A stretch of DNA of 64,000 nucleotides, taken from the NCBI GenBank assembly GCA_001603805.1, contig LUZY01000011.1, positions 1-64,000 on the forward strand. The letters are read 5' to 3'. The DNA comes from Deferribacterales bacterium Deferri_01. Its GTDB lineage: Bacteria; Chrysiogenota; Deferribacteres; Deferribacterales; Geovibrionaceae. Positions 1 through 64,000 of the stretch are shown here, in pieces. Below the pieces are notes generated by a model. It was not told the DNA's origin, did no database searches, and saw nothing but the letters and a program-made list of their open reading frames with translations. The translations under genes and the position numbers were made by a program. Every line of letters begins with the position of its first letter. The stretch's first letter is position 1.

Positions 1-2
1 TA

Positions 3-50
3 ATGGCAAAATTCGATGTAGGCGGTCAGGCGGTTATTGAGGGTGCTTAG
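3..50 (+). pseudogene. Truncated DUF1385 start, copy 1 (15 codons)
   Basis: The ORF encodes MAKFDVGGQAVIEGA and then stops. The first 14 residues are identical to the intact protein beginning at 427. The stop codon is created where the sequence changes from gene to hairpin element (gggtg then cttag). It may be a translated leader peptide or simply a decayed copy. Confidence 0.75.
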
Positions 51-149
51 TCACACGGATGTGACCGCGGAGTGCGTACCACAGCGGATGCGAGGAACGC
101 ATAACGTAGCGTAAGCAGCAAGGAGCTTCGCTCCGCAGGCTGCGTGCGA
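50..149. repeat. Structured intergenic element, long variant, copy 1
   Basis: The element opens with GTCACA-cgga-TGTGAC, a 6-bp hairpin with a GGA-containing loop. A linker follows containing gtgcgt and acgca, which can pair. A compound hairpin at 115-143 has an outer GCAGC/GCTGC stem and an inner GGAGC-ttc-GCTCC stem. It ends in gcgtgcga. The opening hairpin loop and the gcgtg end resemble the elements at 1324 and 11155, but the middle is longer and the third hairpin is not seen. Confidence 0.65.
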
Positions 150-213
150 TAAAAAACAACAGGATGTAAGTTTTTTTGAGCAGTTTGATGTTGATATAAA
201 TGAGGAAAATATA

Positions 214-261
214 ATGGCAAAATTCGATGTAGGCGGACAGGCGGTTATTGAGGGTGCTTAG
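214..261 (+). pseudogene. Truncated DUF1385 start, copy 2 (15 codons)
   Basis: This is the same 15-codon ORF as at 3-50, with codon 8 changed from ggt to gga, a silent change. It is preceded by the same gagga ribosome site at the same distance from ATG as the intact gene at 427, so translation initiation is plausible. It ends at the same gene-to-element junction. Confidence 0.75.
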
Positions 262-360
262 TCACACGGATGTGACCGCGGAGTGCGTACCACAGCGGAT
301 GCGAGGAACGCATAACGTAGCGTAAGCAGCAAGGAGCTTCGCTCCGCAGGCTGCGTGCGA
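261..360. repeat. Structured intergenic element, long variant, copy 2
   Basis: This 100-base copy appears identical to the element at 50-149, including the GTCACA/TGTGAC hairpin and the nested GCAGC and GGAGC stems. It lies between truncated gene start 2 and the leader of the intact gene. Confidence 0.65.
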
Positions 361-426
361 TAAAAAAAACTACAGGATGTAAGTTTTTTTGAGCAGTTTG
401 ATGCTGATATAAATGAGGAAAATATA

Positions 427-1323
427 ATGGCAAAATTCGATGTAGGCGGTCAGGCGGTTATTGAGGGTGTTATGATGCGTGCCCCAAGCAGATTTGTGAT
501 CGCTGTCAGGAAACCTGACGACAATATAATAATTAAAAAACAGGATGTCAGTCTCGACAGAAACAAGTGGCTGAAAAAACCTGTTCTCCGTGGATTGATC
601 GCTCTTTATGACGCTTTGGTTCTCGGTATAAAAGCACTCAATTTCAGCGCTTATCATTCCTCCGGCGAGGGTGAGGAGCAGGTAAGTAAAACGGGCATGT
701 TTTTCAGCATGGTCGGCGGTCTTGGTCTTGGTCTGCTGTTGTTTGTGTATTTGCCTCTTCTGCTGACGGATTTAAGCAGGCATATTCTTCCTGCTGTGGA
801 GACATCCTCCCTGCTGTATAATGCAATTGACGGTGTTATCAGGGTTATCTTCTTTGTGCTGTATGTATGGATAATTTCCTTTTTCAAGGATATTCAGCGG
901 GTTTTTCAGTATCACGGAGCGGAGCATAAGGTTATATACACTTTTGAAGCCGGTCAGGATCTCACTGTTGAAAATGCCCGTAAAATGGGAAGACTCCACC
1001 CCAGATGCGGAACAAGCTTTATCATCATTGTTATGGCGGTGTGCATCCTCTCTTTTTCGCTCATACCGAATGATTCGCATTTTCTTATAAAGCTCGGCGC
1101 AAGGATCGTTTTTATCCCCCTTATCGCCGGAATATCGTACGAAATACTGAAATTCAGCGGACGCCATTGCGGCAATCCGTTGCTTAAAATATTTATAACT
1201 CCCGGACTTTGGGTACAAAAAATTACCACCAGAGAGCCGGACGATAAACAGCTTGAAATAGCCATCATCTCCCTCAAGGCAGCCCTTGATCAGGAGCTGC
1301 CGGAGAATGTAGAGGTTGTATAA
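427..1323 (+). CDS. DUF1385 family membrane protein (YqhQ-like)
   Basis: A 298-residue integral membrane protein of the DUF1385 family (PF07136). The family start (GGQAVIEGVMMR, residues 7-18) is intact. Hydrophobic stretches at about 95-120, 130-152, 195-215 and 225-240 are likely membrane segments. The conserved polar block containing YHGAEHK (about residue 163) and HPRCGTSF (about 191) is typical of the family. The molecular function of the family is unknown; YqhQ of Bacillus is the usual reference. It starts after a gagga site shared with the truncated copies upstream. The gene order DUF1385 then prfA is common in Gram-negative anaerobes. The structured element at 1324 begins directly after its stop codon. 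Confidence 0.85.
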   Translation: MAKFDVGGQAVIEGVMMRAPSRFVIAVRKPDDNIIIKKQDVSLDRNKWLKKPVLRGLIALYDALVLGIKALNFSAYHSSGEGEEQVSKTGMFFSMVGGLGLGLLLFVYLPLLLTDLSRHILPAVETSSLLYNAIDGVIRVIFFVLYVWIISFFKDIQRVFQYHGAEHKVIYTFEAGQDLTVENARKMGRLHPRCGTSFIIIVMAVCILSFSLIPNDSHFLIKLGARIVFIPLIAGISYEILKFSGRHCGNPLLKIFITPGLWVQKITTREPDDKQLEIAIISLKAALDQELPENVEVV

Positions 1324-1417
1324 CAGCCTCAAGGAAGAGGCTGCGCTGTGCGAAGCGAAGCCTTGTTTACAAGGTGCGAGCGTGTGCCTTAGTCTGATAG
1401 GACGTGCAGATTAAGGC
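1324..1417. repeat. Three-hairpin intergenic element (copy at DUF1385/prfA junction)
   Basis: Hairpin 1 is CAGCCTC-aaggaa-GAGGCTG (1324-1343). The linker is cgctgtgcgaagcgaag. Hairpin 2 is CCTTG-ttta-CAAGG (1361-1374). The second linker is tgcgagcgtgt. Hairpin 3 is GCCTTAGTCTG (1386-1396) against CAGATTAAGGC (1407-1417), with one mismatch. The two linkers match those of the elements at 11155 and 11285 almost base for base, while every stem sequence is different. That pattern points to conserved structure and not to simple sequence repetition. Confidence 0.75.
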
Positions 1418-1504
1418 TGTAAGTTTAAGCAGTGTAAGGCATAATCAAACATACATAAATTCACCGCAAAAGATGCGGGCTTAAAATATATTCAGGAATA
1501 AACA

Positions 1505-2575
1505 ATGTTCGACAAACTGGAAGAAGTAGTCATCAGGTATGAAGATCTCACCCGTAAAGTTAATGATCCCTCTGCGGCAAAGGATCCCAAAGCGTTTCAG
1601 AAACTTGCCAAAGAGCATTCGGAGCTTAGGGGAGTTGTTGAGAAATATGAAGAGTATAAAGCTGTTAAGGCGTCCATAGCCGAAGCGAAAAGCATTCTTG
1701 AAACCTCAAATGATTCTGACCTCCGTGAGCTTGCGGAGATGGAGATAGAAGAAGGCAGAGACAAACTCGAAACCTTGGGTGAAGAGCTTAAACTATTGCT
1801 GGTCAAGAAAGATCCTTACGATGAAAAGAATATATACGTGGAAGTCCGTGCAGGAACAGGCGGTGATGAGGCTTCTCTGTTTGCGGCGGCTCTTTTCCGT
1901 ATGTACAGCAGATATGCCGAAAATCAGCGCTGGAAAACAGAGCTTATTGACTTCAACGAAACCGGAGTAGGTGGATACAAAGAGGTCGTTTTCATGGTTA
2001 AGGGAAAAGGCGCATACAGCCGCTTAAAATATGAATCCGGCGGTCACAGAGTACAGCGTATCCCTGAAACGGAATCCGGCGGGCGTATACACACTTCCGC
2101 CTGTACTGTTGCGGTTCTGCCGGAGGCTGAAGATGTTGAGATAGATGTTAACCCAGCCGATATTAAGGTGGATGTTTACCGTGCCAGCGGAGCGGGCGGA
2201 CAGCACGTCAATACAACCGACTCCGCAGTGCGTATGACTCACGTTCCCACGGGAATTGTTGTTACCTGTCAGGATGAAAGAAGCCAGATTAAAAACCGTG
2301 AGAAGGCACTTAAGCACCTTAAGTCCAAGATACTTGAGATCGAAATCCGCAAACAGGCTGATGAACGTGCAGAGAGCAGAAAGCTTCAGGTAGGTTCCGG
2401 TGACAGAAGTGAAAGAATCAGGACATATAATTACCCCCAGAACAGAGTTACCGACCACCGTATAAATGTAACCTCATACAGCCTTGACCGCTTCATGGAA
2501 GGCGAGATGGACGACATTCTTGACGCACTCTTCTCCTTTGATCAGGCAGAGAGATTGAAAGAGGCCGGGCTTTAG
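1505..2575 (+). CDS. prfA: Peptide chain release factor 1
   Basis: A 356-residue class I release factor that terminates translation at UAA and UAG. The GGQ motif that enters the peptidyl-transferase centre lies in GAGGQHVN (about residue 231), where the glutamine is the methylation target of PrmC. The codon-reading tripeptide is PET (in RIPETESGG, about residue 189), the P-x-T form of RF1 and not the SPF form of RF2. Length and domain order match RF1. A ribosome site AGGA lies 8 bases before ATG. The gene is followed by a terminator and then by an opposite-strand cassette that separates it from prmC. Confidence 0.97.
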   Translation: MFDKLEEVVIRYEDLTRKVNDPSAAKDPKAFQKLAKEHSELRGVVEKYEEYKAVKASIAEAKSILETSNDSDLRELAEMEIEEGRDKLETLGEELKLLLVKKDPYDEKNIYVEVRAGTGGDEASLFAAALFRMYSRYAENQRWKTELIDFNETGVGGYKEVVFMVKGKGAYSRLKYESGGHRVQRIPETESGGRIHTSACTVAVLPEAEDVEIDVNPADIKVDVYRASGAGGQHVNTTDSAVRMTHVPTGIVVTCQDERSQIKNREKALKHLKSKILEIEIRKQADERAESRKLQVGSGDRSERIRTYNYPQNRVTDHRINVTSYSLDRFMEGEMDDILDALFSFDQAERLKEAGL

Positions 2576-2611
2576 AACAACCGCAAGATTTTTTTAGTTA
2601 TACAGAAAAAA

Positions 2612-2644
2612 GGGAGCAGCATATAACCGCTCCCCTTGTTATTA
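2612..2644 (+). terminator. Probable rho-independent terminator of prfA
   Basis: The perfect stem GGGAGC/GCTCCC (2612-2634) has an 11-base loop and is followed by cttgttatta, a broken T tract. An A run precedes the stem, so the structure could also work on the minus strand for the converging receptor gene. Confidence 0.6.
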
Positions 2645-2673
2645 CAGTAAAACCTGACAGGTTTTGAAAGCTA

Positions 2674-4836
2674 TCAGAAGTAGTAGGCTGCTCCGATTCC
2701 CAGAGTCCGTCCCTTTGAAGGCATGCCTATGACAACCTGATCGCCGTCAACAGCGGATACTCCGTAATACCAGCCGAAAAGGTCATAGCGTTCATCCAGA
2801 AGGTTGTCGCCCCATGCGTAGATCTCAAAGCCGCCGTTCATTATCCCTATGCGGGCATCAAGTTTGTGGTATGAATCAAACTCGAAATTATCGGCGGGGT
2901 CGCCTGCACGGCTGCCCACATATCTGTCTGTGACTTTAGAGAAGAACACAGGTTCTTTCATTCCGAGGAATGAGGGCAGCTCGTGGAAGTATGATACAGA
3001 CAAGGTTCCATTCCATTCAGGAGTATCGGGAACTTTATTGCCTTCTTCCGCCCCTGATGTGCTGCTTGCGGGCACTGATTTTATTTCTGTGTCAGTATAT
3101 CCCAAGCCGGCATTAATGAGAAATCTGCCGAGTTTGGCATATCCTTCAAGCTCAATACCTTTTGACTCTGTATCAAAGTTTTCAACATCACTGGCATTTA
3201 TTGTATAGTTGTAAACAAGAACGTGATCATCCTTGTTGTCATTATAGAATACTGAACCGTTAAGCCCGAATCTGCGGTCTGCTGATTCATATTTGAAGCC
3301 CAGCTCATAACTGTCCACTTCTGTTTCATCATAGTAGCGGTCTTCCCTTGTTCCGGTGATAAAGCCGGTTGCCCATTCGTTAAAACCCGCAGTTTTATGT
3401 CCTCTGGCGTAAACACCATATATATTGACAGTTTTTGTGAGTTCGTAACTGAGAGCCGCACGCCCTGTCATGTAGTCGTCGTCAATTTCACCTTTGTCGG
3501 AAGCTGTACGCACGGGGTTGGGGTTGGATGGATTGGCTGCCCAATCTGCATCATATTCCTTTTTCTCCCAGGTGTATCTCAAACCGCCGGTGAGTTTGAG
3601 CTTTTCAGTGACGGGGTAGGTCATTTCGCCGAAAACACCCTGACTGCGGGTTTTGAAGTTTACATCCATTTCAGCGTTAAAGGTGTACGTTGGCTGAAAC
3701 GTACTCCATGCGTCTTTATTTATAAGATCTCTGTCCATATAGTAGTAGCTGAAACCCGTCACCCAGAATATTTTATCCTTTGGTTTGGAGGAAAGGCGGA
3801 ATTCCTGTGTGAAGGCAGTGCTTTGGTTTACCACAGTTCTGCTGCCGTCTCCGGTTACTCCTCTCAGTTTTCTGAAGAGTATGCCGTCATAGAGAAACTG
3901 CTTCTCGTTTGATTCCACATCAGTATAGCCGGTTATTGAAGTGAATACTGCCTTGGCGAATCTATGGTTTATTTCAAGTGAATATCTGTTTGTGTCTTTA
4001 TCCGCATCTGATGCGCCTTCAGGTATGTCAACTTCCTGCTTGTCGTCATAGGGCATCATGACTCTGAATTCCGGTCTGTTGTTTACCTCTTCGTAGCCTG
4101 CAATAAGCGTGACATCCGTCTTTGATGATGGCTTCCAGAGAAGGGTTCCCCGCACAGCCATATCTTCAGGTTCGCTTACAGGTTTGTTTGTGCCGTAATA
4201 ATGTATCTGGTTGTCATATCCTGAGTAGCGTGCTGCAAGCCTTGCGCTTAATTTATCAGCAAGAGGGCCGCTTACTGCGCCTTCAGTGAAGAATGTATCA
4301 TCCTCGCCGTATTCTCCTCGGATGTATCCTTCAAACTCTTTGGTGGGTTTTTTGCTGATTATGTTTATTGCGCCGGACTGGCTGTTGCGCCCCATAAGAG
4401 TTCCCTGCGGTCCCTTGAGAACTTCCACACGTTCAATATCCATGGTGCTTAACGTTGCTGTTCCCGCATTATTCGGAACACCGTCAATATTGATTATTAC
4501 AGATGTATCATCCGGGCTGACCTGCTGGAGCGAACCAACGCCTCGCATGCGTACAATTCTTGTATTAACGCCTCCGTATGTGCTTGTTTCCACACCTGTT
4601 GTCTGTTTGAGCATGTCTTCAAAGTTTTTTATGCCTCTGTTTGTTATTTCGCTGCCGTCTATCACGGAAAGGCTGAATGGAACATCTTTTGGCGATTCTT
4701 CCGCTTTTCTTGCGGTTACTGTTACATTGTCAAGAAAGATGGAGTCTTCATCATTTTTCTTTTCTGCCGCATAAACATGTGCGGGTAAAATAACCGCTGC
4801 GGCGAGTATTGTGCCTAACAATTTTTTGTTGAACAT
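2674..4836 (-). CDS. TonB-dependent outer-membrane receptor
   Basis: A 720-residue TonB-dependent receptor. Residues 1-23 form a signal peptide ending HVYA. A TonB-box-like stretch (LDNVTVTARK) precedes the plug domain (about residues 55-165), which has the family's GVPNNAGTATLSTMDIERVEV and GRNSQSGAINI landmarks. A 22-strand barrel is expected after that, ending in the terminal aromatic residue of GAAYYF. The style resembles siderophore receptors of the FecA/FhuA/fyuA group, but the substrate cannot be read from sequence. An AraC regulator lies upstream on the same strand, as is typical for siderophore receptor/regulator pairs. The cassette runs opposite to the housekeeping genes on both sides. 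Confidence 0.92.
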   Translation of the reverse strand: MFNKKLLGTILAAAVILPAHVYAAEKKNDEDSIFLDNVTVTARKAEESPKDVPFSLSVIDGSEITNRGIKNFEDMLKQTTGVETSTYGGVNTRIVRMRGVGSLQQVSPDDTSVIINIDGVPNNAGTATLSTMDIERVEVLKGPQGTLMGRNSQSGAINIISKKPTKEFEGYIRGEYGEDDTFFTEGAVSGPLADKLSARLAARYSGYDNQIHYYGTNKPVSEPEDMAVRGTLLWKPSSKTDVTLIAGYEEVNNRPEFRVMMPYDDKQEVDIPEGASDADKDTNRYSLEINHRFAKAVFTSITGYTDVESNEKQFLYDGILFRKLRGVTGDGSRTVVNQSTAFTQEFRLSSKPKDKIFWVTGFSYYYMDRDLINKDAWSTFQPTYTFNAEMDVNFKTRSQGVFGEMTYPVTEKLKLTGGLRYTWEKKEYDADWAANPSNPNPVRTASDKGEIDDDYMTGRAALSYELTKTVNIYGVYARGHKTAGFNEWATGFITGTREDRYYDETEVDSYELGFKYESADRRFGLNGSVFYNDNKDDHVLVYNYTINASDVENFDTESKGIELEGYAKLGRFLINAGLGYTDTEIKSVPASSTSGAEEGNKVPDTPEWNGTLSVSYFHELPSFLGMKEPVFFSKVTDRYVGSRAGDPADNFEFDSYHKLDARIGIMNGGFEIYAWGDNLLDERYDLFGWYYGVSAVDGDQVVIGMPSKGRTLGIGAAYYF

Positions 4837-4872
4837 AAAATATAACCTCTCCCGAAAATTGATTTAATTTCA

Positions 4873-4885
4873 GTTTTGCATCTAA
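4873..4885 (-). promoter_or_regulatory. Candidate AraC-regulator site upstream of the receptor
   Basis: GTTTTGCATCTAA lies 37 bases before the receptor start. A near copy, GTTTTGCAATTCTAA, lies 14 bases before the araC-type gene (6003-6017) in the same orientation relative to its gene. A shared motif in front of the regulator and its likely target suggests joint control. This is an inference from two sites. Confidence 0.35.
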
Positions 4886-4978
4886 ACTGACAGTTAATTA
4901 GTTATAATAAAGTTAGATAATTATAAGATACGGGATGTTGAGGGACTACCTGAGAAGGGATTTAAAATATACGAAAAA

Positions 4979-5989
4979 CTAAGTCAGGCTGTGTCTGGCG
5001 TTTGCTATTAACTTCAATGCTGACATATTTCGCTGCTCGGAAAGCATTTTCCCGGGAGTTATTCCGTGTTGTCTCCTGAAAAGCTCAATAAAATGACTGA
5101 CATTTGTATATCCGAGATCCCATGCGGCGTCGCTGACGCTGTATTTGCCGTTTTCAAGCATCAGTTTTGCTTTTTCCATACGCTTTTCTGTTACGAATTT
5201 GTTGACAGTTGTACCGAAAACCTCTTTGAAACCGTTTTTCAGCTTGAACATGTTAAGCCCTGTCGCTTTTGAAAGGGAGGGCAGGGAAGGCGGACTGGAA
5301 AGGTTCTCCGCTATTATTCTTCCTGCACTGAGGATAAGTTCCACATCCTCCGGCTGAAGAATATTTTTGGGTTTATACAGTCTGCCGGAATTCAGGTTCT
5401 CCACAGTGGACATTATTATTTCATAAAGCTTTGACATATCAAGATTTTTATATGAAAAACCCGATGCCTTTGTATTGACAAGTTCCTGAAGAATCCTAAG
5501 AATATTCTTTGTCATGACTCCCTTGTGCAGGAAGACAGTATCATTTGATAAATCAGTAAGTTCATCCAGAAAACGTTCTGCCTGCGGATGTCCGAAGGAG
5601 TGATTACGCAGCCTTGATGGAACCACAAACATATTAACCGCACGGTATCTTTTCCGGGTGTCAACAGCAGAGTTCCCTGTAGCATAAGGCAGGTAAGTGA
5701 TGCTGCATTCCCCCTGACTTAATTTGTATTCATAGGTCAGTCCGTTCTTTGTGATTGAAAATACCATTGAACCGCCGAGGCAGAATATGAAGCCTACAGA
5801 ACTGTTAGAAGTCTGAAAACTGGTTGTGAGATTTTCCCCTGCGGGGACATCCATGGCGAAATAGCCTATTTCCGGAGTGAAGAGATATTCACCGGCATAT
5901 TTCAGATAAGGCGAGGAAGCCGGACGTACAGAATTTTTATCTGTGTTATTAACAGCTTCGTTCACAGTGGTGGATATTTCATTAAGCAT
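4979..5989 (-). CDS. AraC family transcriptional regulator (PchR/YbtA-like)
   Basis: A 336-residue regulator. The last ~100 residues form the AraC double helix-turn-helix: LPSLSKATGLNMFKLKNGFK as the first HTH and VSDAAWDLGYTNVSHFIELF as the second, followed by the family signature F-x-RRQHGITPGKM. The N-terminal ~200 residues are the variable ligand-sensing region and have no recognisable motif. It lies directly upstream of the TonB receptor on the same strand, with 142 bases between them, which fits an activator that senses a siderophore or metal chelate and switches on the receptor gene. The ligand is unknown. Confidence 0.88.
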   Translation of the reverse strand: MLNEISTTVNEAVNNTDKNSVRPASSPYLKYAGEYLFTPEIGYFAMDVPAGENLTTSFQTSNSSVGFIFCLGGSMVFSITKNGLTYEYKLSQGECSITYLPYATGNSAVDTRKRYRAVNMFVVPSRLRNHSFGHPQAERFLDELTDLSNDTVFLHKGVMTKNILRILQELVNTKASGFSYKNLDMSKLYEIIMSTVENLNSGRLYKPKNILQPEDVELILSAGRIIAENLSSPPSLPSLSKATGLNMFKLKNGFKEVFGTTVNKFVTEKRMEKAKLMLENGKYSVSDAAWDLGYTNVSHFIELFRRQHGITPGKMLSEQRNMSALKLIANARHSLT

Positions 5990-6002
5990 AGCTAATACCG
6001 TT

Positions 6003-6017
6003 GTTTTGCAATTCTAA
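6003..6017 (-). promoter_or_regulatory. Candidate AraC-regulator site upstream of its own gene
   Basis: GTTTTGCAATTCTAA lies just before the araC-type start codon. It matches the motif upstream of the receptor (4873-4885) apart from two extra bases in the middle. It could serve autoregulation. Confidence 0.3.
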
Positions 6018-6140
6018 CTATCTTAGTGTTTATTTACAAAAGAGTCAATTTGATATATTACTCATTTTTTGTAAAAGTGAATTCCTTGCTATGTACGGCT
6101 CTTTAGGGTACAAATCAGTCATTAAACGGAGCTTTTTTTG

Positions 6141-6968
6141 ATGATTACAGTTTCAACTCTTTTAAGAGAGATTTTAAGCATTATACCCAACCGTTCAGAT
6201 GCGATGGATATCACGGCATTTCTGCTTGATGTGGAATACGAGCGCATTCCCCTCCTTTTATCGGAAAAAATCAGCTTCGGTGAAAAGGCAGAAGCGGTTA
6301 TTTCAAAGCTTAAAGACGGTATACCGCCGGCTTACATAACAAACCGCCGGCATTTTTTCGGGCGTGAGTTTTATGTGAACGAAAGTGTCCTGATTCCGAG
6401 GTTTGAAACAGAAATTCTTGTGGAAAAGGCTATTGAACTTGCGCCCAAAAAGAACCCTAGGGTACTTGATCTCTGCACTGGTTCGGGCTGTATTCTTCTT
6501 TCCGTTCTTGCGGAAATGGAGGGTGCCACGGGAACAGGTGTGGATATAAGCCCTGATGCACTTAAAGTGGCGAAGGAAAACAGCAGAAGACTTTCTCTTG
6601 AAGACAGAGCGGAGTTTATTCAGGGTGATGTATTGGGTGAACTCCCCTTGCATGGCGGGTTCGATATGGTTTTGTGCAATCCGCCGTATGTTACGGAACA
6701 GGAGTATAAAGAGCTTGAAAAAAGTGTTATGTACGAACCTTTTCAGGCTCTGGTGGCAGAAGATGAAGGGCTTGTGTTCTATAAAAAACTGATAGACATA
6801 GTGCCTGAATTATGTAATAAAAACTGGGTGGCTCTTGCCGAGATTGGTGCGGGTCAATTTAATGCTCTCAGCAGTATTTTCAGCGGTTTTTCAGCAGGTT
6901 CTGAACATCGCTTTTACTGTGATCTGAGCGGGATGAAAAGGGTGCTTTTTTGGAAAAGCTGGTCATAA
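6141..6968 (+). CDS. prmC: Release factor glutamine methyltransferase
   Basis: A 275-residue N5-glutamine methyltransferase of the HemK/PrmC family that methylates the GGQ glutamine of release factors using SAM. The SAM-binding motif I is VLDLCTGSGCILL (about residue 108), and the catalytic NPPY motif is in VLCNPPYVTE (about residue 182). An N-terminal helical domain of about 75 residues precedes the Rossmann fold, as expected. ATG at 6141 was chosen because CGGAG lies 9 bases upstream; the TTG three bases earlier is less likely. The stop overlaps the murA start by 19 bases, so the two are translationally linked. Confidence 0.93.
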   Translation: MITVSTLLREILSIIPNRSDAMDITAFLLDVEYERIPLLLSEKISFGEKAEAVISKLKDGIPPAYITNRRHFFGREFYVNESVLIPRFETEILVEKAIELAPKKNPRVLDLCTGSGCILLSVLAEMEGATGTGVDISPDALKVAKENSRRLSLEDRAEFIQGDVLGELPLHGGFDMVLCNPPYVTEQEYKELEKSVMYEPFQALVAEDEGLVFYKKLIDIVPELCNKNWVALAEIGAGQFNALSSIFSGFSAGSEHRFYCDLSGMKRVLFWKSWS

Positions 6969-8209
6969 ACGGGGGCAAGCCCCTCAACGGTTCTGTACGC
7001 ATTGGCGGCGCTAAAAATGCCTGCCTTCCTATTCTCTCCGCAGTAATCCTTGCGGAAGGCTCATACAAAATATCTAATGTTCCCGATTTGAAGGATATAA
7101 GAACAATGCTCTCTCTTCTTGGTGAAGTAGGGGTTTCGGCAGAGAGGAAAAACGGTGATATTTTTCTTACCTGCTCTGATGATATGGACAAAATTGTCGC
7201 ACCCTATGAGCTTGTTAAGACTATGAGGGCGAGTGTTCTGACGCTTGGTCCTCTCCTTGCCAGAAAAAAGAAAGCGAAAGTTTCTCTCCCCGGCGGATGC
7301 GCCATAGGCGAGCGTCCGGTGGATCAGCATATTAAAGCACTGAAGCTTATGGGTGCTGATATAAGTGTTGCCCATGGCTACATAGAGGCCGAATGTGAAA
7401 GACTGAAAGGCGCTGAAATTACCTTTGATATGGTTACTGTCACCGGAACAGAGAATATTCTCATGGCTGCCGCTCTTGCGGAAGGTGAAACTGTTCTGTA
7501 CAACGCAGCACAGGAGCCGGAAGTTGTGGATCTCGCCCGTTTCCTCAAAAAAATGGGGGCAAAAATTGAGGGTGAAGGCACAACCGTTATCCGTGTTAAA
7601 GGCGTGGAAAAGCTTAACAGTAATGATTATATCGTTATGCCTGACAGGATAGAGGCAGGCACATTCCTTTGTGCTGTTGCCTGCGCAGGCGGAAAAGTTA
7701 CTCTGGAAAACGCCCCTGTCTCCTCAATGACTGCTATAATAGACAAGTTGGTACAGACCGGTTTAAACATAAAAGTTGTGAATGACTCCACTATAACTGT
7801 TGAAAAGAACGGACGGCTGGAGGGAACGGATATTTCCACTCAGCCATATCCGGGCTTTCCCACGGATATGCAGGCGCAGTTCATGTCTGTTATGGCGGCA
7901 TCACAGGGTGTCTCCGTTATTACAGAGACCATTTTTGAAAACAGGTTTATGCATGTATCCGAACTCAAACGCATGGGGGCGGATATTAAACTCAAGGATA
8001 AATCCGCAATTATCAGAGGTGTGGAGAAATTCACCGGCGCCCCGGTTATGGCATCTGATCTCAGGGCGAGCGCAAGCCTCGTCATTGCGGCACTGATGGC
8101 GGAGGGTACAAGCGAGATCCTCCGTGTTTATCATCTGGACAGAGGGTACGAGCGTTTTGATGAAAAGCTTTCTCTTCTCGGTGCTGATATTACAAGGACG
8201 GCTGAATAA
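6950..8209 (+). CDS. murA: UDP-N-acetylglucosamine 1-carboxyvinyltransferase
   Basis: A 419-residue MurA, the first committed enzyme of peptidoglycan synthesis, which transfers enolpyruvate from PEP to UDP-GlcNAc in the cytoplasm. The substrate-binding Lys-Asn pair is in IGGAKNACLP (residues ~17-26). The PEP-binding cysteine is in PGGCAIGERPVDQH (about residue 118). Because the cysteine is present, the fosfomycin target is intact. The start codon is TTG inside the 3' end of prmC. The stop overlaps the hisG start by one base (TAATG). Length and the two-domain inside-out barrel pattern match the family. Confidence 0.96.
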   Translation: MEKLVINGGKPLNGSVRIGGAKNACLPILSAVILAEGSYKISNVPDLKDIRTMLSLLGEVGVSAERKNGDIFLTCSDDMDKIVAPYELVKTMRASVLTLGPLLARKKKAKVSLPGGCAIGERPVDQHIKALKLMGADISVAHGYIEAECERLKGAEITFDMVTVTGTENILMAAALAEGETVLYNAAQEPEVVDLARFLKKMGAKIEGEGTTVIRVKGVEKLNSNDYIVMPDRIEAGTFLCAVACAGGKVTLENAPVSSMTAIIDKLVQTGLNIKVVNDSTITVEKNGRLEGTDISTQPYPGFPTDMQAQFMSVMAASQGVSVITETIFENRFMHVSELKRMGADIKLKDKSAIIRGVEKFTGAPVMASDLRASASLVIAALMAEGTSEILRVYHLDRGYERFDEKLSLLGADITRTAE

Positions 8210-8838
8210 TGAACAACGATATAATAACCGTTGCTTTGCCTAAGGGCAGATTGGCGGATGAAACCATTGAACTTTTTGTGTCTAAGGGCATCACTCAGGA
8301 AGGAGTGGTGGACGAGGAGAGCAGAAAGCTTGTTTTCCTTGATGAAAAGCACGGCATGCGTTATATGCTGGTGCGCAACATGGATGTTCCCACTTATGTT
8401 GAACACGGTGCGGCGGATCTGGGCATAGTCGGTCTTGACATTGTTAAGGAAACCGCAGCGGATGTTTACGAGTTTATGGATCTCGGCTTCGGCGGGTGCA
8501 GACTTTGCGTCGCAGGAGTGAAAGACGGCAACAGCAGATACAGACATGATATGGTTGTCGCTACCAAATACCCGAGAATGACTAAGGATTTTTTTGCTAA
8601 GAAAGGCGTTTTTGTAGAAACAATAAAGTTATACGGTTCAATTGAGCTTGCCCCCATCGTTGGTCTTTCAGATATGATAGTCGACCTTGTCTCCACGGGG
8701 CAGACATTGAAAAAAAACGGGCTTGAGGTCATTGAGACAATGCTTGAATCCACAGCAAGGCTAATCGGAAACAAAAGTATGACCAGACTCAAACACGAGC
8801 GCGTTAAAGAAATAATTAAGCGGCTGGGCGGGATATGA
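8209..8838 (+). CDS. hisG: ATP phosphoribosyltransferase, short form
   Basis: A 209-residue HisG catalysing the first step of histidine synthesis, ATP plus PRPP to phosphoribosyl-ATP. It opens with VALPKGRLADETIELF, the PRPP enzyme's phosphate-loop start, and carries DLVSTGQTLKKNGL (about residue 163), the PRPP-binding signature. At 209 residues it is the short form lacking the C-terminal regulatory ACT-like domain, so activity should depend on a HisZ partner encoded elsewhere. It is translationally coupled to murA upstream and to bamA downstream (ATGA overlap). A histidine gene inside an envelope operon is a gene order known from other deep-branching Gram-negatives. Confidence 0.95.
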   Translation: MNNDIITVALPKGRLADETIELFVSKGITQEGVVDEESRKLVFLDEKHGMRYMLVRNMDVPTYVEHGAADLGIVGLDIVKETAADVYEFMDLGFGGCRLCVAGVKDGNSRYRHDMVVATKYPRMTKDFFAKKGVFVETIKLYGSIELAPIVGLSDMIVDLVSTGQTLKKNGLEVIETMLESTARLIGNKSMTRLKHERVKEIIKRLGGI

Positions 8839-11090
8839 ATTTTAAAAAGTTTTTTATTAATTTTTTTTTTAGTGTACTCATCTTAACCTTTACGGCAAAC
8901 TCATACGCCGCAGTAATAGACCTTGTCAAAATAGAAGGGAACAGGCGTGTTCCTTCCGAAACTTTCCTCAGATATACTGTTAAAGCCGGTGAAGAGTTCG
9001 ACATGAACAAGGTCAGCGCCTCCATAAAGGAGATTTTTGCCACTGACCTTGTTGTCGATGTTCAGGTGGACATGAGGGTTGACGACGATAAGCTGACCCT
9101 TGTCTATATGGTTAAGGAAAAACCCTATGTTAAGAAGGTTTATCTTGAAGGGAACATCAATGTCAGGGAAACGTACATCACCGAAGACATGATTCCGATG
9201 GAAGGTCAGATTCTTGACAGAGCCAAGATTGAAGAAAACATAAACAAGATTATAAGCGTTTATCATGACGAAAAATACTACTCAGCCTCCGTTAAGGCTG
9301 ATATAGAAGACAGAAGCAATAACTCTGTGGATGTTTTCTTCCGTATTGAAGAGGGACCCGAAGCACGAGTATACGATATAGTTTTCTCCGGCAACAGCTT
9401 CTATACAGATAAAGAACTTCTTAAGATGCTTTCCACAAAGGAAAAAGGCTTTTTTTCATGGCTCACGGGCAGCGGCAAGCTCAAACAGGAGCTTCTTGAG
9501 GTTGATGTCGAGAAGATCCGCGGCGAATATATGAAGAAAGGCTATATTAAAGTACGTGTCGGCGAGCCTGAAATTAAAGTTAACGATGAAAAGAAGAAGA
9601 AACTTACCCTGATTTTTCCCATAGAAGAAGGGGACAGATATAAAATAGACAAAGTCGCATTTGACGGTAATAAACACCGCACAGATAAAGAACTCGAAAC
9701 TGTCACAGTGCTTAAACCCGGCGAATGGTTTAATGTTGAAGAGTTTCAGAATGATATAAAACGCCTTACTGACCGTTTCACGGAAATAGGATACGCTTTT
9801 GCAAACGTTGAACCGCTTACAAAGGAAGACAGTGCCGCAAAAACAGTATCTCTGACTTATAAGGTTGAAGAAAATGTCCTTGTTAAGATCAGCCGTATCA
9901 ACATAAGAGGCAATGCGGACACTAAAGACAGAGTAATAAGGCGTGAAATGGATATAGCCGAAGGTGATATCTACGACAGCCGCAAAATCAAAAGCTCTAA
10001 GAAAAATATAGAATTCACTGACTATTTTGAAGAAGTGAGGCTCGATGAAAAAAGAGTGGACGATTCCTCAGTTGATCTTAATGTCGGAGTTAAGGACAAA
10101 AGAACAGGCTTTTTCAGCATAGGCATGGGTTATTCTTCAGTGGATGAGCTGATGTTCATGCTGAGACTTCAGAAGAAAAACCTGTTCGGTTCAGGCTACA
10201 CCACAGACCTCAAGGCTGAGTTTGCCAGCAAAAGAACTGACTATACCATTTCACTTACCGACCCATGGTTCCTTGATAAGCCCATCACTCTGGGTGTGGA
10301 TCTCTATAAACTGAAAAGAAACTACTATGAATATGACAAACATAATGACGGTGTGGCACTCAGACTCGGTCACCCTGTAATCGGACGTAAACTTTACGCC
10401 ACATATAAACTCGCATTTGAAAACGAAGAGATCTCCGATATTGATGATGACGCTTCCCAATATGTTTGGGATCAGGAAGGGGAGTACACAACAGTAAGTA
10501 TTACCCCTATACTTAACTACAGAACAACCAACCACCCTGTTGACCCCACTGAGGGTAATATCTCCAGAATCTATTATAAATATGCCGGCGGACCCCTCGG
10601 CGGTGATAATGACTATTACAAAACAGGTGTCGAAACTACTGAATTTATCCCGCTGTGGTGGAAATTCGTGGGAATGCTGCACCTTGAGGGCGGTTATCTG
10701 GATTCAAACGGTGAAGGCAGACTTCCTGTTGATGAACGTTTCAGGCTTGGCGGTATCTATAGTGTAAGAGGCTATAAATACGGCGACATATCACCTAAAG
10801 ATAATAAAGGCTATGACTACGGCGGTAATAAGATGTTTCTCTTTAATGCGGAATTTATCTTCCCCATCGCTGCTGATCAGGGTTTCAAAGGAGCTTTGTT
10901 CTATGACGCCGGACAGGTTAACGACACAGATGAGGATTATCTCAGCGGTGATTTTTATCAGGGTGTGGGTGTAGGCTTCCGCTGGTACAGCCCCATCGGA
11001 CCCATCAGAATCGAATATGGTATCCCCCTTGACCGTGATGACGGCAAAAAGTCCGGCAGATGGGAATTCTCAATGGGCGGTATGTTCTAG
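8835..11090 (+). CDS. bamA: Outer-membrane protein assembly factor BamA
   Basis: A 751-residue Omp85 protein that folds and inserts beta-barrel proteins into the outer membrane. A signal peptide (residues 1-25, ending NSYA) is followed by five POTRA domains to about residue 365. The barrel carries the conserved VRGY motif (in GIYSVRGYKYGD, about residue 640) and ends in the aromatic GGMF, a BamA-recognition C-terminus. The start overlaps the hisG stop (ATGA). It heads the envelope block: skp follows after about 300 bases of repeats, then lpxD, fabZ and lpxA. Confidence 0.96.
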   Translation: MNFKKFFINFFFSVLILTFTANSYAAVIDLVKIEGNRRVPSETFLRYTVKAGEEFDMNKVSASIKEIFATDLVVDVQVDMRVDDDKLTLVYMVKEKPYVKKVYLEGNINVRETYITEDMIPMEGQILDRAKIEENINKIISVYHDEKYYSASVKADIEDRSNNSVDVFFRIEEGPEARVYDIVFSGNSFYTDKELLKMLSTKEKGFFSWLTGSGKLKQELLEVDVEKIRGEYMKKGYIKVRVGEPEIKVNDEKKKKLTLIFPIEEGDRYKIDKVAFDGNKHRTDKELETVTVLKPGEWFNVEEFQNDIKRLTDRFTEIGYAFANVEPLTKEDSAAKTVSLTYKVEENVLVKISRINIRGNADTKDRVIRREMDIAEGDIYDSRKIKSSKKNIEFTDYFEEVRLDEKRVDDSSVDLNVGVKDKRTGFFSIGMGYSSVDELMFMLRLQKKNLFGSGYTTDLKAEFASKRTDYTISLTDPWFLDKPITLGVDLYKLKRNYYEYDKHNDGVALRLGHPVIGRKLYATYKLAFENEEISDIDDDASQYVWDQEGEYTTVSITPILNYRTTNHPVDPTEGNISRIYYKYAGGPLGGDNDYYKTGVETTEFIPLWWKFVGMLHLEGGYLDSNGEGRLPVDERFRLGGIYSVRGYKYGDISPKDNKGYDYGGNKMFLFNAEFIFPIAADQGFKGALFYDAGQVNDTDEDYLSGDFYQGVGVGFRWYSPIGPIRIEYGIPLDRDDGKKSGRWEFSMGGMF

Positions 11091-11154
11091 GCTCACGCAG
11101 GTGCGCTTGTGGTGTACCATGAGTAATGTAAGCAAAGGTATATAAACATATATA

Positions 11155-11249
11155 CAGTCACATGGATGTGACTGCGCCGTGCGTAGCGAAGGGCAGTGGG
11201 CTGCCCGCAAGCGTGTATCACAAATTTCTGGTGAGGAAAGTTTGTGATA
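11155..11249. repeat. Three-hairpin intergenic element, tandem copy 1
   Basis: Hairpin 1 is CAGTCACA-tgga-TGTGACTG (11155-11174). The linker is cgccgtgcgtagcgaa. Hairpin 2 is GGGCAG-tggg-CTGCCC (11191-11206). The second linker is gcaagcgtgt. Hairpin 3 has a perfect 9-bp outer stem TATCACAAA/TTTGTGATA, extended inward by a bulged TTTC/GAAA helix. Architecture and linkers match the element at 1324, but the stems do not. Confidence 0.8.
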
Positions 11250-11284
11250 ATCAAATAAGAAGCAAAGGCATATAAACATATATA

Positions 11285-11379
11285 CAGTCACAAGGATGTG
11301 ACTGCGCCGTGCGTAGCGAAGGGCAGTGGGCTGCCCGCGAGCGTGTATCACAAATTTCCAGGAGGGAAAATTTGTGATA
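11285..11379. repeat. Three-hairpin intergenic element, tandem copy 2
   Basis: This copy lies exactly 130 bp after copy 1. Changes fall in the first loop (tgga to agga), in the second linker (gcaagcg to gcgagcg) and inside the loop region of hairpin 3 (tggtga to ccagga). All three paired stems are otherwise kept. It ends a few bases before the skp ribosome site GGAGG at 11389. Confidence 0.8.
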
Positions 11380-11401
11380 ATCAAATATGGAGGCTATTTT
11401 A

Positions 11402-11917
11402 ATGAGTAAACTTACGGCTTTAGTTGTTGCAGCGGTTCTTATGATGTCCGGTACGGCGTTTGCCAAGATTGGTGTCGTCAACTTTCAGAAAGTGCTCAGC
11501 ACTTCGGATTCGGGCAAATCCGTCTACAGTAAGCTGAAAACCAAAGCAGCAGAGTTTGACACAGAGCTTGAAAAACTCAGCAAAGAGATTACAAAGCTTC
11601 AGAACGATTTTGAAAAGCAGGCAAACCTGCTCACTCCTGAAGCCAAAGACAAAAGAACTGCGGAAATCAATAGACTTGTAAGAGAGTTTAACGGCGCTAA
11701 AAAGGACTATTCCAACCAGCTCCAGAGAATAGAGGCACGTTATCTTAAGGATATAGAGTCAGAGGTTCTTGACATCACTGAAAAACTTGGAAAAGAGCTT
11801 GCTTATGAACTCATAGTCGAGTTTCAGCACGCAGGCGTTATGTATTTTTCAGACAAAGTGGATATCACCGACATAGTTATCGAAAGGTATAACAAGGAAT
11901 GGAACGCAAAAAAATAA
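11402..11917 (+). CDS. skp: Periplasmic chaperone OmpH/Skp family
   Basis: A 171-residue periplasmic chaperone that escorts unfolded outer-membrane proteins to the Bam complex. The signal peptide (residues 1-21) ends GTAFA, and the mature protein starts KIGVVNFQKVLS, the OmpH hallmark. The middle is a long charged coiled coil (about residues 40-120), matching Skp's tentacle helices. ATG at 11402 was chosen because GGAGG lies 8 bases upstream; an in-frame ATG at 11387 overlaps the ribosome site and would disrupt the signal peptide. The stop overlaps lpxD by 19 bases. The place between bamA and lpxD is the usual one. Confidence 0.93.
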   Translation: MSKLTALVVAAVLMMSGTAFAKIGVVNFQKVLSTSDSGKSVYSKLKTKAAEFDTELEKLSKEITKLQNDFEKQANLLTPEAKDKRTAEINRLVREFNGAKKDYSNQLQRIEARYLKDIESEVLDITEKLGKELAYELIVEFQHAGVMYFSDKVDITDIVIERYNKEWNAKK

Positions 11918-12948
11918 GCGGAAAGCTTAAGCTTTCGGAAATTGCCGCAAAACTCGGCGGACGGCTTGAAGGAAAGGATGCCGAAGTTACAGGCATCCGT
12001 CCTGTTGACTCTGCTGAAAGCGGATGTGTGTCCTTTCTGTTTGACAAGAAATTGGCGGAGGCTGCTCTTAAAGGGGCAGCTTCCGCTTTTATCATTCCGG
12101 AGGGCAATTCATTTGCTGCAGACAGACCGGTAATTTATGTTAAAGAAGCCCGTGCGGCTTTGGCAATTGCCATTGATCTTTTCTATCCGGTTGTGGAAAG
12201 AGCAGCAGGTATAAGTGAGAAGGCAAATATTGCCCCTTCTGCCAAGATCGCGCTCTCCGCCAGAATTGATGCCGGAGCTACGGTTTCTGAAGATGCCGTA
12301 ATAGGTGCGGGAACAGTGATTTACCCCAACTCATTCATCGGTTCCGGAACTGTAGTAGGCGATAACTGCGTGATTTATCCCAATGTCACGGTTTATCATG
12401 GATGCCGCATCGGAAACGGTGTTGTGCTTCATTCCGGCTGTGTTATAGGGGCTGACGGTTTCGGCTACTATCAGGACAAAGGCGTTTCCATCAAGATACC
12501 GCAAGTCGGCGGAGTTGTCCTTGGGGACAATGTCGAAATCGGCTCCAACTCTTGTGTGGATAGGGGCGCATTGGGTGATACTGTCATAGGCGAAGGCACT
12601 AAGATAGATAATCAGGTGCAGATCGGTCATAACACCAGGATCGGCAAGCATTGTATCTTTGTGGGACAGACAGGGATTGCCGGAAGTTGCGAAATAGGTG
12701 ACTATGTGGTTTTCGGAGCGAGATCAGGAACTAAGGATCATGTCAGGATCGCTTCTAAAACAATTATCGCCGCTCAAGGCGGTGTAGACAGAGATATAGA
12801 TGAAAGCGGAATATATGGCGGTTTTCCTATTCAGTCGAAGATGAAATGGATGAAAAACAATGCCGCTCTGCTGGAAATTTCTGATATAAGAAAGAAAGTT
12901 AATGAAATCTCAAGGAGACTTAATGATGGATCTGAGACAGATTCTTGA
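11899..12948 (+). CDS. lpxD: UDP-3-O-acylglucosamine N-acyltransferase
   Basis: A 349-residue LpxD, third step of lipid A synthesis, adding an N-linked hydroxyacyl chain from acyl-ACP. The N-terminal ~100 residues are the uridine-binding domain (with SGCVSFLFDKK). A left-handed beta-helix of hexapeptide repeats follows (about 105-320), with the catalytic histidine in VQIGHNTRIGKHCIF (about residue 245). A short helical tail completes the protein. The family length is about 340. The start lies within the skp coding end, and the last 26 bases overlap fabZ, so the cluster is tightly coupled. Confidence 0.96.
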   Translation: MERKKISGKLKLSEIAAKLGGRLEGKDAEVTGIRPVDSAESGCVSFLFDKKLAEAALKGAASAFIIPEGNSFAADRPVIYVKEARAALAIAIDLFYPVVERAAGISEKANIAPSAKIALSARIDAGATVSEDAVIGAGTVIYPNSFIGSGTVVGDNCVIYPNVTVYHGCRIGNGVVLHSGCVIGADGFGYYQDKGVSIKIPQVGGVVLGDNVEIGSNSCVDRGALGDTVIGEGTKIDNQVQIGHNTRIGKHCIFVGQTGIAGSCEIGDYVVFGARSGTKDHVRIASKTIIAAQGGVDRDIDESGIYGGFPIQSKMKWMKNNAALLEISDIRKKVNEISRRLNDGSETDS

Positions 12949-13357
12949 TATTCTTCCCCACCGTTACCCATTCCTCCTTGTAGACAAGGTTCTTGAAATA
13001 AGAGAAAACGGAATAACGGCAATAAAAAATGTGACATTCAACGAACCCCATTTTCAGGGACATTTTCCCGGTTATCCGGTTATGCCCGGAGTGCTGATAG
13101 TCGAAGCTCTGGCGCAGGCAGCAGGGATATACGCGCTGAATAAACAGGGAGAAACAGGGAAAAACAAATTTTTCCTTTTCATGTCCATAGAAAACGCAAA
13201 ATTCCGCAAAATCGTTCAGCCGGGCGATACATTGACTCTGAGCTGTGAAGTTCTTAAGGCTAAGAGAGATCTTCTCAAGTCGCAATGTGTGGCAACCGTT
13301 GATGGTGAAGTTGCCTGCGAGGCTGTTCTTACTGCGGTTATGAGGGAAGTGCAATGA
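12923..13357 (+). CDS. fabZ: 3-hydroxyacyl-ACP dehydratase FabZ
   Basis: A 144-residue hotdog-fold dehydratase that removes water from 3-hydroxyacyl-ACP in type II fatty acid synthesis. It competes with LpxA and LpxD for the same acyl-ACPs, which explains its place in lpx operons. The opening PHRYPFLLVDKV and the active-site stretch HFQGHFPGYPVMPGVLIVEA, with catalytic His and Glu, are intact. Start 12923 is preferred because AAGGAG lies 5 bases upstream (8 bases for the adjacent ATG at 12926); an ATG at 12902 would precede the ribosome site. The stop overlaps lpxA by 4 bases. Confidence 0.95.
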   Translation: MMDLRQILDILPHRYPFLLVDKVLEIRENGITAIKNVTFNEPHFQGHFPGYPVMPGVLIVEALAQAAGIYALNKQGETGKNKFFLFMSIENAKFRKIVQPGDTLTLSCEVLKAKRDLLKSQCVATVDGEVACEAVLTAVMREVQ

Positions 13358-14121
13358 TAAGTCCTTTGGCATATGTTGATCCGGGCAGTGAAGTACATGA
13401 GACAGCGGAGATTGAACGTGGAGCTTATGTCGGCAAGGGATGCCGCATCGGTGCCGGCGTAAAAATCGGCGTAAATGCTGTTGTTGAGATGCACACCGAA
13501 ATAGGCGAAGGAACATTAATCTGTGCCAATGCTCATGTGGGCGGAGCGCCGCAGGACACTGGCTACAAAGGAGAAGACACCAAGCTTAAAATCGGGAAAA
13601 ATTGTGTTATCAGAGAGTTTGCCACAATCCACAGAGCAACGACGAAGGAAAACTGGATCACTCTTGTTGGGGACAACTGCTATCTGATGACCGGTTCTCA
13701 CATAGCGCACGACTCTGTTGTGGGCAACAACGTTATCTTCACGAATTATTCCTGCACAGCGGGGCATGTTCATGTGGGAGATTTTACGGTGTTCGGCGGT
13801 TATGCCGCAGTACATCAGTTCACCAGAATAGGTTCAATGGTTATGCTGGGTAACAGGGCAAGCGTGACTAAGGATGTGCCTCATTTCTGTCTCTTTGCAG
13901 ACGGCGGAATCCCCGGACTTAATGTCGTGGGGCTGCGCAGAAGAGGGATGACTAGTGAGGCGAGACTTGAATTGAAAAAAGCTCTGCATATATACGGCAA
14001 TCTTTCAAATTCATGGGAAAGTGTTCCTTCACTCCTGAAGGAACTCACCCAGTTTGATGAAATAAAAATGTTTATTGACTTTATAGAAGCGCCTTCCAAA
14101 AGGGGCTTCTCCCGGAGATAA
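13354..14121 (+). CDS. lpxA: UDP-N-acetylglucosamine acyltransferase LpxA
   Basis: A 255-residue hexapeptide-repeat acyltransferase that starts lipid A synthesis by placing a hydroxyacyl chain on the 3-position of UDP-GlcNAc (or on the 3-amino analogue in some bacteria). Regular left-handed beta-helix repeats fill residues 1-190, with the catalytic histidine in SHIAHDSVVGN (about residue 120) and the conserved IPGLNVVGLRRRG near 187. The C-terminal helical domain is normal in length. The next gene, a Gfo/Idh dehydrogenase 6 bases downstream, raises the question of which sugar this LpxA uses. Confidence 0.96.
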   Translation: MISPLAYVDPGSEVHETAEIERGAYVGKGCRIGAGVKIGVNAVVEMHTEIGEGTLICANAHVGGAPQDTGYKGEDTKLKIGKNCVIREFATIHRATTKENWITLVGDNCYLMTGSHIAHDSVVGNNVIFTNYSCTAGHVHVGDFTVFGGYAAVHQFTRIGSMVMLGNRASVTKDVPHFCLFADGGIPGLNVVGLRRRGMTSEARLELKKALHIYGNLSNSWESVPSLLKELTQFDEIKMFIDFIEAPSKRGFSRR

Positions 14122-14126
14122 GAACA

Positions 14127-15101
14127 ATGCTTAAAGTTGGTTTGATAGGACTCGGAAAGATGGGTAAATACCATCTGAACATATATGATGAACTCCAGAA
14201 TGTGAATATGATAGGAATTTGCGATGTATCGCAGGCTGTGCTTGATGAACTCAAGCCAAGATTCAGATACGAGGCGTTTACTGATTATCGTGATCTGCTT
14301 CCTAAAGTTGATGCTGTAACTGTTGCCGCACCCACAAAGTATCATTTTGATATAGTTAAGGAATGTCTTGAAGCTGGCAAGCATGTTCTGGTGGAGAAGC
14401 CTATTACCACTAATCTGGAAGAAGCGCAGAAGCTGTTTGAAATAGCTGCAAAGAAAAACCTTGTGCTGCATATCGGGCATGTTGAGAGGTTTAACGGAGC
14501 AGTTCAGGAGCTTCGCAAAATAGCCGATAATCCCTACCTTATTGAGTCAAGAAGGGTCGGACCATTCAACCCCAATTTCGCAAAAGACAGCATCATCCTT
14601 GATCTTATGATCCATGACATAGACATAATCGTCAACATGGTCAATGCGGATGTTGTGGAAATTCAGGCTTCCGGTTCAAGGGTTTACTCTGAACTGCCTG
14701 ACTATGCTGCGGTTAACATCCGCTTCGACGGCAACACAACTGCTCAGATAGTTGTAAGCCGTGTAACGCAGAAGAAAGACAGGATAATGAGCATAAGCCA
14801 GAAGGATGCGTTCATTACCCTTGATTACACCAGTCAGGACATAAATATATACAGAAACGCCCAGAGCCAGCATGTGTTCGGTAACAAAGAACTTCACTAC
14901 AGAAACGAATACATCCTCGAAAGACTCTTTGTCTATAAGGACAACCCGCTTAAACAGGAGATAAAACACTTTATCGACTGCATAAACGGCACTGTTAAAC
15001 GTGTGGTTACTGTGGAACATGAGCTTAAATCTCTCAAAATCGCCCTCAAGATTGACGATATGCTCACCAAGGGCATAGGTGCTGAAGAGGTCAGAATTTG
15101 A
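14127..15101 (+). CDS. Gfo/Idh/MocA family NAD(P)-dependent dehydrogenase
   Basis: A 324-residue oxidoreductase. The N-terminal Rossmann fold has VGLIGLGKMGKYH (residues 3-15) and the family signature VLVEKPITTNLEEA (about residue 89). The C-terminal Gfo/Idh domain carries a GHVERFNGA motif (about 117), with LDLMIHDIDII (about 155) supplying the conserved His/Asp. It lies between lpxA and lpxI in one operon. In Acidithiobacillus and Leptospira a related enzyme, GnnA, oxidises UDP-GlcNAc at C3 before GnnB transaminates it to give 3-amino lipid A. No aminotransferase is present here, so that role is only a possibility. It could instead act on another envelope nucleotide sugar. Confidence 0.85.
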   Translation: MLKVGLIGLGKMGKYHLNIYDELQNVNMIGICDVSQAVLDELKPRFRYEAFTDYRDLLPKVDAVTVAAPTKYHFDIVKECLEAGKHVLVEKPITTNLEEAQKLFEIAAKKNLVLHIGHVERFNGAVQELRKIADNPYLIESRRVGPFNPNFAKDSIILDLMIHDIDIIVNMVNADVVEIQASGSRVYSELPDYAAVNIRFDGNTTAQIVVSRVTQKKDRIMSISQKDAFITLDYTSQDINIYRNAQSQHVFGNKELHYRNEYILERLFVYKDNPLKQEIKHFIDCINGTVKRVVTVEHELKSLKIALKIDDMLTKGIGAEEVRI

Positions 15102-15898
15102 ACAAAGTCGGACTGATCGCCGGAAGGGGAGAGATACCCCTTCTGGTTAAGAGGGAGCTTGAAGCCGCCGGAAAGGAGCATATCGTAATTGCACTTGCCG
15201 AAGGTGTTGCAGACTTTCTCCGCCCATACTGCGGTGATCTCCCTGTGTTCTCGCCGCTTCAGGTGGGTAAGGTCATAAAGACACTTAAAAAAGAAAAAGT
15301 GACAGATGTTGTCTTCGCCGGAAAAGTGGATAAGGATGTTCTTCTGGGCAGGCTCCGCTTTGACGCAACACTGTTTAAATTGATTTTTAAATTAAAGGAT
15401 TTCCGTGACGATACAGTTATGGGCGCCATAAGGGAAGAATTTGAGGCAAACGGGATAAATATCCTTAAACAGACAGAAATTCTCTCACGTTTTCTTGCCC
15501 CTAAGGGGCAGATATCCTCCCGTGTGCCTGATAAAGAAGAACAGGATGACATCGATTTTGGTTTTCCAATAGCAAAAAAAATAGGCGAACTTGACATCGG
15601 GCAGACAATTATAGTACGTAAGCGTGCCGTAATGGCTGTTGAAGCGTTGGAAGGCACAGACAAGGCTATTGAACGGGGCTGCGGGCTTGCAAAAAGCAAA
15701 GCAGTTGTAATAAAGATAAAGCGCCCGTTTCAGGATGACCGGTTTGATATTCCGACTGTTGGTGTTGACACCCTTAAACAAATAGCAGATAATAAAGGAA
15801 CTGTTCTGGCAGTTGAAGCGGGCAGCACATTTATTGTCGACTATGACGGATGCAGAGCTTTTGCTGATTCCAAAGACATTTCATTTTTGGGCATCTGA
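15098..15898 (+). CDS. lpxI: UDP-2,3-diacylglucosamine pyrophosphatase LpxI
   Basis: A 266-residue LpxI (DUF1009 family), which hydrolyses UDP-2,3-diacylglucosamine to lipid X. This is the alternative to LpxH found in alpha- and deltaproteobacteria and other diderms. The start VGLIAGRGEIPLLVKREL, the FAGKVDKDVLLG block and DDTVMGAI (about residue 105) are family features, as is the C-terminal IPTVGVDTL. It starts at TTG overlapping the preceding stop by 4 bases. LpxB, the usual next gene, is not found downstream in this window. Confidence 0.92.
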   Translation: MNKVGLIAGRGEIPLLVKRELEAAGKEHIVIALAEGVADFLRPYCGDLPVFSPLQVGKVIKTLKKEKVTDVVFAGKVDKDVLLGRLRFDATLFKLIFKLKDFRDDTVMGAIREEFEANGINILKQTEILSRFLAPKGQISSRVPDKEEQDDIDFGFPIAKKIGELDIGQTIIVRKRAVMAVEALEGTDKAIERGCGLAKSKAVVIKIKRPFQDDRFDIPTVGVDTLKQIADNKGTVLAVEAGSTFIVDYDGCRAFADSKDISFLGI

Positions 15899-15939
15899 AT
15901 TATAACGTTAATAAATGCGCCGGATTTTTTGAGGTCTTA

Positions 15940-16410
15940 ATGAAAGCAGAGCATATCAACCCTTTTATAATTTCCACCAGCGAAGTTTTTAAAACAATGG
16001 TGGGAGCGGAACCCAGGAAAGAAGAAGTCTATGTCCGTGATGAAAAAGAGTTTGTGAACGAAATTTCAGGCGTAATCGGTCTTGCGGGTGATGCTAACGG
16101 GTTTGTTATCATCAGCATGCCGGAATCACTCGCCCTTAAAATATACAAAAGTTTTGCAGGCGAAGAAAAAGACGCCATCGACCCCGATGTAACAGATGCA
16201 ATCGGAGAAATCCTCAACATGATCGCAGGCGGCGCTAAACAGATTTTCTCACGTCTCGGTGTGAGATTTAAAATATCCATCCCTAACGTAATTCTCGGCA
16301 AAGACCACAAAATAGCAAAACAGAGAACAACCAAAAGCCTTTGTGTTAAATTCAGCTTGGAAGGGAGCAGCTTTGTTATAGAGGCGGCTCTTCAGGAAAA
16401 GAAAGGTTAA
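15940..16410 (+). CDS. CheX-like chemotaxis phosphatase domain protein
   Basis: A 156-residue CheX/CheC-type protein (PF13690). The signature DAIGEILNMIAGGAKQIF (about residues 86-103) contains the Glu and Asn that in CheX dephosphorylate CheY-P. No other domain is present, and no chemotaxis genes are nearby. It is followed four bases after its stop by a prepilin peptidase gene, so a role in motility or pilus-related signalling is plausible but unproven. The ribosome site GAGG precedes ATG by 6 bases. It is separated from lpxI by 41 bases and may belong to the same transcript. Confidence 0.82.
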   Translation: MKAEHINPFIISTSEVFKTMVGAEPRKEEVYVRDEKEFVNEISGVIGLAGDANGFVIISMPESLALKIYKSFAGEEKDAIDPDVTDAIGEILNMIAGGAKQIFSRLGVRFKISIPNVILGKDHKIAKQRTTKSLCVKFSLEGSSFVIEAALQEKKG

Positions 16411-16413
16411 ATT

Positions 16414-17208
16414 TTGCCCCTATTTACTCTTCTTTCTGTATATATTTTTGTCATAGGTCTTGTATTCGGAAGTTTTCTTAATGTGCTTATCGCAAGGCTC
16501 CCCAAGGGAGTTTCAATAGCATTTCCTCCTTCAAGCTGTCCTGAGTGCGGGCATCGAATCAGATTTTATCATAATATTCCTGTTATCGGCTATCTTGTGC
16601 TTAAAGGAATGTGCAGGGACTGCGGCGGGAAGATTTCTGTTAAGTATCCTCTGGTTGAATTATTAACCGGAGTTATGTTTCTGCTGGTTTTTCTCAAATT
16701 CGGTTTAAGCTGGTACACTCTTAAATACTGTGTTTTTGTATTTCTCCTTCTCGGAGCAGGACTTACGGATGTATTTACCGCAGCGGATGAAGATTTTGAA
16801 TGTGGCATAATCCCGGATACATATACGTTGGGCGGAACTTTAGTCGGACTGTTGTTTTCTTTCGTCACTTACCCTGATATCCTCACAGCTTTGATAGGCG
16901 CTGCGGCGGGTTTTTTGTCTCTGTGGATACCTGCATGGCTGTATAAAAAACTACGCAGACAGGAAGGCATGGGCGGCGGAGATATAAAGCTCATGATGAT
17001 GATTGGGGCATTTCTGGGTTATATCCCGATATATTTTATAGTTTTCGGCAGCGCAGTTATAGGCTCGGCTGTGGGGATACCGCTTGTAATACTGAAAAAG
17101 AATAAAAACTACATGATTCCATTTGGTGCTTTTATAGCAGTTGCGGCGATTGTTTATATTTTCTTTGAGCCGTATCTCATCAGCCTGCTTCTCCGTGAAT
17201 CGGCTTAA
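16414..17208 (+). CDS. pilD: Prepilin peptidase / N-methyltransferase (A24 family)
   Basis: A 264-residue polytopic membrane aspartyl protease that cleaves and N-methylates type IV prepilins or type II pseudopilins. The N-terminal part has FGSFLNVLIARLPKG and the zinc-type C-x2-C ... C-x2-C pairs (SCPECG and MCRDCG, about residues 42 and 69). The second catalytic aspartate lies in GMGGGDIKLM (about 187). The first is expected in the TDVFTAADEDFECGIIPD stretch (about 116), which is several residues longer than the usual D-x6-IPD spacing. It starts at TTG with AAAGG upstream, tightly coupled to the CheX-like gene. Confidence 0.88.
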   Translation: MPLFTLLSVYIFVIGLVFGSFLNVLIARLPKGVSIAFPPSSCPECGHRIRFYHNIPVIGYLVLKGMCRDCGGKISVKYPLVELLTGVMFLLVFLKFGLSWYTLKYCVFVFLLLGAGLTDVFTAADEDFECGIIPDTYTLGGTLVGLLFSFVTYPDILTALIGAAAGFLSLWIPAWLYKKLRRQEGMGGGDIKLMMMIGAFLGYIPIYFIVFGSAVIGSAVGIPLVILKKNKNYMIPFGAFIAVAAIVYIFFEPYLISLLLRESA

Positions 17209-17263
17209 AACAATACTTTACTTGAACTAAGGCGATTGATCGTATATATTGACTACGAATTTG

Positions 17264-17317
17264 CGCTGATTTTACACAGGCGTAAATCGGCGGAAAACCG
17301 CATGAAATAAGCGGTTT
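17264..17317 (+). other. Two stem-loops in the tyrS leader
   Basis: A bulged stem pairs CGCTGATTTTAC (17264-17275) with GTAAATCGGCG (17282-17292). A perfect 7-bp stem, AAACCGC/GCGGTTT (17295-17317), follows. They lie 25 bases before the tyrS start. There is no T tract of terminator quality and no T-box sequence. They may be the terminator of the pilD unit or a leader structure. Confidence 0.4.
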
Positions 17318-17341
17318 ATCCGTATAAATTTGGAGGGCTAA

Positions 17342-18541
17342 GTGCTACCCGTACATCAGCAGATGGAGCTTATCAGAAGAGGGACGGAGGAGATCATCTC
17401 CGAAGAAGAACTCTCCGCAAAGCTCGAACAATCACTCAAAACCGGTGTCCCTCTCAGGATAAAAGCAGGGTTTGACCCCACCGCACCGGATCTTCATCTC
17501 GGACACACGGTTCTTATTCAGAAACTTAAGCATTTTCAGGAACTCGGACATCAGGTAATTTTCCTTATCGGAGATTTTACCGGAATGATAGGCGATCCTT
17601 CCGGCAAATCTGAAACAAGAAAAGCTCTCACTAAGGAAGAAGTTCTCAGAAACGCTGAAACCTATAAAGAACAGGTTTTTAAAATTCTTGATCCCGAAAA
17701 GACCGAGGTTGCCTTCAACAGCAAATGGATGGAGGCTATGACAGCGGTTGACATGATCAGGCTCTCTTCCTCCTACACTGTTGCGAGAATGCTCGAAAGA
17801 GACGACTTTTCAAAAAGATATAAAGAAAACAGACCCATCAGCATACATGAGTTTCTCTATCCGCTTGTTCAGGGGTATGACTCTGTTGCGCTCAAGGCGG
17901 ATGTTGAACTCGGCGGCACAGACCAGAAGTTCAACCTTCTCGTTGGCAGAGAACTTCAGAAAGATCATAAACAGAGACCTCAGAACGCCATCACAGTACC
18001 CATTCTTGAAGGACTTGACGGCGTTAATAAAATGTCCAAATCTCTTAATAATTATGTCGGCATCAGCGAGCAGCCTTCGGAAATGTTCGGTAAGCTCATG
18101 TCTATCACTGATGAGCTTATGATGCGTTACTACCTTCTTCTTTCTGACCTCAGCCTTGCTGAAATAGAGCAGATGAAGAAAGATATAGCCTCCGACTCAC
18201 TTCACCCAATGGAAGCAAAGAAGCGCCTCGCGGTGGAAATAGTTAGCAGATACTGGGGCGAACAGGCAGGGAAAGACTCACGGGAAAACTTTGAGAAAGT
18301 TTTCTCCAACAAAGAGAACCCTGATGATATGCCGGAGTTTAGTTCAGGCACAAAAAATCTGCTCGATATAATCAGAGAACTTGATTTTGCCCCCAGCAAC
18401 GGCGAAGCAAGAAGAATCGCCAAACAGGGCGGTGTATATCTCGACAATGAGCGTATCGAAAATCTTGACATAACCCCTTCTGCGGGGGAACACATACTTA
18501 AAGTCGGCAAAAGAAAATTTGCCAGAATCTTAGCAGGCTAG
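17342..18541 (+). CDS. tyrS: Tyrosyl-tRNA synthetase
   Basis: A 399-residue class I synthetase that charges tRNA-Tyr. The HIGH-type motif is HLGH (residues 52-55) in [12 protein letters not shown], and the KMSKS loop is exact (about 230-234). The anticodon-binding S4 domain forms the C-terminus ([20 protein letters not shown]). The start sequence is the TyrZ-like subtype common in many bacteria. The start codon is GTG with GGAGGG 5 bases upstream. The DUF1015 gene follows after 9 bases and probably shares the transcript. Confidence 0.95.
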
Positions 18542-18550
18542 GAGGATCAG

Positions 18551-19810
18551 GTGGCTATTGTAAAACCTTTCATGGGTGTGCGCTATAATCTTGAGAAGGT
18601 GCTTCTCAAACAGGTTATCGCCCCTCCGTACGATGTAATATCGGATGAAATGAAAGAGACGCTGAAAGGCAGATGTGCTGCTAACGTGGTAAGGCTTGAC
18701 CTTCCGGACGGCGAAGGCGATGTAAAATACCAGAACGCTGCACATCTTTATGAAAACTGGAAAAAAGACGGCACACTCCTTCGTGATAAGGAGCAGGGCT
18801 ATTATCTCTATGAGCAGATATACAGCTTCGGCGGTAAGGAATATGTAAGAACGGGCTTCATTGGGCTTCTCAAACTCGAGGAACTGGGCAAAGGCTCTGT
18901 TTTTCCCCATGAGAAAACTCTCTCCGGTCCTAAGAAAGACCGTTTCGAGCTTATGAAAGCATGTCAGACCAACTTCAGCCAGATTTTCGGTCTGTACATG
19001 GACAAAGAAAATAAGCTTGCATCCGCTTTCACTAATGCAAAGAAAAATATGCCTGTTGCATCCGCTGTGGATGATGAAAGTGTTAAAAACACAATCTGGC
19101 AGATTACTGATACAAAAGTAATTGAAGAGATTGAATCTTTCATGAAGGACAAGGCTATTTACATAGCGGACGGACACCACAGGTACGAAACTGCTCTGGA
19201 CTACAAAAAGCTTAAAAGAGAGCAGAACGGAGATCTCGAAGGCAACGTCAAACCTTATGACTTTGTTATGATGATGTTTGTGAATTTCTATGACGAAGGA
19301 CTCAAGATTTTCCCCACTCACAGAGTTGTTGAAGTCCCTGCTGATTTCAGTATTGATACTTTTCTTGAGAATGTAAGCAACAGCTATGATGCTCAGGAAC
19401 TTGACTCATATGAAGCGGCAGATAAATTTCTTCATGTTAAAGGACCTGTGAGGAATTTTGTTGTATTCAACGGAGAAAAGTTTATCGGGCTCTCACTCAG
19501 AGACGAAGTGCTTGAAACCCTCCACCCTATTTACAGAAAGGTAGATCCGTATGTAGTGCAGGAGACGCTTATTAAGCCCGGAACAGGCATATCCGATGAG
19601 CAGATCCTCCGTAAGGAAGGCATATATTTTCTTCAGACAATGGAGCAGATAAAGACTCTTATGTCAAAGAAACCTGCTCTGGCATTTCTGATGAAGGGTG
19701 TGGATATTGACGTTGTTAGGGAAATTTCTGAAAGCGGTCTTGTTATGCCGCAGAAATCCACTTATTTCTATCCGAAACTTCAGACCGGATTAGTAATTAA
19801 CGATCTTTAG
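18551..19810 (+). CDS. DUF1015 family protein
   Basis: A 419-residue cytoplasmic protein of the DUF1015 family (PF06245), whose function is not established. The family start is present (VKPFMGVRYN), as are VIAPPYDVIS (about residue 22) and the conserved ADGHHRYETAL motif (about 208). The His-rich loop looks like an active or metal site, but that is an inference. The start is GTG with GGAGGA just upstream, in the tail of tyrS. A likely terminator hairpin at 19902-19919 follows. Confidence 0.85.
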   Translation: MAIVKPFMGVRYNLEKVLLKQVIAPPYDVISDEMKETLKGRCAANVVRLDLPDGEGDVKYQNAAHLYENWKKDGTLLRDKEQGYYLYEQIYSFGGKEYVRTGFIGLLKLEELGKGSVFPHEKTLSGPKKDRFELMKACQTNFSQIFGLYMDKENKLASAFTNAKKNMPVASAVDDESVKNTIWQITDTKVIEEIESFMKDKAIYIADGHHRYETALDYKKLKREQNGDLEGNVKPYDFVMMMFVNFYDEGLKIFPTHRVVEVPADFSIDTFLENVSNSYDAQELDSYEAADKFLHVKGPVRNFVVFNGEKFIGLSLRDEVLETLHPIYRKVDPYVVQETLIKPGTGISDEQILRKEGIYFLQTMEQIKTLMSKKPALAFLMKGVDIDVVREISESGLVMPQKSTYFYPKLQTGLVINDL

Positions 19811-19852
19811 GGATTGATTTTTTCTTCCGGTTATGCAATAAGTTTTTTCGCA

Positions 19853-19930
19853 CATCGGCAGGCAGTGCTGTTGAAGGCTCAAAGCAGCCGATGGGCCGAA
19901 GAGAACCCCAAAAGGTTCTTATCATTTTTA
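19853..19930 (+). other. Hairpin pair between DUF1015 gene and tRNA-Val
   Basis: The 3' arm AGCAGCCGATG (19883-19893) pairs with CATCGGC (19853-19859) and an internal TGCT, leaving a bulge. A second stem, AGAACC-ccaaaa-GGTTCT (19902-19919), is followed by tatcattttt and looks like a terminator. The first structure could be part of the 3' untranslated region or a small RNA. It does not match SRP RNA, 6S or tmRNA by eye. Confidence 0.4.
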
Positions 19931-20001
19931 GGCGCGTAGCTCAGCGGGAGAGCATTGCGTTGACGTCGCAAGGGTCGGCGGTTCGAAACCGCCCGTGCCT
20001 A
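19930..20001 (+). tRNA. tRNA-Val (anticodon GAC)
   Basis: A full cloverleaf. The acceptor stem is aggcgcg/cgtgcct with one G-T pair. The D-arm stem is GCTC/GAGC. The anticodon stem is TTGCG/CGCAA around loop TTGACGT, giving anticodon GAC. The variable loop is gggtc and the T arm is GGCGG-TTCGAAA-CCGCC. The discriminator is A, and CCA is not encoded. Length is 72 bases. Confidence 0.93.
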
Positions 20002-20017
20002 TTTAAAATCACCTGAA

Positions 20018-20046
20018 AAGCCAGTGGGTTAACCACTGGCTTTTTT
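20018..20046 (+). terminator. Rho-independent terminator after tRNA-Val
   Basis: The perfect stem AAGCCAGTGG/CCACTGGCTT with a 5-base loop (gttaa) runs directly into a tract of six or more T. Confidence 0.92.
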
Positions 20047-20249
20047 ATTCTGTGCCAAAATAAAAAAAGTCAGCAGTTGTTTTTTCTAAACATAAGCAGC
20101 GGTCAATTTTTTAATTATCTATTCATATGTTTATATCAGTATTGCAGTAACACATAATCATGTTTTCGTGTGATAAAAACCTTGCATATTATTATTCGTG
20201 ATGCTAGTGTTACGAAAATTTAATATCGTGGCATGCACCGTGCTTTATT
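20047..20249. other. Upstream region of the tetrapyrrole/metal uptake operon
   Basis: About 200 A/T-rich bases without a gene. No cobalamin riboswitch (no B12 box) or clear Fur-type palindrome is visible. A weak promoter-like pair, ttgcat (20183) with tagtgt 17 bases later, is the only candidate seen. The control of the large operon that follows is therefore not evident. Confidence 0.5.
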
Positions 20250-21242
20250 TTGGGTAATACTGTGAGATTTGATAAATATCTTAAGATTCTTGTATTAATA
20301 AGTTTTTTGGTTAATTTACACAGCGCGGCATATGCCAGGCAGCTGCGGATTGTCGTGCTTAACAGTGATGGATTTGAGATTATCCGTGCCCTTGGTGCAG
20401 AGGATATGGTCGTTGGTGTGGGTGATGTTATTGCAGAGGAGCCGGATTTCTGGGGAGAATATTCCAGACTTCCCGTTGCCGGCGGATGGCGGATGCCTGA
20501 TTATGAAATGATTGTGAAACTAAGACCTGACGCGGTTTTGGGTTACAGACGTTCACCTGATGATGAATCAGAAAGAAAGCTGGCAAAGCTTGGTGTAAAG
20601 CTGTTTCGCTATGATTTCTACCGCATATCAAATTTTGAAAAAGAAGTCAGGGAGTTTGCGGCTTTTATAGGTAAAAGCAAAGAGGCGGAAGAGCTTCTTT
20701 CGTGGTGGAAGCCCCTTTACAGCCGTATAGAGAAGCTATCTTCAACAGTTAACAAACCTAAAGTATATATAGAAGGGTTCGGTAAATACAGGAGTGCAGG
20801 ACCCGGTTCAGGCATTCATGAGATGGTAACTCTGGCAGGGGGAGATAACCTCGCAAAGGGTGCTTCTATACCTTATCTTGAGGTCAATTCCGAATGGGTA
20901 TTCAGCGGAAACCCTGACTTTATTGTAAAAACCGTTTCCCTGAGAGACTGCTATGGAGGAGGCTGTGAAAATTATCTGAAACAGGCTGTGGATGAGTTTG
21001 AAAACCGTCCGGGTATGAAAAGCCTTAAAGCTGTCAGAAACAAAGCAATACTCTCCATGTCTCCTGATATAGGTCCCGGTCCCAGAGGTATTATCGGTGT
21101 TATCGAGATAGCAAAACGTCTGCATCCTGAACAGTTTGCAGATATTGATCCTATTAGAATTCATTCGGATTATCTGAAAAAATTTCATAACCTGGATTAT
21201 AAAGGCATATATATTTATGAGCCACTGAGTGTCAGCCAATGA
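20250..21242 (+). CDS. ABC transporter periplasmic substrate-binding protein (FecB/BtuF type)
   Basis: A 330-residue cluster A-II binding protein for iron chelates, haem or corrinoids. A signal peptide covers roughly residues 1-29 (ending SAAYA). The mature part has the typical pattern DMVVGVGD then LPVAGGWRMPDYEMIVKLRP, in which two alpha/beta lobes are joined by a long helix. The cysteine pair in RDCYGGGCENY (about residue 231) is unusual. The start is TTG at 20250 or GTG at 20262; no strong ribosome site decides. It heads an operon of permease, ATPase, TonB receptor, chelatase subunits and TonB complex, overlapping the permease gene by 4 bases. The ligand is not determined. Confidence 0.85.
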   Translation: MGNTVRFDKYLKILVLISFLVNLHSAAYARQLRIVVLNSDGFEIIRALGAEDMVVGVGDVIAEEPDFWGEYSRLPVAGGWRMPDYEMIVKLRPDAVLGYRRSPDDESERKLAKLGVKLFRYDFYRISNFEKEVREFAAFIGKSKEAEELLSWWKPLYSRIEKLSSTVNKPKVYIEGFGKYRSAGPGSGIHEMVTLAGGDNLAKGASIPYLEVNSEWVFSGNPDFIVKTVSLRDCYGGGCENYLKQAVDEFENRPGMKSLKAVRNKAILSMSPDIGPGPRGIIGVIEIAKRLHPEQFADIDPIRIHSDYLKKFHNLDYKGIYIYEPLSVSQ

Positions 21243-22261
21243 GCAGCGGACTGATTACTGCATATATCAAATATGAACGAAGAAGAACAGCATATGTGGT
21301 GTTGCTTTTTATGCTGTGTATTCTTGCTTTTACAATTTCTCTTTCTTTCGGCTCATCAGGGTTGAGCTTAAAAGACTCGTACTCTGCTGTCTTCGGCGGA
21401 GATGAAACCAGCAGGCTGATAATATGGGAACTGCGGATACCAAGGCTCCTTATGGCTGTTTTGGTCGGCTGGGGGCTTGCCGTAGGTGGAACCGCCAGTC
21501 AGGTTGCGCTTAGAAATCCCCTTGCATCACCTTTTACACTTGGTGTGTCATCAGGTGCTGCGTTCGGTGCGGTTGTGGTCATAATGTCCGGCATGACATC
21601 ATCATGGCTAATTGCGGCTGCTGCATTCAGCGGTGCAATTATAACCACGCTCATAGTCCTCGGAATAGGCAAGCTGAAAGGAGCATCTCCCGAATCTCTT
21701 GTTTTGGCAGGTGTTGCGCTGATGTTTCTTTTTTCCGCAATGACTTCACTCCTGCAATATACGGCTACCATGCAGCAGGTTCAGGCTGTTGTGTTCTGGA
21801 TGTTCGGGAGTCTGGCAAATTCGGGGTGGCATCAGCTTGCTGTTACGTTCCCTCTCACGATTCTGCCGACATTGTGGCTGATTAAACATTCTCTCGATTT
21901 CAATCTCATGACTGACAGCGATGAAACAGCGAAGGCTTTCGGTATAAATACAGGCAGGCTGAGGATAACCGCTATGCTCTGCGCTGCGCTCATGTGTGCA
22001 TCGTCAATATGTTTTACAGGGGTTATAGGTTTTATCGGGCTTGTTTCTCCGCATATAGCAAGGCTGCTTCTCGGCAGCGACCACCGATGTATTTTCCCTG
22101 CTTCGGCTCTTATCGGAGCATCAATAGTTACAGCAGCAGACACCTTCGGGAGGACTCTCTGGCAGCCGCAGGTTATACCTCTGGGTATAATGACCTCTTT
22201 CATAGGTGTTCCGTTTTTTATATGGCTTCTTCTCCGTAAAAAGATAGGAGGCCATCCGTGA
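21239..22261 (+). CDS. FecCD-type ABC transporter permease
   Basis: A 340-residue inner-membrane permease of the BtuC/FecCD/HmuU family with about ten membrane helices. Family landmarks are LRIPRLLMAVLVGWGLAVGG (about residue 65), NPLASPFTLGVSSGAAFGA (about 94) and the cytoplasmic coupling region GFIGLVSPHIARLLLGSDHR (about 263). It starts 4 bases inside the end of the binding-protein gene and overlaps the ATPase gene by 4 bases. With its neighbours it forms a type II importer moving a chelate or tetrapyrrole from periplasm to cytoplasm. Confidence 0.92.
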   Translation: MSSGLITAYIKYERRRTAYVVLLFMLCILAFTISLSFGSSGLSLKDSYSAVFGGDETSRLIIWELRIPRLLMAVLVGWGLAVGGTASQVALRNPLASPFTLGVSSGAAFGAVVVIMSGMTSSWLIAAAAFSGAIITTLIVLGIGKLKGASPESLVLAGVALMFLFSAMTSLLQYTATMQQVQAVVFWMFGSLANSGWHQLAVTFPLTILPTLWLIKHSLDFNLMTDSDETAKAFGINTGRLRITAMLCAALMCASSICFTGVIGFIGLVSPHIARLLLGSDHRCIFPASALIGASIVTAADTFGRTLWQPQVIPLGIMTSFIGVPFFIWLLLRKKIGGHP

Positions 22262-23019
22262 TACAGGCCGATTCATTGTCTTTTTCATACGGCAGGACAG
22301 AGATACTGAAGGATATTTCCTTTCATGTGGCAAAGGGCGAAACAGTGGCCCTGCTTGGCCCTAACGGTTCCGGCAAGACCACGCTGCAAAGGCTTGTGCT
22401 GAACATACTTAAGCCGTCATCAGGCAGTGTTTCCATAAACGGTGAAAGTGTCCCCAGCATAAAAAGGGAGCTTTTCTCCCGTTATGCTGCCTATGTTCCC
22501 CAGCATATTTCAAACAGGTTTCCCATGAAAGTTTTCGATGCCGTGCTTATGGGGCGGAGATCATATATGTACTGGTCAGCATCAGAAAACGATCTTGCCG
22601 TTGCTGAAAAAGTTATTACGGAGCTTGGGCTTGGGGATATAGCCATGCGTGATTTGACAACTCTCAGCGGAGGGCAGAGGCAGAAAGCAACTCTTGCCCG
22701 TGCGGTGGCGCAGGAAGCTGATTTTATAATAATGGACGAACCTACAAGCAGTCTGGATCTGAGGCATCAGCTTGAGACAATGGAAACAGTGAAAAGGCTG
22801 CGGAATGAAGGTAAGGGCATACTGATAGCTATGCACGATCTCCAGCTTGCGGCACGCAATGCGGACAGGGTGTATGTGATAAACGGCGGTGCTCTTTATT
22901 CACAGGGCTGTCCCGCAGAAGTAATAAATGAAACCATGCTCCGTGATGTTTACGGGGTATGTGCAGAGATAGAAAACACCGGATGCTTTACTATAAATGT
23001 AAATGGATTAAGCGCTTGA
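22258..23019 (+). CDS. ABC transporter ATPase (BtuD/FecE/HmuV type)
   Basis: A 253-residue ATP-binding subunit for the preceding permease. Walker A is GPNGSGKT (residues 34-41). The Q-loop region is AAYVPQHISNRFPMKVFDAV, the signature is LSGGQRQ (about 136-142) and Walker B is DFIIMDEPTSSLD. The H-loop histidine is in AMHDLQLAARNADRV. The start codon is GTG overlapping the permease stop. It is followed after 24 bases by the TonB receptor with a good ribosome site. Confidence 0.93.
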   Translation: MIQADSLSFSYGRTEILKDISFHVAKGETVALLGPNGSGKTTLQRLVLNILKPSSGSVSINGESVPSIKRELFSRYAAYVPQHISNRFPMKVFDAVLMGRRSYMYWSASENDLAVAEKVITELGLGDIAMRDLTTLSGGQRQKATLARAVAQEADFIIMDEPTSSLDLRHQLETMETVKRLRNEGKGILIAMHDLQLAARNADRVYVINGGALYSQGCPAEVINETMLRDVYGVCAEIENTGCFTINVNGLSA

Positions 23020-23043
23020 TCCGTTTATCGGGAGGAAGTTTTA

Positions 23044-25236
23044 ATGAAATTCTGTAAAGGATTTGCGGTTATATCAGCCGCTGTTCTCCTTGCTTTCGGT
23101 GCGGAAGCACAGGAGAAGGATATTTTTACCCTTGAGGAGACTGCCATAACAGCCACAAGAACGGAAATTGCGGTGGAAGATGCACCTGCAAGCGTCAGTG
23201 TTGTTACGCAGGAAGAGATAAAAAGTCTTGGTGCTACCACCCTTGATGAAGTGCTTCGGCATGAAGCAGGTGTTATTCTCCGCCGTGACAAGGGGATTGC
23301 AATGGCAACACCCCGTGTGAGTCTCAGAGGACTCGGAGGAGACAGCAGAACGCTCGTGATGCTTGACGGTATGCCTCTTAATGACGGCTACAGCTCAGGA
23401 GTTACATGGACTCAACTTGGTATAGAAAACGTTGAACGCATAGAGATAACAAGAGGTCCGGGTTCTGCCCTTTACGGAGGCAATGCTCTGGGCGGAGTTA
23501 TCAACATTATTACCAAAAAACCTTCAGGAAGGGAGATAAAAGCCACAGTGGGCGCAGGCAGCGATAATACTCGTAAATACAGCGCCTCATACGGCGATAT
23601 GTTTACAGATAAATTCGGAATGCGTATAGGCTTTGAACACGAAAAGAGTGACGGATATCCCGCCACAACCACAAGACGCTCGATTACCACTACTCAGCCG
23701 TCCACAGATGAACTCACCGGAGGATATCCGGGCAAGAGCGCATCCGGTTCGGACACTTATATTGTCGGTGATGCAGGCGATAACTGGGGTGAACGCAACA
23801 ATGTAAACCTTCAGTCATATTTCACTCCGGACGCATCAAGTATGATAACTTTTAATGCCCAGTGGGGAAGGCATGAATATGGATATGACAGACCCCATAC
23901 TTATCTGACAGATTCTAACGGAAATCCTTCATACAGCGGTTACGTTGATCTTGGTAACGGCAGATACGCTTCCGTCAGTCCTAATAATTTTATCTATTAT
24001 ATGGGTAACGGAGATGAGGAATACACAAGCCTTGCCCTTATGTATGACAAAGAGTTTGAAAACATTGTACTGAATGCTAAGGTCGGTTACAGCTATAAAA
24101 CAAAATGGTACACAACTGCCGGCAGCTCAGGCACTTATGATAATGCTGCTGGTTCCCTTACGGATTCTGATCTCTACACATGGTATACTGATGTTCAGCT
24201 TTCAGGTAATATCGGGCAAAAACACAAGCTCACAGGCGGGATGACATACCGTACAAACGATTTTGAACAGGCAGGATACAGCCTTTCATTTTATCGTGAT
24301 GAAGACAGCAAAACTTCCAAAAATGAAATAACCGAAGGAAAAGATCAGTACTACGGAGTGTATATTCAGGATGAATGGACACTTCCCGCCTCTTTTACCC
24401 TTTTCACAGGAATACGCTATGACTACTGGAGCGCATCTGACGGCAAGGCAGGACAGATAGGCAGTGAAGAAACTTTCTCCGAACCCCATGACGATGCCTT
24501 CAGCCCTAAGGTCGCTCTTGTATGGAACCCCATTGAGGATACTGTGCTTAGAACCTCATACGGAACAGCCTTTCGTGCGCCTAACATATACGACATGTAC
24601 CGTTCATGGAGATCAGGTACAACAAATTATCACTCAAACCCCAACCTGAAGCCTGAAAAACTGGAAAGCTGGGAAATAGGTGGTGATCAGTTTTTCTTTA
24701 ATAAAAAGCTTAAAGTGTCTGCAACTTACTACAACAGTGAAATAAAGGACGCAATAGAGAGAACCAACAGCGGATCTGACAGATATACCGATAACGTGGG
24801 TAAGGCAAGTATAGACGGTTTTGAACTTGCCCTTGAAGCACAGCCTGTAAAGGGGCTTAAGCTTTGGGCTAACGGCTCATGGGTTAACAGCGAAGTCCTT
24901 GAAAACAAAAACAAACCGGAAATTGAAGGCAAGGAACTTACTGATGTACCTGATGTGATGTATAACATCGGCGGAATTTATAAGTGGAGATTCCTGAGCA
25001 TTGCTCTGGACGGAAACTATCAGGGACGCATTTATACCAGCGATATGAATGATGACACTAACGGTGTTTATGCTTCATATGACGAACGCTGGATATGGAA
25101 TACAAGAATAACTGCGGAAGTCGGAAAACATGTTGAGGTTTCCGGTGCGGTTACCAACATCTTTGATAAGGAATATTTTGATTATTATGTGGGGCGTGAA
25201 CGCTCATACATGTTGGAACTTACTGCCAAATTTTAG
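23044..25236 (+). CDS. TonB-dependent receptor of the chelatase-linked uptake operon
   Basis: A 730-residue outer-membrane receptor of the BtuB/CirA/HmuR branch. Residues 1-23 form the signal peptide (ending AEAQ). The likely TonB box is FTLEETAITATR (about 29-40). The plug has VMLDGMPLNDGYSSG and RGPGSALYGGNALGGVINII. The barrel carries FRAP (about residue 516) and NPNL (about 537) with a histidine two residues before NPNL. That arrangement is seen in haem receptors, but FRAP and NPNL also occur in other members, so it is suggestive only. The C-terminus is aromatic (LTAKF). A GGGAGGAAG ribosome site precedes ATG. It sits between the importer and the CobN-like gene. Confidence 0.92.
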   Translation: MKFCKGFAVISAAVLLAFGAEAQEKDIFTLEETAITATRTEIAVEDAPASVSVVTQEEIKSLGATTLDEVLRHEAGVILRRDKGIAMATPRVSLRGLGGDSRTLVMLDGMPLNDGYSSGVTWTQLGIENVERIEITRGPGSALYGGNALGGVINIITKKPSGREIKATVGAGSDNTRKYSASYGDMFTDKFGMRIGFEHEKSDGYPATTTRRSITTTQPSTDELTGGYPGKSASGSDTYIVGDAGDNWGERNNVNLQSYFTPDASSMITFNAQWGRHEYGYDRPHTYLTDSNGNPSYSGYVDLGNGRYASVSPNNFIYYMGNGDEEYTSLALMYDKEFENIVLNAKVGYSYKTKWYTTAGSSGTYDNAAGSLTDSDLYTWYTDVQLSGNIGQKHKLTGGMTYRTNDFEQAGYSLSFYRDEDSKTSKNEITEGKDQYYGVYIQDEWTLPASFTLFTGIRYDYWSASDGKAGQIGSEETFSEPHDDAFSPKVALVWNPIEDTVLRTSYGTAFRAPNIYDMYRSWRSGTTNYHSNPNLKPEKLESWEIGGDQFFFNKKLKVSATYYNSEIKDAIERTNSGSDRYTDNVGKASIDGFELALEAQPVKGLKLWANGSWVNSEVLENKNKPEIEGKELTDVPDVMYNIGGIYKWRFLSIALDGNYQGRIYTSDMNDDTNGVYASYDERWIWNTRITAEVGKHVEVSGAVTNIFDKEYFDYYVGRERSYMLELTAKF

Positions 25237-25245
25237 GGGGAGCAA

Positions 25246-28200
25246 ATGCGGATAACAGCAATAGTATGGAGCAGTCATGCTCAGGCAATAGAAAAAGGCG
25301 CATCTTCGCTGCCGTTTATAGAAATGACTATGTTTGCCTCAAAAGAGATAGCACGTAATGAAGACCTGCTCAAAGAGGCGTTCAGAGATGCGGAAGGAGC
25401 AGACCTTGTTCTGCTTTACCGCTCTGCGGATGTTTTCTGGAACGAGGTTGAGGCGCACTTTAAAGAGAACAGACCCGAAAATATAGTCTGCCTGAGTCAT
25501 GATCCTTCATACTGGACGCTTTCTTCCGTTTCGCCGTCTGTTCTGCAAAGGTGCATGGACTATCTGAGGATGGGCGGAGAGGAAAATGCGGGGCGTATGC
25601 TCCGCTTCCTCGCAAGTGAGACCAAAAAGGCGGACTGCGAAGTTCTTCCTCCTTACGAATACCCGTGGCAGGGGATTTATCACCCCGCTGCCCCTGTATC
25701 ATACTACGAATCAAACCTAACTTACCTCGGCTGGTACGGCAGCTATGCGGAAAACAAAGGCATAGCCGCCGCACCGGCGGTGGGTGTTCTCTTCAGCAGA
25801 CACTACTGGGTAAACGGACAGGCAGAACTTGAAAACAAACTTATATATGCGCTTGAGGATGCAGGCATGCGGGTCATACCTGTTTTTTCAAACGGTACAA
25901 AGGACAATGAAACAGGCTCAATAGGAAGCGGAGCCGCCGCCGAGCTTTTTTTTACCGAAGGCGGAAAAGTGCTGATTGATGCCTTTGTAAAGCTCCAGAC
26001 CTTTTATCTTAACTACACACGGGGTTCTCAGCTTGCTGATACGGGTAACGCAAAAGGGGGCGTTGAGCTTCTGAAAATGCTGAATGTACCTGTATTTCAG
26101 CCTTTTGTGTCGTCATACAAGACAACAGACGAATGGATGAACGACCCTCTCGGTGCAGGTTCTGATGTCGCATGGTCTGTTGCCATGCCGGAGTTTGAGG
26201 GAGTTATAGAGCCCTTTATTATAGGAGCGCTCAAAAAGGATGAAAGCGGAATCATAAATGACCGTGAGCCCATTCCTTCCCGATGTGCTGAACTGGCTGC
26301 AAGAGTTGCGGAGCGTGTGAAGCTTAGAAATGTTCCCGCCGGGGAGAAAAAGATCGTGTTTATGCTCCATAATGCTCCTTGTTCATCTGTGGAGGCAACA
26401 GTCGGTTCCGGTGCCGGGCTTGACTGCCCGGAAAGCGTGGTTCGTCTCATGAGGCTTATGAGTGAGCATGGCTACAATATAAACCGCATACCTGAAAACG
26501 GAGAGGAACTCGCTCAGGAGATCCTTACAAAAAAAGCGATCAGTGAATTCCGCTGGACGACAGTGAATGAAATAGTTAACAAAGGGGGCACGCTTGCCCT
26601 TGTTGAAAATGATAAATACCTTGAATGGTGGGATGAACTGCCGGAAAAGGTGAAAAACAGAATGGCTGAGAGCTGGGGGAATCCTCCTGGTGAAGCTGTC
26701 GGCGGAATGCCCCCCGCAATGGTTTATGACGGAAAAATTGCCGTGACAGGGCTGGATTTCGGCAATGTCCTTGTCTGTGTTCAGCCTAAGAGAGGCTGTG
26801 CGGGTGCAAGGTGCGACGGTGAGGTCTGTAAAATACTCCATGATCCCGATGTTCCGCCTCCGCACCAGTATCTTGCGACTTACAGATGGATAGAGAAAGT
26901 CTACGGCGCACATGCCGTAATCCATGTGGGAACCCACGGCACCTTAGAATTTCTGCCCGGAAAGGGTGTCGGTCTTTCCGGTGAATGTCTTCCGGAAATA
27001 GTGATAAATAAGCTTCCTCATCTATATATCTACAATGCGGACAATTCACCGGAAGGAATAATAGCCAAAAGACGCAGCTATGCTACGCTGGTGAACCATA
27101 TGCAGTCTCCGATGATGCAGGGCGGACTGTACGGCGATTATGAAGAGCTGGACCGAACCATAGGGGAATGGGAACAGGCAAAAAACAATGACCCGGGCAG
27201 GGCGCACATGATTGAGCATCTCATAACGGGTCTGCTGGAAAAAATGAAAATGCAGGATGAGCTTGGCTTTGAGGATTTCAATGCAGCACCGTTCGCCGAA
27301 GTCAAGGAAGCTGCACATAATATGCTCAGCCGTATGTGCAATACATGGGTTCAGGACGGCATGCACATATACGGGTTTCTTCCTGAAACAGAGGAAAAAG
27401 AAGCCGGTTACGTTTACGGTATCCTCCGCTATGACAGTGGGGATGATATAAATCCAAGAAGACTTGCGGCATCACTTCTGGGATTTGAACTGGAATATAT
27501 GCTTGCTAATCAGAAGCTTACAGATACTGAAAGCGGAAAAAGCTTTGGCGCACTCCTTGAAAAAGTTGAGCAGAAGGCTCTGGAACTTGTAGAGCTGTAC
27601 CTTTCAGGAGGCAGTGAACCGGAGCTTGCGGGAGATTTGAGCGCAAGATTCCGCAGCAGAGTGACCGATTTAAGAAACAGGCTGCGGGAATCAAGGGAAG
27701 ACCTTGCATTAATGAACGCTGCTGACGGCGGTTACACTCCCGCAGGTGCATCAGGGCTTATTTACAGAGGAAAGGACGATGTTCTCCCCACCGGTCGGAA
27801 TATGTTTTCACTGGATCCCGAAAGCGTGCCCACAAAGGCGGCTGCGGTTCTGGGCAATGCTCTTGCTGTGAAGCTTGTGGAAAAATATCTGAATGAGGAA
27901 GGACGCCTGCCGGAAAATGTGGCAATTTACTGGATGTGTGCAGACATTATGTGGTCTGACGGTGAAGGCATGGCACAGATAATGTCCCTTCTTGGTGTAC
28001 GCCCTGTATGGAAAAGAAACGGCAGAGTACATGATTTTGAGATAATTCCCATCAGTGAACTGGGAAGACCGAGAATAGATGTAACCATAAGGGTCTCAGG
28101 AATAACAAGGGATAATTTCCCTGACCGTATAGCCCTTGTGGACAGAGCCGTTCAGGCGGTGGCGGCGCTGGATGAGCCTGTGGAGCTTAACTATGTTCGC

Positions 28201-29115
28201 AAGCATACTCTGGCGTCCCTTGCTTCGGACGGCATCGAAAAACAGGACAAAGATGCTTTCCGCAAAGCGGCAAGGCGTGTCTTTTCCGCCGCTCCGGGTT
28301 CATACAGAGCAGGGGTAAATCTTGCTGTTTACGCTTCGGCTTGGAAAGAGGCAGGAGATCTGGCAGACATATTTGTAGCATGGAACGGTTTTGCCTACGG
28401 AGACGGATACGGCGGAGAGCCCGCATTTAAAGAGCTTGCACGTTCTCTTGCAACTGTTGATGTAACATTCAATAAAATCATGGATGACTCTCACGACCTT
28501 TTGGGCTGCTGCGGGTACTTTGGCAGCCATGGCGGTCTGAGCGTTGCCTCAAGCCACATCAAGGGTGAAAAGGTACGCAACTATTACGGCGATACAAGGG
28601 AAAAGAGTTCTGTCGAAGTCCGCACCCTTGCCGATGAACTCCGCCGCATTGCCCGCACGAAACTTCTCAACCCTAAATGGATAGAAGGAATGAAGCGTCA
28701 CGGCTACAAAGGCGCAGGCGATATTTCAAAAAGAGTAGGAAGGCTCTACGGATGGGAGGCTTCCACCGGAGAGGTTGACGATAAAATATTTGACGACATC
28801 ACAAGAGCCTTTGTGGAAGACAGGGAAAACCGTGACTTTTTCGAGAAACATAATCCGTGGGCTCTTGAGGAAATGGCGAGAAGACTTCTTGAGGCGGAGA
28901 AAAGAGGGCTCTGGAACGCCGAGCCTGAACTCCTTGAAACACTTAAGGATACTTACCTTGACATAGAAGGCTGGATAGAAGAACGCACCGGAGACATAGA
29001 AGGCGAGTTTCAGGGCGGAACCATAGATATAATAGGCGCTGACGATGTTCAGGGATGGAAGGACAAAATAGACGGAATCCGTAAAACTGTTGCATCAATC
29101 AAGGAAGGCAGATGA
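25246..29115 (+). CDS. CobN/BchH/HmuS-like chelatase large subunit
   Basis: A 1289-residue protein of the CobN/magnesium-chelatase H family (PF02514). This family holds the tetrapyrrole while a metal is inserted (CobN, BchH) or, for the Bacteroidetes HmuS proteins, removed from haem. Family landmarks are VHVGTHGTLEFLPGKGVGL (about residue 560), CVQPKRGCAGARCDGE (about 516), YIYNADNSPEG (about 590) and LLGCCGYFGSHGGL (about 1085). It is cytoplasmic, with no signal peptide. Its neighbours are an importer, a TonB receptor, two AAA+ partners and an ExbBD-TonB set, with no cob or bch genes, so a role linked to import is likelier than corrin biosynthesis. It overlaps the next gene by 4 bases. Confidence 0.9.
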   Translation: MRITAIVWSSHAQAIEKGASSLPFIEMTMFASKEIARNEDLLKEAFRDAEGADLVLLYRSADVFWNEVEAHFKENRPENIVCLSHDPSYWTLSSVSPSVLQRCMDYLRMGGEENAGRMLRFLASETKKADCEVLPPYEYPWQGIYHPAAPVSYYESNLTYLGWYGSYAENKGIAAAPAVGVLFSRHYWVNGQAELENKLIYALEDAGMRVIPVFSNGTKDNETGSIGSGAAAELFFTEGGKVLIDAFVKLQTFYLNYTRGSQLADTGNAKGGVELLKMLNVPVFQPFVSSYKTTDEWMNDPLGAGSDVAWSVAMPEFEGVIEPFIIGALKKDESGIINDREPIPSRCAELAARVAERVKLRNVPAGEKKIVFMLHNAPCSSVEATVGSGAGLDCPESVVRLMRLMSEHGYNINRIPENGEELAQEILTKKAISEFRWTTVNEIVNKGGTLALVENDKYLEWWDELPEKVKNRMAESWGNPPGEAVGGMPPAMVYDGKIAVTGLDFGNVLVCVQPKRGCAGARCDGEVCKILHDPDVPPPHQYLATYRWIEKVYGAHAVIHVGTHGTLEFLPGKGVGLSGECLPEIVINKLPHLYIYNADNSPEGIIAKRRSYATLVNHMQSPMMQGGLYGDYEELDRTIGEWEQAKNNDPGRAHMIEHLITGLLEKMKMQDELGFEDFNAAPFAEVKEAAHNMLSRMCNTWVQDGMHIYGFLPETEEKEAGYVYGILRYDSGDDINPRRLAASLLGFELEYMLANQKLTDTESGKSFGALLEKVEQKALELVELYLSGGSEPELAGDLSARFRSRVTDLRNRLRESREDLALMNAADGGYTPAGASGLIYRGKDDVLPTGRNMFSLDPESVPTKAAAVLGNALAVKLVEKYLNEEGRLPENVAIYWMCADIMWSDGEGMAQIMSLLGVRPVWKRNGRVHDFEIIPISELGRPRIDVTIRVSGITRDNFPDRIALVDRAVQAVAALDEPVELNYVRKHTLASLASDGIEKQDKDAFRKAARRVFSAAPGSYRAGVNLAVYASAWKEAGDLADIFVAWNGFAYGDGYGGEPAFKELARSLATVDVTFNKIMDDSHDLLGCCGYFGSHGGLSVASSHIKGEKVRNYYGDTREKSSVEVRTLADELRRIARTKLLNPKWIEGMKRHGYKGAGDISKRVGRLYGWEASTGEVDDKIFDDITRAFVEDRENRDFFEKHNPWALEEMARRLLEAEKRGLWNAEPELLETLKDTYLDIEGWIEERTGDIEGEFQGGTIDIIGADDVQGWKDKIDGIRKTVASIKEGR

Positions 29116-30983
29116 AAACGGTTCATCAGCCGGTTTTTCCTTTTACAGCGATAACAGGGCAGGATGATATGAAGCTTGCCCTTATTATAAACGCAGTCAA
29201 CCCCAGAGCGGGTGGCGTTCTTCTCCGTGGAGAGAAAGGAACTGCAAAATCCAGCGCTGTGAGGGCTCTGGGTGCGCTGCTGGATAAGCCGTTTGTTGAG
29301 CTGCCGCTGAATATCAGCGAGGACAGATTCCTTGGCGGGATAGATATTCAGGCGGCAGTAAAGCATGGCAGAAATTCCGTGAAAAAAGGTATAGCCGCCG
29401 ATGCCCACAGAGGGTTTCTGTATGTGGATGAGGTGAATCTTCTGGATGATCATATAGTTGACCTTCTCCTTCATACGGCATCAAACGGCTTTGTTCAGCT
29501 CCAGAGAGAAGGTGTTTCCGCAGAATATCCGGCAGAGTTTGTTCTCTGCGGTTCCATGAACCCTGAAGAGGGTGAGCTTCGTCCGCAGTTTCTGGACAGG
29601 TTCGGTCTTGCGGTGCAGGTTTCCTCTTCCGGCTCTGTTGCAGACAGAGTGATGCTGATGGAGAATAGAGAGCTTTTTGATAATGAACCGGAATCTTTCA
29701 TCAAAGCACATGAAGACAAAGAAAACAGCCTTAAGAAAAGGATAGCTGATGCCGGAGAGCTTCTGCCCTTTGTTTCTGTCAGTCAGGAAATAAAAACTCA
29801 TATTGCCGAAACAGTGCTGGCTGCAAACGCCGCAGGACACAGGGCGGACATCATAATAACAGAGGCGGCAAAAGCCATAGCCGCATTTGACAAAAGAACG
29901 GAAGTTACAAAAGAAGATGCTGACAAAGCAGCAGAATTTGCCCTTCTGCACAGACGAAACGAAATGCAGGGTTCATCGCCCGAAGGCGGGGAAAATTCTG
30001 ACAGCGGTGAAGATAAAGACAAAAAAGAACAGAGTGAACACAACGAACAGAAGAGTAAAGGCTCAAAAAACGAAAACAGCAGTGAAGCGGATGCCTCTCC
30101 TGAACAGAAACAAAACGAAGGCTCTGAAACCGAAACCGTTTTTGCTGCCGGTGAGCCTTTCAGGGTGCGCCGCGTAGAAGCTCCAAAAGACAGAAAAATC
30201 AGACGCGGCAGCGGGCGCCGTACAAGATCCAGAACATCACTCAAACACGGGCGCTACGTACGTTCAAGTGATAACAGACGCTCAGATGACATCGCAATAG
30301 ATGCCACACTGCGTGCCGCCGCACCTTTTCAGAGATTCAGAACAGCTCCGGACGGCATGGCGTGGGCATTAAAACCGGAAGATATAAGAGAAAAAGTGCG
30401 GGAAAAACGGACAGGCAGCTTTATCCTGTTTGTGGTGGATTCCAGCGGTTCAATGGGGGCTAAAAGCCGCATGAGCGCCGCCAAAGGTGCTGTGCTTTCC
30501 CTTCTCCTTGATGCATACCAGAAGAGAGATAAGGTTGCTATGATAACCTTCAGGGACAAAAAGGCGGAAACTGCACTCAGCCCGACTTCATCTGTTGAAC
30601 TTGCGGAAAGGAAGCTTAGTGAACTTCCCACGGGAGGGCGAACCCCTCTTACTTCTGCTTTGAACGAGGGGAAAAAGCTTACTGACAGATATCTCCGTCA
30701 TAACCCTGATGCAAAGCCCATCGTCATACTGCTTACGGACGGACGGGCAAATTTGTCTTTTGAAGAGGGGCAGAACCCCAGAAAAGAGGCGGCACAGGCA
30801 GCTGAACTCTGGGCGAAAGATCAGCGCATTCATTTTATAGTGATAGATGCGGAAAAGAAAGGGCTTGTGGATTTCGCCCTTGCCGGAGCGCTCGCGGAAC
30901 AGCTTGGTGCGGACTTTTTTGAAATAAACGAACTAAGGGCAGACACTTTGCTGAATGCCGTTAAAAGGAGCATAAATGAATAG
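29112..30983 (+). CDS. ChlD/BchD-like chelatase subunit (AAA+ with VWA domain)
   Basis: A 623-residue motor and adaptor subunit. The AAA+ domain (residues 1-270) has an intact Walker A, GEKGTAKS (40-47), and Walker [13 protein letters not shown], so it should bind ATP, unlike ChlD proteins whose site has decayed. An acidic, Ser/Glu/Lys-rich linker (about 285-345) and a basic stretch ([13 protein letters not shown]) lead to a VWA domain (about 435-623) with a MIDAS site DSSGSMG (about 443) and TGGRTPL. In Mg- and cobaltochelatases the VWA domain docks the ring to the large subunit. It is coupled to the CobN-like gene and to the ChlI-like gene (8-base overlap). Confidence 0.9.
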
Positions 30984-31965
30984 AAAAATTTACCCGTTTC
31001 CTGCCATCGTGGGGCAGGATGAGCTTAAAAAAGCACTGGTGCTTAATGTCATAAATCCATCTGTGTCAGGGGTTCTGATACGTGGAGAAAAAGGAACTGC
31101 CAAATCAACCGCTGTGCGCTCTCTGGCGGAGATACTGCCTGAAATTGATATTGTTCCTGAGTGTCCGTATAATCTTTCCCCGGAGGATTCAGCCCGTGTC
31201 TGTCAGATTTGCGGGCGTGAGGAATGTTCAGAGAATAAGCGTTCTGTAAGAAGGCGTGTTCCTGTTGTGGAGCTGCCTGTGGGAGCGACGGAGGACAGGG
31301 TAGTGGGCGCTCTGAATCTGGAGCATGCTCTTAAAGGCGGTGAAAGACGCTTTGAGCCGGGACTTCTTGCCTGGGCAAACAGAGGAATTCTGTATGTGGA
31401 TGAGGTGAATCTTCTGGAGGATCATATAGTTGATGTTCTTCTTGATTCTGCCGCTATGGGCGTGAACACTGTGGAGCGTGAGGGTATCTCCTTCTCTCAC
31501 CCTGCCAGATTCACACTTGTGGGAACAATGAACCCGGAAGAGGGAGAGCTTCGTCCTCAGCTTCTGGACAGGTTTGGTCTGTGCGTGACAGTGAGCGGCA
31601 TGAAGGATGCCGAAAAACGTGTGGAAGTGATCGAGCGCAGGCTTGCATTTGAAGAAAATCCGGAGAAGTTTATGGAAAGCTGGCAGGCGGAATGTGACCT
31701 GCTGCGTGATAAGATAACAGCGGCAAAGGCTCTTCTGCCTCTCGTGGAGGCGGACAGAACATCTATGATGCGTATAGCGGTGATCTGCATGGAAGCCGAG
31801 GTGGATGGTCACAGGGCGGATATAATAATGCTCAAAACAGCCAAAACATTAGCTGCATGGAACGGAAGAAAAGCTGTTTCGGATGAGGATATCCTTGAAG
31901 CAGCAAAGTTCGTACTTCCGCACAGAATGAGGAGACAGCCGCTCCAGCAGGTAGGCAGAGCATGA
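30976..31965 (+). CDS. ChlI/BchI-like AAA+ chelatase subunit
   Basis: A 329-residue AAA+ ATPase that powers the chelatase ring. Walker A is GEKGTAKS (37-44), Walker B is [13 protein letters not shown], and sensor 1 is in [20 protein letters not shown]. It has the BchI-type insert with four cysteines (63, 76, 79, 84; CPYN ... CQICGREEC), which may bind metal, and the following [16 protein letters not shown] block. ATG follows AAGGAG by 5 bases. It overlaps the ExbB gene by 4 bases. Together with the ChlD-like protein it would form a two-type ring acting on the CobN-like subunit. Confidence 0.92.
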
Positions 31966-32396
31966 ATAATCTTACGCAGCTTATCGACTACGGCGTTATA
32001 GGGGTCTTGGGTTTAATGAGTGTTGCTGCTGTTGCGGTGGCTATAGAACGTTTCCGCTTTTTTGCAAAAGTTGAGCCTGATTGCTACAAAACAGTTCAGG
32101 AATACGAGGCTGTGCTGACCAGAAGACTTTATATAGTTGCGACCATAGGTACTAATGCGCCTTATGTGGGGCTTCTGGGAACGGTTCTCGGCATAATGCA
32201 GACATTTTACGCTATGGGGCTCACTGGCTCTGCGGATGTAACAGCTATCATGACCGGACTGGCACTTGCGCTCAAAGCTACTGCGGCAGGGCTTGTGACG
32301 GCTATTCCCGCCATTGTGCTGTATAACATTCTGCACAGAAAAGTAAACGAGCTGATACTCATGAAGGAGGCATCCCTTGCGGGAGAAAAGCTTTGA
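31962..32396 (+). CDS. exbB: MotA/TolQ/ExbB proton channel family protein
   Basis: A 144-residue inner-membrane protein with three hydrophobic helices (about 10-28, 58-78 and 98-125). The family signature [20 protein letters not shown] (about 58-77) and the [19 protein letters not shown] stretch (about 94-112) are exact for ExbB/TolQ. It should harvest proton-motive force for TonB. It is at the short end of the family, as common in TonB clusters of anaerobes. The start overlaps the ChlI-like stop, and the end overlaps exbD by 20 bases. Confidence 0.9.
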
Positions 32397-32754
32397 CTCT
32401 ATAAATGTTGTACCCTTCATTGACATCATGCTGGTTTTGCTCACCATAGTTCTTGCAACTGCAACCTTCATAAAAACGGGGGTTATACCTGTGAAACTGC
32501 CCGAAGTCAGCCATGCGGAAGCCTTCAGAGAAACTCCTGCTGTTGATGTGACAAAGGACGGTGTCTATCTGTTTGATGGGAAAGAGATCAATGCTGAGGA
32601 ACTTAAGAGTATGCTTAGTACAATGAGTAATGAAACTGTTATTACTGTCCGTGCTGACAAAGAATCGCATATTCAGCCTTTTGCTTTGCTTATGAGTATT
32701 CTGAACGAAAAGGGTTTTGAGAAAATAAACCTCCAGACGGAGATTGAGAACTGA
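32377..32754 (+). CDS. exbD: ExbD/TolR family biopolymer transport protein
   Basis: A 125-residue single-pass inner-membrane protein. SINVVPFIDIMLVLLTIVLA (about residues 8-27) is the ExbD membrane helix with the essential aspartate, preceded by a short cytoplasmic tail and followed by a periplasmic domain. It forms the proton channel with ExbB. The start is TTG with AAGGAGG about 6 bases upstream, inside the exbB 3' end. tonB follows immediately. Confidence 0.9.
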   Translation: MREKSFDSINVVPFIDIMLVLLTIVLATATFIKTGVIPVKLPEVSHAEAFRETPAVDVTKDGVYLFDGKEINAEELKSMLSTMSNETVITVRADKESHIQPFALLMSILNEKGFEKINLQTEIEN

Positions 32755-32755
32755 A

Positions 32756-33520
32756 ATGCTTCGCTCTATTATGGAATCTGCTGTTCTGCATATTTGTATT
32801 ATAGCTGCTTTTATTCTGATGTCTCAAAATCAGCTTTTTAAAGCCGGAGCTGAAAACAAACAGACTGAAAATATAATTATGTCCACATCTATTCTTGAGA
32901 CTGTTAAGCCGGAGCCTCCCGTTTCGCCTGCTCAACCTGTTCAGCCTGTTCAATCTGTTAAGCCGAAACCTGCCGAAAACAAAAAGCCTGTAACAAAGCC
33001 GGTTAAGGCTAAAAAGGAAACTGTGAAACCAAAACCGGAAGCAAAGCCTATAAAAGAGACTGTGATAAAAGAACCTGTAAAGTCTGAGCCTGTTTCCTCT
33101 GCTCCGGCGGATACTGTTGCTGAAGCACATAAGGCATCTGAATCACGGGGACACACACACGGAACAGCTTTCGTAAAATCGTCATCAAACTCACAATCCG
33201 GAGAAGCCTCAAAAGCAGCGCCGACCGATGCGGAGCTTACTGAAACCTACAGGACAGAACATTTCAGGTATATCCTTTCATCTATCCGCTCTAACCTTAG
33301 ATACCCGATGATAGCCCGTAGAAACGGCTGGGAAGGCAGGGTGGATGTCTCTTTCCTGATAAAGAAAAACGGGCATATAGACGACCTCTCCATAAACCGA
33401 TCCTGCGGCTTTAACGCACTTGATGAATCTGCTATGCAGGCTGTTCGTAAATCTGCCCCTTTTCCGCCTCCTCCTGTGGAAGCATATATTGTTGTTCCGC
33501 TTGTTTTTGGGCTGAATTAA
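32756..33520 (+). CDS. tonB: TonB family energy transducer
   Basis: A 254-residue TonB. The N-terminal membrane anchor is LHICIIAAFILMSQ. A proline/lysine-rich periplasm-spanning region follows (about residues 45-120; repeated VKP, QPV and KPKP). The C-terminal TonB domain (about 165-254) has the family's YPMIARRNGWEGRVDVSFLI and a proline-rich end. ATG at 32756 is preferred; an in-frame TTG at 32744 lies inside the exbD end and has no separate ribosome site. As the last gene of the operon it gives the receptor its own energising complex. It converges with tag, 10 bases away. Confidence 0.88.
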   Translation: MLRSIMESAVLHICIIAAFILMSQNQLFKAGAENKQTENIIMSTSILETVKPEPPVSPAQPVQPVQSVKPKPAENKKPVTKPVKAKKETVKPKPEAKPIKETVIKEPVKSEPVSSAPADTVAEAHKASESRGHTHGTAFVKSSSNSQSGEASKAAPTDAELTETYRTEHFRYILSSIRSNLRYPMIARRNGWEGRVDVSFLIKKNGHIDDLSINRSCGFNALDESAMQAVRKSAPFPPPPVEAYIVVPLVFGLN

Positions 33521-33530
33521 GTCTGTGATT

Positions 33531-34079
33531 CTATTCTTCCGCCCACTTCGGCTTTGATTTTAAAATTCTCTGATATATCGGGCAATGTTCTGCATGCGCT
33601 CCCTTGAGATAGCCCGTACTCATGAGAAATTCGTTAACAATCTCACCGCCGGTAAATTTGAATGTTTTTTTAAACAGCTTGGTCCATTCCTCTTTTGATA
33701 GAGGGTGGTTTTTATCCAGCCAGTTTTTGAATGAGCCGTGTTCATTCTGTATGTTGAGAATAGTTCTGGCGTTTTCAACAGCAGCATTGACTTTCAGTTT
33801 GTTGCGGATTATGCCTGCATCGGACAGAAGTCTTTCCCTGTCTTTTTCTGTGTAGGCAGCAACCGTTTTTATATCAAAATTATCATAGGCTTTCCTGAAC
33901 GCCTTCTCTTTTTTAAGTATTGTCTCCCAGCTTAGACCCGCCTGATTTATTTCAAGTACGAGTCGGCAGAAAAGCTCATTGTCATCATGGAGAGGAAAAC
34001 CGTAGTGGTTGTCGTGGTAGTTGCCGTGGAGAGCTGCCCTCTCTTCGTTCATGGTTTTAATTGCGTCGCAGTAAGACAT
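33531..34079 (-). CDS. tag: DNA-3-methyladenine glycosylase I
   Basis: A 182-residue Tag-type base-excision repair enzyme that removes 3-methyladenine from alkylated DNA. Family features are Cys4, NYHDNHYGFPLHDDNELFCR (about 20-39), the helix-hairpin-helix region LEINQAGLSWETILKK (about 42-57) and the C-terminal HAEHCPIYQR that supplies the zinc-binding His/Cys pair. The usual Glu-Trp of the YHDxEWG motif is replaced by His-Tyr, a divergence of note. The length is normal (Tag about 187). It is transcribed alone and converges with tonB. Confidence 0.9.
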   Translation of the reverse strand: MSYCDAIKTMNEERAALHGNYHDNHYGFPLHDDNELFCRLVLEINQAGLSWETILKKEKAFRKAYDNFDIKTVAAYTEKDRERLLSDAGIIRNKLKVNAAVENARTILNIQNEHGSFKNWLDKNHPLSKEEWTKLFKKTFKFTGGEIVNEFLMSTGYLKGAHAEHCPIYQRILKSKPKWAEE

Positions 34080-34166
34080 CCATCACCTGTTGCAGTATAG
34101 CAGTTTTGCATTATTCAGCACAGAATAGCCTTATGAAAGGCAGGCTGTAAAGAAATATAGCCATTA

Positions 34167-34180
34167 TTGATCAGGATCAA
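34167..34180 (+). promoter_or_regulatory. FNR/DNR-type operator upstream of hemerythrin gene
   Basis: TTGAT-cagg-ATCAA is a perfect CRP/FNR-family inverted repeat. Its centre lies about 41 bases before a plausible start of transcription, downstream of a TATTTTAGTATAAA region, fitting activation by an FNR- or DNR-like protein under anoxia or nitrosative stress. Confidence 0.75.
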
Positions 34181-34231
34181 AACAAAATATTCATTTTGTA
34201 CTATTTTAGTATAAAAGATGGAGGAAAAATC

Positions 34232-34621
34232 ATGAACGCATTTATAACTGAGCTAAAAAACGATCATATTCAGCTTCTCAAACTTCTTCAGGAAGTGCAG
34301 ATAACAGGACTTGGCAATGAGGCAGGGCGCAGAAAACTCCTTGAAGGGAAAAGGCTGCTTTCTGCACACTTGCAGAAGGAGGACACAAGGCTTTATCCTT
34401 CCTTAAAAAATAACCCGGCTGCCAAAAGCATCAGCGAGCAGTTTGCAGGTGAGATGAAAAAGCTTACATCTGAAATACTTGACTTCATGAACCGTATAGA
34501 GAAAGCGGAGCTTAATATGGAGTACGCCAAAGAATTGGGCAGAATTATTACGACTCTCAGGCTCCGTATAAACAGAGAAGAAATACAGCTTTACCCACTT
34601 TATGATAAAGCAACAGTGTAG
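34232..34621 (+). CDS. Hemerythrin HHE-domain protein
   Basis: A 129-residue four-helix hemerythrin-like protein. Helix 1 has NDHIQLLKLL, helix 2 has LLSAHLQKEDTRLYPSL, and the last helix has REEIQLYPLYD. These provide the His and Glu residues expected to hold a di-iron centre, although the pattern is not the complete canonical set. ATG at 34232 follows GGAGG by 7 bases. Hemerythrins handle O2, NO or iron-centre repair, and the FNR-type box upstream supports a role in low-oxygen or NO conditions. It is a single-gene unit with a terminator. Confidence 0.82.
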   Translation: MNAFITELKNDHIQLLKLLQEVQITGLGNEAGRRKLLEGKRLLSAHLQKEDTRLYPSLKNNPAAKSISEQFAGEMKKLTSEILDFMNRIEKAELNMEYAKELGRIITTLRLRINREEIQLYPLYDKATV

Positions 34622-34626
34622 TTAAA

Positions 34627-34658
34627 AGGCATCGGACATTTTATTGTGCCCGATGCCT
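34627..34658. terminator. Bidirectional terminator between hemerythrin and flavoprotein genes
   Basis: The stem AGGCATCGG/CCGATGCCT (9 bp) has a 14-base loop. It lies between two converging genes. The downstream T tract is broken (gattctttt) on the plus strand, and ttttaac follows on the minus strand. Confidence 0.7.
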
Positions 34659-34666
34659 GATTCTTT

Positions 34667-35314
34667 TCAGGCTTTCACAGCAAGCCTTCTGCCAATTTCA
34701 AACGCATTCTTCAGGTCGTTCTCAAAATGTTCTCTGCGGTATTGCATTTTTTCTTCTATTGTTCCACGGAGTCCGAATCTTTCATAATCTTTTTCCGTAC
34801 CCTGTAAAGTATTAAAACTGCACATTGTTTCGCATGAGCCGAAAGTTCTTTTCATGAAATTCTCGTTTGTTCGGAAATGGGTGTCATATTCGTACTCATT
34901 TTTTTCCTGTTCGGTTACGTTCATAGTATAAATCATTGCAGTCGAAGATTTCTTTGGAGCCAGACTGCTGTAGTCAGGATAGGACACAAACGGGAAAATA
35001 AGACGCTCCATAAATGCTGCAGTTTCTGCGCTGATTCTGCCCAGATAGACAGGAGCGCCGATTATAATTGCATCTGCTTCTGATGCTTTTTCCAGAAAGG
35101 GGAGTATGCCGTCTTTGTATGTGCATTTGCCGTAAGTTTTGCTGTTACGCACCTTGCAGGCAAAACAGCTTGTACAGCCTTTGAAATTGATGTCATAAAG
35201 ATGAACCAGCTCCGTATCTGCCCCCGCAGACTGTGCGCCTTCCAAGCTTTTCTGAAGCAGAAGAGAAGTGTTGAACTTTTTTCTGGGACTTCCGTTGAAT
35301 GCTATAACTTTCAT
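34667..35314 (-). CDS. Flavodoxin-fold NAD(P)H oxidoreductase / iron-sulfur flavoprotein-like
   Basis: A 215-residue flavoprotein of the NADPH-dependent FMN reductase family. FMN phosphate binding is by FNGSPRKKFNTSLLL (residues 5-19), and the flavin-edge stretch is IIIGAPVYLGRISAE (about 86). Four cysteines in GCTSCFACK ... GKC (C-x2-C-x2-C-x10-C, about 47-63) resemble the cluster motif of iron-sulfur flavoproteins, though the last spacing is longer than the usual 4-7. An AGGAGGA ribosome site precedes ATG. A site shared with the neighbouring rrf2-type gene lies 28 bases upstream, suggesting regulation by it. Confidence 0.82.
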   Translation of the reverse strand: MKVIAFNGSPRKKFNTSLLLQKSLEGAQSAGADTELVHLYDINFKGCTSCFACKVRNSKTYGKCTYKDGILPFLEKASEADAIIIGAPVYLGRISAETAAFMERLIFPFVSYPDYSSLAPKKSSTAMIYTMNVTEQEKNEYEYDTHFRTNENFMKRTFGSCETMCSFNTLQGTEKDYERFGLRGTIEEKMQYRREHFENDLKNAFEIGRRLAVKA

Positions 35315-35341
35315 TTGTTCCTCCTTCTATTTGTGCCTTTT

Positions 35342-35355
35342 ATAGTAACAATTAT
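35342..35355 (-). promoter_or_regulatory. Candidate Rrf2 half-site upstream of flavoprotein gene
   Basis: Read on the minus strand this is ATAATTGTTACTAT. It matches one arm of the inverted repeat in front of the rrf2-type gene (ATAATTGTTA). It lies 28 bases before the flavoprotein start codon. Confidence 0.45.
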
Positions 35356-35367
35356 ATGCAAAAAAAA

Positions 35368-35784
35368 TCAGGTCACTTTGTTTACGAGGTCAGCAAGGCT
35401 GGTTTCTTTTAACTTAGACTCAAAAGATTCCTGTGCATTGCTGAGAATATCTTCAAGAGCGGGCTTCATCTTACAGCTTACAGAGCATGATTCCTGAACC
35501 GGATAAGTGTGAAGGGCAAAGGTCTTCGGCGCTTCCACTGCTTTGTATATGTCAAGAAGGGTTATTGATTCAGGATCTTTAGCAAGGGAGCATGAACCGT
35601 TTTTGCCCCTTTCGGTATGCACAAGCCCTGCCTTTGACAATTTTGATATTATGCGTCTGACGAAGCTGGGGCAGGCATTAACACTTTCGGCAAGGTCGCA
35701 TGAACACATATATTCACCTGCGTGGAAACCAAGCCCTGTCATAACATGAATGGCTATTGAAAACTGAGTATTTCGTGATGTCAT
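35368..35784 (-). CDS. Rrf2 family transcriptional regulator
   Basis: A 138-residue winged-helix regulator. The N-terminus (RNTQFSIAIHVMTGLGFHAG) and the helix-turn-helix with SFVRRIISKLSKAGLVHTERG (about residues 40-60) are Rrf2. Cysteines occur at SCSVSC (about 97-102), close to where IscR and NsrR carry cluster ligands, but the three-cysteine spacing is not matched. No ribosome site precedes ATG, and an inverted repeat sits 3 bases upstream, so the transcript may be leaderless and self-regulated. It is paired with the flavoprotein gene 53 bases downstream. Confidence 0.86.
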   Translation of the reverse strand: MTSRNTQFSIAIHVMTGLGFHAGEYMCSCDLAESVNACPSFVRRIISKLSKAGLVHTERGKNGSCSLAKDPESITLLDIYKAVEAPKTFALHTYPVQESCSVSCKMKPALEDILSNAQESFESKLKETSLADLVNKVT

Positions 35785-35786
35785 AA

Positions 35787-35807
35787 TTGTTATTTAAATC
35801 GTAACAA
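35787..35807 (-). promoter_or_regulatory. Inverted repeat at the rrf2-type start (putative operator)
   Basis: TTGTTA (35787-35792) and TAACAA (35802-35807) are perfect inverted arms with a 9-base A/T-rich spacer, positioned immediately before the start codon. The same arm sequence appears before the flavoprotein gene. Confidence 0.6.
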
Positions 35808-35839
35808 AATAAAATGCAAGAAAAATATTGATCGGCTTG

Positions 35840-35863
35840 AATAAATCAATCGATTGATTTATT
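35840..35863 (+). promoter_or_regulatory. 24-bp perfect palindrome, probable TetR/CecR operator
   Basis: AATAAATCAATC is followed immediately by its exact reverse complement, a 12+12 base palindrome without spacer. It ends 31 bases before the TetR-family start, where it would overlap the promoter and allow autorepression of the regulator/efflux operon. Confidence 0.85.
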
Positions 35864-35894
35864 ATTGGAATATAAACATCCGGAGAAGATACCT

Positions 35895-36575
35895 ATGAAC
35901 AAAATATCTGATAAAACAAAAGGGGACAAAACAAAGCAGAACCTTATAGATGCAGGAATGGAGCTTTTCGGAGAGCATGGATTCACAGCAACCGGAACAA
36001 GAATGATAGTTCAGAAAGCCGGAGTTAACATTTCCGCTATTCAATATTATTTCGGCGGGAAAGAGGGGCTGTATCGTGCTGTGATTGAGCATATAGCAGA
36101 GAGGATCGGTTCGCATATAAATCCTTTGGCAGAAGAAATAAAAGTGGAATTTGAAAAAGGCGGCAAAAGCAGAGAGGCTGCTGCTGTGTGCATTGAAAAA
36201 GCTGTGAGGGGTCTTTTAAACATGATGATTAAATCCCGTGAAGCAAGGAAGTGGGCGTTGATTGTTATGCGTGAACAGGCAATCCCGACGCCTGCTTTTG
36301 ATATATTGTATGACTCTGTAATGGCTAAGGCACACGGACTTCTTAGCCGTATTATCGCCGCAGGAGCCTGCATAGAACCTGACAGTGATGAGGCATGTCT
36401 TCGTGCCCATGCTGTTATAGGAAGTGTTCTTGGCTTTCTTTCAGCAAAAGAAACAGTATTTCGCAGACTCGGCACTGCTGAATACACTAAGGAGCATTTC
36501 CGTATACTGGATGTGCTTCTTCCTGCCATGGCAGTATCATCTTTTAATGCAGAAGCAGACGGAGCAGCAAAATGA
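35895..36575 (+). CDS. TetR family regulator (CecR/YbiH-like)
   Basis: A 226-residue TetR repressor. The HTH lies in residues 12-65 (NLIDAGMELFGEHGFTATGT and VNISAIQYYFGGKEGLYRAV). The C-terminal ligand-binding part resembles the CecR (YbiH) type that in E. coli controls ybhGFSR. The same four transport genes follow here in one operon. ATG at 35895 was chosen because GGAGAAG lies 7 bases upstream. A 24-bp palindrome precedes it. The last bases overlap the HlyD-like gene (ATGA). The inducer is unknown. Confidence 0.9.
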   Translation: MNKISDKTKGDKTKQNLIDAGMELFGEHGFTATGTRMIVQKAGVNISAIQYYFGGKEGLYRAVIEHIAERIGSHINPLAEEIKVEFEKGGKSREAAAVCIEKAVRGLLNMMIKSREARKWALIVMREQAIPTPAFDILYDSVMAKAHGLLSRIIAAGACIEPDSDEACLRAHAVIGSVLGFLSAKETVFRRLGTAEYTKEHFRILDVLLPAMAVSSFNAEADGAAK

Positions 36576-37552
36576 AAAAGAAAGTTATCATATTAATATT
36601 GTTTATCACAGCAGTCTGCTCCGCTTTTTTTCTGTACAGTTCAAAAAAGAACGGCAGTGAAAATGAGCTGACAATGTACGGAAACGTGGATATACGTGAT
36701 GTCACCCTTGGTTTTCGTGTTTCAGGGCGTCTTGAAAAGTTAATGTTTGAGGAAGGCGACCGGGTGAAGGAGGGCGATCTTCTGGCTGTTTTGGATAAAA
36801 AGCCTTATGAAGATCAGCTTGCCGTGGCTGAAGCCCGTCTCGAATCTGCTGAATCGGTTTTTTCAAAAATGTTAAGCGGCTTGCGCCCGCAGGAAATAGA
36901 GGAAGCAAGGGCGCAGGTTCACGAGCGTGAAGCGACTCTTATTAATCTGGAACGCACATATAAAAGACAGGATGAACTTTTTAAGCTGAATGCTGTGTCA
37001 GCTCAGGCGCACGATGAGGCTCTCGCCGCAAGGGACGAGGCAAGAGCAAGGCTGAAAATGGCACGCAAATCACTTGAACTTGCCCTCGCAGGCTACAGAG
37101 ATGAGGATATAAGGGCTGCCGGAGCGGAATATAAAGCTGCTGCCGCGTCTGTTGAATCTGCAAAGACTTCTCTGGCGGATACTGAAATAATCTCTCCTTC
37201 CGATGGGGTAATACTTACCAGAGTGCGTGAGAAGGGTTCGATTATTGCTTCAGGAGCAGCAGTCTACACCATAGCTCTGGACAGCCCTGTCTGGATACGC
37301 ACATACGCTGCTGAACCTGATCTCGGGCGTATTTATCCCGGTCAGAAGGCTGAAATGTACACCGATACAAACCCCGGTAAACCATATGTCGGGCAGGTGG
37401 GTTTTATTTCTCCTCAGGCGGAGTTTACTCCAAAAAATGTTGAGACTACGGCACTGCGCACTGATCTGGTCTACAGGCTGCGTATAATTGTGGATAATCC
37501 GGATAAGTTTCTCCGCCAGGGTATGCCTGTTACTGTTAAGCTGTCTGAGTAA
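36572..37552 (+). CDS. ybhG: HlyD/YbhG-like periplasmic adaptor protein
   Basis: A 326-residue membrane fusion protein. The N-terminal anchor is residues 3-20 (KKVIILILFITAVCSAFF). The lipoyl half-motif is GRLEKLMFEEGDRVKEGDLLAVLD, an alpha-helical coiled coil covers about 75-195, and the second lipoyl half is ADTEIISPSDGVILTRVREKG. The beta-barrel region has GFISPQAEFTPKNVETTALR, typical of YbhG-type adaptors. It would bridge the ABC exporter to an outer-membrane channel; no TolC gene is in the window. It is coupled to the TetR gene upstream, and the fused ATPase follows after 4 bases. Confidence 0.9.
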   Translation: MKKKVIILILFITAVCSAFFLYSSKKNGSENELTMYGNVDIRDVTLGFRVSGRLEKLMFEEGDRVKEGDLLAVLDKKPYEDQLAVAEARLESAESVFSKMLSGLRPQEIEEARAQVHEREATLINLERTYKRQDELFKLNAVSAQAHDEALAARDEARARLKMARKSLELALAGYRDEDIRAAGAEYKAAAASVESAKTSLADTEIISPSDGVILTRVREKGSIIASGAAVYTIALDSPVWIRTYAAEPDLGRIYPGQKAEMYTDTNPGKPYVGQVGFISPQAEFTPKNVETTALRTDLVYRLRIIVDNPDKFLRQGMPVTVKLSE

Positions 37553-37556
37553 AAGA

Positions 37557-39275
37557 ATGCTGACTCCATTGGCGGAGGTTACAAACCTCACTAAACGCTT
37601 TTCGCCTGATTCCCCGCCTGCTCTTGATAATATTTCGCTCAAAATCAGCAGCGGGCAGATAACTGGACTTGTCGGTCCTGACGGTGCAGGCAAAACAACT
37701 CTTATGCGTCATTTGGTGGGGCTTCTGCATTCCGATTCCGGTGCAGTCTCCGTATTAGGCATGGACACTGTGTCAAGCGCACCTGCCATAAGAGAGCATG
37801 TCGGGTATATGCCCCAGAAATTTGGTCTTTATGAAGATCTTACCGTGCAGGAGAACCTTAATCTGTACGCTGATTTATGCGGACTTACAAAAGAAAAACG
37901 CATCGGCAGTTTCCGGAGATTGTTGGAATTCACCTCCCTCAGCGAGTTTACATCAAGACTTGCCGGCAGATTATCCGGCGGGATGAAGCAAAAGCTTGGG
38001 CTTGCCTGCGCATTGTTGGGCGAGCCACGTCTTCTTCTTTTGGATGAACCGAGTGTCGGTGTTGATCCTATTTCCCGCAGGGAGCTATGGAAAATGGTGC
38101 AGGAACTTCTGGATGGAGGCATGGGGGTTGTCTGGTCAACCTCTTATCTGGATGAAGCGGAAAAATGTGACAGGGTAATCCTTCTGAATGAAGGGAAAAC
38201 CCTTTTTGAAGGAAAACCGGCGGAATTGCTGACTGAAATGAGAAACCGTGTGTTTGTTCTGTATGGTGCTGATGCCGGGGATAAACGTTCAGTGCTTACG
38301 GATCTATTAAACAAAGATGAAGTATCAGACGGCATAATTCAGGGAAGCGGGATAAGGATAGCCCTCCGTAAAGGTGCGCATATGCCTGACATGGCTGACT
38401 GTCTGCGTGCAGAACCTGTTTCCCCGTGTTTTGAGGATGGTTTTATAGACAGGCTCGGAGGCGGTCCGGGCGGGCATTCTCCGTTAGCGGATATAATAAA
38501 TGAAAAACCGGATAGTGATGGCTCTGTTATAGAGGCAAAAGGGCTTACCAAGCAGTTCGGAGATTTTACGGCTGTAAAGGACAACAGCTTCAGCATAAAA
38601 CGAGGGGAGATTTTTGGTCTGCTGGGACCTAACGGAGCGGGGAAATCCACAACCTTCAAAATGATGTGCGGTCTTCTTCAGCCCACTTCGGGCAGTGCGG
38701 AGATTATGGGTCTTGATCTTAAAACAGCCGGGTCGGAAGCAAGATCGAAAATAGGTTACATGGCTCAGAAATTCTCCCTTTACGGTAATTTAAGTGTCCG
38801 CCAGAACCTGAGCTTTTTCGCAGGGGTTTACTGTTTGAACAAGGCGGAAGCGGGAAGAGCAGCGGATGAAATGACAAATGTGTTCGACCTAGGCAGTTAT
38901 ATTGACACAAATGCCGACACTCTTCCGCTGGGTTTCAAGCAGAGGCTTGCCCTTGCCTGTTCAGTTATGCACTCACCCGATGTGCTGTTTCTGGATGAGC
39001 CGACCTCGGGGGTAGACCCGGTTACACGGCGGGAATTCTGGAACCATATTAACAGTATGGTGAAAAAAGGCGTTACCGTTATGGTTACAACCCATTTTAT
39101 GGATGAGGCGGAATACTGCGACAGAATAGGACTGATTTACAGGGGTGAAAACATCGCCTCCGGTACTCCGGATCAGCTTAAAGCCTCCGCAGTTACAGAA
39201 TCGCTGACTTCTCCTTCCCTTGAAGATGCATTTATTGAACTGATAAACCGCTCTGAAGCAGGGAGGACACAGTGA
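37557..39275 (+). CDS. ybhF: Tandem-fused ABC exporter ATPase (YbhF-like)
   Basis: A 572-residue protein with two nucleotide-binding domains. NBD1 has Walker A GPDGAGKTT, signature LSGGMKQKL and Walker B LLLLDEPSVGVDP. NBD2 (from about residue 325) has Walker A GPNGAGKST, a variant signature LPLGFKQRL and Walker B VLFLDEPTSGVDP. The fused layout and the GPDGAGKT variant are YbhF features. ATG at 37557 gives the natural N-terminus (MLTPLAEVTNLTKRF); longer in-frame starts lie within the adaptor gene. It should energise the two permeases that follow. Predicted substrates in E. coli are cations and drugs, but the substrate here is unknown. Confidence 0.92.
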   Translation: MLTPLAEVTNLTKRFSPDSPPALDNISLKISSGQITGLVGPDGAGKTTLMRHLVGLLHSDSGAVSVLGMDTVSSAPAIREHVGYMPQKFGLYEDLTVQENLNLYADLCGLTKEKRIGSFRRLLEFTSLSEFTSRLAGRLSGGMKQKLGLACALLGEPRLLLLDEPSVGVDPISRRELWKMVQELLDGGMGVVWSTSYLDEAEKCDRVILLNEGKTLFEGKPAELLTEMRNRVFVLYGADAGDKRSVLTDLLNKDEVSDGIIQGSGIRIALRKGAHMPDMADCLRAEPVSPCFEDGFIDRLGGGPGGHSPLADIINEKPDSDGSVIEAKGLTKQFGDFTAVKDNSFSIKRGEIFGLLGPNGAGKSTTFKMMCGLLQPTSGSAEIMGLDLKTAGSEARSKIGYMAQKFSLYGNLSVRQNLSFFAGVYCLNKAEAGRAADEMTNVFDLGSYIDTNADTLPLGFKQRLALACSVMHSPDVLFLDEPTSGVDPVTRREFWNHINSMVKKGVTVMVTTHFMDEAEYCDRIGLIYRGENIASGTPDQLKASAVTESLTSPSLEDAFIELINRSEAGRTQ

Positions 39276-40390
39276 ACTTCCGCAGAATAACAGCCCTTGT
39301 TAAGAAAGAGAGCCGTCAGGTGGTGAGAGACCCAAGCTCTATCCTTATTGCCTTTGTTCTTCCTGTAATACTGCTATTTGTCTTCGGTTACGGAATCAAT
39401 CTGGATGCTGCAAAAATAAACATAGGTCTTGCCCTTGAGGAAAGAGGAGCTGACGGAGACCGCCTTGCCGCAGCCTTTATAAACTCTGAATTTCTCAATG
39501 TACGAACAGCGGCAGACAGACGTGAACTTATACCCGAAATGGACGCAGGGCACATCAGAGGCATTGTTGTTATCCCTGTAGGATTCAGCACCAGAGCGGC
39601 TTTTGAGTCTGACAGTGCAGTTATTCAGGTTATAACGGACGGCAGCGAGCCTAATACCGCTTCATTTGTTTATAACTATTCGATGGGGATATGGCGGGCG
39701 TGGCTGTCTCAGTATGCCGTTGAAAAAGGTATTGAAATAAAGATGCCCATAGAAACCGAGCCCCGTTTTTTGTTTAATCCGGAGCTTAAGAGCCGCTATT
39801 TTCTGCTTCCCGGCTCAATTGCCATCATCATGACCCTTATAGGCACAATGCTGACCTCGCTTGTTGTGGCAAGGGAATGGGAGCGTGGAACTATGGAAGC
39901 CATGATGGCAAAACCGGTTACAGTCACAGAGATAATACTTGGCAAACTTATTCCTTATTTTATTCTGGGAATGGGGTCAATGGCTATGTGTGTGGCTGTA
40001 TCAGTATATTTTTATGATGTTCCTTTCAGGGGTTCTTTTGTTGTTCTTGCCGTAGTATCAGCAGTTTTTCTTATTGCTTCACTTGGGCAGGGACTTCTCA
40101 TATCCACACTGGCGAGGAATCAGTTTGTTGCAGCGCAGATAGCCCTTATTACTGCATTTCTTCCTGCTTTTATGCTCTCTGGTTTCATATTTGAGATAAG
40201 CTCCATGCCGCCTTTGATCAGAGGGCTGACGTATGTTTTTGCTGCAAGATACTTCGTGGCTGACCTGCAAACTCTTTTCCTTGCCGGAAATGTATGGGGG
40301 CTGCTTATTACAAATACAGCCGCCATCAGTTTGATTGCTGCGGTTTTTTTCATCATAATCAGAATTAAAACAAAAAAGACTCTGGATTGA
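39272..40390 (+). CDS. ybhS: ABC-2 type permease (YbhS-like)
   Basis: A 372-residue inner-membrane subunit. A first helix (LIAFVLPVILLFVFGYGINL) is followed by a ~150-residue periplasmic domain and five further helices from about residue 180 (SIAIIMTLIGTMLTSLVV onward). The N-terminal KKESRQVVRDPSS and the EWERGTMEAMMAKPVTVTEI coupling segment are ABC-2 family hallmarks. The start is GTG, overlapping ybhF by 4 bases. It is likely to form a heterodimer with the next gene product. Confidence 0.9.
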   Translation: MNFRRITALVKKESRQVVRDPSSILIAFVLPVILLFVFGYGINLDAAKINIGLALEERGADGDRLAAAFINSEFLNVRTAADRRELIPEMDAGHIRGIVVIPVGFSTRAAFESDSAVIQVITDGSEPNTASFVYNYSMGIWRAWLSQYAVEKGIEIKMPIETEPRFLFNPELKSRYFLLPGSIAIIMTLIGTMLTSLVVAREWERGTMEAMMAKPVTVTEIILGKLIPYFILGMGSMAMCVAVSVYFYDVPFRGSFVVLAVVSAVFLIASLGQGLLISTLARNQFVAAQIALITAFLPAFMLSGFIFEISSMPPLIRGLTYVFAARYFVADLQTLFLAGNVWGLLITNTAAISLIAAVFFIIIRIKTKKTLD

Positions 40391-40405
40391 GAAGGATTCG
40401 AAGAT

Positions 40406-41521
40406 ATGAAGAGGCTGTTGCGGATAAAAGCACTGATGATAAAAGAAATACATGCGATATGGCGTGACCCGAAAAGCCGCATAATTCTCATTGCGCCTCT
40501 TACTGTTCAGCTTTTCCTGTTCTCTTTTGCCGCAACGCTCGAGGTAAAGAATGTGGCACTCGGAGTGTATAGTCTTGACAGAGGGAAGCAGGGTTATGAG
40601 CTTATTCAGCGTTTTGCAGGTTCAGAAACATTCAGCAGGACTATTTTTTTCAATAATCCCGCAGAAGCGAAAAAAGCGTTAAACGAACAGAAGATTATAG
40701 CTGTAATAAGCATACCGCAGGATTTTTCACGGGATATTGAATCAGGAAAACAAGGAAAAATTCAGATTCTCCTTGACGGCAGAAAGTCCAATGCCTCGCA
40801 GATTGTAATGGGATACATCACAACCGTGGTGAATACATACTCAGAGGAGATTACCTCAAAAGCAGGGGGAACTGTGCTTCCTGCTATTGTAAGCGGGAGA
40901 AATTTTTATAATGAAAACTTAATCTATATGTGGTTTAACGTGCCTTCTCTCATGGGTATTCTCACAATGGTGGGCACTCTTATTCTTACTTCTTTGTCTG
41001 TAGCAAGAGAAAGGGAACATGGCACATTTGATCAGCTTCTTGTTTCTCCTTTGATGCCGTGGGAGATTCTTGTCGGAAAAACAGTACCACCCATGGCAGT
41101 GGGTATGACGCAGGGAAGTGTGATTCTGTTTTTTTCCTATTTTGTATTCGGCATACCCTTCAGGGGCTCGCTTGTTATGCTCTATGCAGCTCTCTTCATG
41201 TTTGCTCTCTCTGTCACTGGAATAGGTCTTTTTATCTCATCCCTTGCGAAAACCCAGCAGCAGGCGATTCTCGGAGCATTCGTATTCATGGTTCCGGCTA
41301 TTGCGCTTTCCGGTTTTGCAGCTCCCTTTGAGAATATGCCCCAGTGGCTTCAGGGGTGCATGCAGGTCAACCCTGTTAAGCATTTTATGATAATCCTCAA
41401 AGGAATTTATCTTAAGGACATGAGCCCGGCGAATATTTTATCGAACACCACGCCTCTTGTTGTGATAGCCGCAGTGAACCTTATTTTAGCTGGAGCCCTG
41501 TTCAGACGCCGGCTTGAATAA
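40406..41521 (+). CDS. ybhR: ABC-2 type permease (YbhR-like)
   Basis: A 371-residue paralogue of the preceding permease. It shares the layout of one N-terminal helix, a large periplasmic loop (with LDGRKSNASQIVMGYI) and a C-terminal five-helix bundle; AREREHGTFDQLLVSPLMPW is the coupling segment and VNPVKHFMIILKGIYLKD the end signature. Close similarity to E. coli YbhR in order and motifs supports the assignment. It is the last gene of the operon and converges with the PAS kinase, with 2 bases between stops. Confidence 0.9.
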   Translation: MKRLLRIKALMIKEIHAIWRDPKSRIILIAPLTVQLFLFSFAATLEVKNVALGVYSLDRGKQGYELIQRFAGSETFSRTIFFNNPAEAKKALNEQKIIAVISIPQDFSRDIESGKQGKIQILLDGRKSNASQIVMGYITTVVNTYSEEITSKAGGTVLPAIVSGRNFYNENLIYMWFNVPSLMGILTMVGTLILTSLSVAREREHGTFDQLLVSPLMPWEILVGKTVPPMAVGMTQGSVILFFSYFVFGIPFRGSLVMLYAALFMFALSVTGIGLFISSLAKTQQQAILGAFVFMVPAIALSGFAAPFENMPQWLQGCMQVNPVKHFMIILKGIYLKDMSPANILSNTTPLVVIAAVNLILAGALFRRRLE

Positions 41522-41523
41522 AG

Positions 41524-42645
41524 TCATATAATTGTTATGGTAAAAGTTGTGGTGTTTTTATCGGAAGTGCAGCGCAGTGTTCCGCCTAAAGATTTTTCCA
41601 CAAGGGTCTTTGCCAGATACAGCCCAAGACCTTTATTTTGTCCCACCTCTGCTGTGGTGAAGTAGGGTTCAAAAATCCTTTCCCTTATTTCATCGCTGAT
41701 TCCGCCGCCATTATTTGTTACTTCTATTATTTTACCGCTTTTGTAGTTGGCTATGCTGATTGTTATCTTGCCGTATATCTGACCGGAGCGCTTTATGGCA
41801 CTGACAGCATTGCTCAAAAGGTGCATCAGCACCTGTTTGAAGTTTATCTCGCTCCCTGATGCGAGCTTGCAGAATCCTCTGCACATGGGTTTGTAGTCGG
41901 GTGTAAAAGTCGTCTGCCCGTTCTCACAATTACAGGTAACAAAGGTTGTAATGCCGGATTCTTTAAGCAGTGAGTCATACATGCCCATTGTCTGTTCAAC
42001 AGCTTTTACTATGGTAAACCAGCCGTCCTCTTTGACTTTGAAAAAATCCCTGAAGGAGTCAATAGTTGCGGACATTTCCAGTATTATAGCCATACTGATT
42101 TTTTCAAATTCCCTAAACATCTCTTCATGCTCGGATGCGGAAAATGTTTCGGTGAGATTCTGTATATTAAGTCCCAAAGCATTAAGGGGCTGACGCCAGT
42201 GATGGGATATGGCAGCGAGAAGCTCGCTTACAAATTCATTTTTGACGTCAGCGGGGGAAGGAACAGTATATGCTGACATTTCTGCCGCAGGTGTTTTGCT
42301 GGGCTCCAGAAAAGCGTATGCGTGGCTGAAAGTGCCGTTCTCATTGTAAACAGCGAAGGATTGTATTGAAGTTTTCAGCTCTTCGCCGCTTTTTCTTATA
42401 AACTTCATCTGAAGGGCTTCCAATTCTCCTTTTTCAGTGAATACGGAGAATACATTTTTTGCTTTGTCTTTATAATCAGGGTGAATAAGCTCGCCGATGC
42501 ACTTTCCCAGAACATCCGCTTCCATGTAACCGAAGAGGTTCAGCCATTTTGTGTTTACATATTCCAGTTTTCCTTCTGAGCCTATGGAGTGAACAGCTAT
42601 CGGAACATCGTCAAATACTTTCCGGAGGTCAGCTTTAATAAACAT
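41524..42645 (-). CDS. PAS-domain sensor histidine kinase (orphan)
   Basis: A 373-residue soluble histidine kinase. A PAS domain occupies residues ~8-120 (VPIAVHSIGSEGKLEYVNTK). The H-box is AAISHHWRQPLNALGLNIQN (about 170), the HWRQPLN subtype. The HATPase domain has LMHLLSNAVSAIK (N box), NNGGGISDEIRERIFEPYF (G1/F box) and NKGLGLYLAK (G2). There are no membrane helices, so the signal is cytoplasmic, possibly redox or a small ligand. No response regulator is adjacent. ATG at 42645 was chosen because AGAAGGGG precedes it; an upstream TTG would overlap that site. Confidence 0.9.
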   Translation of the reverse strand: MFIKADLRKVFDDVPIAVHSIGSEGKLEYVNTKWLNLFGYMEADVLGKCIGELIHPDYKDKAKNVFSVFTEKGELEALQMKFIRKSGEELKTSIQSFAVYNENGTFSHAYAFLEPSKTPAAEMSAYTVPSPADVKNEFVSELLAAISHHWRQPLNALGLNIQNLTETFSASEHEEMFREFEKISMAIILEMSATIDSFRDFFKVKEDGWFTIVKAVEQTMGMYDSLLKESGITTFVTCNCENGQTTFTPDYKPMCRGFCKLASGSEINFKQVLMHLLSNAVSAIKRSGQIYGKITISIANYKSGKIIEVTNNGGGISDEIRERIFEPYFTTAEVGQNKGLGLYLAKTLVEKSLGGTLRCTSDKNTTTFTITII

Positions 42646-42814
42646 TTTTCCCCTTCTCAAATTTAAGATAGATAGTTAATGTTGGTCGTCAGTTCCAATT
42701 TATACATATTAATAGTGATTATGCCTCACTATTTATAATGATGCAATAAAACTAACATACTTGTTGCTTCGAGGCAACTGATAACAAAGCGTGGAGAAAA
42801 ATATGTTTGAGAGA
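42646..42814. other. Intergenic region upstream of the PAS kinase
   Basis: The region is A/T-rich and holds the promoter area of the PAS kinase. A short hairpin GTTGCT-tcga-GGCAAC lies near 42763-42778 without a T tract. No gene is recognised; a 64-codon plus-strand frame starting here runs through the terminator and into the marR coding end. Confidence 0.45.
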
Positions 42815-42844
42815 ATAAAAAAACGCCGCTTAAATTGCGGCGTT
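42815..42844 (-). terminator. Rho-independent terminator of marR-type gene
   Basis: On the minus strand AACGCCGC-aatttaa-GCGGCGTT forms a perfect 8-bp stem followed by TTTTT. It lies 90 bases after the MarR-family stop. Confidence 0.88.
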
Positions 42845-42935
42845 GTAAATGCATTTTGCTCCGGCTGTATTAGTGTAATGCCTGACTTTACTGCTTTATC
42901 ACTGTTAGGACCGGACTATAACGGAAATTTTTGTT

Positions 42936-43403
42936 TCAGGAGGACAGGACAGATTCAGTGTAGTCTGCTTCCTGCTCTTCTGTAGTGCCTCCGAGACCAA
43001 ACTTGATTCTTTCAAGAATCCTGTTGAGGGACTCAAGATCAGCTTCTGGCATAAGAGTTCTTATATAGCTGTCAATATTTTCCCAGACTTCAATGACTTT
43101 CTCTGCCGACCTGTTTCCCTCTTTAGTGAGGTGAACACGGATAACTCTGTCATCGTGTTTGTCGCTGTAGCGTTTAACAAGTCCGCCTGTTTCCATTCTT
43201 TTGACCATATTAGTGACAGTGGCGGGGGATATGCCTAGGGTTTTAGCTATGCTTATCTGCGTCATGCCGTCGTTTTTGTAAAGTTCGGCAAGAACTTTCC
43301 CCTGTCCGTGGAAGATACCCATAGGGTCAAGGTCTTCACGGATACGGTCTTCAAGAAGCTTTGAAATGTTTAAAAAATGATGTAGAAAAAGTTTTCGCTC
43401 CAT
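42936..43403 (-). CDS. MarR family transcriptional regulator
   Basis: A 155-residue winged-helix regulator. The recognition helix is in MTQISIAKTLGISPATVTNMVKRME (about residues 47-71) and the wing in LVKRYSDKHDDRVIRVHLT. It is dimeric by family. ATG at 43403 (MERKLFL) was chosen because GGAAGGTGG lies just upstream; an earlier in-frame ATG lacks a site. It is a single-gene unit with its own terminator, and no target is obvious. The neighbour upstream is the KaiC/PPDK-like gene on the same strand, 95 bases away. Confidence 0.9.
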   Translation of the reverse strand: MERKLFLHHFLNISKLLEDRIREDLDPMGIFHGQGKVLAELYKNDGMTQISIAKTLGISPATVTNMVKRMETGGLVKRYSDKHDDRVIRVHLTKEGNRSAEKVIEVWENIDSYIRTLMPEADLESLNRILERIKFGLGGTTEEQEADYTESVLSS

Positions 43404-43497
43404 AGGTACCACCTTCCCTTTGCTTGCTAAAGAATAATATTGCACATTTATTAATACATGATTGTTAAGAAGTGCAAAGGGGGGTGTATGAGCGGGT

Positions 43498-46074
43498 TCA
43501 GGCGAGGATAACTGCCTTCTGTGTTTCGATATCCGAGTTCAGGAAGGCTCTTCCGCCAGTGTCATAAATCTTTATTGCATCAAGGATATGAGCATCTGCT
43601 TCTATTATTGTTTCTGAGATTTCCTTGAAGCGCCATATTTCATTAAAATTTATGCTGCTTTCATTTTTTTCGCTGAAGAGTGCCATATAGAAAGTGCCGT
43701 TTTCCACAAGATCCTGAAAAAAGTGAGATCCGAATGACAGCTCAGGATAAAGCCCTCCTGCGTCATATTCCATCTCGCAGATTGCGGCAAAACTGCTTAT
43801 GTCTGCAAAAACAATCGGAACTCCTAGTGAAGGGGTGCTGGTTCCCCACCTGCCCGGACCGAAAAGCACAGCATTTTTGCCCAGCGCACGGACACTTTTG
43901 TTCACCATTGATATTGCTTTTGCAGTGTTGTATTTATCGTTCAGGCTCAGTGCGGAATATTTCTCCGCATCAACAAAAACAAGCCAGTGAACGGGCATAT
44001 GAACATTGCCGCCCATGAAGTGACCGTTTGATTCCAGTATTATGCGGTTGTGCTGGGTGTCCAGAAGCTTATACTCCGCCCCTTTGCGTGCGCTTTTCTG
44101 AACAGGACGGCACTGTAGGAGATTTATCACATAATCTGAACCTTCTGTGAAATTGAGAGTGAACTCTATCTCAACTGGGTTTTTATATTCGGCTTCGATG
44201 CAGTTCATCATATTCTTCATTACTTCGGGAAATGTTCCACGGAGAAGCTTCTGGAATGTGAGTATCCAGATATGCTGTTTCAGCCGTCCACGCTCTTCAA
44301 GCCTTCTTTCTGTCTCAAAATCCCTTAGAGCAAATTCGTTAAGGTCAAACCCCAGCTCTCCTTTTGTTATCTGCATCAGGGATACGCAGTGTTTTCCCTC
44401 TGTTCGCACGTCAAGAACGTCTATATCTCTCTGTGAGTAGCGCATTTTGTTATGAATATCGGAAAGAGGGATCAGTTCAGGATCAGAGAGGGAAACAATT
44501 CTGGGGTAGTCACCCTCCACACGGTTGACAGCCCTTGTACCAAGCCCCATTACTATGCGGAGCATTCCCGCTTCAGGGTCAATATTTCTGTTCCACACAT
44601 AAGTATTGTACGAAAGTCCGACCCCTGCTGCATGGGGGTAGTAGTAATGATCCTGATAACTGCCCGAAACTCTCTGCACCAGAAGAGACATCTGCTCATC
44701 CGCTTCCTCAAGCCCTCTGTTGCGTCTGTATTCAAGGGCGTCTCTGCTCATGGCACTGGCATATACCAGCTTCATGCAGCGGAAGAAATCTTCATATCTT
44801 TCCTCCGGTGAGCCCATCACAGAGCAGAAGAAGCTTTCGTATTTTCCGGCGAAGGCATTGCCGTATCCGTCTTCGAGAAGACTGCTGGAGCGTATTACGA
44901 TCGGATACTGACCGAAGTAGTCGAGCATTTCCTTTATTTTTGACTTTATCTCCGGCGGGAGCTTTCCTTCCGGAAAAAGTTTCTCCAGTTTTCTTCCTGC
45001 CTTGAAATAACCGTGCGGGGTTTTCTGCTCCATAAAGTGATCCCACCAGCCGTTGTGGACTATGAAAGAATGGAAAACATCAGAGCCTATATAAAAAGAA
45101 TCGTGCGGTTCAATATAATTATCAAAGGGTTTGCCCCTTTTGTTGTCTAAAATTTTTCTTGCCAGAAGAAAGCCCACTGCCTTGCCGCCAATAAAGCCTG
45201 TGCCGATCATGCGGTTTTTTATCTCCAGAAGGTCAGCTAAGGTGAAGTGACGGCTCACCATGAGGAGAATGCGGTGATCCCTGCCCATCAGCATAAGGGC
45301 AAGCTTTTCCTTCATTGCGTATTTTTCTGTCTCTTTATTTGTACCGAGAAGAGCTTCCGCCTTTATAAACTCTCTGTCCCATGCATCCACCGCACGCCTT
45401 ATCCCTGCGCCGGGTGCAGTGCAGAGAGTACGGAAAAGGCTTGTCGCCTCCAGGCTGTTTTTCACAGGGGTGAAGCTTTCGGCACTTTCATATTTGTGGG
45501 GCAGAAACATGGTGGGGCTGGTGCGCTCAAATACTTTCTGCGGGTGAACATAAAGGCTTACGCCGTCATTGTACGCTTCCAGCATAACCTGTGTGGTTTC
45601 CCTGATTCGGTTGATTGTTTCAAAGGAGTGATGGTTTTTGTACACAGCAAAACATGCCACTGTGTCCAGCCTGTATAAAAAAGGGCAGATTATACGGAAG
45701 AAGTTTGCCACTGAATTATCCGAAGCCCATGAAGAAAGAAGGTAAGAAAGACAGTCAAAGATGTAGAAAACGCCCCTGCCTTGTTCCTTGACTATTCTGT
45801 ATGCGTGTTCGGCAAACTGACCGAAGCCTATGTCAGCTTCGAGGTTGAATACCTTTGCTTCTGTTTCCTCAACTATTGGTGGGTGATCTGCAAAGCGGAT
45901 ATAGCAGAGCCTTCTGCCGTCTTCAACAGCCTGACGGGCAAATGGACGCACAAATGCAGCATATTCCGCAAATGACGGAACATTCCAGACTACATTGTCT
46001 CCCATGCGGAGACAGTCGATAACTGAGTCCAGACCGCTCAGACCGGTTTTGACCTTATCTTTTTCCGAGTGCAT
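43498..46074 (-). CDS. Degenerate KaiC-like domain fused to PEP-synthase-type ATP-binding domain
   Basis: An 858-residue protein. Residues ~8-180 look like a KaiC/RecA domain: TGLSGLD (10-16) is the family opening, but the phosphate-binding loop is replaced by NVPSFAEY, so ATP binding there is unlikely. Residues ~290-680 resemble the PPDK/PEP synthase N-terminal ATP-grasp domain, with GFIGGKAVG (293-301) and PIVIRSSSLLED (391-402). The phosphohistidine and PEP-binding domains are absent. The last ~180 residues (with FGPGRWGTSTPSLGVPI) are unassigned. It is probably a regulator or phosphotransfer protein and not an enzyme of central metabolism. No ribosome site is clear. gdhA lies directly upstream. 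Confidence 0.75.
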   Translation of the reverse strand: MHSEKDKVKTGLSGLDSVIDCLRMGDNVVWNVPSFAEYAAFVRPFARQAVEDGRRLCYIRFADHPPIVEETEAKVFNLEADIGFGQFAEHAYRIVKEQGRGVFYIFDCLSYLLSSWASDNSVANFFRIICPFLYRLDTVACFAVYKNHHSFETINRIRETTQVMLEAYNDGVSLYVHPQKVFERTSPTMFLPHKYESAESFTPVKNSLEATSLFRTLCTAPGAGIRRAVDAWDREFIKAEALLGTNKETEKYAMKEKLALMLMGRDHRILLMVSRHFTLADLLEIKNRMIGTGFIGGKAVGFLLARKILDNKRGKPFDNYIEPHDSFYIGSDVFHSFIVHNGWWDHFMEQKTPHGYFKAGRKLEKLFPEGKLPPEIKSKIKEMLDYFGQYPIVIRSSSLLEDGYGNAFAGKYESFFCSVMGSPEERYEDFFRCMKLVYASAMSRDALEYRRNRGLEEADEQMSLLVQRVSGSYQDHYYYPHAAGVGLSYNTYVWNRNIDPEAGMLRIVMGLGTRAVNRVEGDYPRIVSLSDPELIPLSDIHNKMRYSQRDIDVLDVRTEGKHCVSLMQITKGELGFDLNEFALRDFETERRLEERGRLKQHIWILTFQKLLRGTFPEVMKNMMNCIEAEYKNPVEIEFTLNFTEGSDYVINLLQCRPVQKSARKGAEYKLLDTQHNRIILESNGHFMGGNVHMPVHWLVFVDAEKYSALSLNDKYNTAKAISMVNKSVRALGKNAVLFGPGRWGTSTPSLGVPIVFADISSFAAICEMEYDAGGLYPELSFGSHFFQDLVENGTFYMALFSEKNESSINFNEIWRFKEISETIIEADAHILDAIKIYDTGGRAFLNSDIETQKAVILA

Positions 46075-46082
46075 GTTTATTT

Positions 46083-46116
46083 ATAAAGGAAAGGGGAAGC
46101 CTGTCAAGACTTCCCC
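46083..46116 (-). terminator. Rho-independent terminator of gdhA
   Basis: On the minus strand GGGGAAG-tcttgacagg-CTTCCCC is followed by TTTCCTTT. It lies just after the gdhA stop and before the next gene on the same strand. Confidence 0.8.
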
Positions 46117-46128
46117 GTGGGTGATTTG

Positions 46129-47478
<1,350 letters not shown>

Positions 47479-47544
47479 TCAAATACTCCTGTATCCGTTA
47501 CATTTGTTTTTAGGAAAACAATCAATCAATTTCCTGATAAAGTC

Positions 47545-47572
47545 ATTATACATTAAATCCTGAAAATTGTAA
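47545..47572 (-). promoter_or_regulatory. Probable sigma-70 promoter of gdhA
   Basis: On the minus strand TTACAA (-35, 47572-47567) and TATAAT (-10, 47550-47545) are separated by 16 bases. This predicts transcription from about 47538 and a leader of about 60 bases. The rest of the 295-base divergent region up to the kinase gene at 47774 shows no clear site. Confidence 0.55.
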
Positions 47573-47773
47573 GAATAATTACAAAAAAATATTTATCTTG
47601 ATTATTAGTTATTTATCCCTGCAGCCTAATTTGTGGAGAGAAAAACGGTATTAAAAACTAAGGTCAATTAGAGATATTGCAATATAAAGTAACGTTCATT
47701 TGTCTGTAGCCTAATTAAGTAATAAATCCTTTTTTAGTTTATTTCTTTTCTCTTAAGTTATATTCTGTAGCCC

Positions 47774-50245
47774 ATGAGATTTTACAGCCTGCATAAAAAA
47801 GTTCTTATAGCCTTTCTGGCTTTGTCTTTGTTTCCTCTGGGGGTTCTGGGCTTTTACGCCGCACGGAATCTCAGTTCTGTTGAGCAGTATCTACGCAAGA
47901 GCGCATCATCAGCACTTGAGGCGCAGGCTACCCGTTCCCTTGTTCTCAGTGCCCAGACTGTTGCGGATACTGTATCCATATTCCTGCGCAGTATAGAAAA
48001 CGATCTTAACAGCTTTGTGCTACTGGAGGCCGAAGAAGCAGAGTATATGGATTTCTATAACAGACACAGAGGCACGATGCGCATATGGGAAAACGGCAGT
48101 GAAAAGCTCAGTGACGTTCCCCTTTACAGCGAACTTGCTTTCATTGATCCTGACGGAACGGAGCGGATACGTATTGTTGACGGTGTTCCGGTTGATGAAT
48201 TGAGGAATGTTTCTGTTCCTGCCAACACCACATATAAGACAGAAGACTATTTCCGCCGCACGCTTGAGCTTCCTGACGGAATGGTTTACGTTTCAAGGGT
48301 AAGCGGGTGGTTTATCCATAGAAACGAAGTCGAGGAAAAGGGGCACGATACCCAATATAAGGGAGTTGTCCGTTTTGCCAGAGCTGTTTACAATTCAGAC
48401 GGAAGCCTCCGGGGTGTGGCTGTCATTTCTCTTGATCACCTTCACCTCATGGAGTTTACCCGCCATATTTCCCCTGACGGAAAAGACAGCAGTAAAAAAG
48501 CCTCCTATGAAAGCGCTGACTACTCATTTATGTTTGATGATGAAGGCTGGATTATTACTCACCCTAAGCAGTGGGATATAAGAGGTTATAATAAGGACGG
48601 CACTCTCACCGGAACCAGAGGTGAATATAACGCCCGCAGGCTTCAGGAAGGGGACATTCCTTTTAACCTTTTCAAAACAGGGTTCATTCACCCTAATTAT
48701 CCTGTGGCTGCCTCTGATGTACTGAGAAAAGGAAACGGTGTTGTGGATGTCACCAACGTAGGTGGTTCACGTAAGATCATGGCGTATGCGCCCATACGCT
48801 TTTCATCCGGAGTTTATGCAAAGCACGGTGTTTTTGGGGGCGTTACTATCGGTGCGGAAATAAGCCGTTTTCATATGCCTGCAGTTAAGATATCTGATGT
48901 GATAAGAGGCGAGCTTGATAAATTCATCAGCAGTATGGCTATATTTGTGTCTCTTATGGCGGTTGCTGTCCTTGCCGTTGCGTACAGGCTTTCATGGAGC
49001 ATCACAAACCCCATCGGCAGGCTTAATCTCGCAATAAAAAGTGTAACGAGGGACGGGGCTGTCCCCAATGTTGATGTATCTGGCGGGGATGAGGTGGCAC
49101 AGCTCACAAGATCATTCAACGATATGGCGAGGGAGCTTGAACACAGGCGGGTAAGCCTTATGGAATCAATGCAGAAGCTTGAGGCATCCAGAGAGGCTGT
49201 TATAAGGGAGCAAAACTTCAAAACCACAGTTTTTGAAAATATAGAGACGGGCATCCTCACTCTGGACAAGGATAACCGCATAACATTCATAAACAAACCG
49301 GCGATGAACATCCTCCGGCTTGCTAAAGCGGCAGAGGGCGAGCTTCTGGACGAGGCACTTGCCCATAAACAAGAAGTTATTGAAGTGATAAAAGAATTTC
49401 AGTCGGAAGGACGCACCAAGCGTTGGAGCCGGTATATCGACTCTGAAGAGGGCGGACGGAACATGCACCTGAGAATTGCTGGTCTGCCTATGGTAATGGA
49501 ACATGCTGACGGCAACATTATTACTGTGGAAGACCTCACAGAAAGGGTAGGGCTTCGCAAGCAGATGGCGAGAATGGACAGATTTGCATCAATGGGAAGA
49601 CTTTCTGCCGGTCTCGCGCATGAAATACGCAATCCGCTCACCGGAATCAGCCTTATGCTGGACGATCTGCACGACAGACTGCTGAAAAATGATGCTGACA
49701 GGCAGCTTATCCAGCGTTCGCTTAAAGAGATAGAGAGGCTTGAGGGTCTTGTGGACGGGCTTCTGAATTTCGCTTCAGTTGTTCCTCCTAAACTGCGGAT
49801 GGCAAACATAGCCGATGTGCTTTCAGATACTCTTTTCTTTGTTAAAAAACAGTGCGAGCGGCAGAAGATAGTCCTTGAAACCGACTTTGAGCCTGATTTG
49901 CCCATGATCAGTCTTGATCCGGATAAGATCAAGCAGGCGCTTCTGAACCTCCTTACAAATGCTCTGGATGCAATGAAGAACGGCGGCAAGCTGCGTATTT
50001 CGGCAAAAAACGCAAACGGCGGCATAGAACTTATATTCAGCGATACTGGAGTGGGGATAAGCCCTGCGGATCTGCCGAATATATTTGAACCGTTTTATAC
50101 CACAAAAGCAGAAGGAACAGGGCTGGGACTTGCAATCACACATAACATAGTCTCCGAACACGGAGGAAAGATAGAGGCCGAAAGCAGACAGGGGACAGGC
50201 AGCCGCTTTATTCTGTTTTTCCCTTTTGAAGGAAACGGGAGATAA
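47774..50245 (+). CDS. Membrane sensor histidine kinase (Cache-HAMP-PAS, NtrB/DctB-like)
   Basis: An 823-residue kinase. A membrane helix at 10-28 and another near 380-400 bracket a ~345-residue periplasmic sensor region of Cache type. HAMP follows (about 400-455, ITNPIGRLNLAIKSV), then a PAS domain (about 480-590, FENIETGILTLDKDNRITFI), HisKA with SAGLAHEIRNPLTGISLMLD (about 613) and HATPase with LLNLLTNALDAMK, DTGVGISPADLPNIFEPFYT and GTGLGLAITHNIV. It is followed 79 bases later by an NtrC-family regulator and two carboxylate transporters, so the periplasmic domain probably senses a dicarboxylate or similar acid. No clear ribosome site is seen. Confidence 0.92.
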   Translation: MRFYSLHKKVLIAFLALSLFPLGVLGFYAARNLSSVEQYLRKSASSALEAQATRSLVLSAQTVADTVSIFLRSIENDLNSFVLLEAEEAEYMDFYNRHRGTMRIWENGSEKLSDVPLYSELAFIDPDGTERIRIVDGVPVDELRNVSVPANTTYKTEDYFRRTLELPDGMVYVSRVSGWFIHRNEVEEKGHDTQYKGVVRFARAVYNSDGSLRGVAVISLDHLHLMEFTRHISPDGKDSSKKASYESADYSFMFDDEGWIITHPKQWDIRGYNKDGTLTGTRGEYNARRLQEGDIPFNLFKTGFIHPNYPVAASDVLRKGNGVVDVTNVGGSRKIMAYAPIRFSSGVYAKHGVFGGVTIGAEISRFHMPAVKISDVIRGELDKFISSMAIFVSLMAVAVLAVAYRLSWSITNPIGRLNLAIKSVTRDGAVPNVDVSGGDEVAQLTRSFNDMARELEHRRVSLMESMQKLEASREAVIREQNFKTTVFENIETGILTLDKDNRITFINKPAMNILRLAKAAEGELLDEALAHKQEVIEVIKEFQSEGRTKRWSRYIDSEEGGRNMHLRIAGLPMVMEHADGNIITVEDLTERVGLRKQMARMDRFASMGRLSAGLAHEIRNPLTGISLMLDDLHDRLLKNDADRQLIQRSLKEIERLEGLVDGLLNFASVVPPKLRMANIADVLSDTLFFVKKQCERQKIVLETDFEPDLPMISLDPDKIKQALLNLLTNALDAMKNGGKLRISAKNANGGIELIFSDTGVGISPADLPNIFEPFYTTKAEGTGLGLAITHNIVSEHGGKIEAESRQGTGSRFILFFPFEGNGR

Positions 50246-50324
50246 TATATTATATATGGCGTAATTTCTCACCCTGCTGTATAGAAATTCTTTAAAGCTT
50301 TTCAGGGGAGAGAGGCATAGGGTA

Positions 50325-51710
50325 ATGGAAAAAATACTGATAGTTGATGATGAGGTTTTTATCTGTGAAAACCTCCAGAGAGTTCTCAGCGCAGACGGAT
50401 ACAAGGTTTTTATAACCCACAGCGGAGAGGATGCTCTTGATATAGTTGTTGAAGAGGAGATAGACCTTGTTCTTCTTGATCTTAACCTCGGTTCGACAAG
50501 CGGGCTTGATGTTCTTAAAGCTCTCAGAGATATAGACCCCGAACTTCTTGTAATCATAATAACCGGATACGGAACGGTGGAAAGCGCCGTGGAATCCCTT
50601 AAAATGGGCGCATATGACTACATCAAAAAGCCTTTTAAGGCGGACGCCATACATCTTATTGTCCGGCTTGCCCTCGAAACTCAGGAATTGAGGCGAGAGG
50701 TCCGCCACCTGAAAAGGGGAAGCGGCGTTTTGTCTGCATCCATGCAGATTGTGGGCGTCAGCGAAGAAATGAAGCGGATCTACTCCCTGATACAGGAGGT
50801 CTCAAAGCATGAGGCGGCAACTGTTCTGATCACCGGTGAGTCAGGCACCGGTAAAGAGCTTGTGGCAAAGGCGATTCATAACCTTTCCCCCAGAAACGAC
50901 AAGCCGTTTGTTGAGATAAACTGCGGTTCTCTTCCTTATAATCTTCTTGAATCAGAGCTTTTCGGCTATGAAAAAGGTGCGTTTACTGATGCCAAAACCC
51001 GTAAAATAGGTCTTTTGGAGGAGGCGTCCGGCGGAACTCTGTTTCTGGATGAAATAGGGGAGATGGATATAAGCCTTCAGGTTAAGCTGCTCCGTGTTCT
51101 GGAAGACAGAAAGTTCCGCAGACTAGGCAATACCAGAAGTATAGATATAGATGTGCGTGTTATCGCCGCAACGAACAGAAACCTTAAAAAAGCAATAGAT
51201 GACAAAGAGTTCAGAGAAGACCTTTACTACAGGCTGAACGTTTTCCCCATACGCCTGCCTGCACTCAGGGAAAGGAAGGACGATATACCGAATCTTCTGG
51301 ACTTCTTCATAAAAAAATTCAGCGCTGATTTTAAGAAAAAAGTCAAGGATGTGGCTCGTCCGGCACTCAATCTGCTTACGGAGTACCCTTGGCCGGGAAA
51401 TGTCCGTGAACTTAAAAATGTAGTTGAGCGTATCTGCATAATGACAGATGCGGAGGTTATAACAGAGGATGTTCTCCCGCAGGAAATAAGGGGAAGCCGT
51501 GTTAAAAAAGAGGCTCCCGCTGGTGTGGCTATCCCTCCGGAGGGGTTGGTGCTTGAGGACGCAGTGTCAGGATATGAGGAAGGGATAATACGCAAAGCCC
51601 TTGTTATGACAGATGGAAACGTTGCTCAGGCATCTAAGCTTCTTAATACCCCGAGAGGAACACTCCGTTATAAACTGGAGAAATATAAAATAGAGCATAA
51701 CGATCATTAA
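50325..51710 (+). CDS. NtrC-family sigma-54-dependent response regulator
   Basis: A 461-residue activator. The receiver domain covers residues 1-120, with acidic pocket D8/D9, phospho-acceptor D52 (VLLDLNLG) and the lysine in YIKKPF. The AAA+ domain covers about 140-380, with Walker A GESGTGKE, the sigma-54 contact loop GAFTDA (usual form GAFTGA), Walker B GTLFLDEIGEMD and arginine-finger region REDLYYRLNVFPIRLP. The Fis-type HTH is at the C-terminus (GNVAQASKLLNTPRGTLRYK). It is paired with the preceding kinase. The two transporter genes downstream have sigma-54 promoters and matching palindromic sites, which makes them its likely targets. Confidence 0.95.
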   Translation: MEKILIVDDEVFICENLQRVLSADGYKVFITHSGEDALDIVVEEEIDLVLLDLNLGSTSGLDVLKALRDIDPELLVIIITGYGTVESAVESLKMGAYDYIKKPFKADAIHLIVRLALETQELRREVRHLKRGSGVLSASMQIVGVSEEMKRIYSLIQEVSKHEAATVLITGESGTGKELVAKAIHNLSPRNDKPFVEINCGSLPYNLLESELFGYEKGAFTDAKTRKIGLLEEASGGTLFLDEIGEMDISLQVKLLRVLEDRKFRRLGNTRSIDIDVRVIAATNRNLKKAIDDKEFREDLYYRLNVFPIRLPALRERKDDIPNLLDFFIKKFSADFKKKVKDVARPALNLLTEYPWPGNVRELKNVVERICIMTDAEVITEDVLPQEIRGSRVKKEAPAGVAIPPEGLVLEDAVSGYEEGIIRKALVMTDGNVAQASKLLNTPRGTLRYKLEKYKIEHNDH

Positions 51711-51803
51711 AACAGATATTATTATGTAGATTCCGGAGTTTATAGGTCTTTAATGAAAATCATTTTACAACATATATCTTTATTTGTTCTATTGTTTTGA
51801 AAA

Positions 51804-51817
51804 GGCGAAAATTTGCC
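51804..51817. promoter_or_regulatory. Distal activator site, DASS gene 1
   Basis: GGCGAAAATTTGCC has the GGC-N8-GCC pattern, with arms one base off a perfect match. It lies 230 bp before the GG of the sigma-54 promoter. It compares with GGCGAATTTTCGCC upstream of the second transporter. Confidence 0.6.
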
Positions 51818-51885
51818 ACAGGGGTTCGGAAAATCTGTTTCCCTTTATATTTCATGGATATGTGTAGTTTACCCGTAGATTATAT

Positions 51886-51899
51886 GGCAGTTTTTCGCC
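51886..51899. promoter_or_regulatory. Proximal activator site, DASS gene 1
   Basis: GGCAGTTTTTCGCC has the same 14-base frame. It lies 148 bp before the GG of the sigma-54 promoter, exactly the distance found for the proximal site of the second transporter. Confidence 0.6.
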
Positions 51900-52032
51900 C
51901 TTTATTGCGTCTATAATATGTCCGTATTATATAACAGAATTATAACTGAAACATGTCAAAATATCTCCAACCCCTTTTATAATAAGGGCTTCAAGCACGG
52001 GTTCATAATATTGTCAGATAAGTTTCATGAAC

Positions 52033-52049
52033 TGGTATGATAGTTGCTT
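52033..52049 (+). promoter_or_regulatory. Sigma-54 (-24/-12) promoter of DASS gene 1
   Basis: TGGTATGATAGTTGCTT has GG (52034-52035), 10 bases, then GC (52046-52047), close to the TGGCAC-N5-TTGCA consensus. It predicts transcription from about 52059, 34 bases before the start codon. Confidence 0.8.
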
Positions 52050-52092
52050 TTAATATGATGGTTTTATAACATTCATTTTAGGAGTGGCTTTT

Positions 52093-53847
52093 ATGATGGC
52101 AGCATTCTGGAACAAACTCTGGGACATGCACGACGATACCAAAGCTCTCGTGCTTTACAGTCCTAAAGCAATGCTCAAAAAATTTATCAACACTCACTTC
52201 TCGTCTGCAACCGAGAAGGAGGAAAAAAGTGTTGATCTTGCGGATGAAATGTCCGATGCCCCTGCGGAGCATGCACGCAGGCTCAAGTCCGGTCCCGGAG
52301 GGATAGAGGAGGGCGAACCGAGATCATACTCCAAACGCCAGAAAATAGGTCTGTTTCTCGGACCTATCCTTTTCATCCTTATGCTTGTCATTCCCACACC
52401 TGCGGGAATGAGCCCTGAAGCACAAAAAATGGCTGCAATCACTTTTCTTATGGCTACATGGTGGATGTGTGAATCACTTCCTATTCCCGCCACAAGCCTT
52501 TTGCCTATTCCTCTTTTTCCGATTATGGGTCTTATGTCCACCGGCAAGGCAACAGCGCCCTATGCCAATGATATAATATTTCTTTTTATGGGCGGTTTTA
52601 TCATCGCTCTTTCCATGCAGAAATGGAACCTTCACCGCAGAATAGCAATGAACATTGTAAAGGTTGTGGGTTTCTCACCAAGCAGGCTTATCCTTGGGTT
52701 TATGGTCTCCACAGGCGTAATCTCAGCTTTTGTTTCAAATACAGCCACAGCAGTAATGATGATGCCCATAGGTCTTGCCATTATCGCTCACGTTGTGGAT
52801 GAAGGCAGAAAAGAAGGGCTTGATAAAGTCATAGACTTTTCGCCCGAAAAATTCGCTTTCGGTCTCAACCTAATGCTTGGTATCGCCTATGCTGCGTCCA
52901 TCGGCGGTATCGCAACACTCATCGGAACTCCTCCCAACACTGTTCTTGCAGGTTATCTTTCAAAAACTTTCGGTTATGAAATAACCTTTGCAGAATGGCT
53001 TGTTGTCGGTGTGCCTTTTGTACTTGTTGCTCTTCCCCTCTGCTGGATTTGGCTTATAAAAGTCGCTAACCCTATGAAGCTTAAAAAAGTTCCCGGCGGT
53101 AAAGATCTTATCGAAGCGGAACTCTGCAAAATGGGTAAAATGAACACCGGTGAGCGCTGGACACTGCTTGTTTTCACTCTTACAGCCCTTGCATGGATGT
53201 TCAGATCCAAACTTGCTTTTCTTTTCCCTGACCCGAAAATGGTTACAGATGCAGCCATCGGCATGGTGGGTGGGTGTATACTTTTCCTTATTCCCATTAA
53301 CCTTAAAAAGAGCGAGTTTGTAATGGACTGGCATTGGGCGTCTAAAATGCCTTGGGGCGTTCTTATCCTTTTCGGCGGCGGTCTGTGTCTTTCCGATGGT
53401 TTTAAAACCACAAAGCTTGCCGACTGGATAGGTCTTCAGGTTGGTTTGCTTGAGAATGCACCTATACTTGTGCTTATCATAGCAGTAACCGCTCTGATCA
53501 TCTTCCTTACGGAGCTTACCTCAAACACCGCAACAGCGGCTATGGTTATGCCCATTCTTTCAGCCATTGCCATTGGTCTGGGTCAGAACCCTCTTCTGCT
53601 GGTTGTTCCCGCAGCGATTGCAGCGTCATGCGCTTTCATGCTTCCGGTTGCCACTCCCCCCAACGCAATTGTGTTCGGTTCGGGGTACGTAACAATCCCG
53701 CAAATGGCAAGAAGCGGCTTCGGGCTGAATATTCTTTGTATAATAATAACAGTTATAGCAACTTACATTCTTGTAATACCTTTCTTCGGTGTAGAGATAG
53801 GTGTTCTGCCTGACTGGGCAGTTATTGCTGAAGCTGTTACAAAATAG
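52093..53847 (+). CDS. DASS family sodium/dicarboxylate symporter, paralogue 1
   Basis: A 584-residue SLC13/DASS transporter (SdcS/VcINDY relative) for succinate, malate or fumarate-type anions. The two SNT motifs that bind sodium and carboxylate are in FVSNTATAVMMMPIG (about residue 217) and ELTSNTATAAMVMPIL (about 475). About twelve membrane segments start near residue 85. An ~80-residue acidic, polar N-terminal extension precedes them. ATG at 52093 was chosen because AGGAG lies 8 bases upstream. Expression is probably from the sigma-54 promoter under the adjacent two-component system. A hairpin terminator follows. Confidence 0.92.
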   Translation: MMAAFWNKLWDMHDDTKALVLYSPKAMLKKFINTHFSSATEKEEKSVDLADEMSDAPAEHARRLKSGPGGIEEGEPRSYSKRQKIGLFLGPILFILMLVIPTPAGMSPEAQKMAAITFLMATWWMCESLPIPATSLLPIPLFPIMGLMSTGKATAPYANDIIFLFMGGFIIALSMQKWNLHRRIAMNIVKVVGFSPSRLILGFMVSTGVISAFVSNTATAVMMMPIGLAIIAHVVDEGRKEGLDKVIDFSPEKFAFGLNLMLGIAYAASIGGIATLIGTPPNTVLAGYLSKTFGYEITFAEWLVVGVPFVLVALPLCWIWLIKVANPMKLKKVPGGKDLIEAELCKMGKMNTGERWTLLVFTLTALAWMFRSKLAFLFPDPKMVTDAAIGMVGGCILFLIPINLKKSEFVMDWHWASKMPWGVLILFGGGLCLSDGFKTTKLADWIGLQVGLLENAPILVLIIAVTALIIFLTELTSNTATAAMVMPILSAIAIGLGQNPLLLVVPAAIAASCAFMLPVATPPNAIVFGSGYVTIPQMARSGFGLNILCIIITVIATYILVIPFFGVEIGVLPDWAVIAEAVTK

Positions 53848-53866
53848 GACTTTTCCACATCACCTT

Positions 53867-53910
53867 GTTCCGGAGCTGTTCTTGCGCAGTTCCGGAACAC
53901 CTCTTTTTGC
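53867..53910 (+). terminator. Hairpin terminator after DASS gene 1
   Basis: GTTCCGGAGCTG (53867-53878) pairs with CAGTTCCGGAAC (53887-53898) with a single G-T wobble, followed by acctcttttt. Confidence 0.82.
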
Positions 53911-54109
53911 AGGTGGCGAAAATCTGCACCTCCGTAAAATAATAAGCATGATAAAAACAGATCAGACACTCCGTTATAAAATCTGACATATTAAAATAAA
54001 ACAAATAGATTTATTTTAGGCAAAATTCCTTAATTTTGGATTTATTTCTTAGTTTGAAAGTTAAATTCTCATGTTAAATGTGCCTGCTAATGTTCTATTT
54101 ATGATTTTA

Positions 54110-54123
54110 GGCGAATTTTCGCC
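54110..54123. promoter_or_regulatory. Distal activator site, DASS gene 2
   Basis: GGCGAATTTTCGCC has perfect inverted 6-base arms (GGCGAA/TTCGCC) around TT. It lies 227 bp before the sigma-54 GG. Confidence 0.72.
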
Positions 54124-54188
54124 ATTTAATTGCATTTTGCATTTTTTATTGTTTATTAGTATCTTGTTGCTATCTAGATGCTGTGAAT

Positions 54189-54202
54189 GGCGAATTTTCG
54201 CC
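54189..54202. promoter_or_regulatory. Proximal activator site, DASS gene 2
   Basis: This site is GGCGAATTTTCGCC, identical in all 14 bases to the distal site 79 bp upstream. It lies 148 bp before the sigma-54 GG, matching the first transporter exactly. Confidence 0.72.
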
Positions 54203-54335
54203 GTATTTGTTTACTTTAAATATGTTAAAAATTATAACAAGATTATAGTCCGTTATTTTTTTTAAATTTTCTATCCCTTTTTTATAAGGCATTTAGAGTG
54301 ATTATCAATAAAATATCATATAATTATCAATTAAT

Positions 54336-54352
54336 TGGTATGTTTGTTGCTT
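54336..54352 (+). promoter_or_regulatory. Sigma-54 (-24/-12) promoter of DASS gene 2
   Basis: TGGTATGTTTGTTGCTT has GG (54337-54338), 10 bases, then GC (54349-54350). It matches the promoter of gene 1 at 14 of 17 positions. An IHF-like sequence (TATCAA-N4-TTG) overlaps its upstream side. Confidence 0.82.
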
Positions 54353-54392
54353 TATAGCCACTGTTCATTAAGTTTTGTTTCAGGAGTGGTTT

Positions 54393-56141
54393 ATGATGAC
54401 AGCTATTTGGAGCAGGCTTTGGGACTGGCACGACGAGACAAAGGCACTCGTGCTTTATAGTCCCAAAGCATTACTCAAAAAAATTCACAATCAGCATTTT
54501 TCATCCGCAGATGAAAAAGAAGAAAGAAGCATTGACCTTGCTGATGAAATGGAAGAAGCGCCTGCCGAGCATGTCCGCAGGCTTAAATCCGGTCCGGGCG
54601 GGGTCGAAGAAGATGAACCCCGTGAATATACCAAACGTCAGCTTATAGGGCTCATCCTCGGACCTGTTCTGTTTGTTCTTATGCTCGTTGTTCCCACACC
54701 TGCCGGTATGGAACCTTCTGCACAGAAAATGGCTGCGGTTGCATTTCTTATGGCATGTTGGTGGATGTGTGAATCAATCCCGATTCCGGCTACAAGTCTT
54801 CTTCCCATACCGCTTTTTCCCATACTTGGGATTATGCCCACAGGCAAGGCAACAGCTCCTTATGCCAGTGATCTTATATTTCTTTTTATGGGCGGTTTTA
54901 TCATTGCCCTTGCCATGCAGCGTTGGAACCTTCACCGCAGAATCGCTATGAATATCGTAAAAACTGTCGGCTTTTCGCCCAGCAGACTTATTTTCGGCTT
55001 CATGACAGCTACTGCTGTTCTTTCTGCCTTTGTTTCCAATACTGCCACAGCGGTAATGATGATGCCTATTGGTCTTGCTATTATATATCACGTTGTCGAG
55101 GAAGGAAAAAAAGAGGGGCTCGACAAGGTAATAGATTTTTCTCCTGAAAAATTCGCTTTCGGTCTTAACCTCATGCTTGGTATCGCATACGCCGCTTCCA
55201 TCGGAGGTATTGCGACACTTATAGGAACTCCGCCCAATACTGTTCTTGCCGGTTACCTTTCAAAAACTTTTGGTTATGAAATAACTTTTGCTAAATGGCT
55301 TTATGTAGGCGTGCCCCTTGTTCTGGTTACGCTTCCCCTTTGCTGGCTTTGGCTTATCAAGGTTGCAAACCCTATGAAGCTTAAAAAAGTCCCCGGCGGA
55401 AAAGAGCTTATCGAAGCTGAACTCACCAAGATGGGGAAAATGAGCACGGGGGAACGCTGGACTCTTTTTGTTTTTACCCTTACTGCTCTTGCATGGATTT
55501 TCAGGAAACAGCTCGGTTTTCTTTTTCCTGATCCAAAAATGGTTTCTGATGCAGCAATCGGAATGATCGGCGGTCTTATTCTTTTTGTTATTCCTATTAA
55601 TATGAAGAAAAATGAATTTGTAATGGACTGGCATTGGGCAGCTAAAATGCCTTGGGGTGTTCTTATTCTTTTCGGCGGCGGTCTTTCCCTTTCTGCCGGT
55701 TTCAAAGTGACCAAGCTTGCAGACTGGATAGGCGGTCAGGTTGGTCTTCTTGAGCATGCACCGATTTTTGTATTGATAATTGCTGTCACAGCACTTATTA
55801 TCTTTCTCACGGAGCTTACTTCCAATACCGCCACAGCGGCGATGGTTATGCCTATTCTTGCCGCAGTTGCTGTTGGTTTGGGGCAGAGTCCGCTTTTGCT
55901 TACTGTTCCTGCTGCAATCGCAGCATCATGCGCATTTATGCTGCCTGTCGCCACACCGCCGAACGCTATTGTGTTTGGTTCGGGTTATGTTACAATCCCG
56001 CAGATGGTAAAAAGCGGCTTCGGGCTTAATATTATAGGAATAATTATTACAGTAGCAGTCACGTATCTGCTTGTGGTACCTGTGTTCGGTGTTGAGCTGG
56101 GTATAGTCCCTGAGTGGGCTAAAGTTATCGCCGGACAGTAA
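54393..56141 (+). CDS. DASS family sodium/dicarboxylate symporter, paralogue 2
   Basis: A 582-residue transporter closely similar to the preceding one along its whole length, including the unusual polar N-terminal extension (KALVLYSPKALLKK, then LKSGPGG). Both SNT motifs are intact (FVSNTATAVMMMPIG and ELTSNTATAAMVMPIL). ATG at 54393 has AGGAG 6 bases upstream; the same gene-start context as paralogue 1 supports it. It has its own sigma-54 promoter and activator sites, so the duplication included the control region. Differences are scattered, suggesting an old duplication and possibly different affinity or substrate. Confidence 0.92.
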   Translation: MMTAIWSRLWDWHDETKALVLYSPKALLKKIHNQHFSSADEKEERSIDLADEMEEAPAEHVRRLKSGPGGVEEDEPREYTKRQLIGLILGPVLFVLMLVVPTPAGMEPSAQKMAAVAFLMACWWMCESIPIPATSLLPIPLFPILGIMPTGKATAPYASDLIFLFMGGFIIALAMQRWNLHRRIAMNIVKTVGFSPSRLIFGFMTATAVLSAFVSNTATAVMMMPIGLAIIYHVVEEGKKEGLDKVIDFSPEKFAFGLNLMLGIAYAASIGGIATLIGTPPNTVLAGYLSKTFGYEITFAKWLYVGVPLVLVTLPLCWLWLIKVANPMKLKKVPGGKELIEAELTKMGKMSTGERWTLFVFTLTALAWIFRKQLGFLFPDPKMVSDAAIGMIGGLILFVIPINMKKNEFVMDWHWAAKMPWGVLILFGGGLSLSAGFKVTKLADWIGGQVGLLEHAPIFVLIIAVTALIIFLTELTSNTATAAMVMPILAAVAVGLGQSPLLLTVPAAIAASCAFMLPVATPPNAIVFGSGYVTIPQMVKSGFGLNIIGIIITVAVTYLLVVPVFGVELGIVPEWAKVIAGQ

Positions 56142-56192
56142 ATTTTAGCGCAACGCCGGAAGGTTTTTCTAACGGCTTTGACCTCTATAAAG

Positions 56193-56223
56193 AAAGGGCG
56201 CCCTGAAGGGAGGGCGCCCTTTT
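56193..56223. terminator. Bidirectional terminator between DASS gene 2 and tRNA-Gly
   Basis: AAAGGGCGCCCT and AGGGCGCCCTTTT form a 10-12 bp stem with loop gaaggg, with T tracts on both strands. It ends transcription of the transporter on the plus strand and of the tRNA on the minus strand. Confidence 0.92.
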
Positions 56224-56241
56224 CTATGTGATATTATAAGA

Positions 56242-56314
56242 AGCGGGTGACGGGGATCGAACCCGCTACCTACAGCTTGGGAAGCTGTCGCTCTACCGGT
56301 TGAGCTACACCCGC
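56242..56314 (-). tRNA. tRNA-Gly (anticodon CCC)
   Basis: On the minus strand the acceptor is GCGGGTG/CACCCGC. The D arm is GCTC/GAGC. The anticodon arm is ACAGC-TTCCCAA-GCTGT, giving anticodon CCC. The T arm is GCGGG-TTCGATC-CCCGT. The discriminator is T (U), as usual for glycine tRNAs. CCA is not encoded. Length is 73 bases. Confidence 0.93.
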
Positions 56315-56489
56315 AAATGATATACTGATCTTTATACCTTTCTTTGAAAAAAATCATCATAAAATTAAATAAATTTCATGGAATATGAAATGATTTGCAA
56401 GCCTGAAAGGGCAGTGATATAAAAGAGATTGTAAGAAAATTTACATTATCTGCCTTCGGGCTTATTGTTCATCCTTTCCGGAGTTATTT
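56315..56489. other. Intergenic region between tRNA-Gly and EamA gene
   Basis: About 175 A/T-rich bases. They carry the tRNA promoter on one strand and that of the EamA gene on the other. No distinct repeat or site is recognised. Confidence 0.4.
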
Positions 56490-57362
56490 ATGAAACAGGC
56501 ATTCATAGCCCTTCATCTTTCCATATTTGTCGCAGGCTTTACTGGTCTGTTCGGGCGTCTGATAACTCTGGATGCCGGAGCCCTTGTATGGTGGCGTGTT
56601 TTTGTCGCTGCGTTATGCTTTTACATTATTCTTCAGGTAAGTGGAAAATTCAGACAGTACACCATTCAGGAGATGCTTCAGGCAGCACTGGTAGGTTCTG
56701 TGCTGTGTTTGCACTGGGTGCTGTTTTACGGAAGTATAAAAGCATCAAATGTCAGTGTCGGAGTGGTCTGCTTCTCCCTTATCGGATTTTTTACTGCGCT
56801 CATTGAGCCGCTCCTGCTGAAAATACGCATTAATTACAGGGAGCTTTTCTACGGTTGTTTTGCAGTGGCTGGAATATTGCTCATATTTCACTTTGACAGC
56901 CGTTTCAGGCTCGGTATCGGACTTGGAATAGCCTCTTCATTGGTATGTGCTTTTGCCATCACGCTGAACAAGGTAGTGATACCAAAGTTTTCGTATATGC
57001 CCCTACTGACGTTTTATGAAATAGCAGGCGGTTTTGTATTTCTTTCCATTCTTGCTCCGTTTTATCTGTATTTTACAGATACTGCGGTGCTTATACCGGA
57101 TGCACGCAACCTGTTTTATATATTCATACTTGCTGTGTTCTGCACAATAGGTTTGCAGCTTTTGCAGATTTATGCCCTTAAGCGTATCTCAGCTTTTACA
57201 GTGAATCTTTCTTACAACCTTGAACCTGTTTATACAATTATTCTTGCTGCGCTGATTTTCAGGGAAATGAGTGAGGTTAACGCATCTTTTTTTGCAGGAC
57301 TGGGAATTATAATTCTTTCTGTTCTGCTTCAGATGAGAGATGTTGTAAGAAAAGGGACATAA
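56490..57362 (+). CDS. EamA/DMT superfamily transporter
   Basis: A 290-residue membrane protein with ten predicted helices in two EamA repeats, a layout of small-metabolite exporters (amino acids, nucleotides, drugs). The first repeat includes GALVWWRVFVAALCFYIIL and VLFYGSIKASNVSVGVV; the second includes LQLLQIYALKRISAFTVNLS and LEPVYTIILAALIF. The substrate cannot be inferred. GGAG lies 8 bases before ATG. It is a single-gene unit converging with modC. Confidence 0.88.
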   Translation: MKQAFIALHLSIFVAGFTGLFGRLITLDAGALVWWRVFVAALCFYIILQVSGKFRQYTIQEMLQAALVGSVLCLHWVLFYGSIKASNVSVGVVCFSLIGFFTALIEPLLLKIRINYRELFYGCFAVAGILLIFHFDSRFRLGIGLGIASSLVCAFAITLNKVVIPKFSYMPLLTFYEIAGGFVFLSILAPFYLYFTDTAVLIPDARNLFYIFILAVFCTIGLQLLQIYALKRISAFTVNLSYNLEPVYTIILAALIFREMSEVNASFFAGLGIIILSVLLQMRDVVRKGT

Positions 57363-57368
57363 ACTGAA

Positions 57369-57385
57369 GCCCTGTAAAACAGGGC
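57369..57385. terminator. Weak hairpin between EamA and modC genes
   Basis: GCCCTG-taaaa-CAGGGC is a perfect 6-bp stem between two converging stop codons. No strong T tract follows on either strand. Confidence 0.45.
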
Positions 57386-57398
57386 CTGAACCGGTGTA

Positions 57399-58481
57399 TT
57401 AATGTAAGAACGGAACGCTTAGTCTTGAAAGCGCTATTGTTTTCATAATTATATAAACATCCATACCTGTTCTGATTCCCAGTTCGGATTCCGCTGAACG
57501 GGTGATTGTCGCATAAACCGGAACACCTACATTCACAGTAACCGCAACTGCACCGTCGTCACTGTTTTCCACTGACGTTATAGTTCCTTTCATTATATTA
57601 CGTGCGCTTATTCCGACAGGTTTACTCAAAGCAAGTGTCACGTCATCAGAATGGACTGCAACACGAAGTTCCGTGCCTGTAGCATATTTTGAGGTGGGTA
57701 TTCGTAGCCGTCCGTCCTCAAACTGAATGCTCGAAGGTTCTTTTTCTGAAACAGCAGATGCACGAAGAACACTTACTCTTCCGCTTAAGCCCAGAATCTC
57801 TCTGTTATCTGGTCGTGAAACAACCTCTTCAACGCTGCCTGAGTCGGTGCATTTGCCGTCATTCATAAGCACCACATTATCACATAAACTGAAAAGCTCA
57901 TCCAGTGAGTGAGTTACGTAAAGTACCGGCAGTTTGAAGGTTTGCACCATTTTTCCTATGAAAGGGATAAGCTCTTCTTTTCTGTGAGAATCAAGGGCTG
58001 AGAGCGGCTCATCCATAAGAAGAAAGTCCGGTGAAGATAAAAGCGCTCTGCCGATTGCCACCCTCTGTTTTTCCCCGCCGGAAAGCCTGTGAGGTCTTCT
58101 TTTAAGGAGATCACCAATGCCCAGAAGTTCCACAACATCGTCAAAGCTTGCTTTATGTCCATTGTGGGCGCTCCTTTTCATTCCATAGCGCAGGTTAGCT
58201 TCCACAGTCATATGCGGGAAAAGCCTGCCGTCCTGAAAAATATATCCTGAATTGCGCTCCGTAGAGGAAATGTTAATTTTCTTTCTGCTGTCATACAAAA
58301 CTTTTCCGCCAAGGGAAATGTATCCCTCGTCAGGTTTGATCAATCCGGCCGTCAAATTTATTATGCTGGTTTTGCCTGAACCGGAACGTCCGAATAGCCC
58401 TGTAACCATCCCTTCATTCATTTTGAATGATACATCCAGAGTAAATGCCGGGTAGCGTTTTATTGCTGTAAATTCAAGCAT
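57399..58481 (-). CDS. modC: Molybdate ABC transporter ATPase
   Basis: A 360-residue ModC. The ATPase part (1-235) has Walker A GRSGSGKTS (about 31-39), signature LSGGEKQRVAIGRALL (about 128) and Walker B FLLMDEPLSALD. The C-terminal TOBE/molybdopterin-binding domain (about 290-360; SARNIMKGTITSVENSDDGA) binds molybdate and gives feedback inhibition. It overlaps modB by 8 bases. The order modA-modB-modC on the minus strand is standard. Confidence 0.93.
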   Translation of the reverse strand: MLEFTAIKRYPAFTLDVSFKMNEGMVTGLFGRSGSGKTSIINLTAGLIKPDEGYISLGGKVLYDSRKKINISSTERNSGYIFQDGRLFPHMTVEANLRYGMKRSAHNGHKASFDDVVELLGIGDLLKRRPHRLSGGEKQRVAIGRALLSSPDFLLMDEPLSALDSHRKEELIPFIGKMVQTFKLPVLYVTHSLDELFSLCDNVVLMNDGKCTDSGSVEEVVSRPDNREILGLSGRVSVLRASAVSEKEPSSIQFEDGRLRIPTSKYATGTELRVAVHSDDVTLALSKPVGISARNIMKGTITSVENSDDGAVAVTVNVGVPVYATITRSAESELGIRTGMDVYIIMKTIALSRLSVPFLH

Positions 58482-59178
58482 TGGACGCTCCCTTAAGTTT
58501 CAGTGCCGCTCTTCTGGAGAGGTATTCGGATGCTGCTATTGCTGCAATTGAAAGCCCGATTGAGATAATACAGAGCCTTAAAGCCGCCGCTTCCGTTCCG
58601 GGAGTCTGCGTAAGGTTGTAAAGGGCAACGGGAAGTGTCCGTGTTTCACCGGGAATATTTGAAACAAAGGTTATTGTTGCTCCGAATTCTCCAAGGCTTC
58701 TTGCGAATGCAAGCACTGTGCCTGTTATAATGCCCGGAACAGAGAGCGGGAGAGTGACAGTGAAGAAAACTCTCCATTTTTTTGCACCGAGTGTTTTCGC
58801 TGCTTCCTCAAGCCCTCTGTCTATGCCTTCGATGGAAAGGCGGACACTGCGTACCAGAAGAGGCATTGACATCACAACCGAAGCCACAACGGCTCCCCGC
58901 CATGAAAAGGCTATTCCTGCTCCGAATATACTGTTAAGCAGCCTGCCCACGGGGGCATTGTCATTAAAAGTGATAAGAAGCAGGTAGCCTGTTACAACAG
59001 GAGGTATGACCAGCGGAACGTGGATAAGCCCGTCAAAAAGGAGTTTGCCCGGAAAGTTCTTACGTGCCAGCAAATAAGCGGCGGCAATGCCGGGGATTAG
59101 CCCGGCAAGTACCGCCCAAAGAGAAATTTTCATACTGAGATAAATCGCCTCAATCTCTATCGGCGAGAGTTCAAACAT
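58474..59178 (-). CDS. modB: Molybdate ABC transporter permease
   Basis: A 234-residue inner-membrane permease with about five to six helices. The EAA coupling loop is EEAAKTLGAKKWRVFFTVTL (about residue 141), followed by LARSLGEFGATITFVSNIPG, a stretch highly typical of ModB. It is separated from modA by two bases and overlaps modC. With ModA and ModC it imports molybdate for molybdopterin enzymes such as respiratory oxidoreductases. Confidence 0.94.
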   Translation of the reverse strand: MFELSPIEIEAIYLSMKISLWAVLAGLIPGIAAAYLLARKNFPGKLLFDGLIHVPLVIPPVVTGYLLLITFNDNAPVGRLLNSIFGAGIAFSWRGAVVASVVMSMPLLVRSVRLSIEGIDRGLEEAAKTLGAKKWRVFFTVTLPLSVPGIITGTVLAFARSLGEFGATITFVSNIPGETRTLPVALYNLTQTPGTEAAALRLCIISIGLSIAAIAASEYLSRRAALKLKGASNA

Positions 59179-59180
59179 TC

Positions 59181-59930
59181 TTATTTCACCGCTATGAATC
59201 CGTATTTAAGGAAAACTCCAGCAGCATAATCTGTTTTGAGGAAATTGTAAAATGCTTCTACTTCGGATGTGCGTTTGTCTTTCACAATTGCCATAGGATA
59301 GGTGATTTTACCTGTGAGAGAATCATCAACAAGGGCGAGAACCTTTACTTTGTCGCTTATTGCAGAGTCTGAGAAATATACAAAACCATAAGGTACAGCA
59401 CGTTCAACCATAGCAAGAGTAGCTCTTACATCCTGCATTCTGGCTGCCTGTCCTTCGATATCGTTCCAGATTCCCATACCTTCAAGAGCTTTTTTTGCAT
59501 ATTTTCCTGCGGGGACATGTTCGGGGTCGCCCATTGCGAACTTACCGCTGCCGATGAGTTTTTTCACTGTAGCGCCGTCAAGGTGTTCTATTTTCTCTGT
59601 TTTTGATGAAACAGGTGCAATGAACGCGAGTTTATTGGCAAGGTACGGGGCGTTTGTGCCTTCTTCGATTTTGCCTTTTTCAACAAGATAATCCATCCAG
59701 CTCATGTTTGCTGAAATAAAAATATCAGCCGGAGCGCCGTTTTCTATCTGTTTTGCAAGGGGTCCTGATGATGCGTAGGATGCTATAACATTTTTGCCGG
59801 TTTCTTTTTTGTAAGTTGCAATAAGTTCATTCATAGCGTTTGTTACGGAAGCTGCACCGAAAACAGTGACATCTTTGGCGAAGGCTGAAACACTGATAAG
59901 CAAACACAATGCGATCAAAAGAATTCTCAT
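59181..59930 (-). CDS. modA: Molybdate-binding periplasmic protein
   Basis: A 249-residue binding protein. The signal peptide (residues 1-18, ending SAFA) is followed by KDVTVFGAASVTNAMNELIA, the ModA opening with the Ser that contacts the oxyanion. ASSGPLAKQIENGAPADIFIS (about 51) and GDPEHVPAGKYAKKALE (about 135) are further family marks; Pro/Val ligands and the tyrosine in YGFVYFSD are in place. A ModE-type operator lies 21 bases upstream of the start. Confidence 0.94.
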   Translation of the reverse strand: MRILLIALCLLISVSAFAKDVTVFGAASVTNAMNELIATYKKETGKNVIASYASSGPLAKQIENGAPADIFISANMSWMDYLVEKGKIEEGTNAPYLANKLAFIAPVSSKTEKIEHLDGATVKKLIGSGKFAMGDPEHVPAGKYAKKALEGMGIWNDIEGQAARMQDVRATLAMVERAVPYGFVYFSDSAISDKVKVLALVDDSLTGKITYPMAIVKDKRTSEVEAFYNFLKTDYAAGVFLKYGFIAVK

Positions 59931-59950
59931 AAGCTATACCTCTTTCATGT

Positions 59951-59974
59951 CGTTATGTATCAATGTATATAGCG
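59951..59974 (-). promoter_or_regulatory. ModE-type operator upstream of modABC
   Basis: CGTTATGTA-N6-TATATAGCG (plus strand) has the 9-6-9 architecture and arm sequences of the E. coli ModE box. Arms are inverted repeats with two mismatches. Its place just before modA fits repression by molybdate-loaded ModE. No modE gene is in this window. Confidence 0.82.
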
Positions 59975-60093
59975 AAGACTGGGTGAAAGTCAATATTTTT
60001 TGATTTGCATATCTTATAGCCAATGTAAAAAAATGTAATAGGCATTGAAAATATAACACAAATGTGCATAGTTATAATTTCTCAGGTGATTGA

Positions 60094-61275
60094 ATGACAG
60101 CATTATTAGACATAAGCAAACACAAAGGACTCTACATAATTTTTCTGGCTATGATTGGCGCCACACCGCCTCTGGCAACTGATATGTATTTGGCGGCTAT
60201 TCCGGTAATCGCAAAGGAATGGCATGTGGGGGAGCATCTCGTAAATCTCTCCTTAGTATTGTGGTTCGCCAGTTTCAGCACTTCGCTGCTGTTTTACGGA
60301 CCTCTTTCAGATAAATACGGGCGGCGTCCGATTTTACTGACGGGGCTCTTTTTCTTTGTAATTTCATCTATCCTCTGTACTTTGAGTACAAATGTGTGGC
60401 AGCTCATTATTTTCCGTGTGATTCAGGGTATGGGTGCTGCTGCTCCCTCAGCCATGGTTATGGCAATATGCAGGGATAAGTACGAGGGTGAAGAGCGCAG
60501 GAAGGCTCTTGCATATCTGGGTACTGTGCTTGCTGTTGCGCCTATGGTTGCGCCGATGATCGGCACTTTTCTCCTTGGATTGGGCTCATGGAGGTACATT
60601 TTCCTCACTCAGGCGGCAATGGTGGCATGTACTTTCGTTGTTTCATTTCTTTTCAGGGAGACAATTGAGGATAGATTTACAGGAGACTGGTACAAGGTAT
60701 TTTTCCGTTACAGGAATGTTTTTTCCAACCGGAAATTCATGCGGACCAATCTGACCCTCAGTCTTTCAGCCGGACCATTATACGCATTTATAGCTTTTTC
60801 TCCCATATATTACATAGGCATAAACGGTTTTGGTGAAACAAAGTTCAGTATTTTGTTTGCGTTCAACGCATTCGGTGCCATGTTCGGAGCCTTTGTCTGT
60901 ACCAGACTCCTCAGACATTTTAAACCCAACAGCCTTATAACTTTCTGTCTTTCCGGTGCTGCCGTGGCTGCTGCCGGTCTGTGGCTGTTAAGCTTTTCCG
61001 CATGGTACTTTTTCACCTGCTTTACGTTTCTGACAACCTTCTTTATATGTATGAACAGACCTCTCAGCAATAATCTGATTATTGAACAGGTAAACACGGA
61101 TATCGGATCGGCATCATCATTTATGGTTTTTTGTCAGCTTATGTTTGGTGCTTTATGCATGCTTATCGTATCAGGAACACATGGACACCAGCTTGCGGTG
61201 TTTAATCTGCTTGCGGCAGTTATAGCTGTTTTTGTTATTTTAAGCTGGCTTTTTCTGAGAAAGAAGCTTGTTTAG
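60094..61275 (+). CDS. Bcr/CflA family MFS multidrug transporter
   Basis: A 393-residue major facilitator with twelve predicted helices. The opening GATPPLATDMYLAAIPVIAKE (about 22-42) is the Bcr/CflA signature with the membrane-embedded Asp. The loop 2-3 motif is GPLSDKYGRRPILLTG (about 70), and motif C is LAVAPMVAPMIGTFL (about 147). The family exports drugs or metabolites by proton antiport. The ribosome site AGGTG lies 6 bases before ATG. Its stop overlaps that of the converging cytochrome gene. Confidence 0.9.
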   Translation: MTALLDISKHKGLYIIFLAMIGATPPLATDMYLAAIPVIAKEWHVGEHLVNLSLVLWFASFSTSLLFYGPLSDKYGRRPILLTGLFFFVISSILCTLSTNVWQLIIFRVIQGMGAAAPSAMVMAICRDKYEGEERRKALAYLGTVLAVAPMVAPMIGTFLLGLGSWRYIFLTQAAMVACTFVVSFLFRETIEDRFTGDWYKVFFRYRNVFSNRKFMRTNLTLSLSAGPLYAFIAFSPIYYIGINGFGETKFSILFAFNAFGAMFGAFVCTRLLRHFKPNSLITFCLSGAAVAAAGLWLLSFSAWYFFTCFTFLTTFFICMNRPLSNNLIIEQVNTDIGSASSFMVFCQLMFGALCMLIVSGTHGHQLAVFNLLAAVIAVFVILSWLFLRKKLV

Positions 61276-62045
61276 TTATTGAATTCTTCTGTTATCCTGT
61301 TTTCCTCATCCTCTGTCAGAACTACCGGAGGCATGAGGGATGCGGGTTTGATCCGGCGTGGATTTTTAACCCATTTTAAAAGAATTTCTCTGTTCCATCT
61401 GTCTGCTTCCGGCTTGATTGTGTCCGTCGGGTAAAACTCGGTAAAAAGCCCTGAAAGATTAGGTGCGGTATCTCCGTGACCTATGCCGCCTCTCTTGCGG
61501 GTGAGCAGTCTGTGGCAGCCGCCGCATTTATCCTCAAAAGCGCTTTTTTTGCCTTGGGTTATAAAAACCACATACGGAGCGGTTTTTGAAGTGTTTTTCA
61601 TCGAACCGCCTGAATTAAGCAGGTATTTTACTGTTTCATCAGAGACCGTATTGTTCATACGGAAGTCAGGCATGTAGTCAGTGGGTTCAGTGAGCTTTTC
61701 TTTAAGGGTTTCTGCTGTTTTCCGTCTGCTTTCCGTGTCCAGATCAGGGGCAATGTTGTTGCCCTTGCCAGCTGTTATATGGCATCTTCTGCAATGGGCG
61801 TTTTCAATTGTTTTTCCGCCTCTTTCCACAGCTTTTTTATTTATTATGAAGTCAGCATATTTTTTGGTTATCATGCCGCTGTGGGCAATGTTTTTTCTGG
61901 ATGTTTCCTCATTGCCCCTGTGGCAGACAGAGCATGAACCGGTTTTTTCATAATGAGGTTCGTGGCATTTTATGCACATCGAAGCAAAAGCCGGAAAGGC
62001 GGGAACTGTAAGAAATATCAGAAGTAAAAGGGTACGAGAGACCAA
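61272..62045 (-). CDS. Four-haem c-type cytochrome
   Basis: A 257-residue periplasmic cytochrome. The signal peptide (about residues 1-21, ending AFAS) is followed by four C-x2-C-H haem sites: CIKCH (24-28), CSVCH (38-42), CRRCH (85-89) and CGGCH (174-178). The last two domains look like mono-haem cytochrome c modules, with methionines that may be axial ligands (MPDF, LMPP). The start is TTG, 28 bases inside the cytochrome b gene, which ties it to that complex as its likely electron-accepting subunit. It is the last gene of the Rieske-cytochrome b unit. Confidence 0.88.
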   Translation of the reverse strand: MVSRTLLLLIFLTVPAFPAFASMCIKCHEPHYEKTGSCSVCHRGNEETSRKNIAHSGMITKKYADFIINKKAVERGGKTIENAHCRRCHITAGKGNNIAPDLDTESRRKTAETLKEKLTEPTDYMPDFRMNNTVSDETVKYLLNSGGSMKNTSKTAPYVVFITQGKKSAFEDKCGGCHRLLTRKRGGIGHGDTAPNLSGLFTEFYPTDTIKPEADRWNREILLKWVKNPRRIKPASLMPPVVLTEDEENRITEEFNN

Positions 62046-63043
62046 TTCTCACCTCTGAAAAACATTGCCACAGCCGTAAGGGCAATTACTGCCGCACACA
62101 TAAAAAGCGTTATGCCCCAGACAGGAATGTCTTTTTTTGAAAACCATTCAGTTCTTTCCGGTTTATAGTTTCTGCGGAAATCCGGCAGAAAGAAAAAGAG
62201 TATGAACAATACGGCAAAAGGGTTGAACAACCAGGCTTTCCAGCTCACTATCTCCTGAATCCACAGCAGGAACCATGCACTTTTCGCAGGGTTAGGAGGC
62301 AGTACCGGATCTGCGGGTTCTTCCAGCGGCGCACCGGAGAAAACTGCAAAAGCAGCGGGGATAAGTACAGCCGCAGCAGCTATGAGCCATGTGAGATTAA
62401 AAAGATACGGATCGCTTTTTGTTTTTATGCTGTTCATCGGCGGATGAAGCCCGCCGTCTCTGCGTACATTATAGAGGTGCGCCGACATCAGAAACACGCA
62501 CAAAAGCGGTATGAGGGCTATGTGCATGGCAAAGAAACGGATAAGAGTCAGTCTGCCGCCAACATCGTCAGGTGTGAGCAGTCTGCGGATAAACTCGCCG
62601 AAGGGGATAACATTCACAAGCTCCATCCCTGTTTTGGTTGCCCAGTATGAAAGCTGATCCATAGGGAGCAGAACCCCTGTATAGGCTTCAAATACCAGAA
62701 GCCCGAAAAGGATGTAGCCCAGTTTCCAGTTGGAAGCTCTCACAGCGTAAGTCCCTGTGAATATTGTCCGTATCATATGCAGAGCAAGGGTGATGAGGAG
62801 AATATGGGAACTCCATAGGTGCATCGCTCTGATGAAACGCCCTCCGAAGACCTTTTCCTCCAGATAAATTATGGAGCTGTAAGCTGAGGAGCTTTCCGGA
62901 GAATAGTAAAAAAGCAGGAGAACTCCCGTTATACATAAGCTGATGAACAAAGCGGTTATCAGCCCGCCCATAAGGAGAGTTCCATGCACCGCCGACTTGC
63001 TGAATGTTTTGGGATAAAGATGAACCAGATAACGTTTAATCAC
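62018..63043 (-). CDS. Cytochrome b of a Rieske/cytochrome b (quinol oxidising) complex
   Basis: A 341-residue integral membrane cytochrome b. The b6-like N-terminal half has haem histidines in HLWSSHILLITLALHMIR (about 88-105) and RFFAMHIALIPLLCVFLMSA followed by HLYN (about 180-203). PMDQLSYWATKTG covers the quinol-site loop. The C-terminal third has LPPNPAKSAWFLLWIQEIVS, matching the start of subunit IV, so it is a b6-plus-shortened-subunit-IV fusion as in several menaquinol-cytochrome c reductases. The start is GTG overlapping the Rieske stop by 4 bases. Confidence 0.9.
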   Translation of the reverse strand: MIKRYLVHLYPKTFSKSAVHGTLLMGGLITALFISLCITGVLLLFYYSPESSSAYSSIIYLEEKVFGGRFIRAMHLWSSHILLITLALHMIRTIFTGTYAVRASNWKLGYILFGLLVFEAYTGVLLPMDQLSYWATKTGMELVNVIPFGEFIRRLLTPDDVGGRLTLIRFFAMHIALIPLLCVFLMSAHLYNVRRDGGLHPPMNSIKTKSDPYLFNLTWLIAAAAVLIPAAFAVFSGAPLEEPADPVLPPNPAKSAWFLLWIQEIVSWKAWLFNPFAVLFILFFFLPDFRRNYKPERTEWFSKKDIPVWGITLFMCAAVIALTAVAMFFRGENWSLVPFYF

Positions 63044-63456
63044 GCATTCACCTGTTTGAAAACGGTTATCAGCCCGTCTTTAGTTTCTGTTCTGTATGTG
63101 TCAAGCCTGCGTTCCGCCGGTCCTTTGATCACTGTTCCGTCAAGGGCGAAGATGCTGCCGTGGCAGGGGCAGGCGAACTTATCGCCGTCAAGCGCTATGG
63201 TGCATCCCAGATGTGTGCATACGAGGGACATCGCAGTGAGAGCGCCGTCCATCCGCATCAAAGCTATGTGCTTATCAGGGAAAATAACTGCTCCGCCTTC
63301 CGGTATGTCCGCTTCAGAGGCTTGTATGAGGATATCCCCGCCGGAATCTTCCGGTGTGAGAAATCTGTAAATAAACCAGAAGGAAAAGACAGAAGCCGCA
63401 ATTCCTGCGATTCTGCCGAGAAAACCCCTTCTGGAGAGGTTGTTCTTTTTTGTCAT
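63040..63456 (-). CDS. Rieske 2Fe-2S protein
   Basis: A 138-residue Rieske subunit. A twin-arginine motif SRRGFLG (8-14) precedes a membrane anchor (about 15-32), so export by Tat is expected. Cluster motifs are CTHLGC (80-85) and CPCHGS (96-101): Cys80/His82 and Cys96/His99 would bind the cluster, and Cys85/Cys98 would form the stabilising disulfide. It transfers electrons from quinol at cytochrome b to the c-type cytochrome. ATG follows AGGA by about 9 bases. A terminator lies 46 bases upstream, separating it from the NrfD gene. Confidence 0.93.
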   Translation of the reverse strand: MTKKNNLSRRGFLGRIAGIAASVFSFWFIYRFLTPEDSGGDILIQASEADIPEGGAVIFPDKHIALMRMDGALTAMSLVCTHLGCTIALDGDKFACPCHGSIFALDGTVIKGPAERRLDTYRTETKDGLITVFKQVNA

Positions 63457-63493
63457 TAAAACAATCCTGATTGATGATTCTGTGCTGAGACAG

Positions 63494-63530
63494 TGAAAAA
63501 AACCGCAGGCGGGGGATGCCCGCCCGCAGT
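63494..63530 (-). terminator. Rho-independent terminator after the NrfD-like gene
   Basis: On the minus strand a 12-bp stem (ACTGCGGGCGGG/CCCGCCTGCGGT, one mismatch) has loop catcc and is followed by seven T. It separates the NrfD transcript from the Rieske unit, or serves as an attenuator between them. Confidence 0.88.
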
Positions 63531-63539
63531 TTTCAGGTT

Positions 63540-64000
63540 TTAGTAATGAATCATAATATAGTCGGTAAATTTCTGAGTGTAAACACCTGCGTGAAGTATC
63601 AGATAACGCAGGAAGTATCCGCCCACGAGAACAAGCAGCTCAAAAAATACCAGCTTGCCGCCGCTTACGTGCATTTTGCCCGCCTCAACAAAGGCGAATA
63701 CGAAAGCAGGTACAACCAGTCCGAGAAGAACAAGGAACACCCAGAACTCAACCGCAAACTCGCCAGTAAGGAGAGTAAGAGCGGAAAATTTCATTTCGGG
63801 CACGCCCTGAAGCGCTATGAGAAGCATACCTATAAGGAGGAGAATCTCAAGCATTATAAGGTAGAAGTGCGTAGTCTCAATCTTTTCAAGATGCGCTTCT
63901 TCCTTAAAGAAAAGCTCTTTCACCACCATTGCTCCTGAAATGCCTGTGGATGAGGCGGAGATGATGAAGAGTATTGGCAGTGATGTCTGGTGCCAGAAGG
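63540..64000 (-). CDS. NrfD/PsrC-like membrane subunit (partial, 5' end outside window)
   Basis: The reading frame is open to the window edge; the visible 153 residues are the C-terminal part of a polysulfide reductase NrfD-type protein. The conserved HQTSLPILFIISASSTGISG and the following AHLEKIETTHFYLIMLEIL are family landmarks, then four hydrophobic helices follow (last one FFELLVLVGGYFLRYLILHA). NrfD proteins carry quinol-linked electrons to periplasmic iron-sulfur and molybdenum or haem partners. An internal ATG at 63929 is not the start. Its enzyme partners lie beyond the window. Confidence 0.85.
   Translation of the reverse strand, partial: FWHQTSLPILFIISASSTGISGAMVVKELFFKEEAHLEKIETTHFYLIMLEILLLIGMLLIALQGVPEMKFSALTLLTGEFAVEFWVFLVLLGLVVPAFVFAFVEAGKMHVSGGKLVFFELLVLVGGYFLRYLILHAGVYTQKFTDYIMIHY

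Follow-up and report, generated by a model that had tools for sequence, protein, structure and literature searches.

Organisation of the locus

The window (the whole stretch of 64,000 nucleotides analysed here) begins at the first base of contig C11 in genome G000. Working from its 5′ end downstream along the forward strand, on which the window features described in this section lie, we see two truncated starts of a DUF1385 gene, each running into a hairpin element, followed by the intact gene itself (positions 427–1323; 298 amino acids, defined by its open reading frame and a profile match to PF07136). The starts are spaced by 211 and 213 bp, such that the opening 14 codons of the gene recur in two units ahead of the complete copy, and a direct-repeat comparison of the window pairs positions 1–156 with 212–367 (99%) and 151–256 with 364–469 (97%). 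The two units recognised in the original prediction are real, and the third start does belong to the real gene, as had been proposed.

Each truncated start reads MAKFDVGGQAVIEGA, runs into the element and closes at a TAG stop codon. The first occupies positions 3–50, its own leader and ribosome site lying on another contig (C9). It is overlapped by the first copy of the element (46–200, with an approximate right end), which we define by its folding (z −3.63) and by the positions of its hairpins: H1, with the loop CGGA, at 50–65; two predicted stems at 67–107 and 110–148; and, by eye, a ACAGGATGT hairpin at about 152–178. A stretch resembling a ribosome site, GAGGAAAATATA (202–213, by eye), then precedes the second truncated start (214–261), which encodes the same peptide with one synonymous base changed, and the second copy of the element (257–413, right end again approximate; H1 at 261–276), identified from the direct repeat and its hairpins. 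For a 110-nt spacer three hairpins are predicted, at −44.7 kcal/mol and the z of −3.63 given above.

Across the 43 bases from the ATG to GAGGGTG, the sequence is the same in the intact gene, in the first truncated copy and in that on contig C9, the second copy differing from the gene at the single synonymous base; the mini-ORFs do, as had been read from the letters alone, end within the hairpin element with a synonymous change as their sole coding difference, and a single such change over 43 bp is too little to test for selection on the peptide. Directly 3′ of the DUF1385 stop codon sits a further element of the same family, detected with the core pattern described below (1324–1435, outer limits by eye; core at 1350–1382), and the next gene encodes a prfA-type release factor (1505–2575; open reading frame with profile matches to the PCRF and RF-1 domains). 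Promoter and terminator prediction over positions 1–1600 gave nothing above chance: three promoter-like sites (2.5 in shuffled sequences) and one terminator-like site (1.5 in shuffles).

The array abuts the contig edge. Contig C9 ends in 61 bases that match window positions 1–61 exactly, and three other pairs of contig ends in the assembly overlap by 50–56 bases. C9 is the neighbouring contig upstream, where a reading had been suggested as a means of counting copies; the exact copy number is not fixed by the C9/C11 break, and further units of the array may be hidden there. The order on C9 is a frame that we take to be rho-like, rpmE, thyX, a leader and the start of the DUF1385 gene. Since this leader, which follows rpmE and thyX, is unlike the leader inside the units, only part of the description of each unit as a repeat of both leader and start holds good: the start is repeated in all copies, the repeated leader being common to copies 2 and 3 only.

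A further suggestion, that the element had replaced a segment of the gene, is not supported, the gene being of full length and aligning end to end with those of its congeners. The likeness between the tail of the element and gene bases 534–548, which had prompted that idea, involves an ACA(N)GGA(T/C)GT hairpin common in the family (80/139 units), and a gene without the element at its start, that of the congener G001, has a similar interior stretch, AAAAAACAGGACGTGAGT.

The same locus in congeners and relatives

Comparison of the locus in close relatives, as recommended at the outset, was run with the two other genus members, G001 and G002, and with more distant genomes. The DUF1385 gene is found in 36 of 39 genomes, that of the window included, and its start was located in 29 of the 30 loci fetched. 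A duplicated start lies upstream only in G000 and G002; the other 27 loci, G001 among them, have none (best match 23/33 bases), the 26 relatives outside the genus having been searched over 900 bp upstream of the located start (best again 23/33). A wider contig scan for relatives of the gene gave 73 named loci, the best at 55% identity, too remote to be of use.

In G002, whose assembly is a single contig, the locus carries one truncated start, identical to its own gene over 43/43 bases, and the element begins at the same base as that of the window (GAGGGTG|CTTAG). The two elements agree over about the first 40 columns (their 5′ part) and also over much of the tail, and because their middles differ, either an exchange of modules or independent insertions in G000 and G002 may be involved. 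In G001, by contrast with this filled site, the end of thyX, the leader and the DUF1385 gene run uninterrupted along one contig. Together with similar anatomy at other loci (see below), the shared junction in G002 and the uninterrupted site in G001 support the original reading of the array as a recombination scar left by insertion of a repeat element.

Between G000 and G002, 2–3 of the 43 bases of the gene start differ, and the truncated copies in each match their own gene at its synonymous bases, copy 2 in G000 being the one exception. Because the copies follow their own gene while the two species differ, this pattern points to homogenisation at the DNA level, or to recent duplication, rather than to selection on the peptide. 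G001 and G002 agree at the synonymous positions of the gene start; should these two be sisters, the single site in G001 would require either a loss or separate insertions in G000 and G002.

As an aside, a second and unrelated-looking type of repeat (GTCATTCTGAGC...GAATCTC and similar) is found in the same leader region of G002, 5′ of the first DUF1385 start (locus L020), and also in locus L028.

A dispersed family of elements

The hairpin element predicted from the window is present, and is moreover one member of a dispersed repeat family. A DNA search with the unit gave 14 matches and a composite query 31 at E-values up to 1, whilst an exact core pattern matches 46 times in G000, 71 times in G001 and 197 times in G002. 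Amongst the 47 other genomes of the phylum, the core pattern is found once each in G007 and G039, and it has no match in the other 45 of the 50 phylum genomes searched; read backwards, as a control, it has none in any of the 50. These core-pattern counts are likely to be lower bounds, because the pattern misses a related-looking, hairpin-rich stretch that directly follows the rho-like frame on contig C9 (L009:609–720, by eye). By eye, we estimate the length of an element at roughly 90–155 bp.

For quantitative comparisons we used a sample of 84 arrays holding 139 cores (G000 contributing 24 of the arrays, G001 50 and G002 10), that is 139 of the 314 core matches of the three genomes, arrays near the end of a locus or with an identical key having been dropped before counting. 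Tandem arrays make up 28 of the 84, with core-to-core intervals of 91–200 bp that are largely specific to the locus; units in many arrays include pieces of the neighbouring genes, often the last codons and the stop (by eye). Of the 84 arrays, 53 have a same-strand stop codon no more than 150 bases upstream, versus 353/1680 random positions, the remainder comprising 20 flagged as inside a stop-to-stop frame of at least 80 codons and 11 others. One locus of G002 (L212:1940–2860) has eight cores in a row, with unit lengths of 91 and 142 bp, one set following the other. Family elements also occur in an rRNA operon on contig C1 of G000 (L016:1–4850), in the gap between tRNA and 23S genes and in that between 23S and 5S.

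An Rfam search of window positions 1–2000 gave no match at E-values up to 1, and a search of 13 element loci at gathering scores matched only the rRNA and tRNA of L016. Viral contigs held no exact match to one core pattern. We found no published account of the repeats of this genus, the accessible parts of PMC4666352 and PMC10969869 included, which does not prove their absence from print.

Duplications that flank the elements

Many elements lie between direct repeats of their flanking DNA. At a score of at least 17, such a repeat is found for 23 of the 84 arrays (the present sample; an earlier run used 43 arrays and other limits), versus 1/336 shifted controls and 97/6962 pairs of flanks from different loci, which share element sequence; the other 61 arrays have none at that score. 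In 7 of the 23 the repeat lies away from the usual fixed right edge. When the cut is relaxed to a score of 14, the right copy begins 74–84 bases after the start of the core in 22 arrays. The detected length of these 22 repeats, all with a nearly fixed right edge, is 14–80 bp (the shortest, at L215, is weak) and exceeds 26 bp in 19; several consist partly of element sequence, and several extend into the first hairpin of a second, truncated element. The duplication starts with GA in 14/22 cases, the frequency of GA in left flanks being 0.073, and the sequence just before this GA frequently approximates AAGACA (by eye). L202 and L219 appear to represent the same insertion in two species; counted once, they would leave 13/21.

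Comparison between species shows occupied and single-copy states of a site. At L189, the flank is present once in G001, whereas in G000 and G002 an element separates two copies of it, the right one continuing into downstream DNA like that of G001. Of nine sites picked for an element in G000, a full element was read at four in G001 and at five in G002; one of the nine, L195, has differently placed elements in all three genomes. The closest twin of the DUF1385 array is found on the minus strand of L273 (G001, C1:25972–28004), where an element upstream of fliM is flanked by two 44-bp copies of the start of that gene, giving a truncated start ahead of an intact FliM gene, the same architecture as at DUF1385. 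A closing copy of the flank is missing from several tandem arrays (L183, L187 and L194 among them); these have either decayed, or duplication is not part of every insertion.

Proposed insertion with target duplication, and its main rival

We believe that these observations are best explained by a mobile palindromic element whose insertion duplicates its target, and so preserves the gene that it enters, with tandem amplification thereafter; we would put the probability of this reading at about 0.83. At the start of the window, a multi-hairpin intergenic repeat would have inserted into the DUF1385 gene after 43 bp of coding sequence, ending up flanked on each side by a direct copy of the target. 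Of these copies, the right one would then be the complete gene with a ribosome site of its own, and the left one would have become a 15-codon mini-ORF with a stop supplied from within the element. The unit of duplicated start plus element could subsequently have been amplified in tandem as the direct repeats slipped or recombined unequally. Recombination between the same repeats can, in principle, remove the element cleanly, and would in this way account for the uninterrupted site in G001. A widely staggered cut or template switching may have produced the long duplication itself. On this reading the mini-ORFs would most likely have arisen as by-products, though they may be translated. Against insertion stand the 61/84 arrays lacking a flanking repeat, the 7/23 with a repeat away from the fixed right edge and the tandem arrays that lack a closing flank copy; moreover, the start of the duplication in the DUF1385 leader is blurred, and the GA rule is not shown at this site.

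The main rival to insertion with a long target duplication is template switching at the hairpins. Here no insertion with target duplication takes place; slippage or template switching provoked by the hairpins of a pre-existing element would have duplicated flank and element together, followed by partial loss of the last element. We regard this course of events as possible, if rather unlikely. It fits right copies that reach into or past H1 of a truncated second element (L188, L203, L210, L281, L285, L293, L304 and L309), the tandem arrays that lack a closing flank copy, and a trio of arrays (L204, L205 and L208) in which, by eye, the last unit has a perfect third hairpin and the earlier units do not. 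It sits poorly with single elements that lie between flank copies with no second element 3′ of them, as at L189 with its G002 ortholog L226 and at L190, where relatives were compared, and likewise at L306 and L273, read without such comparison; these loci would require exact loss of a whole second element. Neither the nearly fixed right edge nor the GA at the start of 14/22 duplications is readily accommodated by slippage.

Hairpins and their likeness to CsrA sites

The outer hairpins of the elements vary in their arms yet stay paired and keep their GGA loops, thus resembling, at the level of sequence, binding sites for CsrA. For the first hairpin, a GGA loop on a perfect stem of at least four pairs is present in 108/139 units; when one is taken per locus, 51 of 68 are distinct from one another, and swapping arms between units gives full pairing over six bases in 826/9900 trials. 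Third hairpins are few in the perfect-stem search (15/139) because of a bulge; with a bulge allowed, the stem score reaches at least 8 in 99/139 units. At 56 loci chosen for a long stem, the outer six bases of the third hairpin pair in 56/56, partly by virtue of that selection, versus 24/3080 swaps. Without anchoring the search on GGA, the triplet is present in 62/64 first hairpins and 68/74 third hairpins (from 84 arrays each) and missing from the other two and six, respectively. Over the 64-kb window as a whole, perfect six-pair hairpins with GGA-type loops number only five, versus 1–3 in five Markov sequences.

Another explanation concerns function: the elements may be candidate CsrA-binding sites acting at the RNA level, as decoys or as modules at the 3′ or 5′ ends of mRNAs, kept by selection and with the duplications secondary. 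This is compatible with insertion, and we hold it to be doubtful. A CsrA gene is present in G000; the arms covary while the GGA loops stay; and the position of 53/84 arrays within 150 bases of a same-strand stop codon would suit such a role. ACA(N)GGA(T/C)GT is found in the third hairpin region of 80/139 units versus 0/504 background windows, the units being related and hence not independent; this resembles the CsrA SELEX consensus as given in the accessible part of PMC7652899, RUACARGGAUGU with the GGA mostly in a hairpin loop, and the predicted hairpins indeed place GGA in a loop within an ACA..GGAUGU context. The stems of the elements are, however, often longer than is favourable for CsrA according to that portion of the source. 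ACA(N)GGATGT is moreover found in the first hairpin region of only 17/139 units. CsrA is widespread, whereas the family occurs in numbers in one genus only, which also weighs against this explanation.

A possible leader-peptide array or assembly artefact

The truncated starts might instead form a selected array of leader peptides or upstream open reading frames that tunes expression of DUF1385 or prfA. The sequences resembling ribosome sites 5′ of copies 2 and 3, the open 15-codon frame and the retention of truncated starts in two species are what such an array would lead one to expect. Yet it is absent from G001 and from the 26 relatives outside the genus with a located gene start, duplications elsewhere often hold gene ends and stop codons (by eye), and the copies follow the synonymous bases of their own gene; an array of this kind is not needed to explain the tandem starts, and we consider it very improbable. 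That the array lies exactly at the C9/C11 break, with its 61-base common end, might suggest an assembly artefact, a worry that is reduced by the same architecture, with one truncated start, inside the single contig of G002 and by the differences between the window's own two units, to the point where we give it hardly any credence.

Relation to known repeat families and the route of mobility

Small palindromic repeats are common in bacteria; long duplications of host DNA that preserve the entered gene are, to our knowledge, unusual. If our reading is true, hairpins are placed inside compact coding regions without damage and can be removed by ordinary recombination, and a genus whose genomes each carry dozens to hundreds of copies offers a setting in which to test both the route of mobility and the possible link to CsrA.

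The nearest described kind would appear to be YPAL/RU-2 of Yersinia: an intergenic palindromic repeat of about 168 bp, without TA termini, with internal inverted repeats, target duplications of 3–26 bp, empty and filled sites between relatives and a possible action on upstream transcripts (PMC2229807, in the part available). The present element is likewise a small palindromic intergenic repeat with internal inverted repeats, variable target duplications and both empty and filled sites. It differs in the length of its flank repeats (14–80 bp rather than 3–26 bp, 19/22 being longer than 26 bp), some of which include element sequence, and in its tandem arrays of target plus element and covarying GGA-loop hairpins, which are not described for YPAL in the part of PMC2229807 seen. 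We would therefore say that it works like a YPAL/RU-2 repeat and do not file it as a member, the two having been compared by description only and most of the flank repeats exceeding the YPAL range.

With the REP, BIME and REPIN sequences mobilised with RAYT, the family shares dispersed palindromic modules, often 3′ of genes and possibly active as RNA, and it departs from them, as they are portrayed in the portion of PMC3733652 available, in having composite units in place of 20–40 bp repeats, long flanking duplications and no Y1_Tnp in 3/3 genomes. Repeated GGA hairpin loops in an ACA..GGAUGU context recall RNAs of the CsrB/CsrC type (PMC7652899, in part), but the elements are dispersed at gene boundaries rather than gathered in one sRNA gene. 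Like the MITEs RUP and Correia/NEMIS, as outlined in the available part of PMC2229807, the elements are short, mostly intergenic and of high copy number. Their flanking duplications are long beside those usual for MITEs, and no common terminal inverted repeat, a MITE trait, was seen by eye in the arrays read.

Searches of the three genus genomes for a Y1 transposase or a reverse transcriptase identified no mobility enzyme. PF01797 has no match in any of the three (controls matched in 5/14), and we set aside the REP/RAYT route on this basis. PF00078 matches once in G000 and in neither G001 nor G002; mobility by reverse transcription was likewise rejected, the sole RVT_1 protein best matching Drt9, a defence type, and G001 and G002 carrying elements without one. 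It is conceivable, albeit unlikely in our estimation, that the element spreads without either enzyme, its tail near AAGACA (by eye) jumping back by tens of bases to join the target at GA, so that the entered gene is preserved, and that its covarying GGA-loop hairpins could make each copy a CsrA-binding module, seeding sites of post-transcriptional control. The reverse transcriptase of G000 itself (L245:1219–2721; C3:114810–115451) is a protein of 500 amino acids that matches the Drt9 anti-phage model with an E-value of 9e-210.

Follow-up and report, generated by a model that had tools for sequence, protein, structure and literature searches.

A widely conserved PPDK_N protein with a P-loop-less KaiC-like domain is encoded beside nitrogen assimilation genes in several phyla

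Carbon and nitrogen metabolism meet centrally in ammonia assimilation, which proceeds through glutamate dehydrogenase (GDH) and GS-GOGAT. Its known controls, PII, GlnE/GlnD, GarA and NrpR, are generally regarded as largely catalogued. A conserved protein of about 860 residues is repeatedly encoded beside ammonia-assimilation genes and has until now been labelled by one domain only, the PPDK_N ATP-grasp domain. Its closest described relatives are PEP synthase, PPDK and rifampin phosphotransferase (RPH) for this domain, and the KaiC/RadA/FlaH proteins (PF06745 superfamily) for its N-terminus. In PPDK_N enzymes phosphate goes to a histidine, which in RPH is C-terminal, and RPH provides the precedent of a PPDK_N enzyme that phosphorylates a non-pyruvate substrate (PMC4844700).

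The gene studied here lies in the window, a stretch of 64,000 nucleotides from Deferribacterales bacterium Deferri_01 (assembly GCA_001603805.1, contig LUZY01000011.1), see Table 1. The initial annotation had read it as a KaiC-like domain without its P-loop, joined to a PPDK_N-like domain from which the phosphohistidine and PEP-barrel domains are missing, and followed by a C-terminal region of no assigned type. It had proposed structure prediction, profile comparison with KaiC and a study of homologue neighbourhoods as checks. The reading frame is present as described, and the results below uphold this domain reading in all its parts. The protein is single copy in the source genome, which encodes a separate, ordinary PPDK of 884 residues elsewhere. 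Identity is 88–89% in congeners and 32–53% in other Deferribacterota. A scan of genome contigs with the single protein sequence gave no match; an alignment-based scan found relatives encoded on at least 569 matching stretches, and the public annotation of relatives is 'PEP/pyruvate-binding domain-containing protein'. The protein is no oddity of the source genome, it is large, widely conserved and unstudied, and it occurs in many bacterial phyla and some archaea. A literature search, with most subscription papers outside its reach, found no study of this architecture or of a gdhA-linked PEP-synthase-like protein; PMC9888227 concerns ordinary PPDK.

Table 1. Positions in the window of the gene, its domains and motifs, and the surrounding features
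Feature	Residues	Positions	Strand	Basis and remarks
Target gene: pseudo-KaiC / PPDK_N ATP-grasp / orphan C-terminal domain protein, 858 aa		43498..46074	-	open ORF
KaiC/RecA-fold domain without P-loop	1-200	45475..46074	-	Foldseek KaiC/FlaH/RecA, hhalign
NVPSFAEY, Walker A position	31-38	45961..45984	-	sequence, family columns, RadA P-loop alignment
Walker-B-like strand and next helix (FYIFDCLSYLLSSWASD)	103-119	45718..45768	-	family alignment; model strand 103-108
PPDK_N ATP-grasp domain	295-666	44077..45192	-	Pfam PF01326, Foldseek
GGK; K298 = Lys22 of PPDK/RPH	296-298	45181..45189	-	invariant 98/98
RSSSLLED; R395 = Arg117 of RPH	395-402	44869..44892	-	invariant R, S, S, S, E, D; 5hv6 alignment
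EIEF...QCRP, ATP-grasp metal/nucleotide motif (E637, Q654, R656)	635-657	44104..44172	-	invariant 98/98
C-terminal domain without known fold match	667-858	43501..44076	-	own model, Pfam, PDB
GPGRWGTSTPSLG; G741, R742, G744, G751 invariant	739-751	43822..43860	-	also in divergent REC-type homologue L145
SFGSHFF, family SFG[ST]HFF	780-786	43717..43737	-	H784 at 43723-43725
gdhA, NADP-specific glutamate dehydrogenase, 449 aa, first gene of unit		46129..47478	-	NF006929 E 1.9e-234, Pfam ELFV dehydrogenase
Possible sigma-70-type promoter of gdhA unit, CTTACA-17-TATAAT		47545..47573	-	consensus 10/12, weak
Terminator-like hairpin between gdhA and target		46093..46116	-	10 bp stem then T-rich tail
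MarR-family regulator, last gene of unit		42936..43445	-	Pfam MarR E 2.5e-14

Structurally, the N-terminal domain shares with KaiC, RadA and FlaH the fold, the TGxxGLD entry motif and the Walker-B-like strand. In the AlphaFold2 model of the full-length protein (89-row alignment, pLDDT 87.7, pTM 0.82), Foldseek finds KaiC, FlaH, the KaiC-like PH0186 and RecA structures with E-values of 8e-10 to 1e-7, those for KaiC and FlaH being about 1e-8 to 1e-10. The hhalign comparison of the domain with RadA/KaiC/RecA sequences gives P 2.4e-4 at a score of 34; none of 40 column shuffles exceeded 17, and the reversed profile reached 22. With RadA as the only partner P is 0.009, and with one archaeal KaiC it is 0.004. 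The sequence begins TGLSGLD...GDNVVW and continues with NVPSFAEY in place of GxxxxGK[ST]. Walker A is absent from all 91 rows of the family alignment, where positions 31–34 are mostly Q-V-D-S, while G11, G25, D26, V29, D107, L109, L112, W116, D119 and K180 are invariant. Since these rows come from many phyla, the loss of the P-loop is, on the evidence of the alignment, old and fixed and not a decay of the copy in the source genome.

The domain differs from KaiC, RadA and FlaH also in being single and in lying below Pfam detection, as no KaiC match (PF06745) was found for the protein or among the families listed for the 91 N-terminal domains. Single members show a weak but recurrent Pfam similarity to Elp4 (PAXNEB), DUF7090 and MEDS, which we take to be RecA-like, with no significant sequence match to Elp4/Elp5, MEDS or archaeal DUF7090. 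We know of no described fusion of such P-loop-less RecA folds to an ATP-grasp domain. A RecA fold kept without the Walker A consensus has been described for ELP4-6 (PMC11050213). The PDB sequence search with the N-domain profile returned only chance-level matches to RPA32, which were rejected.

The only Pfam domain of the protein is PPDK_N (E 1.1e-44, score 153.5, cut-off 27 bits), and the best Foldseek match of the full-length model is the rifampin phosphotransferase 5hv3 (E 2e-14). With PEP synthase and PPDK it shares an ATP-grasp domain in which the GGK, RSS, DIE/EIE and QxRP motifs are intact, the last two aligning as EIEF...QCRP with DIEW..QSRP of PEP synthase. K298, R395, E401, D402, S414, E637, Q654 and R656 are invariant in all aligned family members. 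By alignment, K298, R395, S414 and E637 correspond to Lys22, Arg117, Thr136 and Glu297 of RPH, which are ATP-handling residues (PMC4844700), and the ATP site looks fully functional. Beyond this domain the likeness to PEP synthase and PPDK ends: there is no Pfam match to the phosphohistidine (swivel) domain (PEP-utilizers, PF00391) or to the PEP/pyruvate-binding barrel (PF02896), no barrel appears among the PDB fold matches of the C-terminal domain, and the N- and C-terminal domains are absent from those enzymes. The NCBIfam PEP-synthase equivalogs score 46–59 bits against cut-offs of 740–883 (TIGR01418, 46.2 against 739.75), and the rifampin phosphotransferase type equivalog NF041857 scores 25.9 bits against 999. 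By equivalog scores the protein is not a PEP synthase, and by membership tests it is neither PEP synthase nor KaiC, in agreement with the initial annotation. An hhalign comparison of the whole family with local PPDKs was uninformative, the PPDK set being too uniform.

The C-terminal domain, about 190–195 residues long, is modelled confidently on its own (pLDDT 92.4, pTM 0.89), belongs to no Pfam family and gives at best E 0.3 and a TM of about 0.2 against PDB folds. Judging by this model, no relative of its fold seems to have been solved. The sole match of its profile in a PDB sequence search, a ribosomal protein, has E 0.4 and was rejected. The motif GPGRWGT..PSLG is strongly conserved, R742, E767 and H784 form an invariant set, and no histidine other than H784 is kept in every one of the 98 aligned sequences. 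H784 adjoins a loop (780–783) of low pLDDT in the full-length model. Because it is the only such histidine and lies beside this loop, and because PPDK_N enzymes pass phosphate to a histidine that is C-terminal in RPH, H784 is by invariance and position a candidate phospho-acceptor, and the acceptor may then be within the protein itself. Against this role, the domain is unlike the known phosphohistidine domain in both sequence and fold: compared with 27 swivel domains in hhalign it scores 13.7, below the best shuffles at 18–21, so at the sequence level a diverged swivel domain was rejected. RPH (5hv1, 5hv3), whose catalytic histidine lies near the C-terminus (PMC4844700), differs in having a rifampin-binding domain and a recognisable swivel domain.

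A search of 60 genomes found the pseudo-KaiC domain in no other architecture. The C-terminal domain is found with PPDK_N, and in one Bacteroidota-type protein (G053, locus L145) a receiver-like N-terminal sequence replaces the pseudo-KaiC domain. Judged from this protein, PPDK_N and the orphan C-terminal domain together make up the core module, to which different N-terminal parts can be joined. The Bacteroidota-type relatives (this protein and the plasmid match H3, also named 'PEP/pyruvate-binding domain-containing protein') share the PPDK_N core and a GPGRWG...GTHFF C-terminal domain, and align over query residues 290 to about 799–825. GTHFF/GTHFL is the form of the histidine motif in the distant relatives L145 and L146. 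No function was found described for these relatives in database records or literature. Phage and plasmid records yield only distant relatives over the core, and a mobile-element role is unsupported.

The initial annotation supposed that the fusion may transfer phosphate to, or sense nucleotides for, an unknown partner. For this partner the gene neighbourhoods indicate glutamate dehydrogenase and ammonia assimilation. We surveyed 99 homologous loci, 80 of them the best of at least 569 stretches and chosen by sequence similarity alone. In 45 of these, gdhA lies within 6 kb, and 33 of the 46 gdhA copies are at most 400 bp from the target homologue. The arrangement varies (upstream on the same strand 21, downstream on the opposite strand 16, downstream on the same strand 7, upstream and divergent 2). 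The family is present in several bacterial phyla and two methanogens, and the gdhA-linked loci come from seven or more phyla, among them Deferribacterota, Desulfobacterota, Spirochaetota, Planctomycetota, Bacillota, Pseudomonadota and the archaeon Methanoregula. Other neighbours in the 99 loci are GltB/GltD (19), CarB (9), NrpR (7), a CarA/PabA-type amidotransferase (7), PyrG (5), Amt or Amt-PII (5), AsnB (3), PurF (3) and NtrC-type regulators (29), where CarB, Amt-PII, AsnB and NrpR were checked with Pfam and the rest read from sequence. In Omnitrophota the homologue sits inside gltBD-pyrG-carAB clusters. At least one nitrogen gene, leaving NtrC-type regulators out of the count, is found in 66 of the 99 loci; about a third, many of them clostridial, have none nearby, and a paralogue (type II, L017-L020) is not adjacent to gdhA.

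The control loci lack gdhA. Within flanks of about 1.5 kb it was found at none of the 44 loci of the KaiC/RadA family and at none of the 32 PEP-utiliser/PPDK loci, the lone match (L179) being the target itself; 11 of 16 target loci obtained by the same kind of search have it within such flanks. On the family tree there are at least 33 changes of neighbourhood label, and gdhA proximity is gained or lost 18 times; losses are inflated by short contigs and flanks, as f2 genomes scored 'none' carry gdhA about 2.6 kb away. From these label changes it follows that the link to gdhA has been kept or remade through many rearrangements. We regard the association of the family with nitrogen assimilation as a firm new result, held with high confidence. 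Within Deferribacterota, 15 of the 16 genomes that have an orthologue carry gdhA (one copy interrupted), compared with 20 of the 35 that have none (P 0.01, with no correction for kinship); among genomes at least 90% complete the difference is not significant (P 0.12). This co-occurrence is only suggestive and is not the main evidence. In genus g10, one genome (G024) has both genes adjacent and two (G017, G030) have neither.

The protein probably has a role, overlooked so far, in the control or the execution of microbial nitrogen assimilation, and naming this association makes the function of the family directly testable. We lean towards a working phosphotransferase, with the chemistry read from its relatives. 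We give even odds to the proposal that it serves ammonia assimilation as an ATP-dependent phosphotransferase and, most likely, modulates NADP-glutamate dehydrogenase; in other lineages it would most likely modulate glutamate synthase and glutamine-using enzymes. The best-supported detailed reading, action through H784 to regulate GDH or its pathway, falls a little short of an even chance. Like its counterparts in PEP synthase and rifampin phosphotransferase, the ATP-grasp domain would draw phosphate from ATP, and H784, on a mobile SFGTHFF segment of the C-terminal domain, would replace the missing swivel histidine. The phosphate would then pass to an acceptor linked to nitrogen status, either a metabolite or a partner enzyme. 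The nucleotide-dead KaiC-like domain could serve as a scaffold, or as a platform for docking and oligomerisation, in the position occupied by receiver-like domains in the distant relative. It can further be speculated that the protein is a widespread and hitherto undescribed regulatory kinase of GDH and ammonia assimilation, in which a nucleotide-dead KaiC-type ring docks on hexameric GDH or on other nitrogen enzymes and the ATP-grasp domain charges H784 in a novel type of phosphocarrier domain, so that energy charge (ATP/AMP) is relayed to nitrogen assimilation. In this full form the proposal is doubtful; if it is true, several bacterial phyla and some methanogens would have in this protein a counterpart of PII or GlnE-type control.

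The same neighbourhoods could be explained by a metabolic ATP-grasp enzyme, a ligase or small-molecule kinase without regulatory role whose substrate or product would be a nitrogen metabolite, for example glutamate, 2-oxoglutarate, glutamine or carbamoyl compounds. This is a serious contender, if on balance an unlikely one. ATP-grasp folds commonly catalyse C-N ligation, the Omnitrophota clusters would suit such an enzyme, and the invariant R742/E767/H784 could form a substrate site. Relatives with PPDK_N domains and non-pyruvate substrates exist, namely RPH acting on rifampin (PMC4844700) and PigC/RedH, named in NCBIfam, in prodigiosin formation. However, that the linked enzyme is GDH in certain taxa but GOGAT or CTP synthase elsewhere points to a shared signal and not to one step, and both the degenerate KaiC N-terminus and the receiver-like one of the distant homologue are more typical of regulation.

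Both GDH and the rings of KaiC-type proteins are hexameric, a match that would also fit an energy sensor that binds ATP with slow catalysis or none and docks on GDH or GOGAT, perhaps via a KaiC-like ring. Consistent with this, the N-terminal domain has no Walker A of its own, like the P-loop-less RecA folds to which it shows weak Pfam similarity, and ELP4-6 are a precedent for keeping the fold without the motif (PMC11050213). We nevertheless consider a mere sensor improbable, as the invariance of all ATP-grasp catalytic residues in 98 homologues exceeds the needs of binding, and one histidine is kept everywhere though no histidine domain is recognisable. That the linkage to gdhA is incidental and the protein a diverged PEP synthase of carbon metabolism is very improbable: the clear homology of its core and the public label speak for it, but the phosphohistidine and barrel domains are missing, the source genome has a complete PPDK elsewhere, and gdhA accompanies 45 of 99 homologues and none of the 76 control loci, a context of nitrogen and not of gluconeogenesis. 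As a self-contained PEP synthase this reading is already refuted.

In the window the gdhA gene, whose NF006929 match is above the family cut-off, lies directly upstream of the target on the same strand, 54 bp away. The hairpin between the two genes has a minimum free energy of -17.3 kcal/mol (z -3.9). Most of the related genomes checked have a similar hairpin in this position, with equivalents in L002-L007. It would suit partial termination, giving less target protein than GDH, and it could equally well be a full terminator with a separate promoter for the target. In the consensus scan, promoter-like sites are no more frequent than in shuffles, and a -35/-10-like pair overlapping the start codon was dropped as it is not conserved in congeners. 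The MarR-family neighbour is kept only within the genus (three loci).

A terminator-like hairpin lies in the gap between gdhA, the NADP-glutamate dehydrogenase (GDH) gene, and the target gene. Similar hairpins are also found 5' of the target in most of the Deferribacterota relatives checked (L002-L007), and it is possible that the hairpin is an attenuator that sets the ratio between GDH and the target protein, its proposed modulator. The gdhA-target unit closes with a gene for a MarR-type regulator, which keeps this place only within the genus.

Coordinates of features in the window and at homologous loci
Feature	Position	Strand
Terminator-like hairpin, gdhA-target gap	46093-46116	-
MarR-type regulator gene, closing the gdhA-target unit	42936-43445	-
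Large ORF immediately 5' of target, Desulfobacteraceae	L063:4955-8986	
Large ORF immediately 5' of target, Desulfobacteraceae	L047:2171-3760	
gdhA, genome G012	C2:2066712-2068033	
Distant target homologue, genome G053	L145:1912-4869	

In genome family f2, a 2-oxoacid:ferredoxin oxidoreductase beta-subunit gene is found immediately 5' of the target (L009-L011, L016), and a phosphomannomutase-like gene follows the target in L009-L011. In G012, G019 and G031, gdhA is located about 2.6 kb away; in G012 it reads as two overlapping pieces in different frames, an apparent frameshift or sequencing error. The large Desulfobacteraceae ORFs (1343 aa in L063) have no Pfam match.

Two distant homologues, L145 and L146 (G056), carry a receiver-like N-terminal sequence ahead of the same core, PPDK_N plus the C-terminal domain with the GRWG and GTHF motifs; in L146 the parts are split over two adjacent ORFs.

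A second paralogue, of type II, exists in G004-G007 and G010 (L017-L020, L147); it is more divergent (~33% identity) and has no gdhA nearby at these loci. The gene ahead of it encodes an ArsR-like regulator and a nitrilase-like gene lies downstream; at three loci a small Cys-rich protein is encoded on the opposite strand. Perhaps the same core has here been adapted to a different task.
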